The notes below the pieces were generated by a model. It saw only the letters and a program-made list of their open reading frames with translations. It was not told the DNA's origin and made no database searches. Positions 1-64,000 of a DNA stretch of 64,000 nt are shown here, in pieces; position 1 is the stretch's first letter; every line of letters starts with the position of its first letter. The position numbers and the translations under genes were made by a program. Origin of the DNA: Flagellimonas flava (GTDB lineage Bacteria > Bacteroidota > Bacteroidia > Flavobacteriales > Flavobacteriaceae); assembly GCF_900129665.1 (NCBI RefSeq), contig NZ_FQWL01000001.1:124001-188000 (forward strand). Direction: 5' to 3'.

Positions 1-229
1 TCATCAAGCGTACATCGGAACCATTTTCACCCATATCAAAAAGTGCAATTTCCTCATCCTGGTTCCATTCCTCATCACAAGTGTAAAAGGATGCCATTTC
101 ACTTCCACCAAAACCAAAGGCCTGGGTTATGGCGTTATGAAACTCTTCCAGAGAATCGGAGGCTTCAATTTCCAAGTCTCTAAAAATATCTTCTTCGGCA
201 TCAAGAATTACCCTGATTTTATAAATCAT
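1..229 (-). CDS. pRiA4b ORF-3-like family protein (partial, 3' end outside window)
   Basis: The reading frame starts at an ATG (229-227) and runs open to the window edge, giving 76 residues that begin MIYKIRVILDAEEDIFRDLE. The pattern of an N-terminal strand, an acidic helix (SLEEFHNAITQAFGF), then an aromatic strand (MASFYTC) and a DMGENGSD-like stretch matches the plasmid pRiA4b ORF-3 family. These proteins are common in Bacteroidota and their function is not established. The gene has its own -7 element (251-258), so it need not be read through from ctaA upstream. The C-terminal part cannot be judged. Confidence 0.75.
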   Translation of the reverse strand, partial: MIYKIRVILDAEEDIFRDLEIEASDSLEEFHNAITQAFGFGGSEMASFYTCDEEWNQDEEIALFDMGENGSDVRLM

Positions 230-250
230 CAGCAAAAATTAAAATAGGGT

Positions 251-258
251 CAAAGTTA
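251..258 (-). promoter_or_regulatory. -7 promoter element for the pRiA4b-like gene
   Basis: On the minus strand these bases read TAACTTTG, an exact match to the Bacteroidota -7 consensus TAnnTTTG. The element lies about 20 nt upstream of the ATG at 229. No good -33 TTTG is seen at the usual distance, so the call rests on the -7 box and its position. Confidence 0.4.
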
Positions 259-272
259 CAACAAATACTATT

Positions 273-1289
273 TTATTTTGTGAATCGGTGTAAGGTAAAC
301 GTCATGCCGGCCAAAAGAAAAAAAGCGCCGACCTGGTGCAGGACGCCAAGCCAAAGGGGTACCGCCCATATTAGGGTAAATACACCCAAAATAAATTGCA
401 GGGTAACCAGGATCAAAAGGGATTTCACCCCATTTTGTTGAAATCTGGTTAGGGCTTTATCTTTGGTCTTGTACCAAATAAGTAACACGAAAGCCACAAC
501 TACATAGGCCAAATACCGATGTATAAACTGAACTCCACTCTTTCCTTCGTAAAAATTCTTTAGGACGGGCTGTTGTTCAATATAAACAGTTTCATGGATA
601 ACCTTTCCTTCACTCATTAAGGGCCAATGATTGTGTATAAAGCCAGCATCCAAGCCTGCCACGAAAGCTCCCCACACAATCTGAAGCAATAAAACAACGA
701 GGGCGAAACGAACAAGATTTCGAATACTCTTTTCGATTTGCTTTTTGCTTGGGAAAACTAGGTCTAGGGCGACCCAGAGGCTGTAGGCAAAGGTGATAAA
801 GGCAGTAGTTAAATGAGCAGCCAACCTATAATGGGATACATCCGGGCGGTCCACCAGACCGCTTTTTACCATATACCAACCCAGAAAACCTTGAAATCCC
901 CCTAGGAAAAGCAGAAGAAAACACTTTTTTAGGATGGGTTTATCCAATCTTTTGGTTATCCAAAAGAACAAGAAGGGAACAATGAATACGATGCCGATAA
1001 ACCTTCCAATTACGCGATGGAGCCATTCCCAGAAATAGATACTTTTAAAATCTTCTAGTGTAAAATGATAATTCAGTTTTTGGTACTCAGGAAATTGTTG
1101 GTAGAGCTCAAAGGCCTCTTGCCATTCCTGTTCGTTCATAGGGGGGAGCGTACCGCTGATGAGGTTGTAATCGGACATGGAAAGCCCGGAATGGGTCAGC
1201 CGTGTTATACCACCAACGACCACCATGATGAAAACTAATACGCACCCAGTCAATAACCAATAAATTATAGGTCTGTTAGATTTTGTCAT
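273..1289 (-). CDS. ctaA: Heme A synthase (COX15/CtaA family)
   Basis: This 338-residue polytopic membrane protein should hydroxylate and oxidise the C8 methyl of heme O to make heme A for aa3-type cytochrome oxidase. It has the expected eight hydrophobic segments in two four-helix halves. Conserved heme-ligand histidines are visible in EWLHR (H91), SHYRLAAH (H153/H159), FIHRY (H257) and LHQVG (H318), with the conserved glutamate at E88. The length is that of COX15-type enzymes. The ATG overlaps the 3' end of cca by 14 nt, so the gene is probably translationally coupled as the last gene of the upstream operon. No oxidase genes are in the window. Confidence 0.93.
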
Positions 1290-2712
1290 TTTTAGGTGTC
1301 AAGTTCATTTTTTTTCCTTTTTCAAGCATATAAGCGAAAGCAGCACCATGTTCATTTGGAATTTCACCTTCTAAAATGGCCTCTTTTATGGCGTCTTTCA
1401 AAATACCTATCTCCTTCGAAGGTTTTAGGTTAAAGGTTTCCATAATCTCCTCTCCGGTAACAGGGGGTTGAAAGTTTCTAACATGATCTCGTTCTTCCAC
1501 CTCCACAATCTTTTGACGAACAATTTGGAAATTGTTCTTGTAACGCTTTTGTTTTTTTGGATTCTTTGTGGTGATATCCGCTTCGCACAAGGTCATAAGA
1601 TCATCCACAAATTCCCCCGCGTCAAAGACTAATCTGCGCACCGCAGAATCGGTCACATGGTCTTCGGAAAGAATAATGGGCCTTGAACTCATCAGCACCA
1701 TTTTTTGAACGAATTTCATCTTGTCGTTCAAGGGCATCCGTAATCGTTTAAAGAGTTTGTACACCATTTTGGAGCCCACAAACTCATGTGCGTGAAACGT
1801 CCATCCAATTTTTTTGTGAAAACGCTTAGTGGGGGCTTTTCCAATATCATGTAGCAATGCCGCCCAACGTAACCATAGATTGTCGGTGGTCTCTGCAATA
1901 TTGTCCACTACTTCCAAGGTATGCCAAAAATTGTCCTTGTGCCTTTGTCCTTCAATTTCCTCAATGCCCTGTAATGCGGTCAGTTCTGGAAGTATAAGGT
2001 GAAGGAGTCCGGTTTGGTGCATTAGCTTAAAACCCAGGGAAGGTTTTTTGCTAAGCAGTATTTTGTGGAGCTCGTCTACGATCCGTTCCTCGGATACAAT
2101 TTTAATCCGGTCTTTATGTGAGGTGATTGCTCTTAGCGATTCCAGCTCAATATTAAAATCCAATTGGGCAGCAAAACGAATGGCCCGCATCATCCGTAAA
2201 GGGTCATCGGAATAGGTTATACCTGGTTCCAAAGGAGTTCTGATGCATTTCTTACCCAGGTCGAGCCTTCCGCCAAAGGGATCGAGTAGTGTGCCAAAAT
2301 CTGTTGGGTTTAGAGAGAGAGCCATGGCATTGATGGTAAAATCCCTCCTGTTCTGGTCATCTTGAAGCGTGCCATCTTCCACAATGGGTTTTCTGCTGTT
2401 CCTTTGGTAGCTTTCCTTTCGGGCACCAACAAATTCCAGTTCTAATCCCTGGTGCTTTATCATGGCGGTCCCAAAGTTTTTGAAAACTGCTACTTGCGGC
2501 TTTCCTTCCAATTTTGAGGCTACCTTTTCGGCAAGTGCTATACCACTGCCAATGGCAACAATATCAATATCCTTTGGGCTGCCCCTGTCCAGCAAATAGT
2601 CCCGCACAAAACCACCAATAACGTAGGCATCCATGCCCAGCTCTTCTGAAGTTTTTCCGATAAGCTCAAAAATGGGATGTTGTATGGCTTCTTTGTGGAA
2701 TTCCTGCGTCAT
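1276..2712 (-). CDS. cca: CCA tRNA nucleotidyltransferase with HD domain
   Basis: The 478-residue protein adds or repairs the 3' CCA end of tRNAs. The N-terminal class II nucleotidyltransferase head shows GGFVRDYLL, the catalytic acidic motif DIDIV (around residues 48-52) and [10 protein letters not shown]; the RNA-binding region has [14 protein letters not shown]-terminal HD phosphohydrolase domain is marked by [13 protein letters not shown] near residue 290. It sits 1 nt downstream of tsaC and overlaps ctaA, so two tRNA-maturation genes are adjacent in one operon. Poly(A) polymerase is a related family, but the HD domain and overall layout favour CCA addition. Confidence 0.92.
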
Positions 2713-2713
2713 T

Positions 2714-3286
2714 TTATTCCCGGATTACCTTGACCAAACCATCATTACCCAATTTAATAATTGATGATGGGGAAGGGTTTTTGTTTTCGTCCGGCAAATT
2801 TACCACATAGTCCACTCCTTTTAAAATTTCTGGTGCTATCTCCTTAAAAGATTTTGGTGTTGGAAATCCTGAAATATTGGCGGAGGTCGATACAATTGGT
2901 TTCCTAAATTTATTGATAAGGTATTGACAAAATTTATCCGAGGCTACACGGATTGCAATGGTATTGTCTTCGGCAATAAGGTTTTTGGCAATACCTTGTG
3001 GTTCGTCAAATACAATGGTTGTGGGCTTGGTGGCCAGATCAATGATGTCGTAAGCTGCCTCAGGGACCTCTTTTACGTGCCGTTCCAACATGGCCTGGTT
3101 GCTCACCATGCAGATTAACGCCTTGCTATCTTCCCTTTGTTTCAGCGCGTATACTTTTTTAACGGCTTCCGGGTTGGTGGCATCGCAGCCAATGCCCCAA
3201 ACGGTGTCCGTTGGGTAGAGGATCAACCCGCCATCTTGCAGCGTGTTAAATGCGCTGTCCATTTCGGGTAAAAAATCAGGTTTCAT
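2714..3286 (-). CDS. tsaC: L-threonylcarbamoyladenylate synthase (TsaC/YrdC family)
   Basis: This 190-residue YrdC-domain protein makes threonylcarbamoyl-AMP from threonine, bicarbonate and ATP, the first step of t6A37 tRNA modification. Diagnostic stretches are [16 protein letters not shown] near the N-terminus, [13 protein letters not shown], and the C-terminal [17 protein letters not shown]. It is the short TsaC form without the Sua5 extension. Its ATG directly abuts the stop of the NeuB-type gene (no intergenic base), so translation is likely coupled to the sugar genes upstream. Confidence 0.9.
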
Positions 3287-4156
3287 TTATTTCTTGTACT
3301 TGAGTTTTTCCCGTTGGACACTTTCAATATCCAAAATGTCCTTGGATTTGTAAGTGAGTGCTTTGTGGGTTGCCCTAAGATCACGACATAATTTTCGAAG
3401 TCCCATAGGTTCCAAGGACGCTGCATGATCGGTTCCCTTCCAAGTTCTGTCCAGTGTGAAGTGACGCTCAATGATATGGGCACCCAATGTATAAGCCGCC
3501 ACGTCGACCGCAATACCCAGATGGTGGCCAGAAAACCCAATGCTCTTAACTCGTGAATCATATTGCTCCTTAAGCTTCAGGATGTCAAGCAAGCAAATAT
3601 CCTCAAAAGGAACTGGGTATCCAGAGGTACAGTTGTACACCACCAAATCCTTTGCCCGACCTCGTTCTTCAAAAAAATCGATAAGGGTGGAAATTTCATC
3701 TTTGGTGGTCATCCCTGTGGACACATGCAGTTCTCCTTCATAATTATCACACAGCCATCCCAGCATTTCAAAGTTATTGTTGCACGCGGATGGGATTTTT
3801 ATGAATTCAGGATTTAGGCTAGAAATTTCCTTGGCCGAGGTGGTCTCCCAAACCGAAGTGGAATAGGTAATGCCCACTTCGTTACAATATGCCATTAATT
3901 CTCGATGTTGTTCCACATCAAACTCAAGAAACTCCCGATGTTCTCCATAAGTGCTACCGTACGAGTTTACAGGATTGGGATGGGGCTCGTTATACTGCTT
4001 TTCCGTCAACAATTCTTTGTTGTTCCTTTTCTGAAACTTTACAGCATTGGCATTACCAAAGATTTTGGACATATAGATCAATTCTTTGGCAATTTTCATA
4101 TCGCCTTTGTGGTTGCAACCAATTTCGGCAATGATATAGGGTTCTTTATAGGTCAT
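3287..4156 (-). CDS. neuB: NeuB-family nonulosonate (sialic acid / KDN type) synthase lacking the SAF domain
   Basis: The 289-residue protein is a complete NeuB-type TIM barrel that condenses PEP with a six-carbon sugar to a nine-carbon ulosonate. Family motifs are AEIGCNHKGD at the N-terminus, NAVKFQKR, IPSACNNNFEML, HVSTGMT, GFSGHHLG and the metal/PEP region ERHFTLDRTWKGTDHAASLEP. It ends where the C-terminal antifreeze-like (SAF) domain normally starts, so it is about 60 residues shorter than classical NeuB. The ATG overlaps neuA by 11 nt. The substrate (ManNAc, ManNAc-6-P, Man-6-P or a legionaminic precursor) cannot be read from sequence; no NeuC epimerase is in the window. Confidence 0.85.
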   Translation of the reverse strand: MTYKEPYIIAEIGCNHKGDMKIAKELIYMSKIFGNANAVKFQKRNNKELLTEKQYNEPHPNPVNSYGSTYGEHREFLEFDVEQHRELMAYCNEVGITYSTSVWETTSAKEISSLNPEFIKIPSACNNNFEMLGWLCDNYEGELHVSTGMTTKDEISTLIDFFEERGRAKDLVVYNCTSGYPVPFEDICLLDILKLKEQYDSRVKSIGFSGHHLGIAVDVAAYTLGAHIIERHFTLDRTWKGTDHAASLEPMGLRKLCRDLRATHKALTYKSKDILDIESVQREKLKYKK

Positions 4157-5318
4157 TAAATCTTAGATTGTAGTTTATGATAAATTCGCAGGCTTCACGT
4201 ATGGCTCCCTGCGCTGAGGCATTATTCAAGGTTATGTCAGCAATTTGCTTAATAGGTTTTGTGGCATTGGAGGGGCAAAAGGACCATCCTACCCTTAACA
4301 TGTTGGCCATATCGTTGACATCATCTCCAATGTAAGCGATTTCCTGTGGGCTTAGATTCCGTTCATTTCTTAGGTTTTCTAGAAATGAGAATTTATCCTT
4401 GACCCCAAGGAACACATCGGAAATCTTCAACTTTTTCATGCGTTGAGCTACGGTTTCGGAATTCTCGGAAGTCATGACCATCACATTGACATTGTGCTGT
4501 CTTATGATTTCCAGTCCCATTCCATCACGCATATCGAAGGTCTTTGAAAATTCACCCTCAGCATTGTAAACGATTCTACCATCGGTAAAAACACCATCCA
4601 CATCTAGGATTAGATGTTTGATCTGTTGTGGTTTCTTTTCCCCTTTAAACCGAGAGATCAATAATTGTTCAATGATTTGCCAATCGGTCTCAGAGTCAAT
4701 TTCTGTAAGCGTATCTTCCGGCATTTCGATGATGCCAATGTTTCCGCTCAATCGGTTGCCTGATTCCAACAGTGCCTTTTTGTGGGTTGCATAAATGGAC
4801 CCATTCTCAATTAAAAGCCCTTCAAAGTCCTGTCTTCTAGGTCTTTTGGTATAATCATAGTTAATACTTTTTCCATCTTCCGACCAAATAAACCGGTGTG
4901 TACGCACCACGCTAACGACCGCATCTTTGCCCTCTTTCTGTAACGCCTGCAGTGCCTGATTGATATGGTCACGTTGGGTGAGGGGGGAAGTGGCCTGCAG
5001 TAGACAGAAGATATCATAATTGTGATCTATTAAACCAGAAAACTCAAGCATGGCAGATTCTGTACTGGCCGTATCCGAAGCATTTTCAGGGGACCTTTTT
5101 AAGGTCTTTACTTTTTTGCTCCAGGAATAGTTTTTGCCAATGTAGGAAATGATTTCCTCGTCATCGGTGAACACATAAACCTCGTCAAGATTGGAGAAGA
5201 TGGCCTCTGTGAGTGCCCAAGAAAAAAGAGGTCTTCCCAAAAGTTTCTTTTTATTTTTCCCCGGAATACCCTTGGAATCTTTCCGTAGTGGAATAAAGCC
5301 TATGGTTTTTATCTTCAT
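4146..5318 (-). CDS. neuA: CMP-nonulosonate synthetase (NeuA) fused to a KdsC-like HAD phosphatase
   Basis: Residues 1 to about 225 form an acylneuraminate cytidylyltransferase: the CTP-binding LRKDSKGIPGKNKKKL (11-26), LLQATSPL (107-113) and the ENGSIYATHK stretch. Residues from about 233 form a type C0 HAD phosphatase resembling KdsC, with all catalytic motifs present: D239 and D241 in LDVDGVFTDG, S284, K307/K309 and GDDVND (331-336). The predicted joint activity is dephosphorylation of a nonulosonate-9-phosphate and its activation with CTP. Vertebrate CMAS has a similar domain order. It lies between the sialyltransferase-like gene (10 nt gap) and neuB (11 nt overlap). The true substrate is inferred, not shown. 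Confidence 0.85.
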   Translation of the reverse strand: MKIKTIGFIPLRKDSKGIPGKNKKKLLGRPLFSWALTEAIFSNLDEVYVFTDDEEIISYIGKNYSWSKKVKTLKRSPENASDTASTESAMLEFSGLIDHNYDIFCLLQATSPLTQRDHINQALQALQKEGKDAVVSVVRTHRFIWSEDGKSINYDYTKRPRRQDFEGLLIENGSIYATHKKALLESGNRLSGNIGIIEMPEDTLTEIDSETDWQIIEQLLISRFKGEKKPQQIKHLILDVDGVFTDGRIVYNAEGEFSKTFDMRDGMGLEIIRQHNVNVMVMTSENSETVAQRMKKLKISDVFLGVKDKFSFLENLRNERNLSPQEIAYIGDDVNDMANMLRVGWSFCPSNATKPIKQIADITLNNASAQGAIREACEFIINYNLRFNDL

Positions 5319-5328
5319 TTGTTGCGGT

Positions 5329-6375
5329 TTAAGATGGGATCTCCATATTTTTTATCAAATCCCTTGTGGCGCCAACGGTAAATTTATCCAAATAATCCTT
5401 ACCTAGGAAAAAGCGCTCCTTTACTATTTCTAGGTTGGACAGTGCGGTTGAAAAAAGTGTGTAGCCTTGCTCAAAGTGAAAACCTTCCTTTAGGCCAAGG
5501 ATTTCTATGGGGAAGAGCGCGGGCAAAACGGTTATATCCTTAAAATGCTCTTTATATTTTGTTAGTTCCCTGGGATGGGTTTTTAAGATGATGTTCATAT
5601 TCTTGGGAATTTTTGAAACCACATCCTTGTAAATCTCAATTTTTACCGCCTCATTTTTAATGACCTTGTCCTCTGAGATAGGTTGGGTGAGAATGAGGGC
5701 GTTGTTCTTATTTGGTATTTCTAGGGAGCCTGAATTCAAAAAAATGTCAAACACCTCTTTTTTAAGTGTCTTGGACCAAAGGGCAACTTCTTTTTTGATA
5801 TTGAGTTCCTTGGATTTCCCTTGCAATGCCTTAGGTAATTTTCTTGGAAATTGGGCGTAAATTGTTTTTATCTCCTTATCGAACCCACCGCCAATGGGTG
5901 TTTTGGTTATGAAGGTTTTTAGAAACTGTTCAAAGGTCGAGTGACGTTTAATATAGGTCCTGGCGCCATCTTCAATCATGTTTATATCCCTATTCTTTCC
6001 AAATTCGTATAAGAAGTAACTCTTTGACGAATCCGTATCGCACAGGTAGAGTTCTGAATTTTTAATGAACTCCTTTTCCTTTTTTAACGTAGGATGTCTG
6101 TTTTCCAGATAGGGAATCAGTTTGGATTTCCTTCTCACGGAATAATTTAATTTACCCAAGTCTTTTACGTGGTCTCTGCGCTCCGAAATGATATGGACAT
6201 CCCTGAAAAATCGTTTTTTCAGATTGGGGATAAGGGTTTCTATCATAGGGGTGCTCTCCACCAAAAAAAGCAGGTTGTCCCCGTAATCATCAACGGACCC
6301 ATTAGAGTCTTTTAGGATATGTATCAGGGATAGATAAATATGGTATATTGTAGACCCAACATAGGTTCGTTGCAT
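5329..6375 (-). CDS. Candidate CMP-nonulosonate (sialyl-type) glycosyltransferase
   Basis: I cannot assign a named family with certainty. The 348-residue protein carries the three short motifs shared by bacterial sialyltransferase families (GT38, GT52, GT80): an acidic D/E-D/E-G motif (MIEDGA, E135-D136-G137), an HP motif (KTHPRE, H267-P268) and a Ser/Thr pair (S309-T310), in the right order for a GT-B fold. The N-terminal YVGSTIYHIYLSLI resembles the first strand-helix of such enzymes. I chose ATG 6375 over a TTG at 6411, since the first strand begins right after it and the candidate -7 box lies at 6425-6432. Next to neuA and neuB, transfer of a CMP-activated nonulosonate to a surface glycan is likely. 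Confidence 0.6.
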   Translation of the reverse strand: MQRTYVGSTIYHIYLSLIHILKDSNGSVDDYGDNLLFLVESTPMIETLIPNLKKRFFRDVHIISERRDHVKDLGKLNYSVRRKSKLIPYLENRHPTLKKEKEFIKNSELYLCDTDSSKSYFLYEFGKNRDINMIEDGARTYIKRHSTFEQFLKTFITKTPIGGGFDKEIKTIYAQFPRKLPKALQGKSKELNIKKEVALWSKTLKKEVFDIFLNSGSLEIPNKNNALILTQPISEDKVIKNEAVKIEIYKDVVSKIPKNMNIILKTHPRELTKYKEHFKDITVLPALFPIEILGLKEGFHFEQGYTLFSTALSNLEIVKERFFLGKDYLDKFTVGATRDLIKNMEIPS

Positions 6376-6416
6376 AGAAAATATAGGAATTGTGTGGAGG
6401 ATGTACCTCAAAAAAC

Positions 6417-6424
6417 TACATTTG
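6417..6424 (+). promoter_or_regulatory. -7 promoter element for the plus-strand GT2 gene
   Basis: The bases read TACATTTG, an exact TAnnTTTG match, 25 nt before the ATG at 6449. A TTG at 6390-6392 could be a -33 element, at a rather long spacing of 24 nt. The box directly abuts the divergent box at 6425-6432. Confidence 0.45.
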
Positions 6425-6432
6425 CAAAAGTA
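6425..6432 (-). promoter_or_regulatory. -7 promoter element for the nonulosonate/tsaC/cca/ctaA operon
   Basis: On the minus strand the bases read TACTTTTG, an exact TAnnTTTG match, 50 nt upstream of the ATG at 6375. It shares no base with, but directly touches, the plus-strand box, so RNA polymerases on the two sides should exclude each other. Confidence 0.45.
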
Positions 6433-6448
6433 CTAAAAACTCTAGTTA

Positions 6449-7261
6449 ATGCCTGCCCTGAGCGTAATTATAAGCACCTATAACAAACCTGATTGGCTTG
6501 AAAAAGTCCTTTGGGGTTTCGACTGTCAGACCTACAAGGATTTTGAGGTTGTGATTGCTGATGATGGTTCTTCAGACGCTACCAGGAAAAGGATAGAGGA
6601 ACTACGAAACCAGCTAAGTTATCCCATCAAGCATGTTTGGCAGGAAGATGATGGTTTTCAGAAATGCAGAATTCTTAACAAGGCGATTGTGGCTACCGAA
6701 GCGGACTATATTATTATGACCGACGGGGACTGCATTCCCAGAGAAGATTTTGTGGAAGTTCATTATATCAACAAAGCACCTTCAACTTTTATTTCAGGGG
6801 GCTATTATATGTTACCTATGAACATATCCTTGGCCATAACAAAACAGGATATACTAGAGCAGAACTGTTTTAACATCCAATGGCTTAAGGAAAAGGGAAT
6901 CCCTCAAACCTTTAAGAACAATAAGCTTACTGCAAATGGGTTTATTTCCAAGCTTTTAAATGCGTTTACGCCTACTAATCCAAGCTGGAATGGCCACAAC
7001 TCATCCGCATGGAAACAGGATATTCTAAACGTTAATGGTTTTGACGAGCGGATGCAGTATGGCGGTGAGGATCGCGAAATGGGCGAGCGTATGGTGAATT
7101 TTGGAATTAAAGCCAAGCAGCTCCGCTATAGTGCAGTTTGCGTACACCTAGATCATGACCGCGGTTATAGGAATGAAGAGGCCCTATCAAAGAACAAGGC
7201 TATCCGAAGGGAAACCAAAAGCACTAAATCAGTGTGGAGTCATCACGGCATTACCAAATAA
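6449..7261 (+). CDS. Family 2 glycosyltransferase
   Basis: The 270-residue soluble protein has a GT-A fold: N-terminal SVIISTYNKPDWLEKVL, the nucleotide-binding VVIADDGSSD (around 35-44), the metal-binding MTDGDC (DxD type, near residue 95) and a C-terminal galactosyltransferase-like GFDERMQYGGEDREMGER. Proteins of this layout commonly build LPS core or capsule. It diverges from the nonulosonate operon and its 3' end overlaps the opposite-strand glycosyltransferase by 19 nt. Donor and acceptor are unknown. Confidence 0.88.
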   Translation: MPALSVIISTYNKPDWLEKVLWGFDCQTYKDFEVVIADDGSSDATRKRIEELRNQLSYPIKHVWQEDDGFQKCRILNKAIVATEADYIIMTDGDCIPREDFVEVHYINKAPSTFISGGYYMLPMNISLAITKQDILEQNCFNIQWLKEKGIPQTFKNNKLTANGFISKLLNAFTPTNPSWNGHNSSAWKQDILNVNGFDERMQYGGEDREMGERMVNFGIKAKQLRYSAVCVHLDHDRGYRNEEALSKNKAIRRETKSTKSVWSHHGITK

Positions 7262-8046
7262 TAGGTAAGCTCATTCTTCTTTTCCAATCGCTTAAGTTCA
7301 CGATAGCGCTCCAAAACACTTAAGGCATTCAAGTAAGAGATAATAATACCTTTCTTACCGTCCAAGAATCCAAGTCGGATAACGTAATGGTTGAAAAACT
7401 TCCAAAAAGGTTTTATGATCAACAGGGCATAATTGAAATGCTTTTCCTTGTAAAAAGATTCTTTGGCCTTCAATTGGCCGTAGCGAAGCATTTTGCCCTT
7501 GTAATCTTCATAATTTTTGTAACAATAGTGGGTGAGTCTTTCATTTAGGATGCAGGATGTCCCATCCACTTCCAAGGTTTCGTGCACCAATTTCTTGTCA
7601 GTATACTTGGCCTTGCTTTTTTGAAAAAGCCTATGGTTTTTGTCAGTTTGCCAACCACTGTAGTTCAATGGTTCATTCTGAAACATAAACTTACGATAGA
7701 ACCAATATGCTGCACACGCTTTAGGATTGTTTATGGTCTCAACAATTTCACTTTGCAGCCTTTTGTTGACCACCTCATCGGCATCCACGAATAGAACCCA
7801 GTTGTTCGAAGCCTGTCGTAGTGCATAGGATTTTTGTGCCGTAAAATTTTCAAAGGGATGTTGGATGACCTTCACATTGGGACGTTGTTGAAGGTATTCA
7901 TAAGTTCCATCGGTACTGTACGAATCCACCACTATAATCTCGTCTGCAAATGAAACGGAATCAATACATTTTTCAATGTAGCCCATTTCATTATACGTAA
8001 TTACTAGCGCGGATAACTTTTGCTTTGGGGTGCTCAATCCAGCCAT
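7243..8046 (-). CDS. Family 2 glycosyltransferase (LPS core WaaE/KdtX-like)
   Basis: The 267-residue protein has the N-terminal pattern of the WaaE-like GT2 subgroup: SALVITYNEMGYIEKCIDSV, then DEIIVVDSYSTDGT and WVLFVDADEVV with the DxD. Members transfer a hexose to the inner core of LPS, often next to the Kdo or heptose region. The C-terminal part is basic and aromatic, which fits peripheral membrane attachment. The start ATG is preceded by an exact -7 box (8074-8081). It converges on the other GT2 with a 19-nt overlap. The exact linkage is not predictable. Confidence 0.85.
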   Translation of the reverse strand: MAGLSTPKQKLSALVITYNEMGYIEKCIDSVSFADEIIVVDSYSTDGTYEYLQQRPNVKVIQHPFENFTAQKSYALRQASNNWVLFVDADEVVNKRLQSEIVETINNPKACAAYWFYRKFMFQNEPLNYSGWQTDKNHRLFQKSKAKYTDKKLVHETLEVDGTSCILNERLTHYCYKNYEDYKGKMLRYGQLKAKESFYKEKHFNYALLIIKPFWKFFNHYVIRLGFLDGKKGIIISYLNALSVLERYRELKRLEKKNELTYYLVMP

Positions 8047-8073
8047 ATTTATTGGTACAGGGTTTGGTAGTTA

Positions 8074-8081
8074 CAAAATTA
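8074..8081 (-). promoter_or_regulatory. -7 promoter element for the WaaE-like GT2 gene
   Basis: The minus strand reads TAATTTTG here, an exact TAnnTTTG match, 27 nt upstream of the ATG at 8046. The remaining spacer to dapD (8082-8329) is AT-rich and shows no gene or RNA that I can support. Confidence 0.42.
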
Positions 8082-8329
8082 TAACAAAATTTTAAGGAGA
8101 AAATTGTTTCCTTATGTAATTTTCTTACACCGAATCGATTTTCGAATTCCTCATAAATACTCCATGAAATTTTAAAAAGGTAGGTGGTTTTGTATGTAAA
8201 AGATGGCAAAAGTGTAATTGGTTGCTTGCCAAATTAATTTTTTTTTGATGCAATGATATGTGGATATGTTGATGGATATAAAGAATTGGTATTCAGCTTG
8301 TATCGATTATACCCTTCCGCATTTCTTTT

Positions 8330-9145
8330 CTAAACCGCTACATCATGCTCCCGCAAAGCATTGTTTAAAGATGTTTTCTTATCCGTGCTTTCTTTTCTTT
8401 TTCCGATAATCAGGGCACAGGGAACCTGATATTCGCCAGCAGCAAATTGCTTCGTATAACTTCCCGGTATCACCACCGAACGGGCTGGCACCCTACCCTT
8501 TAATTCAATGGGCTTTTCTCCGGTAACATCTATGATTTTGGTAGAAGCGGTAAGTACCACATTGGCTCCAAGCACAGCTTCTTTTTCTACCCGTACTCCC
8601 TCAACAACAATACATCTGGACCCAATAAATGCATTGTCCTCTATGATTACAGGTGCAGCTTGCAGTGGTTCTAGAACACCTCCAATACCCACTCCACCAC
8701 TCAGATGGACATTTTTGCCAATTTGGGCACAGCTCCCAACTGTGGCCCAAGTGTCCACCATAGTGCCTTCATCTACATAAGCACCTATGTTTACATAGCT
8801 CGGCATTAAAATGGTACCAGAAGATATATAAGCACCATGTCTGGCTACTGCGTGAGGCACTACGCGGACTCCCTTTTGTTGGTATCCACTTTTTAAGGGA
8901 ATCTTATCGTGATACTCGAAAATACCGGCTTCCAAAACTTCCATTTTTTGTATGGGAAAGTATAAGACTACGGCTTTTTTAACCCATTCATTGATTTGCC
9001 ATCCGTCGGCAACAGGTTCGGCACAGCGCAGCTCACCCAAATCTATGAGATTTATCACCTCCCGTATGGCCTTTTGGGTTTCCCCTTCTTTTAGCAGATC
9101 CCTGTTGTCCCAGGCATCTTCAATACGTTTTCTAAGCTGCAGCAT
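8330..9145 (-). CDS. dapD: 2,3,4,5-tetrahydropyridine-2,6-dicarboxylate N-succinyltransferase
   Basis: This 271-residue hexapeptide-repeat enzyme uses succinyl-CoA to succinylate tetrahydrodipicolinate on the lysine/diaminopimelate route. The N-terminal helical domain (IEDAWDNRDLL) is followed by a left-handed beta-helix with the DapD stretch MPSYVNIGAYVDEGTMVDTW and SCAQIGKNVHLSGGVGIGGVLEP. The length equals the family norm (about 270-275). It is monocistronic and diverges from ruvX; a -7 box (9163-9170) lies 18 nt upstream of its ATG. Confidence 0.95.
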   Translation of the reverse strand: MLQLRKRIEDAWDNRDLLKEGETQKAIREVINLIDLGELRCAEPVADGWQINEWVKKAVVLYFPIQKMEVLEAGIFEYHDKIPLKSGYQQKGVRVVPHAVARHGAYISSGTILMPSYVNIGAYVDEGTMVDTWATVGSCAQIGKNVHLSGGVGIGGVLEPLQAAPVIIEDNAFIGSRCIVVEGVRVEKEAVLGANVVLTASTKIIDVTGEKPIELKGRVPARSVVIPGSYTKQFAAGEYQVPCALIIGKRKESTDKKTSLNNALREHDVAV

Positions 9146-9162
9146 GTCTATTAAAATTTTGA

Positions 9163-9170
9163 CAAAGATA
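9163..9170 (-). promoter_or_regulatory. -7 promoter element for dapD
   Basis: The minus strand reads TATCTTTG, an exact TAnnTTTG match, giving a predicted leader of about 10-12 nt before the dapD ATG. No clear -33 partner is seen. Confidence 0.42.
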
Positions 9171-9223
9171 ATCGTGCCGCCAGAATATTCACCCTTATTT
9201 TAACGGCATAACATTTTTAGGTT

Positions 9224-9231
9224 TATTTTTG
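9224..9231 (+). promoter_or_regulatory. -7 promoter element for ruvX-def
   Basis: The bases read TATTTTTG, an exact TAnnTTTG match. The predicted transcript start falls just before the cluster of possible ruvX start codons (9240-9246), giving a very short leader. Confidence 0.42.
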
Positions 9232-9245
9232 CGAAAAATTTGGTG

Positions 9246-9656
9246 TTGGCAAGGATTTTGGCTTTGGATTTTGGAAAGGTAAGAACTGGTATTGCGGTCA
9301 CTGACGAGCTGCAATTGATAGCGTCTGGACTGACCACGGTGGAAACCAAAGATTTGCTCAATTTTCTTAAAAATTATCTTGAGAAAGAATCTGTGGAGCG
9401 TTTTGTCGTAGGCTTGCCCAAACAAATGAACAACACTCCATCCGAATCTGAGGAATTGATCCAACCATTTTTGCAGAAGTTGGGAAAAGCCTTTCCGACA
9501 GTCCCAATTGATCGACAGGATGAACGGTTCACCTCAAAAATGGCCATGCAATCCATGGTGGCCGGTGGTATGAAGAAGAAAAAACGCCAAAACAAGGCTT
9601 TGATAGATGAAATTAGCGCCACGCTCATCCTTCAGGCCTACCTTAATAGAGTTTGA
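9246..9656 (+). CDS. ruvX: Putative pre-16S rRNA nuclease / Holliday junction resolvase YqgF (RuvX)
   Basis: The 136-residue RNase H-fold protein shows ILALDFGKVRTGIAVTD with the first catalytic Asp, FVVGLPKQMNN, and IDRQDERFTSKMA with the DE(R)xTS motif; a C-terminal IDEISATLILQAYL carries the last acidic residue. The family processes the 5' end of 16S rRNA and is also described as a resolvase. There is no ATG: TTG 9240, GTG 9243 and TTG 9246 are all in frame. I prefer 9246 because homologues usually begin MARILALD. def follows after 3 nt. Confidence 0.88.
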   Translation: MARILALDFGKVRTGIAVTDELQLIASGLTTVETKDLLNFLKNYLEKESVERFVVGLPKQMNNTPSESEELIQPFLQKLGKAFPTVPIDRQDERFTSKMAMQSMVAGGMKKKKRQNKALIDEISATLILQAYLNRV

Positions 9657-9659
9657 TTT

Positions 9660-10250
9660 ATGATTTTACCCATTGTTGCCTACGGAGAACCTGTACTGCG
9701 GAAAGTTGCCAAGGACATTTCTAAGGATTACCCAAAATTAAAGGAACTGATTACAAATATGTGGGATACCATGTACAATGCCCACGGTGTGGGATTGGCA
9801 GCTCCCCAAATAGGTCTTCCCATTCGGTTGTTCTTGGTTGATACATCACCATTTGCGGATGATGAAGAGTTGAGCCTTGAGGACCAGGAAGCATTAAATG
9901 GATTTAAGAAGGTGTTCATCAATGCCAAAATTGAGGAAGAAGCAGGCGAGGAATGGGATTTTAATGAAGGATGCTTAAGTATTCCTGATATAAGAGAAGA
10001 TGTAAAGCGGAAACCCGAGATTACCATTAACTACTTGGATGAGAACTTCAAATCCCATTCAGAAACCTATGGAGGGCTTTTGGCGAGGGTTATTCAACAT
10101 GAGTACGATCATATAGAAGGTATTCTGTTTACGGACAAATTGTCCTCGCTAAAAAAACGGCTGTTAAAAAGTCGTTTGGACAAGATTTCCAAAGGAAAGA
10201 TCAACGTTGATTACAAAATGAAATTTCCCAATATCAAAAAAGGACGTTAA
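9660..10250 (+). CDS. def: Peptide deformylase
   Basis: The 196-residue metalloenzyme removes the N-formyl group from nascent proteins. All three motifs are intact: motif 1 GVGLAAPQ (near residue 41), motif 2 EGCLSIP (near 103) with the metal-ligand Cys, and motif 3 QHEYDHIEG (near 144) with the HExxH ligands. It has the normal length for the Bacteroidota type. It starts 3 nt after the ruvX stop, a pairing common in Flavobacteriia, so the two form an operon. Confidence 0.95.
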   Translation: MILPIVAYGEPVLRKVAKDISKDYPKLKELITNMWDTMYNAHGVGLAAPQIGLPIRLFLVDTSPFADDEELSLEDQEALNGFKKVFINAKIEEEAGEEWDFNEGCLSIPDIREDVKRKPEITINYLDENFKSHSETYGGLLARVIQHEYDHIEGILFTDKLSSLKKRLLKSRLDKISKGKINVDYKMKFPNIKKGR

Positions 10251-10276
10251 AAAAAAGGACGTTTGGGATAAAAGCA

Positions 10277-10284
10277 TAATTTTG
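10277..10284 (+). promoter_or_regulatory. -7 promoter element for the DUF5606 gene
   Basis: The bases read TAATTTTG, an exact TAnnTTTG match, 18 nt before the ATG at 10303. The gene may therefore be transcribed separately from def, which ends 52 nt upstream. Confidence 0.42.
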
Positions 10285-10302
10285 CGCGCATAAAACGAAA
10301 AT

Positions 10303-10737
10303 ATGGCTCTGGATAAAATTTTATCAATTGCAGGAAGACCTGGACTTTACAAGTTGTTAACTCAGACCCGTTCTGGTTTTGTTGGTGAATCGCTGTTGGA
10401 CGGAAAACGTGTTTCTGTTGGAATGCGAAACAACGTAAGTGTTTTATCTGAAATCGCCATTTATACCTTGGAGGAGGAAGTCCCTTTGCGTGAGGTTTTT
10501 CAGAAAATAGTGGAGAAAGAAGGAGGGAAGAAAACTTCAATTAGCCACAAGGCCGCAAAAATTGAATTGGAGGAATACTTCTTTGAAATCCTTCCCAATT
10601 ATGATGAGGACCGTGTGTATGCCAGTGATATCAAAAAAATTGTGCAGTGGTACAATTTGCTATTGGAGAACAAAATCACCGACTTCTCCGACCCTAAGGA
10701 CGAAGAAGTCGCGGTGACTTCTGATGAAGAGGAATAG
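10303..10737 (+). CDS. DUF5606 domain protein
   Basis: The 144-residue cytoplasmic protein begins MALDKILSIAGRPGLYKLLT, the signature of the DUF5606 N-terminal domain found almost only in Bacteroidota. It is followed by an ILPNYDEDRVYASDIKK stretch and an acidic tail (DEEVAVTSDEEE). Its function is unknown. Its usual position next to def or lysine-route genes suggests a housekeeping role, but nothing in the sequence defines it. It converges on the GH20 gene with a 3-nt gap. Confidence 0.85.
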   Translation: MALDKILSIAGRPGLYKLLTQTRSGFVGESLLDGKRVSVGMRNNVSVLSEIAIYTLEEEVPLREVFQKIVEKEGGKKTSISHKAAKIELEEYFFEILPNYDEDRVYASDIKKIVQWYNLLLENKITDFSDPKDEEVAVTSDEEE

Positions 10738-10740
10738 ACA

Positions 10741-12315
10741 TTACTTTTCCCAATCCACCAATTTGGTTGGATAATAGTTGACTTTCATGCTATTTAGATA
10801 AGGAACTTGTTTAGCCAACCGTTCCCTGTAATCTTCCCAATTGCAATGCTCTTCCGCTGACCATGCCAGTTCGGCATATCCTATTGCGCGCGGAAATGCT
10901 AAATATTCGAGCTCTTCGCTATTACTTATGGTTTCCGACCATAATGGAGCCTCAAGCCCTAAAATACTTGCTCTAGGGAGTCCCTCCATATAGGTTTCAG
11001 GATCCCATTTGTAACCAACATCAACAGGAATGAGACCTGCCCAAGTTAAGCCAAACTTGGAAACGGAGTCGTACTTCATATCCAAATAGGTTTTCTCCGC
11101 TGGGGACAATACCACTTTAGATCCATTTTTAGCAGCCTTCAATGCACTATGGGGTTCGTTCCATAAATGGATGACCGTAGTGGAATCAATATCTCCTTGG
11201 GCAATTTCATTCCAGCCAAAAGCTCTTTTCCCATGCTTCTGCACTATTTTTTCAACTCGCTCCACAAAGGTGATATAGTCGTTCTTTTTGGTCACGTGGC
11301 TTTCATCCCCGCCAATATGAAAATAAGGCCCAGGCGAAATAGCGGCCACCTCACGAATCACATCGTCCAAAAAGGCATATACAGTATCTTTTTGGGCATC
11401 AAAAGTGCTGAAACCAACCCTGGTTCCAGTATATGATTTTAAGGGTTTTCCATTTCCGTTTAAGAATGGGTAGCTCAAAGAAGCGGCGTTGGTATGTCCT
11501 GGCATGTCAATTTCCGGAATAATGGTAATATGTCGCTCAGCGGCATAGGCGACCAAATCCTTGTATTGTTCTTGGGTATAGAATCCGCCTGGTCCACCAC
11601 CCACTTCTGAAGCACCACCTACCTCGGTAAGTTTGGGCCATGATTTAATTTCAATACGCCAACCCTGATCATCGGAAAGATGCAGATGAAGCACATTGTA
11701 CTTGTAATAGGCCAAGATGTCCAAATATTTTTTAACCTCCTCAACGGTGAAGAAATGACGTGCCACATCAAGCATACTTCCCCGATATTCAAATTTTGGG
11801 GTATCCGTAATTTTCCCTGATGGAATCAACCACATAGAATGTTCGGTCAAGGTATCGTTAGTAACTTCCGGAATCAGTTGGCGAAGGGTTTGAATACCTC
11901 TGAAAGCGCCCGCAGCCGTTTTTGCATTAAGTACTACAGAATCATTTTTTATTTCAAGTAGATAGGATTCAGGTCCTTGCAGATCTCCACTGTCAGATTG
12001 ATTGATCAAAACCAAACGATCGGGAGCATTTTCGCTATCCGTTTGATTAACTGGAAGGTCTAGACCGGTTTTTATCTTGATTTTTTCTGAAAGAAAGCGG
12101 CCCACATCCACAAATTGTGGGTCGGTTTCAGAAGTTTGGATAGCGGTAGCTTGGTCAAGTCCAAAAGCGCTGTGGGTTGCCTCTACATCCAAAGGTTTTG
12201 GAATAAGGGCCGATTGTGCCAAGTCTGTTTTCGGGTAATTGATGGGTTCCTTTTTTGGTTGACAGGCAGCAATGCCCATCACGCAGATTAGAACCAAAAG
12301 TGCTTTACGTAGCAT
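10741..12315 (-). CDS. Beta-N-acetylhexosaminidase, glycoside hydrolase family 20, lipoprotein
   Basis: The 524-residue enzyme starts with a lipoprotein signal (VLICVMGIAAC, Cys at about residue 19). A GH20b-like N-terminal domain is followed by the catalytic barrel with HLHLSDDQGWRIEIKSWP, EIDMPGHTNA and the catalytic Asp-Glu pair in HIGGDESH, where the Asp polarises the substrate acetamido group. It should release terminal GlcNAc or GalNAc from glycans outside the inner membrane. It lies 2 nt downstream of an SGNH hydrolase in the same operon; a sulfatase is encoded about 1.6 kb away on the other strand. Confidence 0.92.
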   Translation of the reverse strand: MLRKALLVLICVMGIAACQPKKEPINYPKTDLAQSALIPKPLDVEATHSAFGLDQATAIQTSETDPQFVDVGRFLSEKIKIKTGLDLPVNQTDSENAPDRLVLINQSDSGDLQGPESYLLEIKNDSVVLNAKTAAGAFRGIQTLRQLIPEVTNDTLTEHSMWLIPSGKITDTPKFEYRGSMLDVARHFFTVEEVKKYLDILAYYKYNVLHLHLSDDQGWRIEIKSWPKLTEVGGASEVGGGPGGFYTQEQYKDLVAYAAERHITIIPEIDMPGHTNAASLSYPFLNGNGKPLKSYTGTRVGFSTFDAQKDTVYAFLDDVIREVAAISPGPYFHIGGDESHVTKKNDYITFVERVEKIVQKHGKRAFGWNEIAQGDIDSTTVIHLWNEPHSALKAAKNGSKVVLSPAEKTYLDMKYDSVSKFGLTWAGLIPVDVGYKWDPETYMEGLPRASILGLEAPLWSETISNSEELEYLAFPRAIGYAELAWSAEEHCNWEDYRERLAKQVPYLNSMKVNYYPTKLVDWEK

Positions 12316-12317
12316 AA

Positions 12318-12992
12318 TTATAAGGTGTTGTTGTTTACATAATCTTTAAGGACATCATACCAAATATCATAGCCTTTGGTGTTCATATGAAGTCCGTCTT
12401 CAATAAAAAGATCTCTTTTCAGTTTTCTTTTGTTCAGCATAACCGACCAAACATCTGCAAATCTGACCCCGCTGGTCTGGGACGCCAATTTGTTCAACCT
12501 TTTGTTCAATCTCATATACCTTCGTTTCAGGTGCCATCTGGAAATACTTGGCTTTGCAGAGATCAGTACAATGTCCAGGTCCGGCTTTCTTTCTTTAAGC
12601 TCTTCAAGGATATCTTCCAAAGTCCCCACAATATCTCGAGGACTCTTTTTGGCATTGATGTCATTGTCCCCTTCATAAATAAATACCTGTTGGGGATTGT
12701 AATCCAGAATCAGTTCATCCAGATAATGCTCCAGATCGGAGGATTGGGAACCCCCAAAACCCGTATTAAGGATTTGACTCCCGGGAAAACGGTCTTGAAG
12801 GTCTTTCCACATTCTAATGCTGGAACTACCGGTAAACACAATGGTCATTTTGGAGATATCCCACGAATCCTTTAGCCCGGCTTGGATTTCCTCCACTTCT
12901 TTTTTGAAAGGAAGCTCTTTTTGCCCAAGTACGATAACAAAGGAAAACAAGCTTATTAAAGAAATCAAGTACGTTTTAATGCCGTAGTTCAT
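12318..12992 (-). CDS. Secreted SGNH/GDSL-family hydrolase
   Basis: The 224-residue protein has a signal peptide (about 1-23, cut after VLGQ) and the SGNH blocks: TGSSSIRMW (nucleophile Ser), GFGGSQ (Gly), EGDNDIN (Asn) and DGLHMNTKGY with the Asp-His pair. This variant, with GSSSI and GDND, occurs in GlcNAc-PAF-acetylhydrolase-like enzymes and carbohydrate esterases. As it is co-transcribed with a GH20 hexosaminidase, deacylation of an aminosugar glycan is a reasonable inference. A lipase role is not excluded. Confidence 0.83.
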   Translation of the reverse strand: MNYGIKTYLISLISLFSFVIVLGQKELPFKKEVEEIQAGLKDSWDISKMTIVFTGSSSIRMWKDLQDRFPGSQILNTGFGGSQSSDLEHYLDELILDYNPQQVFIYEGDNDINAKKSPRDIVGTLEDILEELKERKPDLDIVLISAKPSISRWHLKRRYMRLNKRLNKLASQTSGVRFADVWSVMLNKRKLKRDLFIEDGLHMNTKGYDIWYDVLKDYVNNNTL

Positions 12993-13098
12993 AGTTGTAT
13001 TAGGATTTGTTGATAATTAGATGAAAGACTCTAAAATTACCCAAAAATCCAGTATGTCCTAAAGTATGGTCTTTGTACTTTTAGATAAAATTTTATAG

Positions 13099-13872
13099 AT
13101 GAACGCAAGATCTGGGCAGCTGAAGGCATTAGATAGACTACTGACGATCATGGATGAGTTAAGGGAACAATGTCCGTGGGATAAGAAACAAACCATGCAA
13201 ACTTTGAGGCACCTGACCATAGAGGAGACCTACGAATTGGGTGATGCAATTCTGGATAACGATTTGGAAGAGGTGAAAAAAGAACTGGGTGATTTATTGC
13301 TGCACATTATTTTTTACGCAAAAATTGGGTCCGAAACCCATGATTTTGACATTGCAGATGTTGCCAACGAAATTTGCGAGAAACTCATCAACAGACATCC
13401 TCATATTTACGGTGATGTCACTGTGGAGAATGAAGAGGAAGTCAAACAGAATTGGGAAAATATAAAACTGAAAGAAGGAAAAAAGAGTGTGCTTGAAGGT
13501 GTTCCGAATAGCCTTCCGGCCTTGGTCAAGGCCAATAGAATACAGGAAAAGGTTGCAGGAGTAGGTTTCGACTGGGAGCGGCCAGGACAGGTTTTTGAGA
13601 AGGTTCAGGAAGAACTTTCCGAACTTCAGGAAGAATTAAAACAAGGGAACCCCGATCGTTTGGAATCTGAATTTGGGGATGTGCTTTTCTCCATGGTCAA
13701 TTATGCTCGATTTTTGGATATTAATCCTGAAAATGCCCTGGAACGCACCAATAAAAAATTCATCAAACGATTCCAATATTTGGAAAACAAGGCAAAGGAA
13801 TCTGGGAAGACCCTTAAGGAAATGACACTTGCCGAGATGGATGTGTTCTGGGAGGAAGCCAAAAAGGTGTGA
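13099..13872 (+). CDS. mazG: Nucleoside triphosphate pyrophosphohydrolase MazG
   Basis: The 257-residue protein contains two tandem all-alpha NTP-PPase domains, as in E. coli MazG. The first has CPWDKKQTMQTLRHLTIEETYE and ELGDLLLHIIFYA with the EExxE and ExxD Mg2+ ligands; the second has QEELSELQEELKQ and ESEFGDVLFSMVNYAR. It hydrolyses (d)NTPs to NMPs and PPi, cleaning aberrant nucleotides and affecting ppGpp. It diverges from the SGNH-GH20 operon across a 106-nt spacer; a sulfatase gene follows after 44 nt. Confidence 0.93.
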   Translation: MNARSGQLKALDRLLTIMDELREQCPWDKKQTMQTLRHLTIEETYELGDAILDNDLEEVKKELGDLLLHIIFYAKIGSETHDFDIADVANEICEKLINRHPHIYGDVTVENEEEVKQNWENIKLKEGKKSVLEGVPNSLPALVKANRIQEKVAGVGFDWERPGQVFEKVQEELSELQEELKQGNPDRLESEFGDVLFSMVNYARFLDINPENALERTNKKFIKRFQYLENKAKESGKTLKEMTLAEMDVFWEEAKKV

Positions 13873-13916
13873 TTTTTTTCAATAGCTTTATGCTCCAGCC
13901 ATAAAAGCATTTTGTA

Positions 13917-15497
13917 ATGAAACCCAATACCCTAGTAAAGCGTTCTTCACTTTTTTTAGTGGTTCTGCTCCTATTTTCTTGTAAATCCGGGACGAAAACA
14001 GAAACCCCGGAACAACCCAACATTCTTTTCATCCTTTCTGATGACCATACCTCCCAAGCTTGGGGACTTTATGGCGGTATTTTGGCCGATTATGCACAGA
14101 ATGGAAATTTAAAGCGTTTGGCGCGGGAAGGTGCGGTCCTGAACAATGCCTTTTGCACCAACTCCATTTGCACCCCGAGCAGGGGAAGTATCCTAACTGG
14201 CCAGTATAGTCATATGAACCAGGTGTATACGTTGAGTGAACCATTGCCGAAAGGACATCCAAACATTGCCAAGACCCTCGGACAAAATGGATATCAAACG
14301 GCAATCATTGGAAAGTGGCATTTGGTGGGCCAACCAGAAGGGTTTGATTACTTCAATGTATTACCAGGGCAGGGATTGTATTGGGACCCGGTTATGAAAA
14401 CCAAGGAAAACTGGGTCGATGGGCATGATGGCACACAAGGAACCGTCCATAAAGGTTTTTCTACGGATGTGATTACGGATTTGACCATTTCACACTTGGA
14501 AAAACGCGATAAAAACCAACCCTTTTTAATGTTCTGCAACTTTAAGGCAACCCACGAGCCATTCGAATACCCAGAACGTTTTGCCCACCTTTATGAGGAT
14601 ATGGAAATGCCCGAGCCTGAATCTCTGTTGGATTGGGGAAAAGAAACTACAGGAAGGACTTTTGGCGGACAAATTTTGGAGCGGTTGGGAGTAAGATGGG
14701 ATGAGGCCACAAAAAACCCTGAGAAGTTTTGGACGAGCTATCCTGGTCTACCATACCCGTTGGATGGTCTGGACAGTATTCAAAAGCGCAAAAAGATTTA
14801 CCAGAAATTAGTGAAGGACTTTCTACGCTGCGGCGCGGCTATCGACGACAATATAGGCAAGCTTTTGGATTACCTCGAGGCAGAAGGTGTAGCGGACAAT
14901 ACCATTGTAGTATACACAGCGGACCAAGGCTATTTCTTGGGAGAACATGGTTTTTTTGACAAACGGTTGATTTACGAGGAATCCCTTAGAATGCCCTTTG
15001 TCATCCGATATCCCAAAAAAATAAAAGGGGGACAACGCATAGATGACATTATCCTCAATATTGACTTTGCACCCTTGATTGCGGACTATGCAGGTTTAGA
15101 GCGACCAGACTATATGCAGGGAACAAGTTTTAGGGAAATCCTAGAGGGAAACCCTCCGGCAGCATGGAGACAAAGCATGTATTATAGATATTGGTTGCAC
15201 CACCCCCATAGACCAGCCCATTTTGGAATTCGAAACCACAGGTACAAGCTTGCTCTTTTCTATGGACAGGACTTGGACAAACAGGGGACCTCAAAAGAGA
15301 CTACTCCGGCCCAATGGGAATTTTATGATCTGAAGGAAGACCCGAAGGAACTTCATAACGCCGTGAATGAGGAGAAGTACGAAAAAGTTATACAAAGCAT
15401 GAAAAAGGAGCTGTTGGAACAACGAAAAATGTATGGGGATATGGATGAAGATTATCCGCAAATGCAGGCTATTCTGGAGACAGCATTTCAGGAGTAA
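13917..15497 (+). CDS. Family S1 sulfatase, lipoprotein
   Basis: The 526-residue protein has a lipoprotein signal (LLLFSC, Cys22). Sulfatase signatures are NILFILSDDHTSQAWG with the metal-binding DD near 42, the formylglycine motif C85-T-P-S-R followed by GSILTG, IGKWHLVGQPEG and the C-terminal DQGYFLGEHGFFDKRL. C85 must be oxidised by a formylglycine-generating or anSME enzyme, not seen here. It should cleave sulfate esters from a glycan. The nearby GH20 hexosaminidase suggests a sulfated hexosamine polymer as target, which is inference. Confidence 0.9.
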   Translation: MKPNTLVKRSSLFLVVLLLFSCKSGTKTETPEQPNILFILSDDHTSQAWGLYGGILADYAQNGNLKRLAREGAVLNNAFCTNSICTPSRGSILTGQYSHMNQVYTLSEPLPKGHPNIAKTLGQNGYQTAIIGKWHLVGQPEGFDYFNVLPGQGLYWDPVMKTKENWVDGHDGTQGTVHKGFSTDVITDLTISHLEKRDKNQPFLMFCNFKATHEPFEYPERFAHLYEDMEMPEPESLLDWGKETTGRTFGGQILERLGVRWDEATKNPEKFWTSYPGLPYPLDGLDSIQKRKKIYQKLVKDFLRCGAAIDDNIGKLLDYLEAEGVADNTIVVYTADQGYFLGEHGFFDKRLIYEESLRMPFVIRYPKKIKGGQRIDDIILNIDFAPLIADYAGLERPDYMQGTSFREILEGNPPAAWRQSMYYRYWLHHPHRPAHFGIRNHRYKLALFYGQDLDKQGTSKETTPAQWEFYDLKEDPKELHNAVNEEKYEKVIQSMKKELLEQRKMYGDMDEDYPQMQAILETAFQE

Positions 15498-15564
15498 TTA
15501 AAAACCAAAATCTGTTCGTTTAGGGCCGAGGTAAACAGTATCTTTGGCTTCCTAATTTGAGCAA

Positions 15565-16932
15565 GTGCTTTCCAATTATACCAGAGAATTTGCATACAAC
15601 CTAAGACTGGCCTATCCCGTAATATTGGGCATGCTGGGTCATACTTTTGTAGCCTTTGCGGATAATATCATGGTTGGGCAACTTGGAACCGCCGAGCTGG
15701 CAGCGGTTTCCCTGGGAAACAGTTTTGTGTTTATAGCCATGTCCCTGGGAATTGGATTTTCCACGGCTATTACCCCGTTGGTTGCCGAAGCGGATGGCGC
15801 TGGAGATCAAGCCGCTGGAAAGCGGGCGTTGAAGCATGGTTTGGTGTTGTGCACCTTGTTGGGGCTTTCGTTGTTTGGTATCATCCTGCTGTGCAAGCCC
15901 ATGTTAAACTATATGCAACAACCTGCTGAGGTGGTGGAACTCGCCATTCCCTATTTGGAGTTGGTCGCATTTTCGTTGGTACCTCTGATTGTATTTCAGG
16001 CGTTCAAACAATTTTCCGAAGGGCTTTCCCAAACCAAGTATCCCATGTACGCTACAGTATTGGCAAACGTGGTGAACATTGTCATTAATTACTTACTGAT
16101 TTTTGGTTCTTTTGGCTTTCCGAAACTCGGCATTGTGGGAGCTGCCATCGGCACTTTGGCATCACGATTTATTATGGTGGGATACATTTGGTTTCTGCTC
16201 AAGCGAAAAGAGAAGTTTCAGTCTTATGTTACTGGATTTAACTTCAAGGTCATAGAAAAGAAAGTCATCAACAAGATTATTAGTCTCGGGTTTCCATCGG
16301 CCCTACAAATGTTTTTTGAGGTGGCCATTTTTACTGCCGCTATATGGTTAAGTGGAGTTTTAGGTAAAAATGCCCAAGCAGCTAACCAAATTGCACTGAA
16401 TTTGAGCAGTATGACCTTTATGGTCGGGATGGGCTTAAGCGTGGCCGCTATGGTGCGGGTCGGCAACCAGAAAGGATTGCAAAATTTTTCCGAGTTAAGA
16501 CGAATTGCCCAGTCTATATTTTTTCTCACTTTGATTCTGGACGTGGTCTTCGCGGCCTTGTTCTTGTTGGGTAGATATTGGTTGCCTACCATCTATTTGG
16601 ATGTGGATGATGTGGTCAATCAAATGGACAATACAGAGGTGATCGTTATTGCGGCCAAACTGTTGCTGGTGGCCGCATTTTTTCAAATATCCGATGGTAT
16701 ACAAGTTGTGGTTTTGGGAGCTTTACGAGGTCTACAGGATGTTAAGATACCCACAGTAATTACCTTTATTGCTTACTGGCTTATTGGTTTTCCGGTTTCC
16801 TATTACTTTGGACTCCATACAGAATATAAAAGTTCCGGGATTTGGATGGGACTTTTGCTGGGACTTACCGCATCGGCCGTAATGTTGTATATTCGATTCA
16901 ATTATTTGACCAAGAAGTTAATTAACAGCTAA
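15565..16932 (+). CDS. MATE-family multidrug/sodium or proton antiporter
   Basis: The 455-residue protein has twelve hydrophobic segments in two similar halves, each beginning with a MATE-like pattern (LAYPVILGMLGHTFVAFADNIMVGQLGTAELAA). It exports cationic drugs or metabolites in exchange for Na+ or H+ across the inner membrane. No ATG lies near the N-terminus; GTG 15565 is the best start, giving MLSNYTREFAYNLRLAYP as in homologues. The next gene, a 75-residue protein, starts 28 nt later. Confidence 0.92.
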   Translation: MLSNYTREFAYNLRLAYPVILGMLGHTFVAFADNIMVGQLGTAELAAVSLGNSFVFIAMSLGIGFSTAITPLVAEADGAGDQAAGKRALKHGLVLCTLLGLSLFGIILLCKPMLNYMQQPAEVVELAIPYLELVAFSLVPLIVFQAFKQFSEGLSQTKYPMYATVLANVVNIVINYLLIFGSFGFPKLGIVGAAIGTLASRFIMVGYIWFLLKRKEKFQSYVTGFNFKVIEKKVINKIISLGFPSALQMFFEVAIFTAAIWLSGVLGKNAQAANQIALNLSSMTFMVGMGLSVAAMVRVGNQKGLQNFSELRRIAQSIFFLTLILDVVFAALFLLGRYWLPTIYLDVDDVVNQMDNTEVIVIAAKLLLVAAFFQISDGIQVVVLGALRGLQDVKIPTVITFIAYWLIGFPVSYYFGLHTEYKSSGIWMGLLLGLTASAVMLYIRFNYLTKKLINS

Positions 16933-16959
16933 TTAAGAGCAATACACAAACTGCTATAA

Positions 16960-17187
16960 ATGGAATTACCCAAGTTTCTTTTAGGTGATAATACCGACTA
17001 CCCAAGTTCTATTTTTATCGTGCATACCGAATATCCTCGCTTTATCATCAATTTGGAAAATGATGAGGTGGAATGGCTGGAGGAATTTTCCAAGGAAGAT
17101 GAGCAAGAGCTGTCAACGGAGGCAGAAAGTTTAATTGAGGCGGCGACGGCATTTTATGATAGGGAAGTAGCTAGATACGATTCATAA
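16960..17187 (+). CDS. Small conserved hypothetical protein
   Basis: The 75-residue acidic protein (MELPKFLLGDNTDYPSSIFI) has no signal or membrane segment. Its pattern of strand (IFIVHTEYPRFIINL) and acidic helix (EEFSKEDEQELSTEAESLIE) looks like a real compact fold. I recognise it as a small protein seen in Flavobacteriaceae genomes but know of no function. It stops 1 nt before the PAP2 phosphatase gene, so the two are co-transcribed. Confidence 0.75.
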   Translation: MELPKFLLGDNTDYPSSIFIVHTEYPRFIINLENDEVEWLEEFSKEDEQELSTEAESLIEAATAFYDREVARYDS

Positions 17188-17188
17188 C

Positions 17189-17758
17189 ATGCTGGAGCAA
17201 CTCGTTGAACTTGATAAGGAGCTTTTTCTGTATCTCAATAGTCTGGGAACCACGACCTGGGATGGATTTTGGATGTTCATGACCAGAACCCGAAATTCGG
17301 CGCCCCTCTACTTGTTTTTGTTGTATCTGGTATATCGAAACTTTGGTCCCAAAAGAACCCTTGTGGTATTGGCGGCTGTAGCATTGCTCATTACCTGTAC
17401 GGACCAACTATCCAATTTCTTTAAGTATGGTGTTGGCCGATTGAGACCTTGTCACGATGCCGAGATAAGCGGGGTCATGCGTTTAGTAAAAAGTTATTGT
17501 GGTGGAAAATTCAGTTACTTTTCTGCCCATGCGGCCAATTCGTTCGCCCCTGCAATGTACTTCACGCTTCTTTTTAGAAAGAAAGTCCCGTTTATAGGTA
17601 TGTTCCTGATATTTTGGGCGCTTATTATAGGCCATAGTCGTATCTACATAGGAGTACATTTTCCATTGGATGTAGTGACCGGTATGGCCATGGGAGCCCT
17701 TTTCGGGTGGGTGTTTTCCAAGTTGACTATATTTGCCTTTCAAAAATTGGGTACATGA
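17189..17758 (+). CDS. PAP2-family membrane phosphatase
   Basis: The 189-residue protein has about five membrane helices and the three PAP2 motifs: KYGVGRLRPC (KxxxxxxRP), the central SAHAANS (the PSGH motif, here S-A-H) and SRIYIGVHFPLDV (SRxxxxxHxxxD) carrying the catalytic His. Such enzymes dephosphorylate undecaprenyl pyrophosphate or lipid A/phosphatidyl substrates on the outer face of the inner membrane. Its stop codon overlaps the start of a GT39 glycosyltransferase (ATGA), which favours a carrier-lipid or lipid A role. Confidence 0.88.
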   Translation: MLEQLVELDKELFLYLNSLGTTTWDGFWMFMTRTRNSAPLYLFLLYLVYRNFGPKRTLVVLAAVALLITCTDQLSNFFKYGVGRLRPCHDAEISGVMRLVKSYCGGKFSYFSAHAANSFAPAMYFTLLFRKKVPFIGMFLIFWALIIGHSRIYIGVHFPLDVVTGMAMGALFGWVFSKLTIFAFQKLGT

Positions 17759-19413
17759 TTTCATCTACCAGGTATTGGTTTTTGCTTGCCCTAATAGTTT
17801 TGTTATACATAGCCGGACTATTTGTGACCCTTTTTGAGAACGACTCGGCACAATTTGCGGTTATGGCAATGCGAATGGTGCAGGAAAATGATTTCTTTAC
17901 CTTGATTAAGGGTACAGAGGAATATCTTGATAAACCGCATATGCACTATTGGCTGGCGGCCTTCTCCTACAAACTTTTTGGCATTCACGATTGGGCTTAC
18001 AGAATACCGGGTGTTTTGGCCATTTTTCTTGGTGCATACAGCTGTTATGGACTTGGTAGACTCTTGTATAATAAAGATGTTGGCAGATTTTCCGCCCTTA
18101 TATTTTTAACCGCACAGACCATTGTCCTATCCGGAATAGATGTCCGTACAGATGCTGTATTGACTGGCTTTTCCGTTTTTGCCATTTGGCAGTTGGCCCT
18201 GTTTGTTGAAAAAGATAAATTGCTGCATATCCTCCTTGGCGCATTTGGCGCAGGGATGGCTTTTTCCACCAAAGGACAGATTGCTTTGGTTGTTATTGGA
18301 GTTTCATTGATTTGCCATTTGTCCTACACTAAAAAGTGGCATCGCTTGATCAGCTGGAAACTTTTGTTGGCAATCCTTGTTTTTGGACTGACGATTGCGC
18401 CCATGTTATATGCGTACTATCTGCAATTTGATTTGCATCCGGAAAAAGTGATTAGAGGGAGAAACGGCCGAAGTGGTATTTTCTTTATTTTCTGGGAACA
18501 GAGTTTTGAACGGATGAGCGGAGCGGGAGTAGGCAAGAATAGCAATGACTTCTTTTTCTTTTTTCACACCTTTCTATGGGTCTTTCTTCCCTGGACAGTT
18601 TTGGCTTTGATTGCGTATTGGTGTAGAGTGAGGGAATTTTGGAAGACGAACTTTGCTTTTAACCCGAAGCTGGAATTTATGACGGTGGGAGGAATTTCCA
18701 TCCTGTTTTTGTTGATAAGCTTCGCCCAGTTTAAGCTTCCGCATTATATGAATATTTTAATTCCGCTTTACGCCATCTTATCGGCTTCTTATTTGCATGA
18801 TCTTTATAAGAACTCCAAGCGAAAGATGATCAAGATTTTGTTGGGCATCCAATATTTTATCCTGAGCATTGTGTTTATTGGCGTTCTTCTACTTTGCTTC
18901 CACGTTTTTAAGTTTGAAAAGGGGTTTTATTATGTCCTGCTCATTGCCTGCTTGGGAATCATTACCTATTTCTGTTTGAAGCGTGAAGCTTACTATATGC
19001 GGATCATCACACTATCTGTGTGTAGTTCCTTATTGCTAAATGCAGTATTGAATTTGCATTTTTATCCTAGATTGCTGGCCTATCAAGGAGGTTCCAATAT
19101 GGCTGAAAGGGTAAAGGAACTGGATATACCCCATGATGATATTTACAAAATTACAACCCGTCATACATGGGCTCTTGACTTTTACAATCAATACCCCGTG
19201 AAAATCATTTCGTTACCAGAATTGGAGAATAAGACCGGTATCTGGATTTATGCGGATGATATGGAATTGGAGACCCTCTTGAATTCTGGTTTTCATTGGC
19301 ATGAACAGATAACGGTGGACCAATTTAGAATAACCCGATTACAGCTCAAATTCCTTAACCCACATACGAGGGAGAAAAAACTCAACAAAATGCATTTGGT
19401 ACAATTGGATTAG
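17755..19413 (+). CDS. Family 39 glycosyltransferase (ArnT/PMT-like, polyprenyl-phosphate-sugar dependent)
   Basis: The 552-residue integral membrane protein has around twelve hydrophobic segments and the GT39-type first loop with the catalytic acidic residue: LFENDSAQFAVMAMRM near residue 26, followed by YLDKPHMHYWLAAFSYKLFG, as in ArnT. It should transfer a sugar from a polyprenyl-phosphate donor to lipid A or another acceptor on the periplasmic side. I start it at ATG 17755 (ATGA overlap with PAP2), not at an upstream codon inside PAP2. Its 3' end overlaps the converging flippase-like gene by 4 nt. Confidence 0.87.
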   Translation: MISSTRYWFLLALIVLLYIAGLFVTLFENDSAQFAVMAMRMVQENDFFTLIKGTEEYLDKPHMHYWLAAFSYKLFGIHDWAYRIPGVLAIFLGAYSCYGLGRLLYNKDVGRFSALIFLTAQTIVLSGIDVRTDAVLTGFSVFAIWQLALFVEKDKLLHILLGAFGAGMAFSTKGQIALVVIGVSLICHLSYTKKWHRLISWKLLLAILVFGLTIAPMLYAYYLQFDLHPEKVIRGRNGRSGIFFIFWEQSFERMSGAGVGKNSNDFFFFFHTFLWVFLPWTVLALIAYWCRVREFWKTNFAFNPKLEFMTVGGISILFLLISFAQFKLPHYMNILIPLYAILSASYLHDLYKNSKRKMIKILLGIQYFILSIVFIGVLLLCFHVFKFEKGFYYVLLIACLGIITYFCLKREAYYMRIITLSVCSSLLLNAVLNLHFYPRLLAYQGGSNMAERVKELDIPHDDIYKITTRHTWALDFYNQYPVKIISLPELENKTGIWIYADDMELETLLNSGFHWHEQITVDQFRITRLQLKFLNPHTREKKLNKMHLVQLD

Positions 19414-20282
19414 TTCCCCACTTCCAATTCAGGTTTTTTGAAGTGAAACAGTATCCCAAAAAATGAAACTAGGGCTGTTATAAGAAAAAATATAAAGCTG
19501 ATACTTATGGAAGTATTGGCATCCAGCCCCAACCATTTGGCCCCATATAAAAATGTAACCTCCCTACTGCCTATTCCCCCTATCGTCAACGGAATCACGG
19601 ATACAATGGAAGAGATCAAAAACACAAAAAGATATTCGAATATGCCCCAATCAATGGATAGGGATTTAAGAATACAAAGAATACAGATCATTTGGGTGCC
19701 TTGAACCAATAGGGAAAAACCAAAGGATTTCCAGAAAACGGGAAGCGTATATGGGAAGAATCTTCTAATAAGCCACCAAAAAACAAAAATAGCCAAAGGA
19801 ATACCTCCCAAAATAAGCCATATGAGCGATTCAAACAACGGATGATTCAAAAGTATGGCTAGCACACAACAGTAAATAAATATTGCAAGTAGTCCGCTAA
19901 GTCGGTCCAAAAAAAGCACGGCAACAACTTTCTTGGTCCCAGCCTTGTATTTCTTTTGGATGACGTAACCTTTATAGGCATCTCCACTAATACCGCCGGG
20001 TAAGAACAAATTATAGAACATTCCAAGCAGGTAAAGTTTGAAATTGCTTAGATGGGTCAGTTTCACGCCAATTTGATGAAAGTAAAGATTAAGTCGTAAT
20101 GCACCAATGGCTTTTGAGCTTGCAACCAATAAAATTCCAAGGAATAGATACCACGGGTTGCTATCCTTCAGGGTGCCTACAACTTCCTTAAAATCTATTT
20201 TGGTGAAAATAAAATAGATCAGGGCAACACTGATCACAATTTTTAAAGCTGTAAGTAGCTTTTTACGCAGCTTTTCCGTCAC
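19410..20282 (-). CDS. Lysylphosphatidylglycerol-synthase-TM-like (UPF0104) membrane protein, putative lipid-sugar flippase
   Basis: The 290-residue protein has about eight membrane helices and the UPF0104/AglD-type features: LLVASSKAIGALRLNLYFHQIG, FYNLFLPGGISGDAYKGYVI and the C-terminal VIPLTIGGIGSREVTF. This fold is the flippase half of MprF and occurs beside polyprenyl-phosphate glycosyltransferases. The start is GTG at 20282; it overlaps the upstream GT2 gene by 20 nt, so the two are translated together. Flipping of the GT2 product is an inference from context. Confidence 0.82.
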   Translation of the reverse strand: MTEKLRKKLLTALKIVISVALIYFIFTKIDFKEVVGTLKDSNPWYLFLGILLVASSKAIGALRLNLYFHQIGVKLTHLSNFKLYLLGMFYNLFLPGGISGDAYKGYVIQKKYKAGTKKVVAVLFLDRLSGLLAIFIYCCVLAILLNHPLFESLIWLILGGIPLAIFVFWWLIRRFFPYTLPVFWKSFGFSLLVQGTQMICILCILKSLSIDWGIFEYLFVFLISSIVSVIPLTIGGIGSREVTFLYGAKWLGLDANTSISISFIFFLITALVSFFGILFHFKKPELEVGN

Positions 20283-21225
20283 CTATGCTTATTTTTTTGA
20301 CCCGATAAGGTCTTTTCTGCTGGGATTCGTAATAGGTGCGAATGAGCAATTCCATGACTATACCAATAGTGAACAATTGAATTCCTCCTAAAATGAACAT
20401 CATTCCAAATATTAGTAGGGGTCTATTGCCTATGTCCTCGCCAAGGCCAAGTTTAACAATAAGCAGATAGATATTGATAAAGATGCCCAGAATGATCAAC
20501 AGTACACCAAAAATTCCGAATAGGTGTATGGGCCTTTGGAAGTACTTTCTAATGAACAACAACAACATCATATCGGCCACCACTTTGAAAACCCGCTCCA
20601 AACCGTATTTGGATACACCGGCATGTCGTGCATGGTGCTTCACTGGCACTTGTTTGATCTGTGCACCCTCCAAATGGGCCAACAACGTGATAAACCGATG
20701 CATTTCCCCATACAGGTTCAACCCTTTTGCAATGTCCTTCGTAAAGACCTTGAGGGCACATCCGTTGTCCTTGATGTCTAGTTTAGTAACTCTTCTAACT
20801 AAAAAATTGGCAATTTTAGAGGGAATCTTTTTTACTAAGGAATCCTTTCTTTTTTGACGGATTCCCGTAATAACATCGTATTCTCCGCCAATGGCTTCTT
20901 CCAACATTTTTGGAATATCAGAGGGGTCATTCTGTAAGTCGCCATCCATGGTAATAATGTACTCACCTTCTGCATAATCAATCCCAGCGGCAAGGGCCAA
21001 GCTCTGCCCGTAGTTCTTTTTGAGTTCGATCAGATGCACCTTGGAGTCATCCATGTTCTTAACGACTTTACGGGTCTTATCCTTGGAAAAATCGTCAACA
21101 TAGACAATCTGATAGTTATACCCTTCAAGGCTTTCATGGATTTTTTGGGTCAGGAGAACTACATTATCTTCTTCATTATAAAGTGGAACCACAATGGAAA
21201 GAAGGGAATCGGTAACGGTGCTCAT
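20263..21225 (-). CDS. DPM1/GtrB-like polyprenyl-phosphate glycosyltransferase (GT2)
   Basis: The 320-residue protein has an N-terminal GT2 domain (LSIVVPLYNEEDNVVLL, YVDDFSKDKT, ITMDGDLQNDP with DxD near residue 96) and two C-terminal membrane helices (about 232-300), the layout of DPM1, GtrB and ArnC. It should move a sugar from a nucleotide donor to undecaprenyl phosphate on the cytoplasmic face. It is the first gene of a two-gene operon with the flippase-like protein and converges on PAP2-GT39, which could use the flipped lipid-linked sugar. Confidence 0.88.
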   Translation of the reverse strand: MSTVTDSLLSIVVPLYNEEDNVVLLTQKIHESLEGYNYQIVYVDDFSKDKTRKVVKNMDDSKVHLIELKKNYGQSLALAAGIDYAEGEYIITMDGDLQNDPSDIPKMLEEAIGGEYDVITGIRQKRKDSLVKKIPSKIANFLVRRVTKLDIKDNGCALKVFTKDIAKGLNLYGEMHRFITLLAHLEGAQIKQVPVKHHARHAGVSKYGLERVFKVVADMMLLLFIRKYFQRPIHLFGIFGVLLIILGIFINIYLLIVKLGLGEDIGNRPLLIFGMMFILGGIQLFTIGIVMELLIRTYYESQQKRPYRVKKISIGDGKAA

Positions 21226-21259
21226 GAATTGGCTTATGATCTGCGCAAATTTACTTCTT

Positions 21260-22306
21260 TTATTTAAGTTCTTTTTTTAGTCCATCCAATAAAGTCTTGG
21301 CGGCATAAAAAGGTGATATTTTGCTGTCCACCACGTCCTTGAGCATCTTTGCTTGCTGGGTCTTAAAAGAATCTTTCTGATAGAAAAAATGCATCAATTG
21401 TTGGTCTACCGTCTGAAGAAACCAATTCTTGTTTTGTTCTTTTCTGTTGGTTTCAAAATGGTCATTGACCTTTGTACGTTCTACAAAATCCTGAATCATC
21501 GACCAAATCTCCCGTATACCCGTATTATCCATCGCTGAACAGCGTATTACCTTGGGGGTCCAACCGTTCTTTTTGGGAGGATATAGATGTAGGGCCCTTC
21601 TAAACTCGGTTTCGGCCAACTTGGCTTTTTCCAGATTATGGCCATCCGCCTTGTTAATTGCGATGGCATCGGCCATTTCCATGATGCCCCTTTTTATCCC
21701 TTGAAGTTCATCCCCAGCACCTGATAATTTTAGCAATAGAAAAAAATCAACCATACTGTGCACCACAGTTTCACTTTGTCCGACACCAACAGTTTCCACA
21801 AGAATGGTATCAAAACCAGCTGCTTCACATAATATGATGCTTTCTCTGGTTTTTCTGGCCACCCCGCCAAGGGAATCACCGGATGGTGATGGGCGAATAA
21901 AGGCATTGGTATCCTTGGAAAGACTTTCCATCCTTGTCTTATCGCCCAGGATGCTGCCTTTGCTGAGTGAACTGGTGGGATCCACCGCAAGCACGGCCAC
22001 TTTTTTTCCGAGGCCTGTAAGTGCTTTACCAAAAACCTCAATAAATGAGCTCTTTCCCACACCCGGCACACCAGTTATTCCAATACGAATACTGCTATTG
22101 GGCTTGGCCAGGCATTTTTCTATAATGGCATTGGCCTTTTCAAAATGGTTGGGATTGGAACTTTCCAAAAGGGTGATTGCTTTGGACAGGAAGGTTTTGT
22201 CCCCTGCAAAAATACCTTCAGTCAATTGCTCCACAGAAATCTCCTGCTTTCGCAACTGTTTTATTCTGGATACGGTATGCTCAGAGGTCTTCTTCTTGTT
22301 CGGCAC
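21260..22306 (-). CDS. meaB: Methylmalonyl-CoA mutase-associated G3E GTPase MeaB (ArgK family)
   Basis: The 348-residue GTPase protects and reloads adenosylcobalamin-dependent methylmalonyl-CoA mutase. It shows Walker A GVPGVGKSSFIE (near 79-90), VLAVDPTSSLSKGSILGDKTRM, the G3 region ILVETVGVGQSE and the base-specificity NKAD. The start is GTG 22306; an upstream ATG is out of frame. The mutase genes are not in the window, but a PduO-type cobalamin adenosyltransferase lies at 36.2-36.8 kb, so an adenosylcobalamin system is present in the genome. Confidence 0.92.
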   Translation of the reverse strand: MPNKKKTSEHTVSRIKQLRKQEISVEQLTEGIFAGDKTFLSKAITLLESSNPNHFEKANAIIEKCLAKPNSSIRIGITGVPGVGKSSFIEVFGKALTGLGKKVAVLAVDPTSSLSKGSILGDKTRMESLSKDTNAFIRPSPSGDSLGGVARKTRESIILCEAAGFDTILVETVGVGQSETVVHSMVDFFLLLKLSGAGDELQGIKRGIMEMADAIAINKADGHNLEKAKLAETEFRRALHLYPPKKNGWTPKVIRCSAMDNTGIREIWSMIQDFVERTKVNDHFETNRKEQNKNWFLQTVDQQLMHFFYQKDSFKTQQAKMLKDVVDSKISPFYAAKTLLDGLKKELK

Positions 22307-22514
22307 TGCTGGTAAATAGGTGATTTCATGCTAAGTTAAAAAGTTTAAACGTGTTGCGTGTGTTTAGCTTGGATTGTTATTGCAATTTAGAAATCTTGTT
22401 ACAGCCTGAACACCTTTATTTTTGTTAAAATGCCTTAAAACTGAACTATTTTGCAACGACGGTATTTTTCCTCCGTCTTTATTACAACAACAAAACACCA
22501 AACCGAAGCCCACC

Positions 22515-23057
22515 ATGTTTCAAATTGAACTGGTAGAACAATGCAAGTCCAACAACCGCAAAGCCCAAATGGAGCTGTACCGCCAATATTGTGATGGTAT
22601 GTATGGCGTGGCCCTTCGTTTTGTGAAGGACCCAGATGATGCGGAAGATGTGCTGCAAGAATCTTTTATAAAGGCCTTTCAGCGGATTCACCAGTTCAGG
22701 GGTGAGGTCACTTTTGGCGCATGGTTAAAACGGATAGTGGTAAACCGAAGCATTGATTTTTTAAAATCGAAAAACCAGAAAATGGTTGAATTTAAAGATA
22801 ATTACCTACAGGTTGCGGAAGATGATGATTGGACCGTGGAGGATGGAATAGCGTTGGAAACGGTAAGGGAAGCAATAGAAACTCTGGCTGAGAAGTATAG
22901 GTATGTGGTACAACTGTTCCTTGTTGAAGGCTATGACCATGGTGAGATTTCACAAATCCTTGGAATTTCGGATACTGCCTCCAGAACCCGTTTACTAAGG
23001 GGCAAGGCACAATTAAAGGAGATACTTAAAAAAATGACGTATGGCACAGGATCTTAG
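22515..23057 (+). CDS. ECF RNA polymerase sigma factor
   Basis: The 180-residue protein contains sigma region 2 (AQMELYRQYCDGMYGVALRF, DAEDVLQESFIKAF) and region 4 with a helix-turn-helix (YRYVVQLFLVEGYDHGEISQILGISDTASRTRLLRGKAQL). No other sigma regions are present, so it is a group IV (ECF) factor. I chose ATG 22515 because it matches the usual ECF N-terminus; an open frame extends to 22422 but is low-complexity and unlike the family. The 17-nt overlap with the next gene, a membrane-anchored protein, fits a sigma/anti-sigma pair. Confidence 0.92.
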   Translation: MFQIELVEQCKSNNRKAQMELYRQYCDGMYGVALRFVKDPDDAEDVLQESFIKAFQRIHQFRGEVTFGAWLKRIVVNRSIDFLKSKNQKMVEFKDNYLQVAEDDDWTVEDGIALETVREAIETLAEKYRYVVQLFLVEGYDHGEISQILGISDTASRTRLLRGKAQLKEILKKMTYGTGS

Positions 23058-23637
23058 AAAAATGTTCGCGGAAGAACGCAAAAAACAACCAATCGAAATG
23101 AAACGCGGCCACGAGCAGCGGTTTATGGATAGGCTGGAGAAAGAACTTCCCATTGGAGCAAAACGGAAAACCATAAACAATTTTTTCTGGCTGAAGGTAG
23201 CTGCTGCCATCGTGGTGCTTCTCGGACTGGGAATTTATATCAGTTCTTTGGAAAATAAGATTAAATCAGGCCCAGAAACCCAGGTGGTGCAAAAGAATGA
23301 CACAGAAGTCCAGACAATTTCTTTGGGTGATTTATCCCCTGACCTAAAGAAAATTGAGAACTACTACGTGACCAATATCAATCTTGAACTTTCTGGGTTG
23401 GAGTTTGATGGGGACAATAAGACACTTATAAATGGATATCTGGACAAATTATCCGAATTGAATGCAGAATATGCCCTTTTGAATGAAGAGCTCAATCAAA
23501 TTGGTCCAAATGACCAGACCATTAATGCCCTGATAAAAAATCTACAGCTTCGGCTGCAACTGTTGCAGAAGCTGAAAACTAAGTTGAATCAATTAAAATC
23601 ATCAAAAAATGAACAGGAATCATCTAATATTATGTAA
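23041..23637 (+). CDS. Single-pass membrane protein, putative anti-sigma factor
   Basis: The 198-residue protein has a basic cytoplasmic N-terminus (1-48), one membrane helix (about 49-69, VAAAIVVLLGLGIYIS) and a periplasmic part ending in a coiled-coil-like stretch rich in Leu, Asn and Gln (about 125-195). I see no classical zinc-binding ASD motif. It starts inside the sigma gene (17-nt overlap) and overlaps the next gene by 29 nt. The anti-sigma role is inferred from position and topology; the sequence itself is not assignable. Confidence 0.72.
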   Translation: MAQDLRKMFAEERKKQPIEMKRGHEQRFMDRLEKELPIGAKRKTINNFFWLKVAAAIVVLLGLGIYISSLENKIKSGPETQVVQKNDTEVQTISLGDLSPDLKKIENYYVTNINLELSGLEFDGDNKTLINGYLDKLSELNAEYALLNEELNQIGPNDQTINALIKNLQLRLQLLQKLKTKLNQLKSSKNEQESSNIM

Positions 23638-25072
23638 TGTCGTTCTGCTTGTTCTGGCTGTATGCGTTGGCCAGGCGCAGGAAAAGACCAAGACTTATAC
23701 GGAAACGTTCAATGTAAATGATCAAACAGTGTTGAATATTGATACAAGTCATGCCGATATTGAGTTTGAGACATGGGCAAAGGACGAAGTGGAAATCACA
23801 GCGGAGGTTGAACTGGAAGGCGCTACGGATGAAGAGGCCAAGGACTTCTTTGAAAAGGATGTAATAAAGATTCTAGGGAACAGCAAGGAAATTCAAGTGA
23901 GGACCGGGAGTGCCAGTTATGGGGTTTTTGCAGCAGGCTCACATCCAGGCGATTTTCAGTTTGTGGTGCCAGAAATGCCAGCAATTGAACCTCTTTTTGA
24001 AGAGTTGGAGATTCCCGAATTGCCGGAAGTTATGATCATTCCGGAATTACCCCCGTTACCTCCAATTCCGTTTACGGAGTTTGACTACGATGCCTATAAG
24101 AAAGATGGTGATAAATATCTAAAGGAATGGAAGAAGGATTTTGATAAGAATTTTGATAAGAATTATCAGAAAAAAATAGAGGAATGGGGGGAAAAAATGG
24201 AACAGCGATCCAAAGAAAGGGAGCAGGAACGTGCGGAGCTATTGCAGCAAAGGGATGAACTTAGGCAGCAGCGAGAGGAAGCCCGTGAGCAAGCTAGGGC
24301 CGTAAGGGAAGAAGCTAGAGAGGCTAGGGAAGAAGCACGGGCCGAGATGCGCGAAAAAAGAGACGAAGTAAGGCGTACGCACTCTACCACCCGAACCTTT
24401 AGCATTCACAGCGATGACGATTCCAATATTTTCTACTTTTCTTCAGATGGGGAGCAAAAGCAGTATAAGGTCAAAAAGCGAATCAAGATTAAAATGCCCA
24501 AGTCGGTCAAACTAAAAATGAATGTTAGGCACGGGGAGGTGAAATTGGCCGCAAACACCAAGAATCTAAATGCAAGCTTGTCGTATGCAAGCTTGCTGGC
24601 CTCCACCATAGATGGGGATAGAACGAACATTAGAGCGTCTTACTCTCCAGTAGTGGTACAAAAATGGAATTATGGCCAGTTAAAGACGGATTACTCGGAT
24701 AGGGTAGACTTAAGGGAAGTGAAGGAGTTGCGGTTGAACTCGGTTTCATCCCAAGTGACCATAGATCGCTTGGAAGACAAAGTCTTTGTGACCAATAATC
24801 TTGGGGCACTTCAAATCAATTCTGTGGCCGATGGGTTTTCCAATATCGATATCACCGTAGAAAATGGGGAAGTGGACTTTAAGATTCCATCTGTGCCCTT
24901 TTCCATCTATGTAAATGAAACCACCTCTAATTTTGAGTATCCCAAGGTGTTGGCCATTGGCTCATCAAAGAATTACAATACCAATGTGCATAAAGGTTAT
25001 CATATCAGCAACAAAACGGACAAGGCCATTAACATCAACTCCAAGTATAGTGAGGTGGTGCTAAAGGAATAG
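23609..25072 (+). CDS. Secreted DUF4097-like beta-repeat protein with proline-rich hinge and long charged helix
   Basis: The 487-residue protein has a signal peptide (about 1-24, cut after GQAQ). Residues 25-115 and about 285-487 look like the repetitive beta-strand adhesin/DUF4097 type (NDQTVLNIDTSHADIEFETW; later SYASLLAS, LRLNSVSSQVTIDRLEDKVF). Between them lies a Pro/Glu-rich stretch (121-156, with PELPPLPPIPF) and a roughly 95-residue helix (160-257) made of Glu, Arg, Gln and Ala with E/R spacing typical of a stable single alpha-helix or coiled coil. It is the last gene of the sigma operon and could be the envelope sensor or main target. Function is unknown. Confidence 0.75.
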   Translation: MNRNHLILCNVVLLVLAVCVGQAQEKTKTYTETFNVNDQTVLNIDTSHADIEFETWAKDEVEITAEVELEGATDEEAKDFFEKDVIKILGNSKEIQVRTGSASYGVFAAGSHPGDFQFVVPEMPAIEPLFEELEIPELPEVMIIPELPPLPPIPFTEFDYDAYKKDGDKYLKEWKKDFDKNFDKNYQKKIEEWGEKMEQRSKEREQERAELLQQRDELRQQREEAREQARAVREEAREAREEARAEMREKRDEVRRTHSTTRTFSIHSDDDSNIFYFSSDGEQKQYKVKKRIKIKMPKSVKLKMNVRHGEVKLAANTKNLNASLSYASLLASTIDGDRTNIRASYSPVVVQKWNYGQLKTDYSDRVDLREVKELRLNSVSSQVTIDRLEDKVFVTNNLGALQINSVADGFSNIDITVENGEVDFKIPSVPFSIYVNETTSNFEYPKVLAIGSSKNYNTNVHKGYHISNKTDKAININSKYSEVVLKE

Positions 25073-25138
25073 ATACACCTTTTTCCCATAATCAACCTAC
25101 GCTACAAGTACTTTCCTGGCCCAGATATTGGATTCTGC

Positions 25139-25825
25139 CTAATGGGCTTCCTCCTTGAGATACGATTTGAAATTCTCCTTAAACCGGTTCAGTCTAGGAA
25201 TAGAAACATTTCTTATGTAAGAATTGTTGGGATTACGCTTTTCATAGTCCTGATGATACGGCTCAGCTTTGTAAAAGGTTTCAAATTCCTTCACTTGTGT
25301 TACAATAGGTCGGCCATAAACTTCCTTGGATTCCAACAGTTCGATATAATCGGTAATGATCTTTTTCTCCTCTTCATTTTTGTAAAATGCAATGGAACGG
25401 TATTGGGCACCCCTATCCGGCCCCTGCCGATTAAGGGAAGTAGGGTCATGCGAACCAAAAAATACCTGAACCAACTGGGTAAACGAGATGACCTCGGGAT
25501 CGTAATAGACCTCCACGGCTTCCGCATGCCGGGTTCTTCCGTAGGCCACTTGTTCATAGGTGGGATTTTTTTCAGGACCGCCTGAATATCCAGAATACAC
25601 TTCTGCAACTCCCTTTACACTTTCAAAAATAGCCTCAACACACCAAAAACATCCGCTGGCAAAGTATGCCGTCTCGTAGTTTTGGAGGTCAACCGGGTCG
25701 GCAATTACTTCCTTGACAGCCTCCTGAGTAACTACTTGAGTGGTATTAGTGTTTTTTGTCTCGGGCTGACAGCTTGTTGTTGCGATAAGCAAAAGAGCTG
25801 ATAGTGCAATCTTTATCATCTTCAT
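25139..25825 (-). CDS. msrA: Peptide-methionine (S)-S-oxide reductase, lipoprotein
   Basis: The 228-residue enzyme reduces methionine-S-sulfoxide in proteins. The catalytic stretch FASGCFWCVEAIFE is intact, followed by GVAEVYSGYSGG and the family block YEQVAYGRTRHAEAVEVYYDP. A lipoprotein signal (LLIATTSC, Cys about 19) precedes a roughly 35-residue linker, so it acts on periplasmic or outer-membrane proteins. I start at ATG 25825, not at a TTG 30 nt upstream, because that gives a clean signal peptide. It converges on the sigma operon across a 66-nt spacer with no clear hairpin. Confidence 0.93.
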   Translation of the reverse strand: MKMIKIALSALLLIATTSCQPETKNTNTTQVVTQEAVKEVIADPVDLQNYETAYFASGCFWCVEAIFESVKGVAEVYSGYSGGPEKNPTYEQVAYGRTRHAEAVEVYYDPEVISFTQLVQVFFGSHDPTSLNRQGPDRGAQYRSIAFYKNEEEKKIITDYIELLESKEVYGRPIVTQVKEFETFYKAEPYHQDYEKRNPNNSYIRNVSIPRLNRFKENFKSYLKEEAH

Positions 25826-26083
25826 AATGGGTTTGGGTTTTAGGTCGGAATTCAAAGTGTCAAATTACTAGTCCAACCAAATCTTAAGATTAAATTGTGA
25901 TAGTTTCGGTTAATGGAGAACCTCGTACGATATCCATAGTGGCAATTTGATCTAGCTTGGAATCCCTTTCATAAAAAAATCACTGCTCTGTTTAAGGTTA
26001 TAAATCTCATTCTAAAATTTAGATGGCCTTAAATGGTATTTTCAGACCCACGCACTTTAAAATGACCTATTCTGACTTTCAAA

Positions 26084-26118
26084 TGCCCTGAAATTATAAA
26101 AACTATGGGTTCAGGGCA
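26084..26118. repeat. 9-bp inverted repeat (hairpin)
   Basis: TGCCCTGAA (26084-26092) is perfectly complementary to TTCAGGGCA (26110-26118), with a 17-nt AT-rich loop. No T-run follows on either strand, so it is not an ordinary intrinsic terminator. It may be an operator, or a stem in a leader or small RNA. Confidence 0.45.
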
Positions 26119-26339
26119 AGGTCTTCTCTCGACGTCCTTACCAAAAAACCAGACCAACTGCACGCTCTGAAAAGTATGCTGCGACTGGGAGTATCGATGA
26201 AATGCACATGGTTTCGGTAGCCTGTATTTTGGCATAAAAACTTTCATCGAGGATAAAATACACTTCAGCCGAAAAAAGTTCCGACACCGAAAAAAAATGG
26301 AGGTTAAGCGATGAAAATCCGGGCCAGGGGAGGGTCGAA

Positions 26340-26351
26340 GGTAAATTTACC
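26340..26351. promoter_or_regulatory. 12-bp perfect palindrome upstream of the small secreted protein
   Basis: GGTAAATTTACC is self-complementary over 12 bp and lies 20 nt before the ATG at 26372. It contains TAAATTTA, a 7-of-8 match to the -7 box. It could be a dimeric repressor site overlapping the promoter; chance is also possible in AT-rich DNA. Confidence 0.35.
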
Positions 26352-26371
26352 ATGTAAAAACAACCCAAGTC

Positions 26372-26608
26372 ATGAAAGCAGTATTAACCATCATCACAGT
26401 AGTTTTCTTCGGAACTTTAGCTATGGCCCAAGACATCTCTAAAGAAGTTAAGGTAGATGTCATTACCGAAGGTGTTGAATTGAATGTTGAGATTCAGGAG
26501 CAAACTGAAAAGGAAACTGAAGTTGCTCGTTTGTACATGTTCAAGAATTCCAGAATCAAAAAAGCTCTTTCTTTTAGAACAAAAAGGAACAAAGCTAAAT
26601 TGGCTTAA
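26372..26608 (+). CDS. Small secreted protein of unknown function
   Basis: The 78-residue precursor has a clear signal peptide (MKAVLTIITVVFFGTLAMAQ, cut after residue 19 or 20). The mature part of about 58 residues has an acidic beta-prone first half (KVDVITEGVELNVEIQEQTEKETE) and a strongly basic end (KNSRIKKALSFRTKRNKAKLA). I do not recognise the family beyond its resemblance to short periplasmic proteins of Flavobacteriaceae. It is followed after 2 nt by a 48-residue membrane ORF, so the two are probably one transcript. Confidence 0.75.
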   Translation: MKAVLTIITVVFFGTLAMAQDISKEVKVDVITEGVELNVEIQEQTEKETEVARLYMFKNSRIKKALSFRTKRNKAKLA

Positions 26609-26610
26609 TC

Positions 26611-26757
26611 ATGATATTGGAAATTGCTATCCCTTTTACGTTATTCCTTAGTGTGGCTTTTGTAGTTGCCTCGGTTGTTTTTTCATTTCGTAAAAGAAGG
26701 CAAAACCAAGACCCAAAAACGCTTAATCGGATTAAATCGCAACACACCGATTCTTAA
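26611..26757 (+). CDS. Small single-pass membrane protein (48 residues)
   Basis: The frame starts with ATG 2 nt after the preceding stop and encodes MILEIAIPFTLFLSVAFVVA followed by SVVFSFRKRRQNQDPKTLNR, IKSQHTDS and a TAA. Residues 3-25 form one membrane helix and the end is basic and polar, which predicts an inside C-terminus. Tight coupling to the secreted protein supports it as a real gene. I know of no function. Confidence 0.6.
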   Translation: MILEIAIPFTLFLSVAFVVASVVFSFRKRRQNQDPKTLNRIKSQHTDS

Positions 26758-26817
26758 GCATTTGCCACAGACATTCTATTATTTTCGTATTCACCAATCG
26801 TTAAAACCCCATAAAAT

Positions 26818-26925
26818 ATGTACGCTATTTTAATCCCGGCTGCTTTATTGTGTAGTTTAATTTTTGTTTCTGCTGCGATACTATTCTCTTTACGTCTCGC
26901 AAAAGCGCCTTTGCGTCGTAAATAA
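26818..26925 (+). CDS. Possible tiny membrane peptide (35 residues), antisense to the amidohydrolase 3' end
   Basis: The frame encodes MYAILIPAALLCSLIFVSAA followed by ILFSLRLAKAPLRRK. It starts 60 nt after the 48-residue ORF on the same strand and has the same plan: one hydrophobic helix and a basic tail. Almost all of it overlaps the coding end of the amidohydrolase on the opposite strand, so it may be a chance frame. The resemblance in design to its neighbour is the only support. Confidence 0.3.
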   Translation: MYAILIPAALLCSLIFVSAAILFSLRLAKAPLRRK

Positions 26926-28402
26926 TCCCATCCTTAATAGTGTAGGTGACACCACCCACACGCACAACCTGATTATCATCTGTAAGTTTTATGGCTCCAT
27001 TGCCGTAGAGAACCTTTAGGTTTTTTAGAGGATTCTCGGAAACTACAACGAAATCCGCTAGTTTTCCAATTTCCACTGTACCAATCTTATCAGCCAAGCC
27101 AAGTGCCTCGGCTCCGTTGAGTGTTGCAGATTGAATGATTTCCAAGGGATGGAATCCGGCCTCCCGAAACAACTCCAGTTCCCGGATATAGGCAAAGCCA
27201 TACAATTGAAAAATAAATCCCGAATCGGAGCCCGTGGTAACACGCCCTCCTCGATTCTTATATTCGTTTACAAAGGTCATCCATAGCTTGTAGTTTTCCC
27301 TCCAAGCGACTTCCTGTTCCGTTCCCCAATCATGCCAATACGAACCATGGGATATTTTACTCGGCTGGTAGAAATCCCAAAGTGATGGCAAGGTGTAATC
27401 CTCGTGCCATTCCGCCCTGCGTGCTCTATGTAGGTCACGACTGGCTTCGTAAATATTGAAGGTAGGGTCCAGTGTGAAATCAAGGCTGATGAGTTCATCC
27501 ATAACCTTGTTCCAATGGTCAGAAAAAGGTTTTGCGGCCTGTTTCCATAGTTTTCCAGCCTCTTCAAAACGATGTTGCTCATTTTGATAGTTGTAACCTA
27601 ACGGATAATCCTGAACGGTCCGATCTTCAAACAGGGCCTCGGGCAATCCATACCAATGTTCCATACTGGTTAAACCCGCTCGCGCGGAATGGAGTACATT
27701 CCATCGGGCCACATCCAACTGGGCATGATGACAGGCTGATCGCAATCCCAACTTTTTGTTTTCATCTAGAGCGGCCGACATAATTTCTGGTGGCGCACCA
27801 AAGAATTTAATGCCATCAGCCCCTCTCTGGGCGTTGGCACGCACCCATTTTCTGGCTTGTTCCGGCGTGCTTATTGGAGCATCGTTCAGGGGATTAAAAT
27901 TACCGGAGTTTTGCCCAAAAGCGGTATACGCCTGAATTCTTGGTGCAATGATTTCGTTTTTTTCACTTTTTCGTTTCAAGTCCAAGGCCCAGTCCACACC
28001 TCTTCCAGCTGGTTCCCTAACCGTGGTGATTCCGTGTGACATCCATAGCTTAAATACATAGTCATAATCTGCTCCTTGGGCCACACCGCCTATATGGCCA
28101 TGCATGTCCACAAAGCCCGGTAACAAATACATTCCTTCGCATTGAAGCTCTTTTCCTCCGGGTTTGAGCTGTGGTCTTTTACTTTCTTTGATTTTTACCC
28201 CTGGGTAGCCAACAACTTGGATATCGACTATCTTGTTATTCTCCACCACGATATCGATGGGTCCCCTTGGTGGGGCACCGTTACCATTAATAAGCGTTAC
28301 TCCACGGATAATCAGTTGGGAGAAAGGACCTTCGCTCATGCTATCTTGCCCAACCCCTGAAAAAGCTTGGAACAGTATCAATAAAGAGAGTAATTTTTTC
28401 AT
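26825..28402 (-). CDS. Secreted amidohydrolase (imidazolonepropionase/prolidase-like)
   Basis: The 525-residue metal-dependent hydrolase has a signal peptide (about 1-18) and a full amidohydrolase barrel: the HxH motif in LPGFVDMHGHIGG, a candidate carboxylated Lys in GIKFFG, metal-ligand His residues in SACHHAQ and MEHWYG, and the catalytic Asp in TTGSDSGF. The C-terminal GKLADFVVVSENPL is the usual beta-sandwich strand. Related exported enzymes hydrolyse dipeptides or cyclic amides, so peptide use with the M14 peptidase encoded 9 nt upstream is likely. The exact substrate is unknown. Confidence 0.88.
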   Translation of the reverse strand: MKKLLSLLILFQAFSGVGQDSMSEGPFSQLIIRGVTLINGNGAPPRGPIDIVVENNKIVDIQVVGYPGVKIKESKRPQLKPGGKELQCEGMYLLPGFVDMHGHIGGVAQGADYDYVFKLWMSHGITTVREPAGRGVDWALDLKRKSEKNEIIAPRIQAYTAFGQNSGNFNPLNDAPISTPEQARKWVRANAQRGADGIKFFGAPPEIMSAALDENKKLGLRSACHHAQLDVARWNVLHSARAGLTSMEHWYGLPEALFEDRTVQDYPLGYNYQNEQHRFEEAGKLWKQAAKPFSDHWNKVMDELISLDFTLDPTFNIYEASRDLHRARRAEWHEDYTLPSLWDFYQPSKISHGSYWHDWGTEQEVAWRENYKLWMTFVNEYKNRGGRVTTGSDSGFIFQLYGFAYIRELELFREAGFHPLEIIQSATLNGAEALGLADKIGTVEIGKLADFVVVSENPLKNLKVLYGNGAIKLTDDNQVVRVGGVTYTIKDGIIYDAKALLRDVKRIVSQQKQKLNYTIKQPGLK

Positions 28403-28411
28403 GTTGTATGG

Positions 28412-30925
28412 TTATTCTGGAATTTCAATTTTATTACCAAGGAACAGGGCATTTAAGAACAGTCTGTTGGTACCATACCACGAACCCCGAAAATTGGGAT
28501 TGTCTGCAAACAATATGACGCGACCACTTCCCAGCTTGCTAACGATTAAAGAAGCTGAAGGCTTAAGCTTGTCTTCCATATTCTCTTTGGTGATGAAACC
28601 ATCAATATGCGGATTTTTGGAGTATTTGGCCACTGTGGCATATTCGTTCTTACTGGGTGATATCCAAACACTGTTGTTTTTATAAACGGGGATAGATGCG
28701 TCATGATAACCAAAGGCCAAGGGGTGGGTTACATCTAAATCTACCCTAAAGATAGCACCGCCAACGCTTTCCTTGCCCAGATTTTCTGGAGCATTTACAT
28801 ACGGTTTGCGGACGACAGCTTTGGTGGTATCCTTTTCTTTTTCGGTAAATTCCTCTGCAACCAGTTTTTTGTCGATGGCCCATTTTGAAGCCGTTCCAAT
28901 GGTAACTAGGGTATTTCCCTTGCCTACCCAATCCTTTATTTTATCCTGTTGTTTTTCGGATAGGTCATAACTACCAGAAACCATTACCAGGGTATTGTAT
29001 TTATCCAAATTGGCCCAACCAAGGTTTCGCATTGGGATTTTGGTGATGGGCATTCCTACTCGCGTATCCAAAAGATGCCAAACTTCACCAGCCTCATAAG
29101 ATCGTACCCCATTTCCGATAAGCATGGCTGCTTTTGGTTTTGTTAGAGCATCAACATATCGGCTACCTAGATCAATACCGGCCGCATTATAGCCCGTATG
29201 TGCGGCGTAAGTGGGAACTTCAAAACGGTTTTGGACCTCTTGTATCAATTTGAATACATCGTTGGAATCCTTTTTTTGTAGACTCACAGGAATAACCAAG
29301 GCCCCGTAATTAAAGCTTTTGTTCCCAGCCGTTGTCTTGGCCGTAAAGGGTTTGAAGGAGGCCGAAACCACCAATCCCTTTGATTGCAGGAAATTCAACG
29401 CTGCCACAGCATTATAATCATCGTAATCAATGATATAGGCATATTCGGATTTTGGGACCGAAGTCGCCTGGATTAAATCGGAGGTTGAAACCACCTTTTC
29501 TCCCAGATTTAAGGAGGAGGTTGCCTTGTATTTCATATTGTAGAAATTGGCCACGGACCAAGCGGAGGCATCATAATACACACTGTCACGATATTTTTCA
29601 TAGGTTTCAAACATGGTTTGTACCATTCTATATTGTGGTTGTTGGGTTGGTACCACAAATTGTTCACCGGATTTATAGACGTCTATTTTGTGTAACAACA
29701 ACTTGTCCACAAAGGCCTTCACCCTGTTGGGATCATGCTCATCCTTAAAGGTATACCCTTTGATCCTGCTTTTGGAAGCATTTCCAAGCGCGCTTTTAAA
29801 GAAGTTTTGCTGGTATTTTCTCAGATACGCCTTGTTTTCTATTGCAGCTTTTACAGTTGCGACACTAGACGTATATTGATTTCGGATGGTAAAAGGGAAG
29901 GTGATCTCTCCAAAGGCAGTGGTCTGTTTATGACCTCTAGAACTGGCTTGCTCAAACAAAAGGGCCAGTCCGCCTTGTAAATCTGGATAGGAAGAGCCAT
30001 ACCCTGGGTAGGTGCCATCAAAAACCTCTTTACTAAAATAAAAGGAGCCTATACTATCCAATGCCTTGGCAAAATAGTTGCCAAAAAGGTTGTTGAGTTC
30101 AACATAGTTTTCCTTGGGCATGATTGGATTCAAGGAAGCGTTGTCCTTCATCGGTTCAAAGAAATAGGAGCTCTGGGAACCCATCTCATGAAAATCCGTA
30201 ACCACATTGGGATACCATTCGTGGTACCAAGTTAATTTTCCACGACTTTCGGGATTAATACCAAGAAGCCAATCACGGTTCAAATCAAACCAATAATGGT
30301 TAGTTCTTCCCCGTGGCCAGTACTCATTGTGTTCTGCATCCTGGGGGTCGGCCACCATAGGACTTCCTTGATACATATTAGCCCATTGTGTGTGACGATC
30401 GCGCCCATCGGGATTGATGGTAGGGTCAATGAAGATGACACCATTGTTCAAGTAATTTAGTATTTCCGGATTATTGGAAGCGGTCAGTGTATAGGCCATT
30501 AAAAGGGCAGCTTCAGAACTTGATGGTTCATTTCCGTGCACATTGTACCCTAAATTGACAAAAATGGGCACCTCATCATAGTTATTGGCATTTTTCGCCG
30601 GGTCCACAAATTGCAGATGTTGTGTTTTAATCTGCTCCAGATTCTTATGGTTCTCAGGAGAAGTCACAGTAAGAATAACCAGTTTTCTGCCTTCATGGGT
30701 TCTTCCATATTCATAGATACTGGCCCTATCCGATGTTTCAGCCAGTTTGGTGAGGTAGGCGACTATTAGATCATGCCGAGTATGGTGTTCTCCAATAGGA
30801 TAACCCAGAAATGCTTCGGGTGATGGAATGTCAGAATTAAATGGATGAAATTTTTTAAAGAAGTAGTCTTGAGCTGCTAGGGAGGAACTTGTAAAAAGTA
30901 CAGCCAGAAATAGTTTTTTCAACAT
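28412..30925 (-). CDS. Secreted M14-family zinc carboxypeptidase
   Basis: The 837-residue protein has a signal peptide (cut near SLAAQ, about residue 18). The M14 catalytic domain shows the zinc motif HGNEPSSSEAALLMAY (HxxE), DPTINPDGRDRHTQWAN, the third zinc His in DFHEMGSQSSYFFEP and a late catalytic Glu in LLFEQASSRG. A C-terminal half of about 400 residues resembles a class I glutamine-amidotransferase-like fold (YNTLVMVSGSYDL, GNTLVTIGTASKW), as in other large Bacteroidota M14 peptidases. It forms an operon with the amidohydrolase. A 7-bp inverted repeat (30932-30938 with 30944-30950) lies just before its ATG. Confidence 0.9.
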   Translation of the reverse strand: MLKKLFLAVLFTSSSLAAQDYFFKKFHPFNSDIPSPEAFLGYPIGEHHTRHDLIVAYLTKLAETSDRASIYEYGRTHEGRKLVILTVTSPENHKNLEQIKTQHLQFVDPAKNANNYDEVPIFVNLGYNVHGNEPSSSEAALLMAYTLTASNNPEILNYLNNGVIFIDPTINPDGRDRHTQWANMYQGSPMVADPQDAEHNEYWPRGRTNHYWFDLNRDWLLGINPESRGKLTWYHEWYPNVVTDFHEMGSQSSYFFEPMKDNASLNPIMPKENYVELNNLFGNYFAKALDSIGSFYFSKEVFDGTYPGYGSSYPDLQGGLALLFEQASSRGHKQTTAFGEITFPFTIRNQYTSSVATVKAAIENKAYLRKYQQNFFKSALGNASKSRIKGYTFKDEHDPNRVKAFVDKLLLHKIDVYKSGEQFVVPTQQPQYRMVQTMFETYEKYRDSVYYDASAWSVANFYNMKYKATSSLNLGEKVVSTSDLIQATSVPKSEYAYIIDYDDYNAVAALNFLQSKGLVVSASFKPFTAKTTAGNKSFNYGALVIPVSLQKKDSNDVFKLIQEVQNRFEVPTYAAHTGYNAAGIDLGSRYVDALTKPKAAMLIGNGVRSYEAGEVWHLLDTRVGMPITKIPMRNLGWANLDKYNTLVMVSGSYDLSEKQQDKIKDWVGKGNTLVTIGTASKWAIDKKLVAEEFTEKEKDTTKAVVRKPYVNAPENLGKESVGGAIFRVDLDVTHPLAFGYHDASIPVYKNNSVWISPSKNEYATVAKYSKNPHIDGFITKENMEDKLKPSASLIVSKLGSGRVILFADNPNFRGSWYGTNRLFLNALFLGNKIEIPE

Positions 30926-30967
30926 ACTTTGGAAGATTAGGTTAATCTTCTAAAGATAGGAAAAGCT

Positions 30968-32185
30968 TTAGTCAACAGAGTTGAATTCCTCTATAATTTC
31001 TTCGAATTCCAAGATGTAGTAGGTGCCTTTTTTCTCCGTATCCCGACTTATGGTTCCCCTGAGTTGTCTGGCCAGATTATAAATCAGTTTTAGGCCAAGG
31101 GATTTAGAGGTTTCTGGATTAATATCTTCTGAATATCCGGCACCATTATCCCCTAATTGCATTTCATATCGCTTATCGGAAAGCTTGCGTAGGGATATTA
31201 GGATTTCACCGGCCTGATCTTCCGTGATTCCATATTTAAGGGCATTGGTGATGGTCTCATTAATAATAAGCCCTAAGGGAATGACCGTGTCAATGCTGAG
31301 TTTATGATCATCCATATGAAGGCTTACCTTGATCTTGTTTGTATTCCCCTTAACCGATCGTACCAGATAATTGCACAACTCCTCTACATAGGGACGCAGC
31401 TCTATTTTAGATAGGTAATCGTCTCGTTTATAAAGCATCTCATGAACCATGGCCATGGATACCACACGGTTTTGGCTACTTTTTATGATGCTGCTTATTT
31501 TTTCATCGGCAATGGCCCTGGATTGCAAACTTAGCAAGCTGGAAACCGTTTGCAGATTGTTTTTGACCCGATGGTGCACCTCCTTCAAAAGAGTTTCTTT
31601 TTCATCTATCCGTTCTTGGACCTCCCGCCGGGATTTGTACAACTTATGATGAGCGCGCAACAGGTTCTTTCCAAAAACGCCCCCTAATAAATACACCGCA
31701 AAAATGACACTAAGAAAGGCGAACCATCTTCTGGAAGCTTCTGGAACCGTATTTTCGGACAGTTTAAAATCTCCTAAATCGTATAAGAATATGAGCGTAA
31801 CTACAATAAGGTTAACTATTAAATAGAATTGTCCGTACATGGTCGTAGTAACGTAGCCAGCGAAAACTACTATGGCCAGAACCAAAATGAACGGACTTTG
31901 AATTCCTCCACTATATATGGTGATGAGTATTCCTCCTATCATAGCCAAAATTGACGAGACATTATAGGTGGCCGTCAAATTTTTATGCTTGCTATAAAGA
32001 AAAGTATTGATGAAGTTGAGCAAGGCATAGCCAAAACACACAAAAGGGATTACCCCTTTGATATCAAGGAAGAACATACAGACCAACCCAAAAGCAATAG
32101 ACGTAAGAATGGAATTGTGGTTGACCTTTAAAATCAACTGAATTTTGTCCTGTAGACGACGTTTGTCCTCATTGGGCGCATTCAT
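30968..32185 (-). CDS. Sensor histidine kinase, HisKA_2 type, orphan
   Basis: The 405-residue protein has about five to six N-terminal membrane helices (around 20-175), a short coiled segment and a HisKA_2 phosphoacceptor domain (LLKEVHHRVKNNLQTVSSLLSLQ, His near 216). The HATPase domain has N-box-like LIINETITNALKYG and G-box LQLGDNGAGY. No periplasmic sensor domain is obvious, so sensing may be in the membrane. No response regulator gene is adjacent. The promoter region up to secA contains the secA terminator. Confidence 0.9.
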   Translation of the reverse strand: MNAPNEDKRRLQDKIQLILKVNHNSILTSIAFGLVCMFFLDIKGVIPFVCFGYALLNFINTFLYSKHKNLTATYNVSSILAMIGGILITIYSGGIQSPFILVLAIVVFAGYVTTTMYGQFYLIVNLIVVTLIFLYDLGDFKLSENTVPEASRRWFAFLSVIFAVYLLGGVFGKNLLRAHHKLYKSRREVQERIDEKETLLKEVHHRVKNNLQTVSSLLSLQSRAIADEKISSIIKSSQNRVVSMAMVHEMLYKRDDYLSKIELRPYVEELCNYLVRSVKGNTNKIKVSLHMDDHKLSIDTVIPLGLIINETITNALKYGITEDQAGEILISLRKLSDKRYEMQLGDNGAGYSEDINPETSKSLGLKLIYNLARQLRGTISRDTEKKGTYYILEFEEIIEEFNSVD

Positions 32186-32298
32186 AGGCGTGTGGTACGG
32201 TTATTTTCCTTTACTGTGATGGTTTATTTAGACAGTAAAAGTAGCTCTTTACGGGGGTGTTTGGGCTATAAATCTAATTATGTTTTTTATATAATCAA

Positions 32299-32326
32299 AA
32301 ACGACAGCCATAATCGACTGTCGTTT
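32299..32326 (-). terminator. Intrinsic terminator downstream of secA
   Basis: AAACGACAG (32299-32307) pairs perfectly with CTGTCGTTT (32318-32326) around a 10-nt loop. Reading the minus strand, the hairpin is followed by T-rich TTTTGATTATAT and lies 22 nt after the secA stop codon. Confidence 0.75.
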
Positions 32327-32347
32327 AAGGTTTTCCCGATTTTCGGA

Positions 32348-35300
32348 TTAGTCCTCCACTAAGACCCATTCGCCCCGATCGATAAGAGGCTCGGCCTGTT
32401 TATATTTTACGGTCTTGCTTTCTCCCGACATGACATTTTTAATGGTCACCCGGTCGTTTCTTCCAATTTTTGGTCGCTCACGAACAATGGTCTCCGTAAT
32501 CTGGGGTCTTCTTCCCTGGGTTTGACCTGCGGCGCGATTCTGCGCTGCCAATTCATCACTATTTGGGATTTCCTCTTTTGAGGTCTTAAGATTTTCTTTT
32601 GGCCGTCTTACACTTCTAGCTTCTTGGATTTGATTGGTGTTTTCGGATGGAAGCTCCCCTTTGAAAAGGAAGGAAATAACCTCCTTGTTCACCTTGTCAA
32701 TCATTTCTTTGAAGAGCTCAAAGGCTTCAAACTTGTAAATAAGTAATGGGTCCTTTTGTTCATGGACGGCCAACTGCACGGATTGCTTTAGCTCATCCAT
32801 TTTACGAAGGTGTGTTTTCCAAGAATCATCGATAATCGCCAAGGAGATATTCTTCTCGAAATCAGTGATCAATTGTTTCCCATCACTGGTATAGGCCGCT
32901 TCCAAGTTGGTGACCACATTGAGCGTCTTTATACCATCCGTGAAAGGAACCACAATACGCTCAAACTTGTTGGTCTGATCTTCATATACCTTTTTAATGA
33001 CCTGAAATGCCACAGTGGCGCTGCGTTCCATTTTTTGCTGATAGAACTCATAGGCCGCCTTGTACACCTGATTGGCAATATCCTGAAAGCTTAATTTTCT
33101 AAATTCCTCTTCCGTGATGGGAGAAGTAATCGAAAAGTACTTGATCAGCTCAAACTCGAAGTTTTTATAATCTTCAGCAGCTTTGTTGGTGTCGGCAATG
33201 ACCTCGCAGGTATCGTAGATCATGTTGGCGATATCCACCTTTAACCGCTCTCCTTGAAGGGCATGGCGTCTACGTTTGTATACGACCTCCCTTTGTGCGT
33301 TCATTACATCGTCATACTCCAGCAAACGCTTCCGGATACCAAAGTTGTTCTCCTCCACCTTTTTCTGGGCGCGCTCAATAGATTTGGTCATCATGGAATG
33401 TTGGATAACCTCTCCTTCTTCCAAGCCCATGCGGTCCATCATTTTGGCCACCCGGTCCGAACCGAACAAACGCATTAGATTATCTTCCAAAGAGACATAA
33501 AACTGCGAACTTCCCACGTCTCCTTGACGACCTGAACGTCCCCTAAGCTGTCTGTCCACACGCCTAGAATCGTGGCGTTCCGTACCTACAATGGCCAGAC
33601 CCCCGGCATCTTTTACCTGATCGCTTAGTTTGATGTCCGTTCCACGTCCCGCCATGTTGGTGGCAATGGTAACTATACCTGCGTTTCCAGCTTCGGCGAC
33701 AATATCAGCTTCTTTTTTATGTAGTTTGGCGTTCAATACATTGTGCGGAATCTTACGCACGCTAAGTAACTTGGACAACAATTCCGAAATCTCAACCGAG
33801 GTGGTACCGATCAATACAGGTCTGCCAGATTTGGAAAGGTCTGTAACCTCTTCAATAATGGCATTGTATTTTTCCCGTTTGGTCTTGTAGATCAAATCAT
33901 GGCGGTCATCACGCGCAATAGGCCTATTGGTCGGAATTTCCATAACGTCCAACTTGTAGATTTCCCAGAATTCCCCGGCTTCGGTAACCGCGGTACCGGT
34001 CATTCCCGCCAATTTGTTGTACATCCTAAAGTAATTCTGCAACGTAATTGTAGCGAAGGTTTGGGTCATGGCCTCAATCTTCACGTTTTCCTTGGCCTCA
34101 ATGGCTTGGTGCAATCCGTCTGAGTAACGTCTACCGTCCATGATACGTCCGGTCTGCTCATCTACGATCATCACCTTATTGTCCATTACCACATATTCCA
34201 CGTCCTTTTCAAAAAGCGTATAGGCCTTGAGCAATTGGCTCATGGTATGGATACGCTCGCTTTTTACCGCAAAATCTTTAAAGAGTTCTTCCTTGAGTTC
34301 GGCTTCTTTTTCAATTTCCAGTTCCTGCTGCTCAATTTTGGCGATTTCACCACCAATATCGGGCATCACAAAGAAATCCTTATCCTGGTCTCCAGAAATG
34401 TAGTCGACCCCCTTGTCGGTCAATTCAATCTGGTTGTTTTTTTCGTCAATAGTGAATAACAAATCGGCATCTACCTTGGGCATCTCCCGATTATTGTCCT
34501 GCATGTAGAAGTTTTCAGTTTTCTGAAGCAATTGCTTTACACCTTCCTCACTTAGGAATTTAATCAGGGCTTTATTTTTTGGGAGTCCACGGTGAACTCG
34601 AAGCAATAGGAAACCACCTTCCTTAGTATCCCCCTCCTTGATAAGCTTTTTGGCCTCGGCCAAAACTCCAGTTAGGTGCTGACGTTGTTTCTGTACAATG
34701 TCGGAAACCTTTGGCTTTAACTCGTTGAATTCGTGACGGTCACCCTCTGGCACGGGTCCCGAAATGATCAAAGGAGTCCTTGCATCATCAATTAATACGG
34801 AATCTACCTCATCCACAATGGCGTAGTGATGTGGAGGTTGAACCAAATCCCCAGGGGTATGGGCCATATTGTCCCTTAGGTAATCAAAACCAAATTCGTT
34901 GTTGGTTCCGTAGGTGATATCAGCATTGTAAGCAGCCCTTCTTCCTTCGGAATTGGGCTGATGTTTGTCTATGCAATCCACAGAAAGTCCATGGAATTCG
35001 AAAATAGGAGCCATCCAGGCACTATCCCTTTTGGCTAGGTAATCGTTCACGGTAACCAAATGGGAGCCTTTTCCAGATAGTGCGTTAAGGTAGAGGGGGA
35101 GAGTGGCCACCAAGGTTTTTCCTTCCCCTGTTTGCATCTCGGCAATTTTTCCTTGATGCAGGGCTATACCTCCAATCAATTGCACATCGTAATGGACCAT
35201 ATCCCAGGTAACCTCTTTTCCCGCGGCGTCCCACGAATTCTTCCATATGGCATTGTCACCCTCCAGGGTCACATAATCCTTGGAACCGGAGAGGCTTCGA

Positions 35301-35710
35301 TCAAACTCCGAAGCGGTTACGGTCAAGGTTTCATTATTGGCAAAACGCTTTGCTGTTTCCTTGACAACCGCAAATGCCTCGGGAAGTATATTGTTCAGTG
35401 TTTTTTCGGAAATTTTATAAGCCTCTTCGCCAAGCTTATCTATTTCGGTATAGATCTCTTCGTTTCTATCAATATCTGTGGACTGCTCCACCTCTTCCTT
35501 TAAGGCGGTTATCTGATCATTGATTGCTTTGCAGTCTTCTGCTATTTGAGATTTAAATGAGGCCGTTTTTTGTCGCAGCTCGTCATGTGATAATCCTTCC
35601 AGTTGTTGTTCAAAGGATGTTATCTCTTTCACCAAAGGTTGCAATGATTTTACGTCTTTTTCGGATTTGTCCCCAACGAAAACCTTTAGAACGGAATTAA
35701 TAAAGCTCAT
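32348..35710 (-). CDS. secA: Preprotein translocase ATPase SecA (large Bacteroidota form)
   Basis: The 1120-residue motor drives protein export through SecYEG. Walker A is MQTGEGKTLVATLP, Walker B is VDEVDSVLIDDARTPLIISG, and the second nucleotide domain has IATNMAGRGTDIKL and the arginine-finger block QLRGRSGRQGD. It is some 220-280 residues longer than E. coli or Bacillus SecA, mainly through an insertion between the DEAD motif and the peptide crosslinking domain (about 310-470). The C-terminus lacks the CxC...CH zinc tail that binds SecB. It has its own -7 box and terminator. Confidence 0.96.
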   Translation of the reverse strand: MSFINSVLKVFVGDKSEKDVKSLQPLVKEITSFEQQLEGLSHDELRQKTASFKSQIAEDCKAINDQITALKEEVEQSTDIDRNEEIYTEIDKLGEEAYKISEKTLNNILPEAFAVVKETAKRFANNETLTVTASEFDRSLSGSKDYVTLEGDNAIWKNSWDAAGKEVTWDMVHYDVQLIGGIALHQGKIAEMQTGEGKTLVATLPLYLNALSGKGSHLVTVNDYLAKRDSAWMAPIFEFHGLSVDCIDKHQPNSEGRRAAYNADITYGTNNEFGFDYLRDNMAHTPGDLVQPPHHYAIVDEVDSVLIDDARTPLIISGPVPEGDRHEFNELKPKVSDIVQKQRQHLTGVLAEAKKLIKEGDTKEGGFLLLRVHRGLPKNKALIKFLSEEGVKQLLQKTENFYMQDNNREMPKVDADLLFTIDEKNNQIELTDKGVDYISGDQDKDFFVMPDIGGEIAKIEQQELEIEKEAELKEELFKDFAVKSERIHTMSQLLKAYTLFEKDVEYVVMDNKVMIVDEQTGRIMDGRRYSDGLHQAIEAKENVKIEAMTQTFATITLQNYFRMYNKLAGMTGTAVTEAGEFWEIYKLDVMEIPTNRPIARDDRHDLIYKTKREKYNAIIEEVTDLSKSGRPVLIGTTSVEISELLSKLLSVRKIPHNVLNAKLHKKEADIVAEAGNAGIVTIATNMAGRGTDIKLSDQVKDAGGLAIVGTERHDSRRVDRQLRGRSGRQGDVGSSQFYVSLEDNLMRLFGSDRVAKMMDRMGLEEGEVIQHSMMTKSIERAQKKVEENNFGIRKRLLEYDDVMNAQREVVYKRRRHALQGERLKVDIANMIYDTCEVIADTNKAAEDYKNFEFELIKYFSITSPITEEEFRKLSFQDIANQVYKAAYEFYQQKMERSATVAFQVIKKVYEDQTNKFERIVVPFTDGIKTLNVVTNLEAAYTSDGKQLITDFEKNISLAIIDDSWKTHLRKMDELKQSVQLAVHEQKDPLLIYKFEAFELFKEMIDKVNKEVISFLFKGELPSENTNQIQEARSVRRPKENLKTSKEEIPNSDELAAQNRAAGQTQGRRPQITETIVRERPKIGRNDRVTIKNVMSGESKTVKYKQAEPLIDRGEWVLVED

Positions 35711-35782
35711 GAATAATTTTTCTTTTGGATTGCAAAAGTTGTTCCATTGTCCAGGGCGGCATGGAAACCTTTACAAGGCTGT

Positions 35783-35790
35783 CAAAATTA
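35783..35790 (-). promoter_or_regulatory. -7 promoter element for secA
   Basis: The minus strand reads TAATTTTG, an exact TAnnTTTG match, directly after the terminator of the upstream DUF2795 gene and 72 nt before the secA ATG. The leader of about 65 nt is long for this genome. Confidence 0.45.
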
Positions 35791-35792
35791 CA

Positions 35793-35822
35793 TAAAAAAA
35801 AGCCTCAGAAGAGACTTTTTAA
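35793..35822 (-). terminator. Intrinsic terminator downstream of the DUF2795 gene
   Basis: Reading the minus strand, AAAAGTCTC, a TTCT loop and GAGGCTTTT form a hairpin with one mismatch, followed by a run of T. It lies about 25 nt after the DUF2795 stop and insulates the secA promoter. Confidence 0.7.
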
Positions 35823-35844
35823 TACGTTTTGTTTATCTGGGAGA

Positions 35845-36069
35845 TCAATACTCATCCTCGTTCCAAAGGTAATCTTCCTCGGTAGGATAGTCGGGCCAGA
35901 TTTCCTCGATGGACTCGTAAATTTCACCACCTTCCTCTTCCATGGATTGTAAATTCTCTACAACTTCCAGCGGAGCTCCGGTTCGGATGGCATAATCTAT
36001 TAATTCGTCTTTGGTGGCTGGCCAAGGCGCATCACTTAAATATGAAGCTAATTCTAATGTCCAGTACAT
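35845..36069 (-). CDS. DUF2795 domain protein
   Basis: The 74-residue acidic protein starts MYWTLELASYLSDAPWPATK and continues ELIDYAIRTGAPLEVVENLQ, the DUF2795 pattern of a small helical domain with the P-A/T-K-x-E-L core. The tail is very acidic and aromatic (PDYPTEEDYLWNEDEY). Its function is unknown. It is monocistronic with the best promoter match in the window upstream and an intrinsic terminator downstream, so it is probably well expressed. Confidence 0.85.
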   Translation of the reverse strand: MYWTLELASYLSDAPWPATKDELIDYAIRTGAPLEVVENLQSMEEEGGEIYESIEEIWPDYPTEEDYLWNEDEY

Positions 36070-36095
36070 AGTAACGGTTTGATTTTAATTTTTTG

Positions 36096-36125
36096 CAAAA
36101 ATAATTTTTAAACCGAATTTGTCAA
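36096..36125 (-). promoter_or_regulatory. Full Bacteroidota promoter (TTG-N19-TATTTTTG) for the DUF2795 gene
   Basis: On the minus strand a TTG (36125-36123) is followed after exactly 19 nt by TATTTTTG (36103-36096). Both elements and the spacing fit the -33/-7 promoter of the main Bacteroidota sigma factor. The predicted leader is about 20 nt. Confidence 0.6.
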
Positions 36126-36189
36126 GTAAAATCGAATTTATTTGAAAATTATTTTTGGCGTGTTAATCTGAAACGCAGAAAATTAGGAT

Positions 36190-36750
36190 TTATTCTTCCA
36201 ATTTTTCGGGAACCCACTTGACCTCTTCCGCGTGTAGATCTTTTGACAACTTCCGTGCCAATACGAAGAGATAGTCGGAAAGCCGGTTAATGTATGACAA
36301 TAAATTTTCTGGTACAGGCTCTTCTTCATTCAAGTAGGAGACCATGCGCTCACCTCTGCGACATACCGTTCTGGCAATATGACAGTATGACACGGTGGTG
36401 TGCCCTCCTGGAAGTATAAAATGTGTCATTTCCGGAAGTTGTTCATTCATTTCATCCATTTCTTTTTCCAATATTTGGATGTCTTCTTCGGAAATTCGTG
36501 GGATTTTTAGACGGTTGTCCTTGGTGGGTTCAGTGGCCAAAATAGCACCTACCGTGAACAATTTGTTCTGTATATGGGACAAAATTTCTTTGGAATGGGA
36601 ATCCATATTCTGATCTCGGAGCAGCCCTAAAAAGGAATTCAGTTCGTCTATAGTGCCGTAGCTCTCTATGCGAATATGGTGTTTGGGAACCCGTTTACCC
36701 GTAAAGAGTGCCGTGGTGCCTTTATCACCGGTTTTGGTATAGATTTTCAT
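36190..36750 (-). CDS. Cob(I)yrinic acid a,c-diamide adenosyltransferase, PduO type
   Basis: The 186-residue helical-bundle enzyme makes adenosylcobalamin from cob(I)alamin and ATP. The N-terminal ATP site is MKIYTKTGDKGTTALFTGKRVPK; SYGTIDELNSFLG follows, and the C-terminal block is RTVCRRGERMVSYLNEEE and YINRLSDYLFVLAR, all typical of PduO-type ACA enzymes. It would supply the cofactor for methylmalonyl-CoA mutase, whose chaperone MeaB is encoded at 21-22 kb. It lies downstream of a 51-residue membrane protein gene. Confidence 0.94.
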   Translation of the reverse strand: MKIYTKTGDKGTTALFTGKRVPKHHIRIESYGTIDELNSFLGLLRDQNMDSHSKEILSHIQNKLFTVGAILATEPTKDNRLKIPRISEEDIQILEKEMDEMNEQLPEMTHFILPGGHTTVSYCHIARTVCRRGERMVSYLNEEEPVPENLLSYINRLSDYLFVLARKLSKDLHAEEVKWVPEKLEE

Positions 36751-36819
36751 TTTTTAGCAATCAATGGACAATTAGTATTCAAGAATTTCGGGCAGTTTAA
36801 GGGTGGTCATTGGTAATCG

Positions 36820-36975
36820 TTACCTGCGATTGTCATGGCGTCTTTTACCTTCCATAAACTTTCGGGATTTTCTTCGTTTTGTGCCCCTTTTGTTTCTAAA
36901 TAGCACAACGAGATAAATCAACCCCAAAATCCCTAGCGCATACCAAATGGTGTAATCTGTTGTCGCAGTTTCCAT
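36820..36975 (-). CDS. Small membrane protein (51 residues) with basic tail
   Basis: The frame starts at ATG (36975-36973) and encodes METATTDYTIWYALGILGLI, then YLVVLFRNKRGTKRRKSRKF and MEGKRRHDNRR. One membrane helix (about 10-26) is followed by a very basic 25-residue tail, which predicts N-out and C-in with the tail on the membrane or nucleic acid. It lies 16 nt downstream of the methyltransferase-like gene, so it probably belongs to that operon. Function unknown. Confidence 0.6.
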   Translation of the reverse strand: METATTDYTIWYALGILGLIYLVVLFRNKRGTKRRKSRKFMEGKRRHDNRR

Positions 36976-36991
36976 ACTTAAAATTAGTTTT

Positions 36992-37489
36992 TTAAATCCG
37001 GATGGTGAAATGTTCCTTTTCTTGTTCCTTTCTTATACAAAGAGCTCCCAAGTTGTACATATCAATACTTACCGTAATATCGGACAGTTGTATGAGTTGG
37101 TTCCATCGCCTTTTTTGTGCAGGCGTTTGATAAATACCATCAACCAAAATAACACTATCGTTATGAACTTTTCCTTTGGAAAGTAGCTGCTCGAATTGAA
37201 ACACATCGAGGTCTTTTGTATAAACCAGGTCGAACAAATTTGGGTTGAGTTGTAGTTGGGGGAAGGTGTCCATCACTACTTTAGCGGCTTCAATATCATC
37301 CAAAACGGCAATACTTTGGCTTTGGAAGTACGAAATCGTTTTTAGTAGGACATTGATGGATTTATCATGGTGCCATCGTTTTCTAACATTTAAACACTGG
37401 GTAACGTACTTAAAGACAAACGGGGAATGCACCCCGTGCTCATTGGTGGATTTTCGAAGAAAACCGATATAGGATAAAATTTTGTCCAT
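36992..37489 (-). CDS. Degenerate methyltransferase-like protein
   Basis: The 165-residue protein begins MDKILSYIGFLRKSTNEHGV and ends SIDMYNLGALCIRKEQEKEH, the two ends found in a Flavobacteriaceae family of O-methyltransferase-like proteins of about 230 residues. The part between is short and lacks a glycine-rich SAM-binding loop; where family members have a LELGTSLGIG-like motif this one reads SIAVLDDIEAAKVV. It is probably no longer an active methyltransferase. The ATG at 37489 overlaps the ABC-F stop by 1 nt (TGATG); a GTG at 37492 is also in frame. Confidence 0.6.
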   Translation of the reverse strand: MDKILSYIGFLRKSTNEHGVHSPFVFKYVTQCLNVRKRWHHDKSINVLLKTISYFQSQSIAVLDDIEAAKVVMDTFPQLQLNPNLFDLVYTKDLDVFQFEQLLSKGKVHNDSVILVDGIYQTPAQKRRWNQLIQLSDITVSIDMYNLGALCIRKEQEKEHFTIRI

Positions 37490-39366
37490 CACCCTTCCAA
37501 AATTGCCGAAAGTTCAAACCATCGCTCGGTTTTGGTTTCTATCGAATCGGATAGTTCCTTAAGTTCAATGGACAATTGGGCAATGGTATCTCCATCCAAA
37601 TCAGGATCAACAAATTTGTTCTGCAATACCTCCTTTTGTTTTTCCAACTTCTGGATTTCCTTTTCCAATTGCTTGTGTTCCTTTTGCTCCAGATAGGATA
37701 ATTTTCTGGTTGAATCCTTTTCTTTCCAAGAGGTCTTAACCGTTTTTTCTCCTTCACTGTTTTTGGCTTCCCGTTCTGCGGTCGTTTTGCTGGTTTCGTA
37801 GGCACGGTAATCGGAATAGTTGCCGGGAAAGTCATCGATGGACCCACTTCCTTTGAATACGAACAAATGGTCCACGATCTTATCCATAAAGTAACGATCG
37901 TGCGAAACTACTACGAGACACCCAGGGAAATCCAGCAGAAAACTCTCCAGCACATTGAGCGTCACAATGTCCAGGTCATTAGTGGGTTCATCCAAAATCA
38001 AAAAATTGGGATTCTGGATAAGTACGGTACACAAATACAGGCGTTTGCGTTCTCCTCCGCTTAGTTTTTCCACAAAATCGTACTGTTTTTTGCGATCAAA
38101 TAGGAAGCGTTCCAGCAATTGCTGGGCTGAGATTTGTTTTCCTTTTTTCAAGGGGATGTAATCCCCGAATTCCCGTATAACATCAATAACCTTCTGTCCT
38201 TCTTTTATGGAGATGCCTTTTTGGGTGTAATAGCCAAATTTTATAGTGTCACCAACAACGACCTTGCCCCCGTCCGGAAGTTCTTTTTGAGTAATAATAT
38301 TCAAAAAGGTGGACTTACCGGTACCGTTTTGACCAATGATCCCAACACGTTCTCCCTTGGTGAAACTGTAATCCAGTTTGTCCAGAATGGTTTTTTCGCC
38401 ATAGGTTTTGGAAACGTTGTGCAATTCTAGGATTTTACTGCCCAAACGTTCCATGTTCAACTCCAATTGCACCTGATGCTCCTGTCTTCTTTGATGCGCT
38501 TTTTTCTTGATCTGCATGAAGTCATCTATGCGGGATTTGGATTTTGTGGTGCGTGCCTTGGGTTGTCTACGCATCCAGTCGAGCTCTTTTTTGAACAATA
38601 GTTTGGTCTTGTGCTGCTCCACGGCCTCGCGCTCGGCTCTTGCCTCTTTTTCCCGCAGATAGTAGGAATAGTTGCCCTTATAGCTATACAGTTGGTTATT
38701 GTCCAGTTCAATGATCTCATTACAGACCCTTTCCAAAAAATAACGATCATGGGTCACCATGAACAGCGTTATGTTTTCCTTACTGAAATAGGCTTCCAAC
38801 CATTCGATCATTTCAAGGTCCAAGTGGTTGGTCGGTTCGTCCAAAATCAGTAGTTCCGGCTTGTTTAATAAGGCGTTGGCCAAAGCCAACCGCTTTTTTT
38901 GTCCACCCGAGAGCTCACTCACCTTTTGATCTAATTGATTTAAATGAAGCTTAAAAAGAATCTGCTTGTACTGGGTTTCAAAATCCCAGGCATTAAGTCT
39001 CTCCATGGCTTCAAATGCCTTTTGGTAAGCTTCGGTATTTTCTGGATCTAGAACTGCTTTTTCGTAAGTCGCAATTACCGATAAGGTTTCATTTTCGGTG
39101 CTTAGAATAGTCTCTTCAATGGTCAAATTTGGATTCAGATAGGGCTCCTGTTCCAAAAACGAAATTTTAATTCCTTTTCTAGAGACCACCTGACCGGTTT
39201 CGGAACGATCTTTTCCTGATATAATATTGAGTATGGAGGTTTTCCCACTACCATTTTTGGCGATCAAGGCTATTTTTTGATCTTTATTGATTCCAAAAGA
39301 AAGATTGGAAAACAAGACCAATTCGCCATAAGATTTTGATATGTTCTCAACGGTGAGAAGATTCAT
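37489..39366 (-). CDS. uup: ABC-F family ATPase (Uup-like)
   Basis: The 625-residue soluble protein has two ABC domains: Walker A ALIAKNGSGKTSILN (about 33-47) with signature LSGGQKKRLALA, and Walker A GIIGQNGTGKSTFLN (about 338-352) with LSGGERKRLYL. The linker is long and basic (about 235-305, with KARTTKSKSRID), and the C-terminus has a coiled coil (about 545-620) as in Uup. There are no membrane segments. ABC-F proteins act on the ribosome exit site, and Uup also affects branched DNA. The degenerate methyltransferase-like gene follows with a 1-nt overlap. Confidence 0.9.
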   Translation of the reverse strand: MNLLTVENISKSYGELVLFSNLSFGINKDQKIALIAKNGSGKTSILNIISGKDRSETGQVVSRKGIKISFLEQEPYLNPNLTIEETILSTENETLSVIATYEKAVLDPENTEAYQKAFEAMERLNAWDFETQYKQILFKLHLNQLDQKVSELSGGQKKRLALANALLNKPELLILDEPTNHLDLEMIEWLEAYFSKENITLFMVTHDRYFLERVCNEIIELDNNQLYSYKGNYSYYLREKEARAEREAVEQHKTKLLFKKELDWMRRQPKARTTKSKSRIDDFMQIKKKAHQRRQEHQVQLELNMERLGSKILELHNVSKTYGEKTILDKLDYSFTKGERVGIIGQNGTGKSTFLNIITQKELPDGGKVVVGDTIKFGYYTQKGISIKEGQKVIDVIREFGDYIPLKKGKQISAQQLLERFLFDRKKQYDFVEKLSGGERKRLYLCTVLIQNPNFLILDEPTNDLDIVTLNVLESFLLDFPGCLVVVSHDRYFMDKIVDHLFVFKGSGSIDDFPGNYSDYRAYETSKTTAEREAKNSEGEKTVKTSWKEKDSTRKLSYLEQKEHKQLEKEIQKLEKQKEVLQNKFVDPDLDGDTIAQLSIELKELSDSIETKTERWFELSAILEG

Positions 39367-39386
39367 TCAGTTAAATTTTGAGGATA

Positions 39387-40556
39387 CTACTTTTGGACAA
39401 ACTTCAAAAGATAAACGTACCGCACGGCAAGGGTCAAAAGTAAGGGAATCAACACTGGGGAAAAAATTTGGACGTTCGCCAACCATACTATCAGCAGCAA
39501 AGCCAAAAGTCCAAGCGCGGTCCATAAATATTTCAAAAACCAACTGGGAAGTTGCTGTTTAAAAACAAAAACATAGGAAACGAACAGATTCAAGGGGAAG
39601 GCCCAAAGAATGTTGAAATTTCTGGGTGTTGAGGTATGATCTGTAGCTACCCAGAGCAATACTAGGAAAGTTCCGATTAGTCCGGTTAAGGTAAAAAGCG
39701 AAAAATCGAGCCATCTACTTCTTGTGCCGTGCTTATGATCCAGATAAGTGACTGCAAGCGTAAACAAAAACAGGAGGCCAAACCAAAACAATGGAGACAA
39801 GGGGAAGAAGTTCTTTTGCTCTATCTCTGTATAATCTAGGACAGTCCGTTCCCTTTCTAGTAGCGGTTTGCCATCTTTTCTGGTGTTCCTAATTTGTTCC
39901 ATGGCATAGTAAGGCAAAAACATATGCTCCTGCACGGTAGCCGTCCTATCCACCACCGAGCCGAAGGCCACGTCAATACCAAAGGAGGACCATGAGTTTA
40001 ACTTCAGGTTTTGCCGTACCAATTGCCTGAACGTATATTGTTTTTCCAAATGGGAACCTTCAAAAACGATGTTATCCCCATAAAGTTCTTTAAGAATATC
40101 ACCTGCAACACTTGAGCAATTATTTAGCAATGGATCATAAAGATAATCTCTGTTTTCGGGTAGATAGTTGTTTTCTAAATAAGTGAAAAATGCATTTTTT
40201 TCATCTAAGCTTAGGTTAAGTATTTGTTCCCTTATCCATCTTCTCTCCATTTCATATTGAAATAGAAATCTATCGAACCTTCTTCTTGACAATGAAAAAA
40301 TCAATCTGCCCTTGACAAAGTTGAGATAGAAGTTCGGTCGATTAAAGTCAAAAGTACCATAGTTATAGACCACATCAATACCCAGGACAGAATCTTGAAC
40401 ACGAAATGCGGTATGCCCGAATGCGGAGATTAAATCATCTCCCGCTGCACAGGTCAATAAGCTTATTTGGGATTTTTCAGTGAGTGAGGGAATTTGCGAA
40501 AACATTCGTTCCGCAAACAGAAGTGTGAGTGCCAAAAAGAAAACCCGTAGTTTCAT
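39387..40556 (-). CDS. DUF4105 (Lnb N-terminal-like) membrane protein
   Basis: The 389-residue protein has a signal peptide, then a DUF4105 domain (SLLTCAAGDDLISAFGHTAFRV and NYGTFDF; later YDPLLNNCSS), then four or five C-terminal membrane helices. The conserved His in FGHTAFR and Cys in NNCSS suggest an NlpC/P60-like catalytic pair. The domain resembles the periplasmic part of Lnb lipoprotein N-acyltransferase, so a lipoprotein or peptidoglycan role is possible. ATG 40556 gives the best signal peptide; in-frame ATGs at 40568 and 40607 are alternatives. Confidence 0.82.
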   Translation of the reverse strand: MKLRVFFLALTLLFAERMFSQIPSLTEKSQISLLTCAAGDDLISAFGHTAFRVQDSVLGIDVVYNYGTFDFNRPNFYLNFVKGRLIFSLSRRRFDRFLFQYEMERRWIREQILNLSLDEKNAFFTYLENNYLPENRDYLYDPLLNNCSSVAGDILKELYGDNIVFEGSHLEKQYTFRQLVRQNLKLNSWSSFGIDVAFGSVVDRTATVQEHMFLPYYAMEQIRNTRKDGKPLLERERTVLDYTEIEQKNFFPLSPLFWFGLLFLFTLAVTYLDHKHGTRSRWLDFSLFTLTGLIGTFLVLLWVATDHTSTPRNFNILWAFPLNLFVSYVFVFKQQLPSWFLKYLWTALGLLALLLIVWLANVQIFSPVLIPLLLTLAVRYVYLLKFVQK

Positions 40557-40659
40557 TTGTGACTTCATGAGCGCAAATATCAGAATAAATCGGACAGGTA
40601 GTGCCATGAAAATCCAACAGTTTCTTTTTTAGCTTATTTTTACCAAAATCCTAAACCTT

Positions 40660-41385
40660 ATGAGGTCTTATATCCCCAATTTTTTAACCTTGCTGAACCT
40701 ATTTAGTGGTTGTGTGGCTGCCATGTTTGCCGTAATGAACCAACTGGATATGGCCGCTCTTTTCGTTTTTATCGGTATTTTTTTTGATTTTTTTGATGGG
40801 CTAGCTGCCCGTGCCCTGAATGTTCAGAGCGAGGTTGGGGTACAATTGGATTCCTTGGCGGATATGGTGACCAGTGGGGTGGTGCCTGGGATTGTTATGT
40901 TTCAATTATTGGAAATGTCGCAAACTTCAGGATGGGGTTCGGGAGCCAATTTTATAGGACTTGATGCATCCCCAATAGCTTTCTTGGGATTTGTTATTAC
41001 AATGGCCTCTGCGTATCGTTTGGCCCGATTTAACATCGATGAAAATCAGGTATCTTCTTTTGTGGGACTTCCCACCCCGGCAAATACACTTTTGATTTTG
41101 TCCCTACCATTGATATTATTGTTTCACAACAACGACACGCTTAACGGTATCATTCTAAATCAATGGTTTTTGATTGGATTGACTTTTGTAAGTGCCTACC
41201 TGCTAAATTCCAAAATGGAGCTGTTTGCCTTAAAATTTACTAACTGGAGCTTCAGGGACAATTCGGTCCGTTATCTTTTTCTGATAGGGAGCTTGGTGCT
41301 GTTAATCACCCTACAGTTTCTGGCCATCCCGATAATCGTGTTTTTTTATATTGCTGCATCCTTTTTTCAGAACAAAAAGGAATAG
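40660..41385 (+). CDS. pssA: CDP-diacylglycerol-serine O-phosphatidyltransferase
   Basis: The 241-residue membrane protein makes phosphatidylserine, the precursor of phosphatidylethanolamine. The CDP-alcohol phosphotransferase motif DGLAARALNVQSEVG followed by LDSLAD (about 47-71) has all the required D, G, A, R, G and D positions. About seven hydrophobic helices follow. It starts MRSYIPNFLTLLNLFSGCVA, as do PssA homologues. It diverges from the DUF4105 gene and ends 16 nt before the converging lptB. Confidence 0.94.
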   Translation: MRSYIPNFLTLLNLFSGCVAAMFAVMNQLDMAALFVFIGIFFDFFDGLAARALNVQSEVGVQLDSLADMVTSGVVPGIVMFQLLEMSQTSGWGSGANFIGLDASPIAFLGFVITMASAYRLARFNIDENQVSSFVGLPTPANTLLILSLPLILLFHNNDTLNGIILNQWFLIGLTFVSAYLLNSKMELFALKFTNWSFRDNSVRYLFLIGSLVLLITLQFLAIPIIVFFYIAASFFQNKKE

Positions 41386-41401
41386 AATTGGGAGCTGTTT
41401 G

Positions 41402-42142
41402 CTAAAAGTCCAGTTTCTTTTTTCGGAGCTCAAAGTTTTGACCTAAGTATACTTTCCTTACCATTTCATCAACGGCCAGTTCCTCTGGTACCCCGGCCTT
41501 GAGAATACCACCCTCAAACATAAGATAAGAACGTTCCGTAATGGCCAAGGTCTCTTGCACATTGTGATCGGTAATCAGAATGCCAATGTTCTTGTTTTTC
41601 AACTGGGCCACAATACGTTGAATGTCCTCCACTGCAACGGGGTCCACTCCGGCAAAAGGCTCGTCCAAAAGGATAAATTTGGGGTCTGTGGCCAATGCGC
41701 GAGCTATTTCGGTCCTACGGCGTTCTCCTCCAGAAAGAAGGTCACCCCGGTTTTTCCGAATGTGTCCAAGACCAAATTCGTCAATAAGCGATTCCATTTT
41801 CATGTGTTGCTCCTTTTTACTCAAATTGGTGAGCTGAAGCACGCTTAAAATATTTTTTTCGATGCTCAGTTTCCGAAATACAGAAGCTTCCTGAGCCAAG
41901 TAACCAATCCCATTTTGGGCCCTTTTATACATGGGGAATGTTGTGATTTCCATATCATCTAGAAAGATCTTTCCCCCATTGGGTTTGATCAGTCCCACGA
42001 TCATGTAAAAAGAAGTGGTTTTTCCAGCGCCATTTGGACCTAAAAGTCCAACAATCTCCCCTTGATTGACTTCCAAGGAAATACCCTTTACAACTTTTCG
42101 GCCCCGATAGGCCTTCATAATATTATCGGCTCTTAACTTCAT
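41402..42142 (-). CDS. lptB: LPS export ABC transporter ATP-binding protein LptB
   Basis: The 246-residue ATPase powers LPS extraction from the inner membrane with LptFGC. It shows Walker A GLLGPNGAGKTTSFYM, the signature LLSGGERRRTEIARALA, Walker B FILLDEPFAGVDPVAVEDIQ and the switch His in ILITDHNVQETL; the LptB-type GIGYLAQEASVFRKLS is present. It is the last gene of the kdsD-tatC-CMD-lptB operon, so Kdo synthesis and LPS transport are encoded together. Confidence 0.96.
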   Translation of the reverse strand: MKLRADNIMKAYRGRKVVKGISLEVNQGEIVGLLGPNGAGKTTSFYMIVGLIKPNGGKIFLDDMEITTFPMYKRAQNGIGYLAQEASVFRKLSIEKNILSVLQLTNLSKKEQHMKMESLIDEFGLGHIRKNRGDLLSGGERRRTEIARALATDPKFILLDEPFAGVDPVAVEDIQRIVAQLKNKNIGILITDHNVQETLAITERSYLMFEGGILKAGVPEELAVDEMVRKVYLGQNFELRKKKLDF

Positions 42143-42199
42143 ATGAATGCGCCAAAACTAAACATATTCTGTTTTTAGCTGGTCTTCTTTGGGATTTTT

Positions 42200-42550
42200 T
42201 TAGGTTTCGCTTTCTTCCAACGCCTCCCAAAACTCATAAGCCCTTCTCAAGTGAGGGACAACAATGGTACCGCCAACCAAGGTGGCAATTCCCAACGTTT
42301 CCATGACTTCTTCCTTGGTGGCTCCTTCTTTTTTGGAGCTTTCCAAATGATACTTTACGCAATCATCACACCGAAGCACGGCTGATGCGACCAGGCCAAG
42401 CAATTCCTTGGTTTTTACATCCAAGGCTCCGGCCATATAGGCATTGGTGTCCAAGTTGAAGATACGTTTGATGAGCTTGTTGTTTTCTGCCAACAACTTT
42501 TCGTTCATTCTGGCACGATAGGCATTGAATTCTTCTACTTTATTTGGCAT
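42200..42550 (-). CDS. Carboxymuconolactone decarboxylase (AhpD-like) family protein
   Basis: The 116-residue helical protein has the AhpD-type redox motif CDDC (in SAVLRCDDCVKYHLESSKKEGAT split over two helices) followed by EEVMETLGIATLVGGTIVVP. Family members act in peroxide defence or as small decarboxylases. I use ATG 42550, which overlaps the tatC stop by 11 nt; upstream codons lie inside tatC and add an unrelated N-terminus. Its presence between tatC and lptB is usual in Bacteroidota. Confidence 0.88.
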   Translation of the reverse strand: MPNKVEEFNAYRARMNEKLLAENNKLIKRIFNLDTNAYMAGALDVKTKELLGLVASAVLRCDDCVKYHLESSKKEGATKEEVMETLGIATLVGGTIVVPHLRRAYEFWEALEESET

Positions 42551-43373
42551 TTTTCTTAGCTTTTTTAGCTTCTTGTTTGACCACAACCTTTGAAATATAA
42601 ATGCTCGCTTGGTATAACAACAATACCGGTATAGCCACAATGATTTGGCTGGTGACATCAGGAGGGGTTATTACTGCACACAATATGAGGACAACGACAA
42701 GCGCTATTTTTCGATATTTTTTCAAAATTTCGGGGGTAACCAACCCTACTTTGGTCAGAAAGAAGATGATGATGGGAAGTTCAAACATAATACCACAGGC
42801 AATTACGGATGAACGTACCGTAGCGATGAAGGAACTGATATCAATTTCATTGGATACTTCCTGGCTGACCTGGTAGGTCCCCAAAAAGTTGATGGACAAG
42901 GGGGCCACTACATAATAACCAAACAAAACCCCAAGAAAAAACAATGATGATGCGACTAAAATAAACCCTCTGGAATACTTTCTTTCGTTTTCATGCAGGC
43001 CAGGGCTTATAAAGCGCCAGACCTCCCAAAGTACATAGGGAAAGGCAATAATGACTCCCGCCCAGATAGAAGTCCAGATATGCGCGGAAAACTGCCCGGC
43101 CATCGTTCGGTTCTGGATGGTAAATGGCAACGATTCCCCACAAAATTCTGAGTCGACTCCAAAGAAGTTGGCAATTCTACAGAAAAATTGGTAAGTAGGA
43201 AAGTCCATTTTTTTAGGACCGAAAATGATAGTATCAAAAATGAAATCCTTCATGATAAAGGCTCCGCATCCCACAATGACAATGGCTACGGTAGATCTGA
43301 TCAAATGCCAGCGCAGTTCCTCCAAATGGTCCAAAAAGGACATCTCGTTGGGGTGTTCAATCTTTTTCGTCAT
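42540..43373 (-). CDS. tatC: Sec-independent protein translocase subunit TatC
   Basis: The 277-residue protein has six membrane helices and TatC hallmarks: the N-terminal MSFLDHLEELRWHLIRS with the signal-binding E and R, PYVLWEVWRFISPGLHENER in the first cytoplasmic loop, and the late IIFFLTKVGLVTPEILKKYRK. It binds twin-arginine signal peptides of folded exported proteins. Its start overlaps the kdsD stop by 1 nt (TAATG). No tatA gene lies in the window. Confidence 0.95.
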   Translation of the reverse strand: MTKKIEHPNEMSFLDHLEELRWHLIRSTVAIVIVGCGAFIMKDFIFDTIIFGPKKMDFPTYQFFCRIANFFGVDSEFCGESLPFTIQNRTMAGQFSAHIWTSIWAGVIIAFPYVLWEVWRFISPGLHENERKYSRGFILVASSLFFLGVLFGYYVVAPLSINFLGTYQVSQEVSNEIDISSFIATVRSSVIACGIMFELPIIIFFLTKVGLVTPEILKKYRKIALVVVLILCAVITPPDVTSQIIVAIPVLLLYQASIYISKVVVKQEAKKAKKNAK

Positions 43374-44338
43374 TACAGAATACCTTCATTTATGAGGTTA
43401 TGGATATGTACCACTCCAGCATAGGTTCCATTTTCAAAGGCAAGTAGCTGCGAAATACCATTGTCCTGAAGGGTTTTTAAGGCTTTTACGGCCAAGGTAT
43501 CGGTATCCACGGACTTCGGGTCCTTGGTCATGATATCCCCGGCGGTCAATTCTCCAATATTGTCGTGTTTGCGAAGCATTCTTCTAATATCCCCATCCGT
43601 GACCACGCCAACAACCTTACCGTTTTCAAGTACGGCTGTTACCCCTAACATTTTTTCTGAGATTTCTACAATGACCTCCTTCACACTTGAATGTATGTCT
43701 ACTTTCGGAACCTGATTGTTTACCACAATATCGGCGACCCTTAGGTATAATTTTTTCCCTAGCGCACCTCCGGGATGGTATTTGGCGAAATCGGCACTGC
43801 TAAACCCACGAAGTTCAAGCAGGCAGATCGCGAGGGCATCTCCCATGGCTAGTTGGGCCGAAGTACTTGTTGTGGGAGCCAAATTATTGGGGCAGGCCTC
43901 TTTTTCCACGTAGGTGCTCAGAACAAAGTCGGCCTGTTTGGCCAGAACGGAATCCATATTCCCAGTAATGCCTATGAGTTTGTTCTTGCCAATTTTAATC
44001 AAGGGCAACAAAGCCTTTATTTCTGGGGTATTTCCACTTTTTGAGATACAGACTACCACATCATTTTTTTGAATGGTGCCCAAATCGCCGTGAATAGCAT
44101 CTGCGGCGTGCATAAAAATTGCAGGAGTTCCCGTTGAATTGAGGGTGGCCACAATCTTGGAGGCAATAATGGCACTTTTTCCAACTCCGGAAACTACAAC
44201 CCTTCCCTGGGATTGAAGGATGAACTGAACTGCTTCGGCAAAGTGATCATCTAGAAAATCGACCAAGTTGAGAATGGCCTTGCTTTCCGTTTCCAGGGTT
44301 CTTTTTGCAATGGATAAAATAGACTGGGTATCGCTCAA
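43373..44338 (-). CDS. kdsD: D-arabinose-5-phosphate isomerase (KpsF/GutQ type)
   Basis: The 321-residue enzyme converts ribulose-5-P to arabinose-5-P for Kdo synthesis. The N-terminal SIS domain shows GRVVVSGVGKSAIIASKIVATLNSTGTP, the His-containing DAIHGDLG and CISKSGNTPE; two C-terminal CBS domains follow (about 205-321). No ATG is available; TTG 44338 gives the family N-terminus. It heads an envelope operon with tatC, CMD and lptB and diverges from recQ. Confidence 0.94.
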   Translation of the reverse strand: MSDTQSILSIAKRTLETESKAILNLVDFLDDHFAEAVQFILQSQGRVVVSGVGKSAIIASKIVATLNSTGTPAIFMHAADAIHGDLGTIQKNDVVVCISKSGNTPEIKALLPLIKIGKNKLIGITGNMDSVLAKQADFVLSTYVEKEACPNNLAPTTSTSAQLAMGDALAICLLELRGFSSADFAKYHPGGALGKKLYLRVADIVVNNQVPKVDIHSSVKEVIVEISEKMLGVTAVLENGKVVGVVTDGDIRRMLRKHDNIGELTAGDIMTKDPKSVDTDTLAVKALKTLQDNGISQLLAFENGTYAGVVHIHNLINEGIL

Positions 44339-44395
44339 GGTAATAAACAGATTATCTAATTGTATTCCTAAAAGAATGTCTTATATTTAAGATTA

Positions 44396-44403
44396 CAAAA
44401 CTA
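44396..44403 (-). promoter_or_regulatory. -7 promoter element for the kdsD-tatC-CMD-lptB operon
   Basis: The minus strand reads TAGTTTTG, an exact TAnnTTTG match, 57 nt upstream of the TTG start of kdsD. No -33 partner is clear. Confidence 0.42.
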
Positions 44404-44515
44404 AACAAACTATCTCTTACTGACCATTTACGGAAGACAGATTACTTCTTCTTCCCAAAATTAGAATGTTTCGGCCTCAAAATTAGGTTGCTTGATTAAA
44501 ATAGAACACACGGAA

Positions 44516-46717
44516 ATGGGTTCCACTAATACCGATTTGTACTCCTCGCTAAAAAAGTATTTTGGTTTTTCACAGTTTAAAGGACTTCAGGAGAAAGTAA
44601 TTCAGAATATACTTGATGGGAATGACACGTTTGTAATAATGCCCACTGGAGGTGGAAAGTCGTTGTGCTATCAACTTCCGGCTATTATGCAGGAGGGTAC
44701 GTCCATAGTGGTGTCCCCATTGATTGCGTTGATGAAGAACCAGGTGGATGCCATCCGAGGGGTTTCGGAAAACCATGGTATTGCCCATGTTCTAAACTCC
44801 TCATTGACCAAAACGGAGGTAAAACAGGTGAAAGAAGACATTTCCAACGGCGTCACTAAATTGTTGTATGTGGCTCCTGAATCGCTTACCAAAGAAGAAA
44901 ATATTGAGTTTTTAAGAGGTGTGCCGCTCTCCTTCGTGGCAGTGGATGAAGCACACTGTATCTCCGAGTGGGGGCATGACTTCAGACCGGAATACCGCAA
45001 TCTTAAAAACATCATTAACCGACTGGGGGATGATATTCCCATAATAGGGCTTACGGCAACCGCCACGCCCAAAGTGCAGGAGGATATTATCAAAAATTTA
45101 GGCATGACGGATGCCAAAGTTTTTAAGGCTTCGTTCAACCGTCCCAACCTTTTCTATGAGGTGCGACCGAAGACTCAGAACGTTGACGCCGATATTATAA
45201 GATTTATAAAACAGAATCAGGGGAAATCAGGGATTGTATACTGTCTCAGCAGAAAGCGGGTGGAGGAACTTGCACAGGTTCTTCAGGTGAATGGGGTTAG
45301 TGCGGTGCCCTATCATGCAGGCTTCGATGCCAAGACACGTTCCAAATACCAGGATATGTTCTTGATGGAGGAAGTGGACGTGGTAGTGGCTACCATTGCA
45401 TTCGGAATGGGAATTGATAAGCCCGATGTTCGTTTTGTAATCCATCATGATATACCCAAAAGTATAGAGAGCTATTATCAGGAAACCGGACGAGCCGGAC
45501 GGGATGGGGGTGAGGGCCATTGTTTGGCCTTCTATGCCTATAAGGATGTTGAAAAACTTGAGAAATTCATGTCTGGAAAACCCGTTGCGGAACAGGAGAT
45601 AGGAAATGCCCTCTTACAAGAAATTGTCGCCTATGCCGAAACTTCTATGTCGCGCAGAAAATTCATACTCCATTATTTTGGAGAAGCATTTGACGAAGTC
45701 AATGGAGATGGAGCCGACATGGACGATAATACCCGTAACCCAAAGCCAAAAGAGGAAGCAGGGGATGAGGTAGTGAAACTGTTGAGTGTGGTCCAAGGAA
45801 CAAAGGAAAAGTTTAAGACCAAGGAAATTGTAAAGGTGTTGGTGGGGAAGGTCAATGCAATGATTTCATCGCATAAAACCGATGAAAAGGAATTCTTCGG
45901 TATTGGAAAGGAGAAGGATGAACCCTACTGGATGGCATTGACCAGACAAGTGTTGGTGGCTGGTTTGCTAAAAAAGGAAATTGAGCAATACGGGATTTTG
46001 CACGTGACTCCAAAAGGAGAGGAGTTTCTAAAAAAACCATGCTCTTTTTTAATGACCAAAGACCATGAGTATAGCGAAGCTAAAAACGATGCTATCATTA
46101 CTGCCGCCAAATCTTCTGGAGGGGCCGCGGATGAAAACTTGTTGAAACTGCTTCGCGATCTGCGGAAAAGGGAAGCGGCAAAAATGGAAGTCCCGCCCTT
46201 TGTTGTCTTTCAAGACCCTTCATTGGACGATATGGCCCTGAAATATCCCATTAGTATGCCAGAGCTATTGAATATTCACGGTGTTGGCGAAGGGAAGGCC
46301 AAAAAGTACGGGAAACCTTTTGTAGAACTCATTTCAAAATATGTGGATGAACACGATGTCATTCGCCCAGATGATTTGGTAGTGAAGAGCACCGGGGCCA
46401 ATTCTGGTTTAAAGCTCTACATCATCCAAAATGTGGATCGCAAATTGCCCTTGGATGACATTGCATCGGCGAAGGGACTGGAGCTTCCCAATTTGATCAA
46501 GGAAATGGAACAGATTGTCTTCAGTGGCACCAAACTTAATATTGGTTATTGGATTGATGAAATCCTGGATGAAGACCAACAAGAGGAAATCCATGACTAC
46601 TTTCTGGAAGCTGAAACAGATTCCATATCTGAAGCCATTGAGGAGTTTGAAGGAGATTATGAGGATGAAGAGTTACGGCTCTACCGCCTCAAATTTATTA
46701 GTGAAGTCGCTAATTAG
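44516..46717 (+). CDS. recQ: ATP-dependent DNA helicase RecQ
   Basis: The 733-residue superfamily 2 helicase unwinds DNA 3' to 5' in repair. It has motif I MPTGGGKSLCYQLPA, motif II DEAHCISEWGHDFRPEY with the RecQ-specific aromatic-rich loop, motif III GLTATATP, and motif VI YYQETGRAGRDGG. A winged-helix region and an HRDC domain (about 540-620, with LLRDLRKREAAKMEVPPFVVF) follow. The zinc-binding Cys cluster of E. coli RecQ is not evident where expected. ATG 44516 is preferred over TTG 44492. The stop overlaps that of the converging CCC-motif gene by 4 nt. Confidence 0.95.
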   Translation: MGSTNTDLYSSLKKYFGFSQFKGLQEKVIQNILDGNDTFVIMPTGGGKSLCYQLPAIMQEGTSIVVSPLIALMKNQVDAIRGVSENHGIAHVLNSSLTKTEVKQVKEDISNGVTKLLYVAPESLTKEENIEFLRGVPLSFVAVDEAHCISEWGHDFRPEYRNLKNIINRLGDDIPIIGLTATATPKVQEDIIKNLGMTDAKVFKASFNRPNLFYEVRPKTQNVDADIIRFIKQNQGKSGIVYCLSRKRVEELAQVLQVNGVSAVPYHAGFDAKTRSKYQDMFLMEEVDVVVATIAFGMGIDKPDVRFVIHHDIPKSIESYYQETGRAGRDGGEGHCLAFYAYKDVEKLEKFMSGKPVAEQEIGNALLQEIVAYAETSMSRRKFILHYFGEAFDEVNGDGADMDDNTRNPKPKEEAGDEVVKLLSVVQGTKEKFKTKEIVKVLVGKVNAMISSHKTDEKEFFGIGKEKDEPYWMALTRQVLVAGLLKKEIEQYGILHVTPKGEEFLKKPCSFLMTKDHEYSEAKNDAIITAAKSSGGAADENLLKLLRDLRKREAAKMEVPPFVVFQDPSLDDMALKYPISMPELLNIHGVGEGKAKKYGKPFVELISKYVDEHDVIRPDDLVVKSTGANSGLKLYIIQNVDRKLPLDDIASAKGLELPNLIKEMEQIVFSGTKLNIGYWIDEILDEDQQEEIHDYFLEAETDSISEAIEEFEGDYEDEELRLYRLKFISEVAN

Positions 46718-47022
46718 TAACCACTATAATCGCTCGCCCCGATCATTGCGATAATGAATCCAAAGTATAGGATAACCAATATCAGGTAAACCAGGGAAAG
46801 TGCCAATCCAACATAGGCCAGTATTTTTCCGGTCTTTACATTGCTGTAGTCGGTATAACTTTCATGATTTTGAAGATAAAGTTGGTTTGCGGTCTTGGCT
46901 TTTACCAAGGCGATAATGCTAAAAATTGCTCCAAAGGGACCACAGCAAAATATAGTGCCAACAATGGAAATAATTCCCATTGTTAGCACTGTACTGGCCC
47001 CTGGTAAGGGTTGTTGACTCAT
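46714..47022 (-). CDS. CCC-motif membrane protein, CD225/dispanin-like
   Basis: The 102-residue protein has two membrane helices around a short cytoplasmic loop. The order GIISIVGTIFCCGPFGAIFS, then IALVKAKTANQLY and YSNVKTGKILAYVG matches the CD225 (dispanin/IFITM) plan, in which CCxPxG is followed by A-rich helix and S-x-x-A-K-x-W/I. It is the second of two tandem paralogues after a DUF2752 gene. Function unknown; membrane curvature or fluidity roles are known only for eukaryotic members. Confidence 0.75.
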   Translation of the reverse strand: MSQQPLPGASTVLTMGIISIVGTIFCCGPFGAIFSIIALVKAKTANQLYLQNHESYTDYSNVKTGKILAYVGLALSLVYLILVILYFGFIIAMIGASDYSGY

Positions 47023-47035
47023 AATTTATTTGTTG

Positions 47036-47359
47036 TTAACCTCCGTATTGTTCTAGAATTTGCTCCTGCATTTCTTGGATTCCATCCATGCCCAATGTGC
47101 TGAACAAGTAAATGGTGTAAATCAAGTACAGAACGTTCAATACAATACCGATAATGGCTAGAATTCTACCGGTCTTTACATTGCTGAAGCCTGTATATGA
47201 TTCTGGGGATTCCATGTAAACTTTGGTGGCCTTGTTAGCCATGACCACGGCAATGATTCCAAAAATTAGACCTAGGATACCATAGCAACAACAGGTTACA
47301 ATGGAAACGATTCCGAAAACCAGAATCAGCGTTGAATTTGGGAGTTTTTGTTGTTCCAT
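47036..47359 (-). CDS. CCC-motif membrane protein, CD225/dispanin-like (paralogue)
   Basis: The 107-residue protein shares its plan with the next gene: FGIVSIVTCCCYGILGLIFG, then VMANKATKVYMESPESYTGF and SNVKTGRILAIIGIVLNVLY. The shared YT-SNVKTG-ILA core shows recent duplication. Two membrane helices are predicted and the C-terminal tail is acidic (DGIQEMQEQILEQYGG). It lies 10 nt after the DUF2752 gene and 13 nt before its paralogue, so the three form an operon. Confidence 0.75.
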   Translation of the reverse strand: MEQQKLPNSTLILVFGIVSIVTCCCYGILGLIFGIIAVVMANKATKVYMESPESYTGFSNVKTGRILAIIGIVLNVLYLIYTIYLFSTLGMDGIQEMQEQILEQYGG

Positions 47360-47369
47360 AATTTAATAT

Positions 47370-47747
47370 TTAATTGAAAAGATTGTTCATTTTAAGTACG
47401 TAGCTGATAATGATGGTACCAGCGGTAACCAACATCAAAACAAATTTTATTTGATGGGCGTGTTTTAACTTTAGAAAGAGATTGGTAACCAAAAACAATA
47501 AAAGCACCATGATGGGGTAGATGGCGGGATACATATGAAAGGCACCGGCAAAATCACCTTGGGCCAACAAATGTATGGAGCGTTGCATGCCACACCCTGG
47601 ACAATCCAAACCCGTAAGTTTCTTGTTGAGACAGGGCAACATAAAGTCCCTGGCGTGAAGAAGTACAATGGTCAGTTGCGATTGCATGGTAATGGTTATG
47701 GCCAAGAAAATTACTATTATTTTTGCGATTGCTGTTAAACTTTTCAA
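47370..47747 (-). CDS. DUF2752 membrane protein
   Basis: The 125-residue protein carries the DUF2752 signature TGLDCPGCGMQRSIHLLAQGDFAGAFHMYP between membrane helices, split as TGLDCPGCGMQRS and GDFAGAFHMYP. Three helices are predicted. Its start is TTG 47747; the nearest ATG would cut off the first helix. DUF2752 often occurs next to CD225-like genes in bacteria, as here. The CPxCG motif could bind metal or form a disulfide. Its function is unknown. Confidence 0.82.
   Translation of the reverse strand: MKSLTAIAKIIVIFLAITITMQSQLTIVLLHARDFMLPCLNKKLTGLDCPGCGMQRSIHLLAQGDFAGAFHMYPAIYPIMVLLLFLVTNLFLKLKHAHQIKFVLMLVTAGTIIISYVLKMNNLFN
47718..47725 (+). promoter_or_regulatory. -7 promoter element for the Smr gene, inside the DUF2752 coding region
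   Basis: The bases read TATTTTTG, an exact TAnnTTTG match, 44 nt before the ATG at 47769. It lies within the first codons of the opposite-strand DUF2752 gene, since the two start codons are only 21 nt apart. Confidence 0.4.
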
Positions 47748-47768
47748 AATATTTTAGTGTGTTTCCCC

Positions 47769-48311
47769 ATGGCGGATCTTTGTGTAGGTGATAAAGTTGA
47801 AGTTTTAGATGAGGCTATTTCTGGCCATGTAATCGAGGTTTCCGGCGATGAGATCACACTTGAGACCGATGATGGCTTTCCAATGCGATACAGTAGCAAG
47901 CAATTGGTGAAAGTAGGCGATCGCATAAAAGTGTCCAATCACGAAGCTACCCTGGCAAAAAGAGAAAAAGAGATTAAGCGAAAAAAGATTACTTCAATCC
48001 CAAAGCCCAAGGAAAGAAACGCTCCCAAAATGGAGGTAGACCTTCACATTCATCAGCTAGTGAAATCTACTAAAGGACTCAGTAATTTTGATATGCTCAA
48101 CATCCAATTGGAAACTGCCAAAAGACAATTGGAGTTTGCCGTGACCAAACGAATACAAAAGGTAGTTTTTATTCATGGAGTGGGAGAAGGTATTCTAAAA
48201 GAAGAGCTCCACTATTTGTTCAAACGATACGACCGTCTTAAATTCTACGATGCAGACTATCAAAAGTACGGTTTGGGCGCCACGGAAGTTTATATTTTTC
48301 AAGAGACCTAA
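47769..48311 (+). CDS. Smr-domain protein with DUF2027-like N-terminus
   Basis: The 180-residue protein has an N-terminal KOW/SH3-like part (LCVGDKVEVLDEAISGHVIE), a basic linker and a C-terminal Smr domain (VDLHIHQLV, the LDLHG-like strand; VVFIHGVGEGILKEEL, the HGxGxG loop). Smr domains nick DNA or act on stalled ribosomes. Without the MutS2 core it is a stand-alone Smr protein of the Bacteroidota type. A GTG at 47757 is in frame, but ATG 47769 is better. The stop overlaps the converging lipoprotein gene by 4 nt. Confidence 0.87.
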   Translation: MADLCVGDKVEVLDEAISGHVIEVSGDEITLETDDGFPMRYSSKQLVKVGDRIKVSNHEATLAKREKEIKRKKITSIPKPKERNAPKMEVDLHIHQLVKSTKGLSNFDMLNIQLETAKRQLEFAVTKRIQKVVFIHGVGEGILKEELHYLFKRYDRLKFYDADYQKYGLGATEVYIFQET

Positions 48312-48826
48312 TTGGAAATCACAGTATTGACCTCTCCGAACTCCTCAACGGCCAGATTTGTGATTCGTTCCCCGTTTTCAGCTACGAAGGAGATTTCGGT
48401 CAGGCGAATGGTATGCACAAAATTAGTCCCGTCCGCGTCAGATACGGTTTCTATGCTCACAATTCCATCTTGCGCCTCAATTTCCTGAACCACATTGGGA
48501 GAGATGGGTGGAATGTCATCGCAAAAATAGTTTGACGAAACATCATCTGAAAAAATACGATAGGTCAATTTGGATTGTCCTGGAACCGTGCTGGTAGTGG
48601 TTATGGTCTCACCAACCACCCCATTATCCAAAACCCCGCTGGGTAATTCTAGAATAAGGGCCTCCGTAGTGTTGATTTTGAATAAGATATTGGCCGATGT
48701 AGCTACCGGGTCATCACAAAATTGAAGTGTGGTGGAATCAAAATCAATAGTGTCCACCTGTAAATCTCCATCGCTACAAGCCGTTAGAAGCACGGCAAAA
48801 AGAATTGGGAAGCAAAATTTTCTCAT
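48308..48826 (-). CDS. Hypothetical lipoprotein
   Basis: The 172-residue protein has a lipoprotein signal (FAVLLTAC, Cys17) with the Asp-rich SDGD just after, then a beta-rich domain with two pairs of Cys-Asp (LQFCDDP, YFCDDIPP) that may form a disulfide. I do not recognise a family; similar flavobacterial lipoproteins are of unknown function. It is monocistronic and sits between two convergent/divergent housekeeping genes. Confidence 0.7.
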   Translation of the reverse strand: MRKFCFPILFAVLLTACSDGDLQVDTIDFDSTTLQFCDDPVATSANILFKINTTEALILELPSGVLDNGVVGETITTTSTVPGQSKLTYRIFSDDVSSNYFCDDIPPISPNVVQEIEAQDGIVSIETVSDADGTNFVHTIRLTEISFVAENGERITNLAVEEFGEVNTVISN

Positions 48827-48903
48827 GCGCCAAAGTTAAAGCAATTCCATTTTAATACCGAAAACAGGGTAAGGACTTTAAAAGAAATTAACTTTATTTC
48901 ACC

Positions 48904-48911
48904 TATTTTTG
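48904..48911 (+). promoter_or_regulatory. -7 promoter element for the cysteine desulfurase gene
   Basis: The bases read TATTTTTG, an exact TAnnTTTG match, 27 nt before the ATG at 48938. Confidence 0.42.
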
Positions 48912-48937
48912 ACCTTGTTTTAAATGATAGCTAAGTC

Positions 48938-50086
48938 ATGCAAAAAGTGTATTTGGATAATGCTGCCACAACCCAGGTCAGGGATGAGGTAATTGTTAAA
49001 ATGCAAGATGCCCTTGCCAATTTTTATGGAAACCCTTCCTCCACCCATAGCTACGGGCGATCCGCAAAGACCGCCGTTGAAAAGGCCAGGAAGACGATTG
49101 CAAAGACCTTGAATGCGCAACCTTCGGAAATCATTTTTACCTCGGGAGGCACGGAAGCGGATAATATGATTTTACGTTGTGCGGTCCGTGATTTGGAGGT
49201 AAAGACAATTATTACTTCCAAAATTGAGCACCATGCGGTTTTGCATACGGCTGAAGAACTTGAAAAGGAGTATGGCATAGCCTTGTGGTTTGTGGATTTG
49301 GACCCCTATGGAAATCCAAAGATGGATCATTTGACCAAGTTGCTCCAGAAGGACGGATCAAAGAAATTGGTCAGCCTAATGCATGTTAACAACGAGATTG
49401 GGAACATTGTGGACATTGATGCCATTGGTGCCCTTTGTAAGGAGTACGATGTCTTGTTCCATTCCGATACGGTGCAGTCCGTGGGCCATTACCCCTGGGA
49501 TGTTCAGGAAACCCATGTGGACTTTTTTACGGCCGCAGCGCATAAATTTCACGGGCCAAAGGGTGTAGGTTTTGCGTTTATCCGGAAAAACTCTGGTTTG
49601 AAGCCCATGATTTTTGGGGGCTCCCAGGAAAGGGGCTTTAGAGCAGGAACAGAGCCTTTTCATAACATTGTAGGTTTGGAGGAAGCATTTGTACAATCTT
49701 ATGATCTCTTGGAAGAGGAGATGGCATACGTTAAAGACTTGAAAAGCTATTTTCTGAAACAAATCAAGGAAGCGATTCCGTCAGTGGAATTTAATGGGCA
49801 CTCTGGGGATACTGATAAAAGTACGTATACCTTGGCCAATGTACGCTTGCCTTTTGACAAGCAACAAGGTCTTATTCTGCTTTTTCATTTGGATATGAAG
49901 GGAATAGCCTGTTCCAAGGGTAGTGCATGTCAATCAGGAAGTAGTATGGGCTCACATGTGCTTACTGAGCTGTTGCCTGCTGAGGAGTTGGAGAAACCGT
50001 CTATCCGGTTTTCGTTCTCCAAATACAACACTAAAGAGGAGTTGGATTATACCATTGGTGTGCTGAAGGAATTTGCAGCAGGTTAA
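48938..50086 (+). CDS. Cysteine desulfurase (NifS/IscS family)
   Basis: The 382-residue PLP enzyme takes sulfur from cysteine for Fe-S clusters or tRNA thiolation. It begins MQKVYLDNAATTQVRDEV and has ITSKIEHHAVLHT, SDTVQSVGHYPWDV, the PLP-lysine motif FFTAAAHKFHGPKGVGF and the catalytic Cys in ACSKGSACQSGSS. The short catalytic loop puts it in the NifS/IscS group I. No isc or suf partner is adjacent; it is monocistronic. The stop overlaps the converging gene by 4 nt. Confidence 0.94.
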   Translation: MQKVYLDNAATTQVRDEVIVKMQDALANFYGNPSSTHSYGRSAKTAVEKARKTIAKTLNAQPSEIIFTSGGTEADNMILRCAVRDLEVKTIITSKIEHHAVLHTAEELEKEYGIALWFVDLDPYGNPKMDHLTKLLQKDGSKKLVSLMHVNNEIGNIVDIDAIGALCKEYDVLFHSDTVQSVGHYPWDVQETHVDFFTAAAHKFHGPKGVGFAFIRKNSGLKPMIFGGSQERGFRAGTEPFHNIVGLEEAFVQSYDLLEEEMAYVKDLKSYFLKQIKEAIPSVEFNGHSGDTDKSTYTLANVRLPFDKQQGLILLFHLDMKGIACSKGSACQSGSSMGSHVLTELLPAEELEKPSIRFSFSKYNTKEELDYTIGVLKEFAAG

Positions 50087-50736
50087 TTCCGTTTTTTTCG
50101 TTGTTTTTTCTCCTTGTCATAAGGGAATTTCCTTGAAGCTAACCTCATCATTTTGTCGATGAGTTCCGTGGTGTTCTTACCTGTTTTTTTGGTGATGGCC
50201 TTTTCGTATTTCCACAAAAGTTTACCAGAATCCCCATCGCTTACCTTAACACCGATTCTTCCGTAGTTGGCATCACCGCTAAAATAATCGAAGAGGTTAA
50301 AATCTGTGGGTACACCTTCGGACAATAAGATATTTAGATTTAGGTTGCCGCTGATGATACCGTCCACCTCCAGAATCTTACAGAGTTCTTTAATGGTGTG
50401 GATGTCCAAGTTATCATAGGAGATTCCATTTTGGGCAAGAATGGCATTGGTGTCTTCAATATTCTGAAAATCAACATTGAACCTTTTCCTTTTTTTTCGT
50501 TTGGAAAAATAGGTTTCCAATGCATTTTGAACGGCATAACCCTCTTTTTGGGCCAGCTCTCTAAGTTCGTCCCTATTTACGCTTCTTTTGAGATCTAAAT
50601 TGGCTATGAACGGAATAATGGCCAATTCTTCATGGTCCATACTCAATTCGTCAAACCGTCTATTTTCGTAGATATTTTTTTGCGCAGATGCGACGAAGGT
50701 GCACAAAAATGCAAAAAGCAGTAGTATTCTTTTCAT
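50083..50736 (-). CDS. Secreted hypothetical protein
   Basis: The 217-residue protein has a signal peptide (about 1-18, cut at ASAQ) and a mixed alpha/beta body with SMDHEELAIIPFIANLDLKR and LDIHTIKELCKILEVDGIIS, then GVKVSDGDSGKLLWKYEKAI. The pattern recalls the N-terminal domain of CsgG/TolB-like periplasmic proteins that bind a partner lipoprotein, but the similarity is weak. The C-terminus is very basic (KEKKQRKKRN). It lies downstream of the TonB receptor gene with a 9-nt gap. Confidence 0.65.
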   Translation of the reverse strand: MKRILLLFAFLCTFVASAQKNIYENRRFDELSMDHEELAIIPFIANLDLKRSVNRDELRELAQKEGYAVQNALETYFSKRKKRKRFNVDFQNIEDTNAILAQNGISYDNLDIHTIKELCKILEVDGIISGNLNLNILLSEGVPTDFNLFDYFSGDANYGRIGVKVSDGDSGKLLWKYEKAITKKTGKNTTELIDKMMRLASRKFPYDKEKKQRKKRN

Positions 50737-50745
50737 TCAAATAGT

Positions 50746-53217
50746 TTAAAACCGTACGCCAAACTTTAGGTTAAGGACCCTACCTGTCAGGAAATTTGGC
50801 ACCGCAAACTGACTTCGTGTGTCCACATCCCTGACCCATGTGTTGGTAATGGAATTAAGGTTATTGAACATGTTGAATATTTCAAAACCCGCACTGAACT
50901 CCTTAAACCGATGCAACCAATGTCCTTCTGGGTACTGATTTTTTCTATCGGCAAAAATATATGAAATTCCCATATCGGCCCTCCTGTAATCTCTTAATCT
51001 ATTCTGAAAATCGTAAGGGTCGGCCTCATTTGGGGAGCCTCCAGGAACTCCTGTATTGTAGACAAGATTAAGATAGAGCTTTAAATTGGGGATGTTGGGA
51101 ATATAATCCTGAAAAAGAACACCCAATTTCAAACGCTGGTCAGTTGGTCTGGTAATATATCCTCTATCGTTTCTGTTTTCCTCTGTTCTTAAGAAGCCGA
51201 CACTGACCCAGGACTGGGCACCGGGCACAAATGCACCTGTAAGTCTAAAATCGAACCCATAGGCATAAGCAGTGGCATTGTTTTGAGCTGCGTACCTTAC
51301 CCGCACATCTTCCACTGTATACGGATTGATATTGGTCATATCCTTGTAATAGGCCTCTGCTATAAGTGTAAAAGGGCGCTCCCAAAGTATGGTGCTATAT
51401 TCACTTCCAAGCACGTAATGAACCGACCTTTGTGCTTCAACATCTGGATTTATGTTTCCCGTTATATCCCTCAATTCTCTGTAAAAAGGAGGTTGTTGGT
51501 AGCTTCCAATGGCAAAACGGAAGAGAACATCTTCTTGCCAATTCGGCTTAATGGAAAACTGTGCCCTTGGACTTATCAAGGTCTGTGAGTTAGTGTCGAA
51601 TCCTTCGCCACTCAAAGTCCAATGCTGTGCCCTTAGCCCTAGATTATAATAGATGTTATGGCTGCCCATCTTTGCCTGCTTGCTGTACTGAACAAATCCG
51701 GATACCCTATTGGTCATGACAAAATTCGTGGCTTGAGCACTTTCAAAGGCCACAAGGTCACCTGCAAAAGGCTCTTCAGGTTGGTTGTTCGCAAAAGCTG
51801 GTTCAAAGGGTCTTAAGAAGAAACCGGCCGAGTCTATAAATTCGGCTTCACGTAACTGGTCCCTAACATCTTCATGGGTAAATTTAACTCCCCATTCTAT
51901 CGTGGAGTTGCCCTTTTTATGTATACCATTGTGTTTAAAGTTGAAAATGAGGGCATCAAGTTGGTTTCTAGCCCGATTAAATTGGGAGCCAACCCCTCTT
52001 GAGTTGGTTATCTCGCCAAGGTTTTCGCTACCAAGATTGGTGTCCACCTCACCCAACTCATAGGAAGCAATTACATCCGAAAACTCCTCCTCCTGGGTAT
52101 GATATAAGGAAGAAGTTAGGGATAACTTGGTATGGTTATTAACGACAAAATCAGCCTTTAAAGCAGCAAGTCCGCTATCATATCTATTTTTCTCCTGCCC
52201 TTCATAAAAAACCACCAAGGCCCTAGGGTCGTTCAGGGTTCCAAAATTGGTCTGGCGGGTCAATGGTTCATTTTGATAATCGTTCACGGAATAAGTGCCG
52301 AGAAAACTGAGATGGAATCGATTTGAAAATCGATACGTAAGATAACTTTGAACATCTACGAAGGTGGGATTGAAATTACGTTCCGTTTGTTGACTGTTTA
52401 CAAAAAGGCTGTTATTTCGATACCGAAGGCCTGTGATGCTGCTAAATTTTTTGTTCTTAGAAATGGTTTCAAGGGTGGTACTGGCTCCCAGAAGACTGCC
52501 TTCGATTTGAAGTCCAAATTCCACCGGAATTTTATAGGTGATATCCAGGACCGAGGATAATTTGTCGCCATACTTGGCCTGAAAACCCCCAGGTGAAAAA
52601 TCCAAAGTGGAAGTCATAGTACTGTTTACAAAGGACAGACCTTCCTGTTGGGCGGAACGCACAAGAAAAGGACGATATACCTCTATGCCGTTGACATAGA
52701 TGAGGTTTTCTTCAAAATTACCGCCTCGTACATTGTATTGGGTGCTGAGTTCATTATTAAAGGATACCCCCGGCAAAAGTTTTAAAATATTTTCAACTCC
52801 GGCATTTGCACCCGGGATTTTGCGGACCACCTCGGGCGCTATTGAAACTATGCCCTCCACTTTTTTCTGACCTGTTGGTGAAACCTCAACACCGGCCACC
52901 TGGATTACTTCGGTCTTCATGACCGGGTTGAACTCGAAAGTTTCATTGGTGGTTAAGATTAGGTTTTCGAGCACTACATTTCTATGACCTAAATGGGAGA
53001 AGGTTAACGTAGTACTTGTCTCAGCAATCAATTGAAGGATATAATAGCCGTTGGCATCTGTGGTGGTCCCAAGGGCTCCAGCAGTAATGTTTACATTGGG
53101 AATAGGTTGGTTGTTCCCATCCAACACTGTTCCAGCTATGGTGGCAGTTTGTGAAAATAGGCTACACGCCCAAAATAGGGCTAAAAGAAAAAAAAGGGGT
53201 TTAAGACGGGCCAACAC
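50746..53217 (-). CDS. TonB-dependent outer-membrane receptor with carboxypeptidase-like N-terminal domain
   Basis: The 823-residue protein has a signal peptide, a CarboxypepD_reg-like domain (TATIAGTVLDGNNQPIPNVN, about 25-110), a plug (PGANAGVENILKLLPGVSF, VRGGNFEENLIYVNGIEVY) and a 22-strand barrel ending in the outer-membrane signal LNLKFGVRF. No SusD partner is adjacent, so it is not a typical polysaccharide uptake pair. The start is GTG 53217, which overlaps the M23 stop (TAGTG). Substrate unknown; metal or small peptide uptake is possible. Confidence 0.92.
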   Translation of the reverse strand: MLARLKPLFFLLALFWACSLFSQTATIAGTVLDGNNQPIPNVNITAGALGTTTDANGYYILQLIAETSTTLTFSHLGHRNVVLENLILTTNETFEFNPVMKTEVIQVAGVEVSPTGQKKVEGIVSIAPEVVRKIPGANAGVENILKLLPGVSFNNELSTQYNVRGGNFEENLIYVNGIEVYRPFLVRSAQQEGLSFVNSTMTSTLDFSPGGFQAKYGDKLSSVLDITYKIPVEFGLQIEGSLLGASTTLETISKNKKFSSITGLRYRNNSLFVNSQQTERNFNPTFVDVQSYLTYRFSNRFHLSFLGTYSVNDYQNEPLTRQTNFGTLNDPRALVVFYEGQEKNRYDSGLAALKADFVVNNHTKLSLTSSLYHTQEEEFSDVIASYELGEVDTNLGSENLGEITNSRGVGSQFNRARNQLDALIFNFKHNGIHKKGNSTIEWGVKFTHEDVRDQLREAEFIDSAGFFLRPFEPAFANNQPEEPFAGDLVAFESAQATNFVMTNRVSGFVQYSKQAKMGSHNIYYNLGLRAQHWTLSGEGFDTNSQTLISPRAQFSIKPNWQEDVLFRFAIGSYQQPPFYRELRDITGNINPDVEAQRSVHYVLGSEYSTILWERPFTLIAEAYYKDMTNINPYTVEDVRVRYAAQNNATAYAYGFDFRLTGAFVPGAQSWVSVGFLRTEENRNDRGYITRPTDQRLKLGVLFQDYIPNIPNLKLYLNLVYNTGVPGGSPNEADPYDFQNRLRDYRRADMGISYIFADRKNQYPEGHWLHRFKEFSAGFEIFNMFNNLNSITNTWVRDVDTRSQFAVPNFLTGRVLNLKFGVRF

Positions 53218-54908
53218 TATTTTCTGAAAAAGGTACTTTCAAAAGTACTGGAATTACCGACATTATCGGTTACCTTGACCTTAAGGTCGCATTGGGTTTG
53301 GTCCAATATCCGGTCATCAAAGTTATAGGTAATGGTCTTGGTTTTTGGCTCGTATTCCATCAAAATCCACTTCCCATTAAGGGTCGCGGAATACGTGTTT
53401 ATACCGCTGAGGTCATCCGAAATCTCCAAACTGAGATAGCTGTAGTTGCTAAGCCACTGCTTTTCCTTAAAATTTCTTGGTTTTATGGTGGGAGGCACGG
53501 TGTCTTTTGCTAAGGTGTAGGTGCCCATGGTTCTTGTCCTGGTTGTAAAGAAACCATCTCTTTTAAAAGTTCTGGAATGCCTTGGTTTTAATTTTTCATC
53601 CAAACGGGCTATGAACAACTGCTTTTTATCAGCTTGGGAGTATTTGGTGGCATCAAAACTGATGGTGAAATTTCTATGTGCCGCTACCTCATTATTATGG
53701 ATTCTAACGGTGTCCTTTCCCTTTTCCAAATCAATGTAAAAGTCTTCGTAAAATGTATTGGCCGGGAAATATACTTTGGCGGCACCTAGGTCAAAATTAT
53801 TGGGTTTGTCGGCTAGTATAAAATGGTCCGTTTTCTCATTTTTACGGGAAATGGCGGCTGTTTCCTTTTTCCCCTCCACGGGAATGACCAATTTTACCTC
53901 GTTCTGTTCGATATCAGAAATTAAGAGTTCAATGTTATAGGACATCCCTTCCTTAACGGTTACCTTTCCATTGTTTTGAAGTGTGCCATATATACTTAGG
54001 TGGTTGTGGTTTTCTTTGAAGCATTTTTGAATGCGTTGGCGGTATTTGCCAAAATGGGCATAATCTATTAACGTGTTAATATATCGGGTCTCTCCAAAGG
54101 AGAAAGTATCAAAATCGTATTCTGAAACCACTTTACCATTTACTTTTTGTTTCACAGCATAGACTCCATTTTTGTTGGCGGCCATATCTTGTCGGTCAAA
54201 ACTATTAAAACCAAAGCCAATAGTGCCAATAGCTGTTACCTTATCCGCTAGGAAAGAACCGTCAGGTTGTTTGGTGTAGTTAAGTTGTATTTTTTTAGCG
54301 CTTCTGTTGATCAAGGCGTCATCGGATAACGGATATCCATATAGTCCAAGTAATGTGGGATTGGTAGCGTCCCTGACTTCATAACCATACAGCAAGGGGT
54401 TCGTTGGTTTTTCGGTGACACTGCTTCGAATCTCAAAGTGAAGATGTGGTCCCGAAGATCCACCTGTGTTCCCGGAATATGCTATGGTGCTGCCTTTTGT
54501 CACTTTCAACTCCCCATAGTCTGGAAAGGTTTCCACCTCGTAAGACTGTTTTTTGTATTGCAGTTTTTTAATGTATTCCTCTATTTCTGGACTAAATTTT
54601 TTCAAATGGGCATATACCGAGGTATATCCGTTGGGATGCGCTACATAAAGGGCTTTGCCATAACCCCAAAGGGATACCTTTATTCTTGTTACCGTGCCGT
54701 CCGCTATGGCCAGTACTGGAAGTCCTTGCCTCCGCTGTGTTTTTATGTCGATTCCCGAATGGAAATGGTTCGAACGAAGTTCCCCAAAAGTTCCAGCAAG
54801 GACCAAAGGGATATCCAATGGGGATTGAAAGGCGTCTTGGGGGTATTTTTCCTGTGACGAGAGTAGGGGGGAGAATAGGAGGAGGATTCCCAAAAAGTGT
54901 AACCGCAT
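53217..54908 (-). CDS. Secreted M23-family peptidase with C-terminal extension
   Basis: The 563-residue protein has a signal peptide (about 1-18) and an M23 LytM domain at 30-175: the zinc ligands H and D in NHFHSGIDIK, SVYAHLKKF and the GPHLHFEIR pair. It should cleave peptidoglycan cross-links or act as a divisome activator. The following 390 residues are beta-rich domains of unknown function ending in a possible Ig-like module. It is co-transcribed with the TonB receptor and has two inverted repeats upstream. Confidence 0.88.
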   Translation of the reverse strand: MRLHFLGILLLFSPLLSSQEKYPQDAFQSPLDIPLVLAGTFGELRSNHFHSGIDIKTQRRQGLPVLAIADGTVTRIKVSLWGYGKALYVAHPNGYTSVYAHLKKFSPEIEEYIKKLQYKKQSYEVETFPDYGELKVTKGSTIAYSGNTGGSSGPHLHFEIRSSVTEKPTNPLLYGYEVRDATNPTLLGLYGYPLSDDALINRSAKKIQLNYTKQPDGSFLADKVTAIGTIGFGFNSFDRQDMAANKNGVYAVKQKVNGKVVSEYDFDTFSFGETRYINTLIDYAHFGKYRQRIQKCFKENHNHLSIYGTLQNNGKVTVKEGMSYNIELLISDIEQNEVKLVIPVEGKKETAAISRKNEKTDHFILADKPNNFDLGAAKVYFPANTFYEDFYIDLEKGKDTVRIHNNEVAAHRNFTISFDATKYSQADKKQLFIARLDEKLKPRHSRTFKRDGFFTTRTRTMGTYTLAKDTVPPTIKPRNFKEKQWLSNYSYLSLEISDDLSGINTYSATLNGKWILMEYEPKTKTITYNFDDRILDQTQCDLKVKVTDNVGNSSTFESTFFRK

Positions 54909-54922
54909 AGTAGAATTTATAA

Positions 54923-54952
54923 TTACATACGAATGTAACCAATGTTTTGGTT
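54923..54952. repeat. Two adjoining inverted repeats upstream of the M23 gene
   Basis: TTACAT (54923-54928) pairs with ATGTAA (54933-54938) over a 4-nt gap, and AACCAA (54937-54942) pairs with TTGGTT (54947-54952) over a 4-nt gap. They overlap by 2 nt and lie 15-44 nt before the M23 start, where an operator or leader hairpins would be expected. Confidence 0.4.
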
Positions 54953-55019
54953 AGGTAAAAGGCTTTGTCCTTGGTTTAGAGGGCTCCCGGGACGTGTCCA
55001 AAGATTAATACCAAAAGTA

Positions 55020-55050
55020 TTGCGAGGTTACCTAAGGTTGGTTAACTTTG
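55020..55050 (+). promoter_or_regulatory. Promoter (TTG-N20-TAACTTTG) for the coiled-coil/zapA operon
   Basis: A TTG at 55020-55022 and an exact -7 box TAACTTTG at 55043-55050 are separated by 20 nt, close to the Bacteroidota -33/-7 spacing. The ATG of the first gene follows 25 nt later. Confidence 0.5.
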
Positions 55051-55074
55051 TGTGATACGCATTGATGTTTGCAT

Positions 55075-55365
55075 ATGGGCGAACTGGTAGAGATTGTAGA
55101 TTCTTTGGAAAACAAAGTGAGCAAATTGCTCCATAAGATGGAGCTGCTTCACAAGGCCAATGCCAAGTTAAAAGAAGAACTGGTCCTCGCAAAAGAGGAA
55201 AATCAAAATCAACAAAACGCTGTTTTGGAATGGGAAGAAAAGTATAATTCCCTCAAAATGGCAAACACAATGCTGGGTAGTAATACGAATAAAACAGAAG
55301 CCAAGCTCAAGATAAATACATTGATACGCGAACTTGATGTTTGCATAGCCAAGCTTGCAGATTAG
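55075..55365 (+). CDS. Small coiled-coil protein upstream of zapA
   Basis: The 96-residue protein is helical throughout, with heptads in LENKVSKLLHKMELLHKAN and KLKEELVLAKEENQNQQNAV, and a short C-terminal helix (KINTLIRELDVCIAKLAD). I start it at ATG 55075; a TTG at 55069 is also in frame. It lies 14 nt before zapA, and its size and coil recall ZapB, the partner of ZapA in E. coli. That link is inferred from context, not from clear homology. Confidence 0.72.
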   Translation: MGELVEIVDSLENKVSKLLHKMELLHKANAKLKEELVLAKEENQNQQNAVLEWEEKYNSLKMANTMLGSNTNKTEAKLKINTLIRELDVCIAKLAD

Positions 55366-55379
55366 TTGGTACCGATATT

Positions 55380-55673
55380 ATGGAGGAGAAGCTCAAAATA
55401 AAGCTTTCCATTGCAGATAGGGTATATCCGTTGACGATAGACCCCAAACAGGAAGAAGGATTGCGGAAGGCGGCCAAGAACATAGAGAACCTGGCCAAAA
55501 AATTTGAGCAGAATTACGCCGTAAGGGATAAGCAAGACGTCCTTGCCATGTGTGCCTTACAGTTTGCCTCCAAAATTGAGCAAAGTGGAATAGACCGTTC
55601 GGAAAATACTAAAGCGGTACTTGAGCGCCTTAAGGCCTTGGACGACTTGGTACATTCCAAATTAGGGGAATAA
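55380..55673 (+). CDS. zapA: Cell division protein ZapA
   Basis: The 97-residue protein stabilises the FtsZ ring. It shows the ZapA N-terminal strand-helix KIKLSIADRVYPLTIDPKQE and EGLRKAAKNIENLAKKFEQN, followed by DVLAMCALQFASKIEQ and a C-terminal coiled coil. ATG 55380 gives the standard N-terminus. A 6S RNA gene follows 27 nt downstream, as zapA and ssrS are also adjacent in E. coli. Confidence 0.92.
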   Translation: MEEKLKIKLSIADRVYPLTIDPKQEEGLRKAAKNIENLAKKFEQNYAVRDKQDVLAMCALQFASKIEQSGIDRSENTKAVLERLKALDDLVHSKLGE

Positions 55674-55699
55674 GTTCTTTTAAATAAAATATTTGTTAC

Positions 55700-55870
55700 T
55701 GCCCACATTGGTAATTAAATTTTGACAAACTCAACACTATTATAATTAAAAAGGGTGAGTTTAGGTTGTAAAAGCAGGCCCTACCTGTATAGGGATCCTT
55801 GAGCAGCTTGTTAGCCCTAAACCTGTAATTTGGAGTTTGTACAGAACTTCTTCCAATGTGGGCTTTTTTT
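55700..55870 (+). ncRNA. ssrS: 6S RNA
   Basis: A rod-like fold is visible by eye. GCCCACATTGG (55701-55711) pairs perfectly with CCAATGTGGGC (55853-55863), followed by seven T. Inside, ACAAACTC (55725-55732) pairs with GAGTTTGT (55833-55840), GTTTAGG (55759-55765) with CCTAAAC (55816-55822), and CCCTA (55779-55783) with TAGGG (55790-55794). An uneven bubble (26 nt on the 5' side, 10 nt on the 3' side) lies between the second and third helices, the open-promoter mimic that binds RNA polymerase. A near-consensus -7 box (AATATTTG, 55688-55695) lies just upstream. Length (about 170 nt), fold and position between zapA and rny all fit 6S RNA. Confidence 0.85.
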
Positions 55871-55890
55871 ATAACCAAACATTTATCAAC

Positions 55891-57462
55891 ATGGATAATA
55901 CTATGATATTGGTTGTAGCCGGCGTTGTTGGACTGGTAATAGGTTTTGCTATTGCCAAAATGATGGAAAAAGGAAAGGCTGCAAAGACCATCTCCGGGGC
56001 CAAGAAGGAGGCTTCAGACATTGTAAGGGAAGCCAAAAAAGAGGGCGAGAACATTAAGAAAGATAAGATATTCCAAGCCAAGGAAAAGTTTTTGGAATTG
56101 AAGGCGGAGCATGAAAAGGTCATCATCAACAAGGATAAGAAGATAGCGGAATCTGAAAAAAGGACTCGGGACAAGGAATCCCAAATCAGCAACGAGCTTT
56201 CCAAAAACAAGAAGCTTAACGATCAACTACAAAACCGGATAAAGGAGGTCTCCCATAAGAGTGAGATTTTGGACAAAAAGCAATCTGAGGTTGACAGGCT
56301 TCATAAAAGTCAAGTTCAACAATTAGAGGTGATTTCTGGACTTTCCGCCGAGGATGCCAAAAGTCAATTGCTGGAATCGCTGAAAGAAACGGCAAAAACC
56401 GATGCCATGGCCTATCTGCAAAGTAGTATGGAAGAAGCCAAACTCACTGCGCAACAAGAGGCTAGGAAAATAGTGGTTAATACCATTCAGCGTATAGGTA
56501 CGGAGGAAGCTGTGGAAAACTGCGTTTCGGTCTTCAACCTGGAATCTGATGATGTAAAGGGAAGAATTATTGGACGAGAAGGACGAAACATTAGGGCACT
56601 TGAGTCTGCTACCGGTGTTGAGATTATTGTGGATGATACACCAGAGGCAATTATTCTTTCCTGCTTTGATTCGGTTAGAAGAGAGGTTGCCCGTCTCTCA
56701 TTGCACCGCCTGGTAACAGATGGTAGAATTCATCCAGCTCGTATTGAGGAAATCGTAAAGAAAACCGAAAAGCAAATCAATGAGGAGATTGCGGAGATTG
56801 GAAAGCGTACGGTAATCGATTTGGGAATCCACGGACTGCATCCCGAGTTGATCAAGGCCGTGGGAAGAATGAAATATAGATCGTCTTATGGCCAAAACCT
56901 ATTGCAGCATTCACGGGAAGTAGCCAAACTTTGTGGGGTGATGGCTGCCGAATTAGGCCTCAACCCAAAGATTGCCAAAAGGGCAGGACTTTTGCACGAT
57001 ATTGGTAAAGTGCCAAACACCGAAGTAGAGGTGGAGACACCACACGCCATTCTTGGCATGCAGTGGGCACAAAAGTTTGGAGAGAAAAAAGAAGTGTGCA
57101 ATGCCATTGGGGCGCACCATGACGAGATTGAAATGAACACCCTGATTTCTCCTATTGTTCAGGTCTGTGATGCCATAAGTGGAGCACGTCCTGGAGCCCG
57201 GCGACAAGTGTTGGACTCCTATATCCAGCGATTGAAAGATTTAGAGGACATTGCCTTTGGATTCAATGGGGTTCAGAAAGCCTACGCTATTCAAGCAGGT
57301 AGGGAACTCCGGGTAATTGTGGAAAGCGAGAAGGTGAGTGATGACAAAGCTGCGGAGCTGTCCTTTGAGATTTCACAAAAAATCCAAACGGATATGACCT
57401 ATCCAGGGCAAGTAAAAGTAACGGTGATTCGGGAAACTCGCTCTGTCAACGTCGCCAAATAG
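55891..57462 (+). CDS. rny: Ribonuclease Y
   Basis: The 523-residue endoribonuclease starts mRNA decay at the membrane. It has an N-terminal membrane helix ([17 protein letters not shown]), a long charged coiled coil (about 28-200), a KH domain ([21 protein letters not shown]) and an HD domain with [17 protein letters not shown] and AHHDEIE. ATG 55891 lies directly after the 6S RNA terminator. The length matches B. subtilis Rny (about 520). Confidence 0.95.
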
Positions 57463-57531
57463 CGCCTGATATTTATCATCCTTTTGCTCAAGTATTCCAG
57501 CTAACTTCATGATAGTTTTAAATTTATCGTG

Positions 57532-57951
57532 ATGAAAAAAAGAGTACCTGTTTCAGAAATAATGACCACAAACTTGGTCACGGTTAGCACTAGTGAGGAT
57601 TTAGTTACCGCAGAGGAGCTGTTTAAAAAACACAATATCCGTCACATTCCAGTGGTTTCAGGAGAGACCATTCTTGGAATGCTAAGCTATACCGACCTTT
57701 TGCGCATAAGCTTTGCCGATGCGGTGGACGAAACTGAGGAAACCGTCGATACCATGGTTTACAACCTGTTTACGATTTCCCAGGTCATGGCAAGGGATGT
57801 GGTGAGCGTTAGCCCCCAAACCAGTATTAAGGAAGTTGCCGAGTTTTTGGCTACCAAGGAGTTCCATGCGGTTCCTGTTGTGGATGATGGAAAGCTAAAG
57901 GGAATTGTAACCACAACCGACTTGATCAAATACTTGGTGCAACAGTATTAG
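57532..57951 (+). CDS. CBS-domain pair protein
   Basis: The 139-residue protein consists of two CBS domains (VSEIMTTNLVTVSTSEDLVT near the N-terminus and VMARDVVSVSPQTSIKEVAE in the second half), forming one Bateman module with no other domain. Such modules bind adenosine nucleotides and regulate partners. The first codons are GTG-ATG; I use ATG 57532. It is followed, convergently, by the DUF349 gene. Confidence 0.87.
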   Translation: MKKRVPVSEIMTTNLVTVSTSEDLVTAEELFKKHNIRHIPVVSGETILGMLSYTDLLRISFADAVDETEETVDTMVYNLFTISQVMARDVVSVSPQTSIKEVAEFLATKEFHAVPVVDDGKLKGIVTTTDLIKYLVQQY

Positions 57952-58000
57952 TTAGCGGACCAGGGTAAACGCACCGAATAGGAATAATTTATTTATTTAT

Positions 58001-60064
58001 TTATTCTTCTTCATTACTGGACTGTGCACTTTCCTCTGCCTCTTTGTTCCGATTGTTCTTTAGAATGTTGAGCTTTTTCAATTTGGCCTGCCAGGTTTCC
58101 AATGCCTCTTTGTGCTGGTTGATGTTTTTGACCACCTCTTTTACCAAAGGATTGTCTTCGGATGCATTGGAGAAGAACTGCAGATTGTTTTCGAGCTGTC
58201 GGATTTCAGACTTGCTTTCATCAATCTTTCTGCGGATAAAGGTACGTTCGCTATTGATGGCGTAGTCATCATCCGATTTCGCGAGTTCCTGCATTTTGTC
58301 ACCATACCTCAAAAGTTCAGATTCTTGTCGACTTACGCCTAATTTCCGGAATAGTGCATCTACAATTTTATTGAACTTCCCGTTGATGTGCTTTTTATTG
58401 TAGGGAACCCGCCCATATTGTTTCCATTCGGCTATAAACTCCTTTAAAGTTGCCAAATCTTTCTTCGAATCTCCTGTAAGATTAAAGGCTTTCAAACGAT
58501 CTAAGCAGGAGTTTTTCTTTTCGAAATTCTCGTACTCCTCTTTTTGAGACTCACTTTTCTGGGCATGCAAGCGATTAAAATAGTGGTTGCAAGCCTCTTT
58601 GAATTCATTCCAGATTTTATCCGAATACTTTCTTGGAACGTGGCCTATCTTTTTCCACTCGCTTTGAATTCGCTTCATCTCCGGTGTGGCCATTTCCCGG
58701 TCTTCACTATCTTTTAAAGAGACTGCCAAGGCCAACAACGCTTTTTTCTTCTCCAGATTTTCGAGTTGTTCCTTCTTTTGATTTTTGTAGAAAGCATTCT
58801 TATTGCGATTGAATTTCCGCACGGTTTCTTTAAACTCGCTCCAGGTTTGTTCGTTTACCTTTTGAGGAACTTTTCCGGCTTTAAAGAACGCATCGCGCAA
58901 AGCTTCCACCTCTTTTATCTGTTGTTGAAGGGCACGGTGGTTGTTGGTTACATTGTCTGCTATTTGTGCTATGGCGGTAATTACCTCCTGCTTTTTTACC
59001 AGATTTTTTTCATAGACTTTCTCTTGCTCTTGAAAATATTCCTGGCGACGTTGGTGCATAGCCTTGGTGGCATTGCTAAATCGTTCCCAGACCTCCTCAC
59101 GCTGTTCTTTGGCTACCGGTCCAATATCTTCTTTCCAGATTTTATGCAGGGTCTGGAGCTCTCTAAATGCCTTGTTGAGATCAGGCTCTTGGGCCAAGGC
59201 TTCCGCTCGCTCTACAAGTTTTAATTTTTCTTCAAGATTGTGCTTAAAGTCGAGATCTCTGAGCTCTCGGTTTAAGTGGAGAAAATCATAAAAGATTTCC
59301 ATATGGTGGTGGTAAGTACGCCACACATCATTATAATTGTTTCTTGGAACTGGACCTGCGTTCCGCCAGTTTTCTTGAAGTTCCTTAAAATTTTTATAGG
59401 TGGTGTTGATATCCTCCTCCACGTTCATGAGTCCCTTGAGTTCCTCAATGATCTCTAAACGTCGCTGCAGATTGCTTTTTAGGTTTTGCTCCAGTTGTTT
59501 GTAATACTGGTCCTTTTTTTCCCGATACTCACCAAAGACCTCATTGAACTGTCTTTTGGCTACGGAGTTATATCTAAAATCAATGGCATTTCCGCCATTG
59601 GCCACAAATTCTTCTTTTTTGTGTTCTAAAAATTCTTGGAATTTCTGGTCAAACTCGTATTTAATGGAACTGACATGTTTGTGAATGGCCTGGACCTTCT
59701 CATTTTTGACCAGACGCTGGAGCTCGCCCACCAAATTTTCCATAGACATGGAATGATAGTCCAGAAATGGGATGTGATGTCGCTTTTCATTCTCCACATC
59801 TTCAGCATCTTCAGCGTTTGACTCTTCAATTTCTTCGATGACCTTTTCAGCTTCTTCCGTGGATTCGTCCGCCGTTGCTTTTTCGGCAGTCACCTCGTCA
59901 GGACTTTCCATGGGCTGGGTCTCTTCCGTGTCTTTTTGTACTGGGGCTTCGGATGCGTTTGGTTCAGAAATGGGGCTTTCCTCAATGGTTGTTTTTTCGC
60001 TCTCCGGATTTTGCTCAGTACCACCTCCTTCAGTTTCCTGAAGTTTTTGCTCGTTTTCCTGCAT
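58001..60064 (-). CDS. DUF349 repeat protein
   Basis: The 687-residue soluble protein has a very acidic, low-complexity N-terminus (about 1-110, rich in Glu, Thr, Ser, Pro) and then five or six DUF349 helical repeats of about 70 residues, each with a W-x-x-x-G-x-(V/A)-P core (ENWRNAGPVPRNNYNDVW, EWKQYGRVPYNKKHINGK, SEWKKIGHVPRKYSDKIW). The C-terminus is coiled coil. Function is unknown. I start at ATG 60064; an in-frame upstream extension would contain a hydrophobic stretch foreign to the family. Confidence 0.87.
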   Translation of the reverse strand: MQENEQKLQETEGGGTEQNPESEKTTIEESPISEPNASEAPVQKDTEETQPMESPDEVTAEKATADESTEEAEKVIEEIEESNAEDAEDVENEKRHHIPFLDYHSMSMENLVGELQRLVKNEKVQAIHKHVSSIKYEFDQKFQEFLEHKKEEFVANGGNAIDFRYNSVAKRQFNEVFGEYREKKDQYYKQLEQNLKSNLQRRLEIIEELKGLMNVEEDINTTYKNFKELQENWRNAGPVPRNNYNDVWRTYHHHMEIFYDFLHLNRELRDLDFKHNLEEKLKLVERAEALAQEPDLNKAFRELQTLHKIWKEDIGPVAKEQREEVWERFSNATKAMHQRRQEYFQEQEKVYEKNLVKKQEVITAIAQIADNVTNNHRALQQQIKEVEALRDAFFKAGKVPQKVNEQTWSEFKETVRKFNRNKNAFYKNQKKEQLENLEKKKALLALAVSLKDSEDREMATPEMKRIQSEWKKIGHVPRKYSDKIWNEFKEACNHYFNRLHAQKSESQKEEYENFEKKNSCLDRLKAFNLTGDSKKDLATLKEFIAEWKQYGRVPYNKKHINGKFNKIVDALFRKLGVSRQESELLRYGDKMQELAKSDDDYAINSERTFIRRKIDESKSEIRQLENNLQFFSNASEDNPLVKEVVKNINQHKEALETWQAKLKKLNILKNNRNKEAEESAQSSNEEE

Positions 60065-60130
60065 TAGTAGTTTATTTTCCTTAGGATTGATGATAATGAT
60101 AGCCAAGTTAACAACTATATTACCCAATAA

Positions 60131-60138
60131 CAAAAGTA
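60131..60138 (-). promoter_or_regulatory. -7 promoter element for the DUF349 gene
   Basis: The minus strand reads TACTTTTG, an exact TAnnTTTG match, 66 nt upstream of the ATG at 60064. This supports the ATG 60064 start, since a start at 60133 would leave no leader. Confidence 0.42.
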
Positions 60139-60203
60139 GTGATTCTTCTTTTGGCCTTGTTTTATGCTATGCCATGGGTGATTTTAGGGTGCTTCAGGGA
60201 GTT

Positions 60204-60956
60204 TTAGGTTTGATTCCATATTTCCCAAGCTTTTTCCGCTTGAAACTCCAGCATATGCAAGCCATTGCAGATTGAGCTACCACGTGACTCGCCCTCCTTT
60301 AAAAAGGTTGTTTTTTCAGGATTGTATATCAAGTCAAATAGCAAATGTTTGTCCCCTAGAAATTGATAGGGCAAGGCCGGTTTATCGCCAATATTGGGAT
60401 GGGTTCCCAAAGGTGTGCAGTTGATGATCAACAGATGGTCTTCAATCGCTTTTTTGTCGAGGTCGGAATAGGCTAGTTGCCCTTCTTTTTTAGACCGTGA
60501 TACAAAAGTGTTGGAAATCCCCAGCTGATCCAATACAAATCGTATTGCTTTTGAGGCTCCACCGGTTCCCAAGATAAGTGCGCTGGTGTGGTATGGTCTT
60601 AAAAAGGGCTCAAGCGACTTCTGGAACCCATGGGCATCGGTATTAAAACCCTTTAAGCCATTTTTTGTGAATTTAATGGTGTTGACAGCTCCAATTACTG
60701 CGGCTTTTCCATCGATTTCCGAGAGAAATGGAATAACCTGCTCCTTATATGGAATAGTGACATTAAGGCCTTTTAAAGTGTTTTCTGTCAACAGGGATTC
60801 TAGCTGCGCTATCGTCTCAAGGTCAAAATTTTCATAGCTATGGTCGTTTAGACCCAAATCCTGAAATTTCTGTGTGAAATATCCTTGGGAAAAGGAGTAG
60901 CCAATGTTCCTACCTAGCAGTCCGAATCTGTTTTCTTTCTTTTCTGTTTTTTCCAT
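60204..60956 (-). CDS. aroE: Shikimate dehydrogenase
   Basis: The 250-residue NADPH enzyme reduces 3-dehydroshikimate in aromatic amino acid synthesis. It shows FGLLGRNIGYSFSQGYFTQK (the substrate Ser-x-Ser loop is S-F-S here), GLNVTIPYKEQVIPFL with the catalytic Lys, GAVNTIKF, GFNTDAHGFQKSL with the catalytic Asp, and the Rossmann loop ALILGTGGASKAIRF. ATG 60956 overlaps the upstream DUF368 gene by 47 nt. No other shikimate genes are near. Confidence 0.93.
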   Translation of the reverse strand: MEKTEKKENRFGLLGRNIGYSFSQGYFTQKFQDLGLNDHSYENFDLETIAQLESLLTENTLKGLNVTIPYKEQVIPFLSEIDGKAAVIGAVNTIKFTKNGLKGFNTDAHGFQKSLEPFLRPYHTSALILGTGGASKAIRFVLDQLGISNTFVSRSKKEGQLAYSDLDKKAIEDHLLIINCTPLGTHPNIGDKPALPYQFLGDKHLLFDLIYNPEKTTFLKEGESRGSSICNGLHMLEFQAEKAWEIWNQT

Positions 60957-61947
60957 ACCAATCCAATAGCAATAAAACCAAAATTCCAAGAATCACAAAA
61001 AATATGGCCCACCAGGTTTCAGAATCCCCCAAATTAGGGAAGTAACGCTCATAATTGAGTACCACTTTATCCCCGTTGGAATCCAAAATAGGGTTGCCCG
61101 AGGCATCCATTTTAAACATAGTCCGTTTCCATGGCCAAACCACCCCAAGGGAGCCAGTAATAAAACCTAGTAGAACAGCTGTGGTGATAGCCTTAAACCG
61201 TTTCAATACAAAACTCAAAAGATGCGAAAAAGTAACCAATCCGGTGGCCGAGCCCAAAGTGAACACGGTAAGAATGGTTAGGATACGCATACGCTGCGGA
61301 TTATCCACAAAACCAAAATCACCCGAGAGTACTTCTGAGAAGGTATCGTAAAGTGCATTCACGGAATCCACAAGCAATAGGACATAATTTCCCAATAAGA
61401 TGAGAATAAATGAGCCAGAAAGGCCTGGAAGAGTCATTCCCGAGACGCTGATAATGCCGCAGAAAAAAATAAAAAACAGGTTGTCGTTTTGAGTGGCCGG
61501 ACTTAAAAAACTAATGGAAATCCCTATGATAAGTCCAATTATACCTGAAAATACGGTGCGTTGGTTCCAATGGTCAAAATCTTTCCCGATATAGTGAATG
61601 GAACCAAGTATCATCCCAAAAAAAGCTGCCCAGACATAGAGCTCCTTTTGCTCCAGGAAATAGTCCAAAACTCTGGAAATGCTAAAGTAACTGATGAGCA
61701 TCCCGGAAATCAGAAGAAGCAGGAAACGCCCGTTTGTATATTGGTAGAAACTTCTAAAACGCCCATTAAACAGTAATTTGAAGGCTTTTGAATTGACTTT
61801 TTGAAGCGAGTAAATAAATTCTTCGTAAAAGCCTCCCACAAAGGCCACAATGCCACCAGATACTCCAGGAACTTTGTTCGCAGCGCCCATGCACAGGCCT
61901 TTTATGACCAAAAAGAAATTGTCAAGAAGGGTTCTTGGCTGATGCAT
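60910..61947 (-). CDS. DUF368 (PopT-like) polyprenyl-phosphate transporter, copy 2
   Basis: The 345-residue membrane protein has about eight to ten helices. DUF368 marks are GLCMGAANKVPGVSGGIVAF near the N-terminus, the repeat-like ISVSGMTLPGLSGSFILILL in the middle, and AVLLGFITGSLGVVWPWKR near the C-terminus. DUF368 proteins have been identified as undecaprenyl-phosphate translocases. It lies 18 nt after a shorter paralogue and overlaps aroE by 47 nt. Confidence 0.88.
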   Translation of the reverse strand: MHQPRTLLDNFFLVIKGLCMGAANKVPGVSGGIVAFVGGFYEEFIYSLQKVNSKAFKLLFNGRFRSFYQYTNGRFLLLLISGMLISYFSISRVLDYFLEQKELYVWAAFFGMILGSIHYIGKDFDHWNQRTVFSGIIGLIIGISISFLSPATQNDNLFFIFFCGIISVSGMTLPGLSGSFILILLGNYVLLLVDSVNALYDTFSEVLSGDFGFVDNPQRMRILTILTVFTLGSATGLVTFSHLLSFVLKRFKAITTAVLLGFITGSLGVVWPWKRTMFKMDASGNPILDSNGDKVVLNYERYFPNLGDSETWWAIFFVILGILVLLLLDWYGKNRKERKQIRTAR

Positions 61948-61965
61948 ACGGAATTGTGTTTTTCC

Positions 61966-62883
61966 CTACTTTCTGGAGGCAGTTCTTTCCAGGATAAAAA
62001 TAAGCGAAAAACCTATTATGGCTAGGATTAGGGCAAGTATTAACTGATTTTCACCTTCGAATGCTGAGGGCCAAACGTTTACATCGTCCACAACAATAGT
62101 CTTATCCCCGAAAGTCTTGGTTTCCAATACTTTTTTCCATGGCCAGATTTTGTTTAATGACCCTAGGATAAAGCCGGTTAGTAATGCTAAAGTGATGTTT
62201 TTGTAGTGAGTGAACATCCATTTCAATAGACGAGCAAAACTTAGGAGTCCAAAAACAGCTCCCAAAGCAACGGTCAAAACGATTTTGATGTCCTTTTCAT
62301 GGACTGCATCCAAAATGGTTTTGTAGGACCCCAGAAGTACAAGGATAAATGCTCCTGAAATCCCAGGAAGAATCATAGCGCAAACGGCCAACGCTCCCGA
62401 TAGGAAAAGATAGGGTAGGCTATCAATATTTTCATTGGGTGGAAGTTCAGTTATGAAGTAGGCGAGGAAACCACCCAGGATAAATACGATAATAGCAGCC
62501 AATGACCATTTTTTAATTTCCTTTCCCACAAAAAAGACGCTTGCCAAAACCAATCCAAAAAAGAAAGACCAGAGAAGGATAGGTTCATTTTCCAACAACC
62601 AACTTAAAAATTTGGCCAATGAAAGCACACTGATAAAAATCCCTGAGAAAAGGGCTAATAGAAAATTGCCATTCACCTTGGTCCAAAATGCCTTTAAGCC
62701 ATCCTTTCTGAGCACTTTGAAAAGAGATAGGTTTATATTGTTGATTGAAGTGATAAGTTCCTCATAGATTCCAGAGATAAAAGCTATTGTGCCCCCGGAG
62801 ACCCCGGGAACAACATCAGCAGCTCCCATGGCCATACCTTTAAGGGTAATCCATACGTAATCCGTAAACTTTCTTTCTTTCAT
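61966..62883 (-). CDS. DUF368 (PopT-like) polyprenyl-phosphate transporter, copy 1
   Basis: The 305-residue paralogue shows the same marks: GMAMGAADVVPGVSGGTIAF, AVCAMILPGISGAFILVLLG and ALLTGFILGSLNKIWPWKKV. Each DUF368 protein has an internal PG(V/I/L)SG repeat, which suggests two inverted halves. It lies 23 nt downstream of the TPR gene. The two copies differ in length mainly in the loop before the last helix and the C-terminal tail. Confidence 0.88.
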   Translation of the reverse strand: MKERKFTDYVWITLKGMAMGAADVVPGVSGGTIAFISGIYEELITSINNINLSLFKVLRKDGLKAFWTKVNGNFLLALFSGIFISVLSLAKFLSWLLENEPILLWSFFFGLVLASVFFVGKEIKKWSLAAIIVFILGGFLAYFITELPPNENIDSLPYLFLSGALAVCAMILPGISGAFILVLLGSYKTILDAVHEKDIKIVLTVALGAVFGLLSFARLLKWMFTHYKNITLALLTGFILGSLNKIWPWKKVLETKTFGDKTIVVDDVNVWPSAFEGENQLILALILAIIGFSLIFILERTASRK

Positions 62884-62906
62884 AAAGTGGTTGGGAAAAG
62901 TGCGCT

Positions 62907-64000
62907 TTAGGTTGACGTTTTCTTAATTTCGGAAATCCAGACTACTTTTTGCAATTCGGGGAACTCTTCCTCAAACTGATGAAGTTTTTCCACATCCATT
63001 TGCATGGCTTGGGCCAATTTTTCCTTGGCATTTAAAACTTCCCCGTTCTTTAGATAAACACCTGCTAATTTGTAAACCAATTCTGCACTTTCTGGATAGA
63101 ATTCCAAACCTTGCACAAGTACTTGGATGGAAGAGCCGTAATCCCCAATGTTTTTAAGAACTTCAGCCCAATTTTTCCAGGTGTCGAACTCATAGTTTCC
63201 GAGATCTACAGCTTGTTTGTATGCAAAGTCGGCTTCGTCATAATTTTTTAGGACGAAATAAATTTTAGCACATTTTTTCCAGTAGATGGGGTTTTCCCCA
63301 TCTATATTTATGGCCTTGTTGATATAGTACAACGCCTTTTCATAGTTCTCCATTTTAAAATGGAAATCGGTAATGGCCAACCAACCTTTGTCTAGCAAAG
63401 GGTCTTCATGCACGGTATTATAGTAGTAGTACTTGGCCAAGTCATTATTTCCTAATTTTTCATGGCATTTACCAATTCTTAGGTAGGCATGGGAAGTTGG
63501 ATCTTCTATGGAAATGGTAGTTTCGTAATTTTCGATGGCCTCGTTGTACCTGCCCAATTTTTCAAGCACCTTGGCTTTTTCAAAGTAGGCTCCAATAAAG
63601 GAATCATCCGAAATAATAGCAAAATCGAACGAAGTAAGCGCTTCTTTGAACATCTTTTTGCTAAGGTAGATTTTCCCTAGCTGATGCCATGCTACCTCGC
63701 AATATGGATTTCGTTCCAGATAGGTATTGAGATATACGATGGCCCCATCAAAATCTTCCAGAAATTCAAAGCAGTAGACCACATTGTATAGTGATGAGTA
63801 GTCGGAATCGTCAAACTCCACACATTTCATAAAGCTTCGCTTTGCCTTTTCGTAATCATCCATGAAGAGGTATTCCATGCCGAGAAGGGAGTGGATGTCA
63901 AAGCTGTTTTCCGTAAGATGAAGTGCATCGAGCAATAGGTTGACCGCTTCTTGGTGATTATCCTGTTTGGATTGGATATTGGCTCGCTGAATATAGATTT
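62907..64000 (-). CDS. Tetratricopeptide repeat protein (partial, 5' end outside window)
   Basis: The frame is open to the window edge; its N-terminus lies outside. At least 364 residues are seen, with about ten TPR units of 34 residues, for example EAIENYETTISIEDPTSHAY and EKALYYINKAINIDGENPIY. It is probably a cytoplasmic scaffold and leads the operon TPR-DUF368-DUF368-aroE in this window. The repeat gives no clue to its partner. Confidence 0.87.
   Translation of the reverse strand, partial: IYIQRANIQSKQDNHQEAVNLLLDALHLTENSFDIHSLLGMEYLFMDDYEKAKRSFMKCVEFDDSDYSSLYNVVYCFEFLEDFDGAIVYLNTYLERNPYCEVAWHQLGKIYLSKKMFKEALTSFDFAIISDDSFIGAYFEKAKVLEKLGRYNEAIENYETTISIEDPTSHAYLRIGKCHEKLGNNDLAKYYYYNTVHEDPLLDKGWLAITDFHFKMENYEKALYYINKAINIDGENPIYWKKCAKIYFVLKNYDEADFAYKQAVDLGNYEFDTWKNWAEVLKNIGDYGSSIQVLVQGLEFYPESAELVYKLAGVYLKNGEVLNAKEKLAQAMQMDVEKLHQFEEEFPELQKVVWISEIKKTST

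Follow-up and report, generated by a model that had tools for sequence, protein, structure and literature searches.

PMC7845648 describes KDN as a sugar known above all from cold-blooded vertebrates and also reported from some bacteria and algae, and as resistant to most bacterial and viral sialidases. For the alga Prymnesium parvum, PMC6200933 describes a Kdn-9-P synthetase that converts Man-6-P as its sole substrate and a CMP-Kdn synthetase that forms no CMP-Neu5Ac. A KDN pathway is also known from the gut bacterium Bacteroides thetaiotaomicron; it consists of a Kdn-9-P synthase, the phosphatase BT1713 and a CMP-KDN synthetase. Here we analyze a stretch of 64,000 nucleotides from the genome of the marine-type flavobacterium Flagellimonas flava (contig NZ_FQWL01000001.1, positions 124,001 to 188,000; hereafter, the window) in which, judging from sequence comparison, three adjacent genes likely constitute a self-sufficient CMP-KDN cassette that would start from Man-6-P and provide a KDN cap for a surface glycan, most likely the LPS/LOS core.

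Organization of the gene trio

The trio called in the earlier note is indeed present, with the domains now assigned by profile matches, and all three genes are on the reverse strand. The first encodes a NeuB-family synthase of 289 aa (3287..4156; PF03102), a proposed KDN-9-phosphate synthase that lacks the SAF domain. The second encodes a fusion of a CMP-nonulosonate synthetase and a HAD phosphatase (4146-5318; 390 aa; PF02348 and TIGR01670), and the third a GT52/polysialyltransferase-like nonulosonate transferase (5329..6375; 348 aa; PF07922 and PF07388). The transferase and fusion genes are separated by 10 bp, the fusion and synthase genes overlap by 11 bp, and the synthase gene abuts, with 0 bp between them, a tsaC/sua5 gene (2714..3286, reverse strand; PF01300, with TIGR00057 above its cut-off). 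The other flank is a GT2 glycosyltransferase gene outside the pathway (6449..7261, forward strand; PF00535). The listed open reading frame of the transferase begins further out, with the TTG at 6411. The start was placed at the Met encoded at 6375, which all 6 aligned proteins share.

In the fusion, PF02348 spans residues 7-184 of the N-terminal synthetase domain (about aa 1-222; 4653..5318), and TIGR01670, the KdsC-type HAD model, spans residues 233-382 of the C-terminal domain (about aa 228-390; 4146..4637 including the stop codon), the proposed KDN-9-P phosphatase. The closest relative of the synthetase domain in the PDB is 9t4z, 'PpNeuA' (153 bits, 42% identity), which is probably the P. 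parvum CMP-Kdn synthetase, the structure record giving the name only; mouse CMAS (1qwj) comes next with 115 bits and 38% identity. All 21 named contigs retrieved via the fusion carry a short synthase that adjoins it or lies within about 1.3 kb, so the pairing is not due to chance. As counterexamples, two fused-size HADs (G192 and G460) come from genomes that lack a short synthase.

Putative signatures of a phosphorylated substrate

The synthase scores 227 bits against PF03102 and 203.4 bits against TIGR03569, the NeuB/NnaB N-acetylneuraminate synthase model, which is under the cut-off of 399.65. In the alignment, it retains E11, K40, K120, Y180, S209, H211, H232 and D243. The best fold matches of its AlphaFold2 model (pLDDT 94.3) are NmNeuB (1xuu) and the Leptospira structure 6ncs; the last helix stops at residue 285, the protein ends after the barrel, and the C-terminal SAF domain with Arg314 is absent. 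Eight other residues (K43, R44, T69, Y70, G71, H73, R74 and K240) form a complete set in 31 of the 32 short synthases, the window's included, and in 18 of 19 synthases of the B. thetaiotaomicron type. Among 17 other NeuBs, 12 have none of the eight, four have one or two, and L088, whose row is unreliable, has four. The NeuB Arg314 column holds Arg in 14 of these 17 and Lys in three, of which L088 is one; in all 19 B. thetaiotaomicron-type synthases it holds Ser, and each of the 31 other short synthases, in which the domain is missing, has a gap there.

The alignment and the tree were built from full reading frames of 270-400 aa; truncated frames were left out, as was the SpsF/NeuB fusion L104 (581 aa). 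The 32 short synthases form a single clade, and this clade, the B. thetaiotaomicron-type synthases and L088 are set apart (support 100/96) from NmNeuB, PseI, a NeuC-linked NeuB and 16 more rows. Two candidate markers failed. The column of Met42 of human NANS, tried as a marker of KDN, is mixed (Met in 11 and Ile in 11 of the 32 short synthases) and was dropped. As an exact string, TYGEH[RK] was present in just 12 of the 31 other short synthases, position 72 being variable, and single columns were used instead.

The phosphatase domain was assigned by individual residues as well as by profiles. It reaches 137 bits with TIGR01670 (cut-off 106.95), and the KDN-9-P phosphatase equivalog model NF058599 scores it no higher than does this KdsC-family model (135.5 bits, below the cut-off of 180), which counts against the assignment. 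Among fused relatives accompanied by a short synthase, NF058599 gives 192.7 bits for L079, 177 for L082 and L083, and 166.1 for L089. Glu56, Arg64 and Lys67 (BT1713 numbering) are found together in each of the 24 HADs from window-type fusions, a count that includes the window, in 5 of 5 HADs of a second fused type and in 16 of 16 solo HADs of the B. thetaiotaomicron type. We take the Glu56/Lys67 pair to be the specificity determinant of KDN-9-P phosphatase; in the KdsC comparison rows, all from short-synthase genomes, position 56 is Gly in 15 of 15 and Lys at 67 occurs in 0 of 15.

Precursor supply and alternative substrates

The substrate, product and reaction order that we infer from these comparisons are as follows. 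ManA would supply Man-6-P from fructose-6-P, the synthase would combine Man-6-P and PEP into KDN-9-phosphate, the HAD half of the fusion would remove the phosphate, the CMP-transferase half would convert KDN and CTP to CMP-KDN, and the GT52-like enzyme would place KDN on a surface glycan, most likely the LPS/LOS core.

The host genome, which is 99.97% complete, encodes ManA. It contains one NeuB-family match and hence no separate Leg/Pse synthase. Its two PF02350 epimerases, both far from the window, reach 463.5 and 212.1 bits with the WecB model, whose cut-off of 210.15 the second barely exceeds; they score 96.8 and 89.7 against the NeuC cut-off of 235.9, so that neither qualifies as NeuC. 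NanE has no match in the genome at E 0.001, and no ManNAc kinase was recognized by eye among the reading frames of the window. The absence of NeuC and Leg/Pse genes that the earlier note reported for the window thus extends to NeuC and to a separate Leg/Pse synthase in the genome. Its point that precursor genes are missing holds for the window but not for the genome, where a GlcNAc 2-epimerase (AGE) is encoded on contig C6 (508 bits to 6f04); the neighboring genes, among them those for a LacI-type regulator and a solute symporter, suggest by eye a catabolic cluster. Because of this enzyme, ManNAc is a possible precursor, and the argument from missing precursor genes rests on those relatives that lack the epimerase.

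Genomes were counted after removal of duplicates (27 distinct genomes with a short synthase, 25 with the window-type fusion). All 25 of the latter encode ManA, and 14 of them lack NeuC, NanE and AGE altogether. PF01238, tried as the probe for mannose-6-P isomerase, matched in 0 of 29 genome entries because the model now covers just a C-terminal stretch of 48 positions; PF20511 was used instead. Against the KDN reading, no ManA match was found in G045, which carries the second fused type, or in G041, where the CMP transferase is unfused and distant and the short synthase has no adjacent HAD. Also against it, 4 of 21 loci have genes close to the module that look WecB-like by eye.

An animal-type route, in which the synthase would use ManNAc-6-P to make Neu5Ac-9-P and the product would be CMP-Neu5Ac, appears improbable. 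The host epimerase, catabolic as its surroundings look, would be consistent with it, as would a synthetase domain nearly as close to mouse CMAS as to PpNeuA. Vertebrate NANS, a phosphosugar-using enzyme, is a further point in its favor: it accepts both ManNAc-6-P and Man-6-P and has part of the residue motifs of the synthase, so that these motifs point to a phosphosugar substrate with more certainty than to KDN. Against this route, the HAD residues are of the KDN-9-P type, 15 of the 27 distinct short-synthase genomes have no NeuC, NanE or AGE above cut-off, and, across the 29 genome entries, NanE is above cut-off in none and NeuC in two, both times next or close to another NeuB, a long one. 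We give very little credence to an ordinary NeuB acting on an unphosphorylated sugar, with the HAD half vestigial or merely structural as in vertebrate CMAS. The synthase is an unambiguous member of PF03102, and CMAS does have a HAD-like tail (3ewi, matched by the fusion), but D10, D12, K80, D103, D104 and D107 (BT1713 numbering) are retained in 24 of 24 window-type HADs, and the synthase lacks SAF and clusters away from NmNeuB, PseI and the NeuC-linked NeuB. The phosphorylated route from Man-6-P to KDN-9-P that the earlier note suggested is backed by the HAD residues, by the residues and tree position of the synthase, by the failure to find NeuC and NanE in the genome and by the presence of ManA. 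The Man-6-P/KDN reading is well supported, though not proven.

A glycosyltransferase slot and the relation to known systems

The transferase matches PF07922 (GT52) with 68.5 bits, past the gathering score of 26.1, and PF07388 (polysialyltransferase) with 41.7 bits; the EDG and HP motifs, which we take to be the named motifs of GT52 sialyltransferases, are invariant in 6 of 6 aligned transferases. Its gene, with the other two, occupies a slot that holds one of several alternative glycosyltransferase sets; the trio is found there in 6 of 39 genus genomes. A tsaC match is present in 39 of 40 genus genomes, and the GT2 flank is kept in most of the genus regions. Synteny points to the LOS core as the acceptor: within the genus, the GT2 genes bordering the slot are conserved, and in a subset of genomes it also borders on Glf or a GT9 heptosyltransferase-like gene. 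The best fold match of the transferase, the Neisseria LOS sialyltransferase 2yk5, points the same way, although the matches are weak owing to a poor model (pLDDT only 60). Both considerations make it rather unlikely that CMP-KDN is made but the acceptor of the sugar is a capsule or a protein O-glycan instead, a destination that would fit the 16 of 21 named loci with no GT52 relative within the retrieved stretch and the larger glycosyltransferase clusters that house most of these GT52-less pairs.

The slot suggests exchange of outer sugars; that phages or grazers drive it is speculation. We tentatively propose, without committing to it, that the SAF-less class of KDN-9-P synthases, the NeuA-HAD fusion and the transferase form a portable cassette, one of at least seven alternatives for the slot in this genus, such that one exchange would yield a KDN cap resistant to most sialidases. 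The short synthase is found, at E 1e-80, in 9 of 395 sampled genomes of the class, the window's own counted. Its signature would allow candidate KDN producers to be picked from genomes and help separate phosphosugar from free-sugar NeuBs, and the trio, if read correctly, would provide CMP-KDN from just three genes. What is newer here is the clade of SAF-less synthases and the occurrence of the trio as an alternative set in a single glycosyltransferase slot; full-text searches, judged by titles and the beginnings of abstracts, turned up nothing on a SAF-less synthase or on flavobacterial LPS that contains KDN, which is no proof of absence.

Compared with the Neisseria NeuB/NeuA/NeuC route to Neu5Ac, the window shares the NeuB barrel and most catalytic residues but has no NeuC, no SAF domain, a Cys in place of Glu134, and a phosphatase. 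The transferase shares PF07922 and the EDG and HP motifs with the Neisseria NST (GT52 LOS sialyltransferases), its own donor and acceptor being predicted only. The likeness to the B. thetaiotaomicron KDN pathway noted earlier holds for the three predicted activities, the lack of dedicated precursor genes in the window and the specificity residues of the HAD, but not for the gene set. In loci with BT1713-like HADs, from which the BT1714/BT1715 type was deduced, the synthase is long, SAF-bearing and 31-35% identical to that of the window, and the HAD is solo; among 20 extended loci of this kind, 15 have an SpsF-like transferase nearby and 3 more a NeuB/SpsF-like fusion. In the window, by contrast, the synthase is SAF-less, and the HAD forms one protein with a NeuA/CMAS-like transferase. 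Calling it a minimal version, as the earlier note did, is doubtful because the B. thetaiotaomicron pathway also consists of three enzymes and a KDN-9-P phosphatase (KDN9PP) fused to a nucleotidyl transferase was reportedly described by Daughtry et al. in 2013; by that description, HAD and CMP transferase are likewise joined in one protein. The P. parvum route also leads from Man-6-P through Kdn-9-P and Kdn to CMP-Kdn, but in an alga and with separate genes, PMC6200933 reporting no phosphatase homologue there. As read here, the cassette is a variant of a pathway that a gut bacterium and an alga are already known to have.

The trio locus and its exchangeable slot

The trio lies on the minus strand in the order GT52-like transferase (5329-6375), CMP-transferase/HAD fusion (4146-5318) and short NeuB synthase (3287-4156), followed by tsaC (2714-3286). 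The contig, C12, belongs to a genome of 3.83 Mb that is 99.97% complete. On the same strand, a candidate promoter element, TACTTTTG (window 6376-6450), located about 50 bp ahead of the GT52 start, matches TAnnTTTG, the -7 element of Bacteroidota.

We found tsaC in 39 of the 40 genomes of the genus and, in these 39, surveyed the flank where the window has the trio followed by a GT2 gene (6449-7261), with the slot genes clustered by single linkage at ≥38% identity. The KDN trio occupies the slot in 6 genomes (one of them cut by the contig end), the weakly GT2-like x10 in 19 (2 of them also with a TupA-like gene), x18, which has no Pfam match, in 7 (2 of them with an extra gene resembling GT2), a GT4 gene in 2, other GT-resembling genes in 2, and a TupA-like gene alone or a Gly_transf_sug gene in 1 each; the slot holds nothing in 1 genome, where the contig begins within the GT2 gene. 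In 3 of the 39 genomes this GT2 gene is itself replaced or was not found, and in 1 it is off the contig. Across the genus, the slot thus holds exchangeable gene sets, of which the KDN trio is one; Poritiphilus, Maribacter and Pareuzebyella carry the same trio at this site. In some genomes GT9 and Glf genes lie close by, suggesting that the locus serves the LPS core. Elsewhere in the window, an LptB-like ABC protein (41402-42142) and a KdsD/KpsF-like sugar isomerase (43373-44338) were assigned by eye, so that Kdo/LPS genes are also present.

The closest synthases with a named organism come from Flagellimonas algicola (94% identity) and an Allomuricauda MAG (92%). With the fusion as the query, the short synthase adjoins it or lies at most about 1.3 kb away in all 21 named contigs, five of which (Flagellimonas, Allomuricauda, Poritiphilus, Maribacter and Pareuzebyella) also retain the GT52 gene, with GT2 and tsaC as flanking genes; in the other 16, the stretch fetched around the fusion showed no GT52 relative. 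The fusion/synthase pairs of Flavobacterium, Salegentibacter, Zunongwangia and Polaribacter belong to more extensive glycosyltransferase-like gene clusters, and an MBOAT-like gene, assigned by eye, is found in 10 of the 21 loci. The pair also occurs in Labilibaculum and on contig JASKLO010000039.1 (4357-6495), assigned to a Thermosipho MAG. In the latter case, a short synthase with a window-type fusion, either the contig was mis-binned or the genes were transferred between phyla.

Two classes of synthases

A search of 395 class genomes with NF058599, the KDN-9-P phosphatase model, gave 20 hits over the cut-off among the matches listed. The KDN9P-like HADs are adjoined by one of two kinds of synthase, short or long, the latter (344-359 aa, SAF-bearing) represented by 19 distinct full-length rows, including some whose adjoining HAD scores under the cut-off. 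Short synthases likewise accompany a second type of fusion, represented by 5 distinct HADs (loci L010, L079, L082, L083 and L089). Among the matches listed, 9 HADs belong to ORFs long enough for a fusion (≥380 aa), with a short synthase in 7 genomes and not in 2 (G192 and G460), and genomes G320 and G407 combine a short synthase with an unfused HAD. Because these genomes depart from the pairing, the link between the fused HAD and the short synthase is strong, not absolute.

In a 71-row synthase tree, which was rooted at the midpoint and in which the software marked several branches as long, the 32 short synthases and the 19 B. theta-type synthases each form one clade (support 100/100 for both), and the two together with the synthase of locus L088 split from the remaining 19 rows at 100/96. 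A third synthase type (321 aa; locus L122 of genome G338, 4043-5477), adjoining a HAD with E56/K67, has 4 of the 8 residues shared by the two classes and is placed next to the short clade at weaker support (93/85). Proteins of 554-586 aa that join NeuB-like and SpsF-like domains were also observed, with NeuB first and a separate B. theta-type synthase alongside at L093 (2040-3713), L101 (638-2302) and L103 (7551-9311), and with SpsF first at L104 (2870-4615), where the NeuB half bears TYGEHR and a KDN9P-like HAD lies about 0.6 kb away.

Substrate and precursor supply

The short synthases mostly retain the catalytic set of NmNeuB. The Nm Glu134 column holds Cys in 32/32 short synthases and Asp in 19/19 B. 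theta-type ones, and the Gln55 column Gln and Thr, respectively. Eight residues (K43, R44, T69, Y70, G71, H73, R74 and K240) are common to both classes and nearly absent from other NeuBs, the basic ones being candidates for phosphate binding. Neither class has Arg314, the residue that touches the N-acetyl group, the column being placed by the printed 1xuu numbering. Judging from the sequences, this pattern favors a phosphosugar, without the need for N-acetyl recognition; the residues alone are also compatible with ManNAc-6-P.

In the phosphatase half, the Glu56/Lys67 pair (BT1713 numbering), which reportedly distinguishes KDN9P from KDO8P phosphatases (work attributed to Lu in 2009 and Daughtry in 2013), is present in 29/29 fused HADs (24 window-type and 5 of the second type) and in 0/15 KdsC. 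The rows sorted as non-fused were mixed, comprising these 15 KdsC, L007, which is a fusion cut by the contig end and has the pair, and 12 others, with the pair in 7 and not in 5 (L084, L085, L087, L090 and L091). The window HAD falls below the NF058599 cut-off, which counts against its identity as a KDN-9-P phosphatase.

The 29 genome handles searched for precursor genes include two duplicates (G032=G060, G033=G059), leaving 27 short-synthase genomes, 25 with the window-type fusion. NanE exceeds the cut-off in 0/27 (some genomes give weak matches of <23 bits, the window's genome gives none) and NeuC in 2 (G041 and G067), in both near a different, long NeuB. The AGE family is represented in 11/27, including the window's own genome, where the neighbors of the gene look catabolic by eye; the two WecB-type genes of that genome sit, also by eye, with UDP-ManNAcA-like and FucNAc-like genes. 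No NeuC, NanE or AGE exceeds the cut-off in 15/27 genomes (14/25 with the window-type fusion), a set that includes a few MAGs and whose completeness is mostly unstated. ManA is encoded in 25/27, that is, in every genome with the window-type fusion, with no match in G041 and G045. On contig C18 of G041 (loci L118 and L119), the NeuC-linked long NeuB set lies about 16 kb from the short synthase, which has an unfused, distant CMP transferase and no adjoining HAD.

On the strength of these sequence comparisons, we consider the trio to be, quite probably, a CMP-KDN cassette. The CMP-KDN pathway itself is already known; the newer elements are the clade of SAF-less synthases and the placement of the trio in a swap slot.
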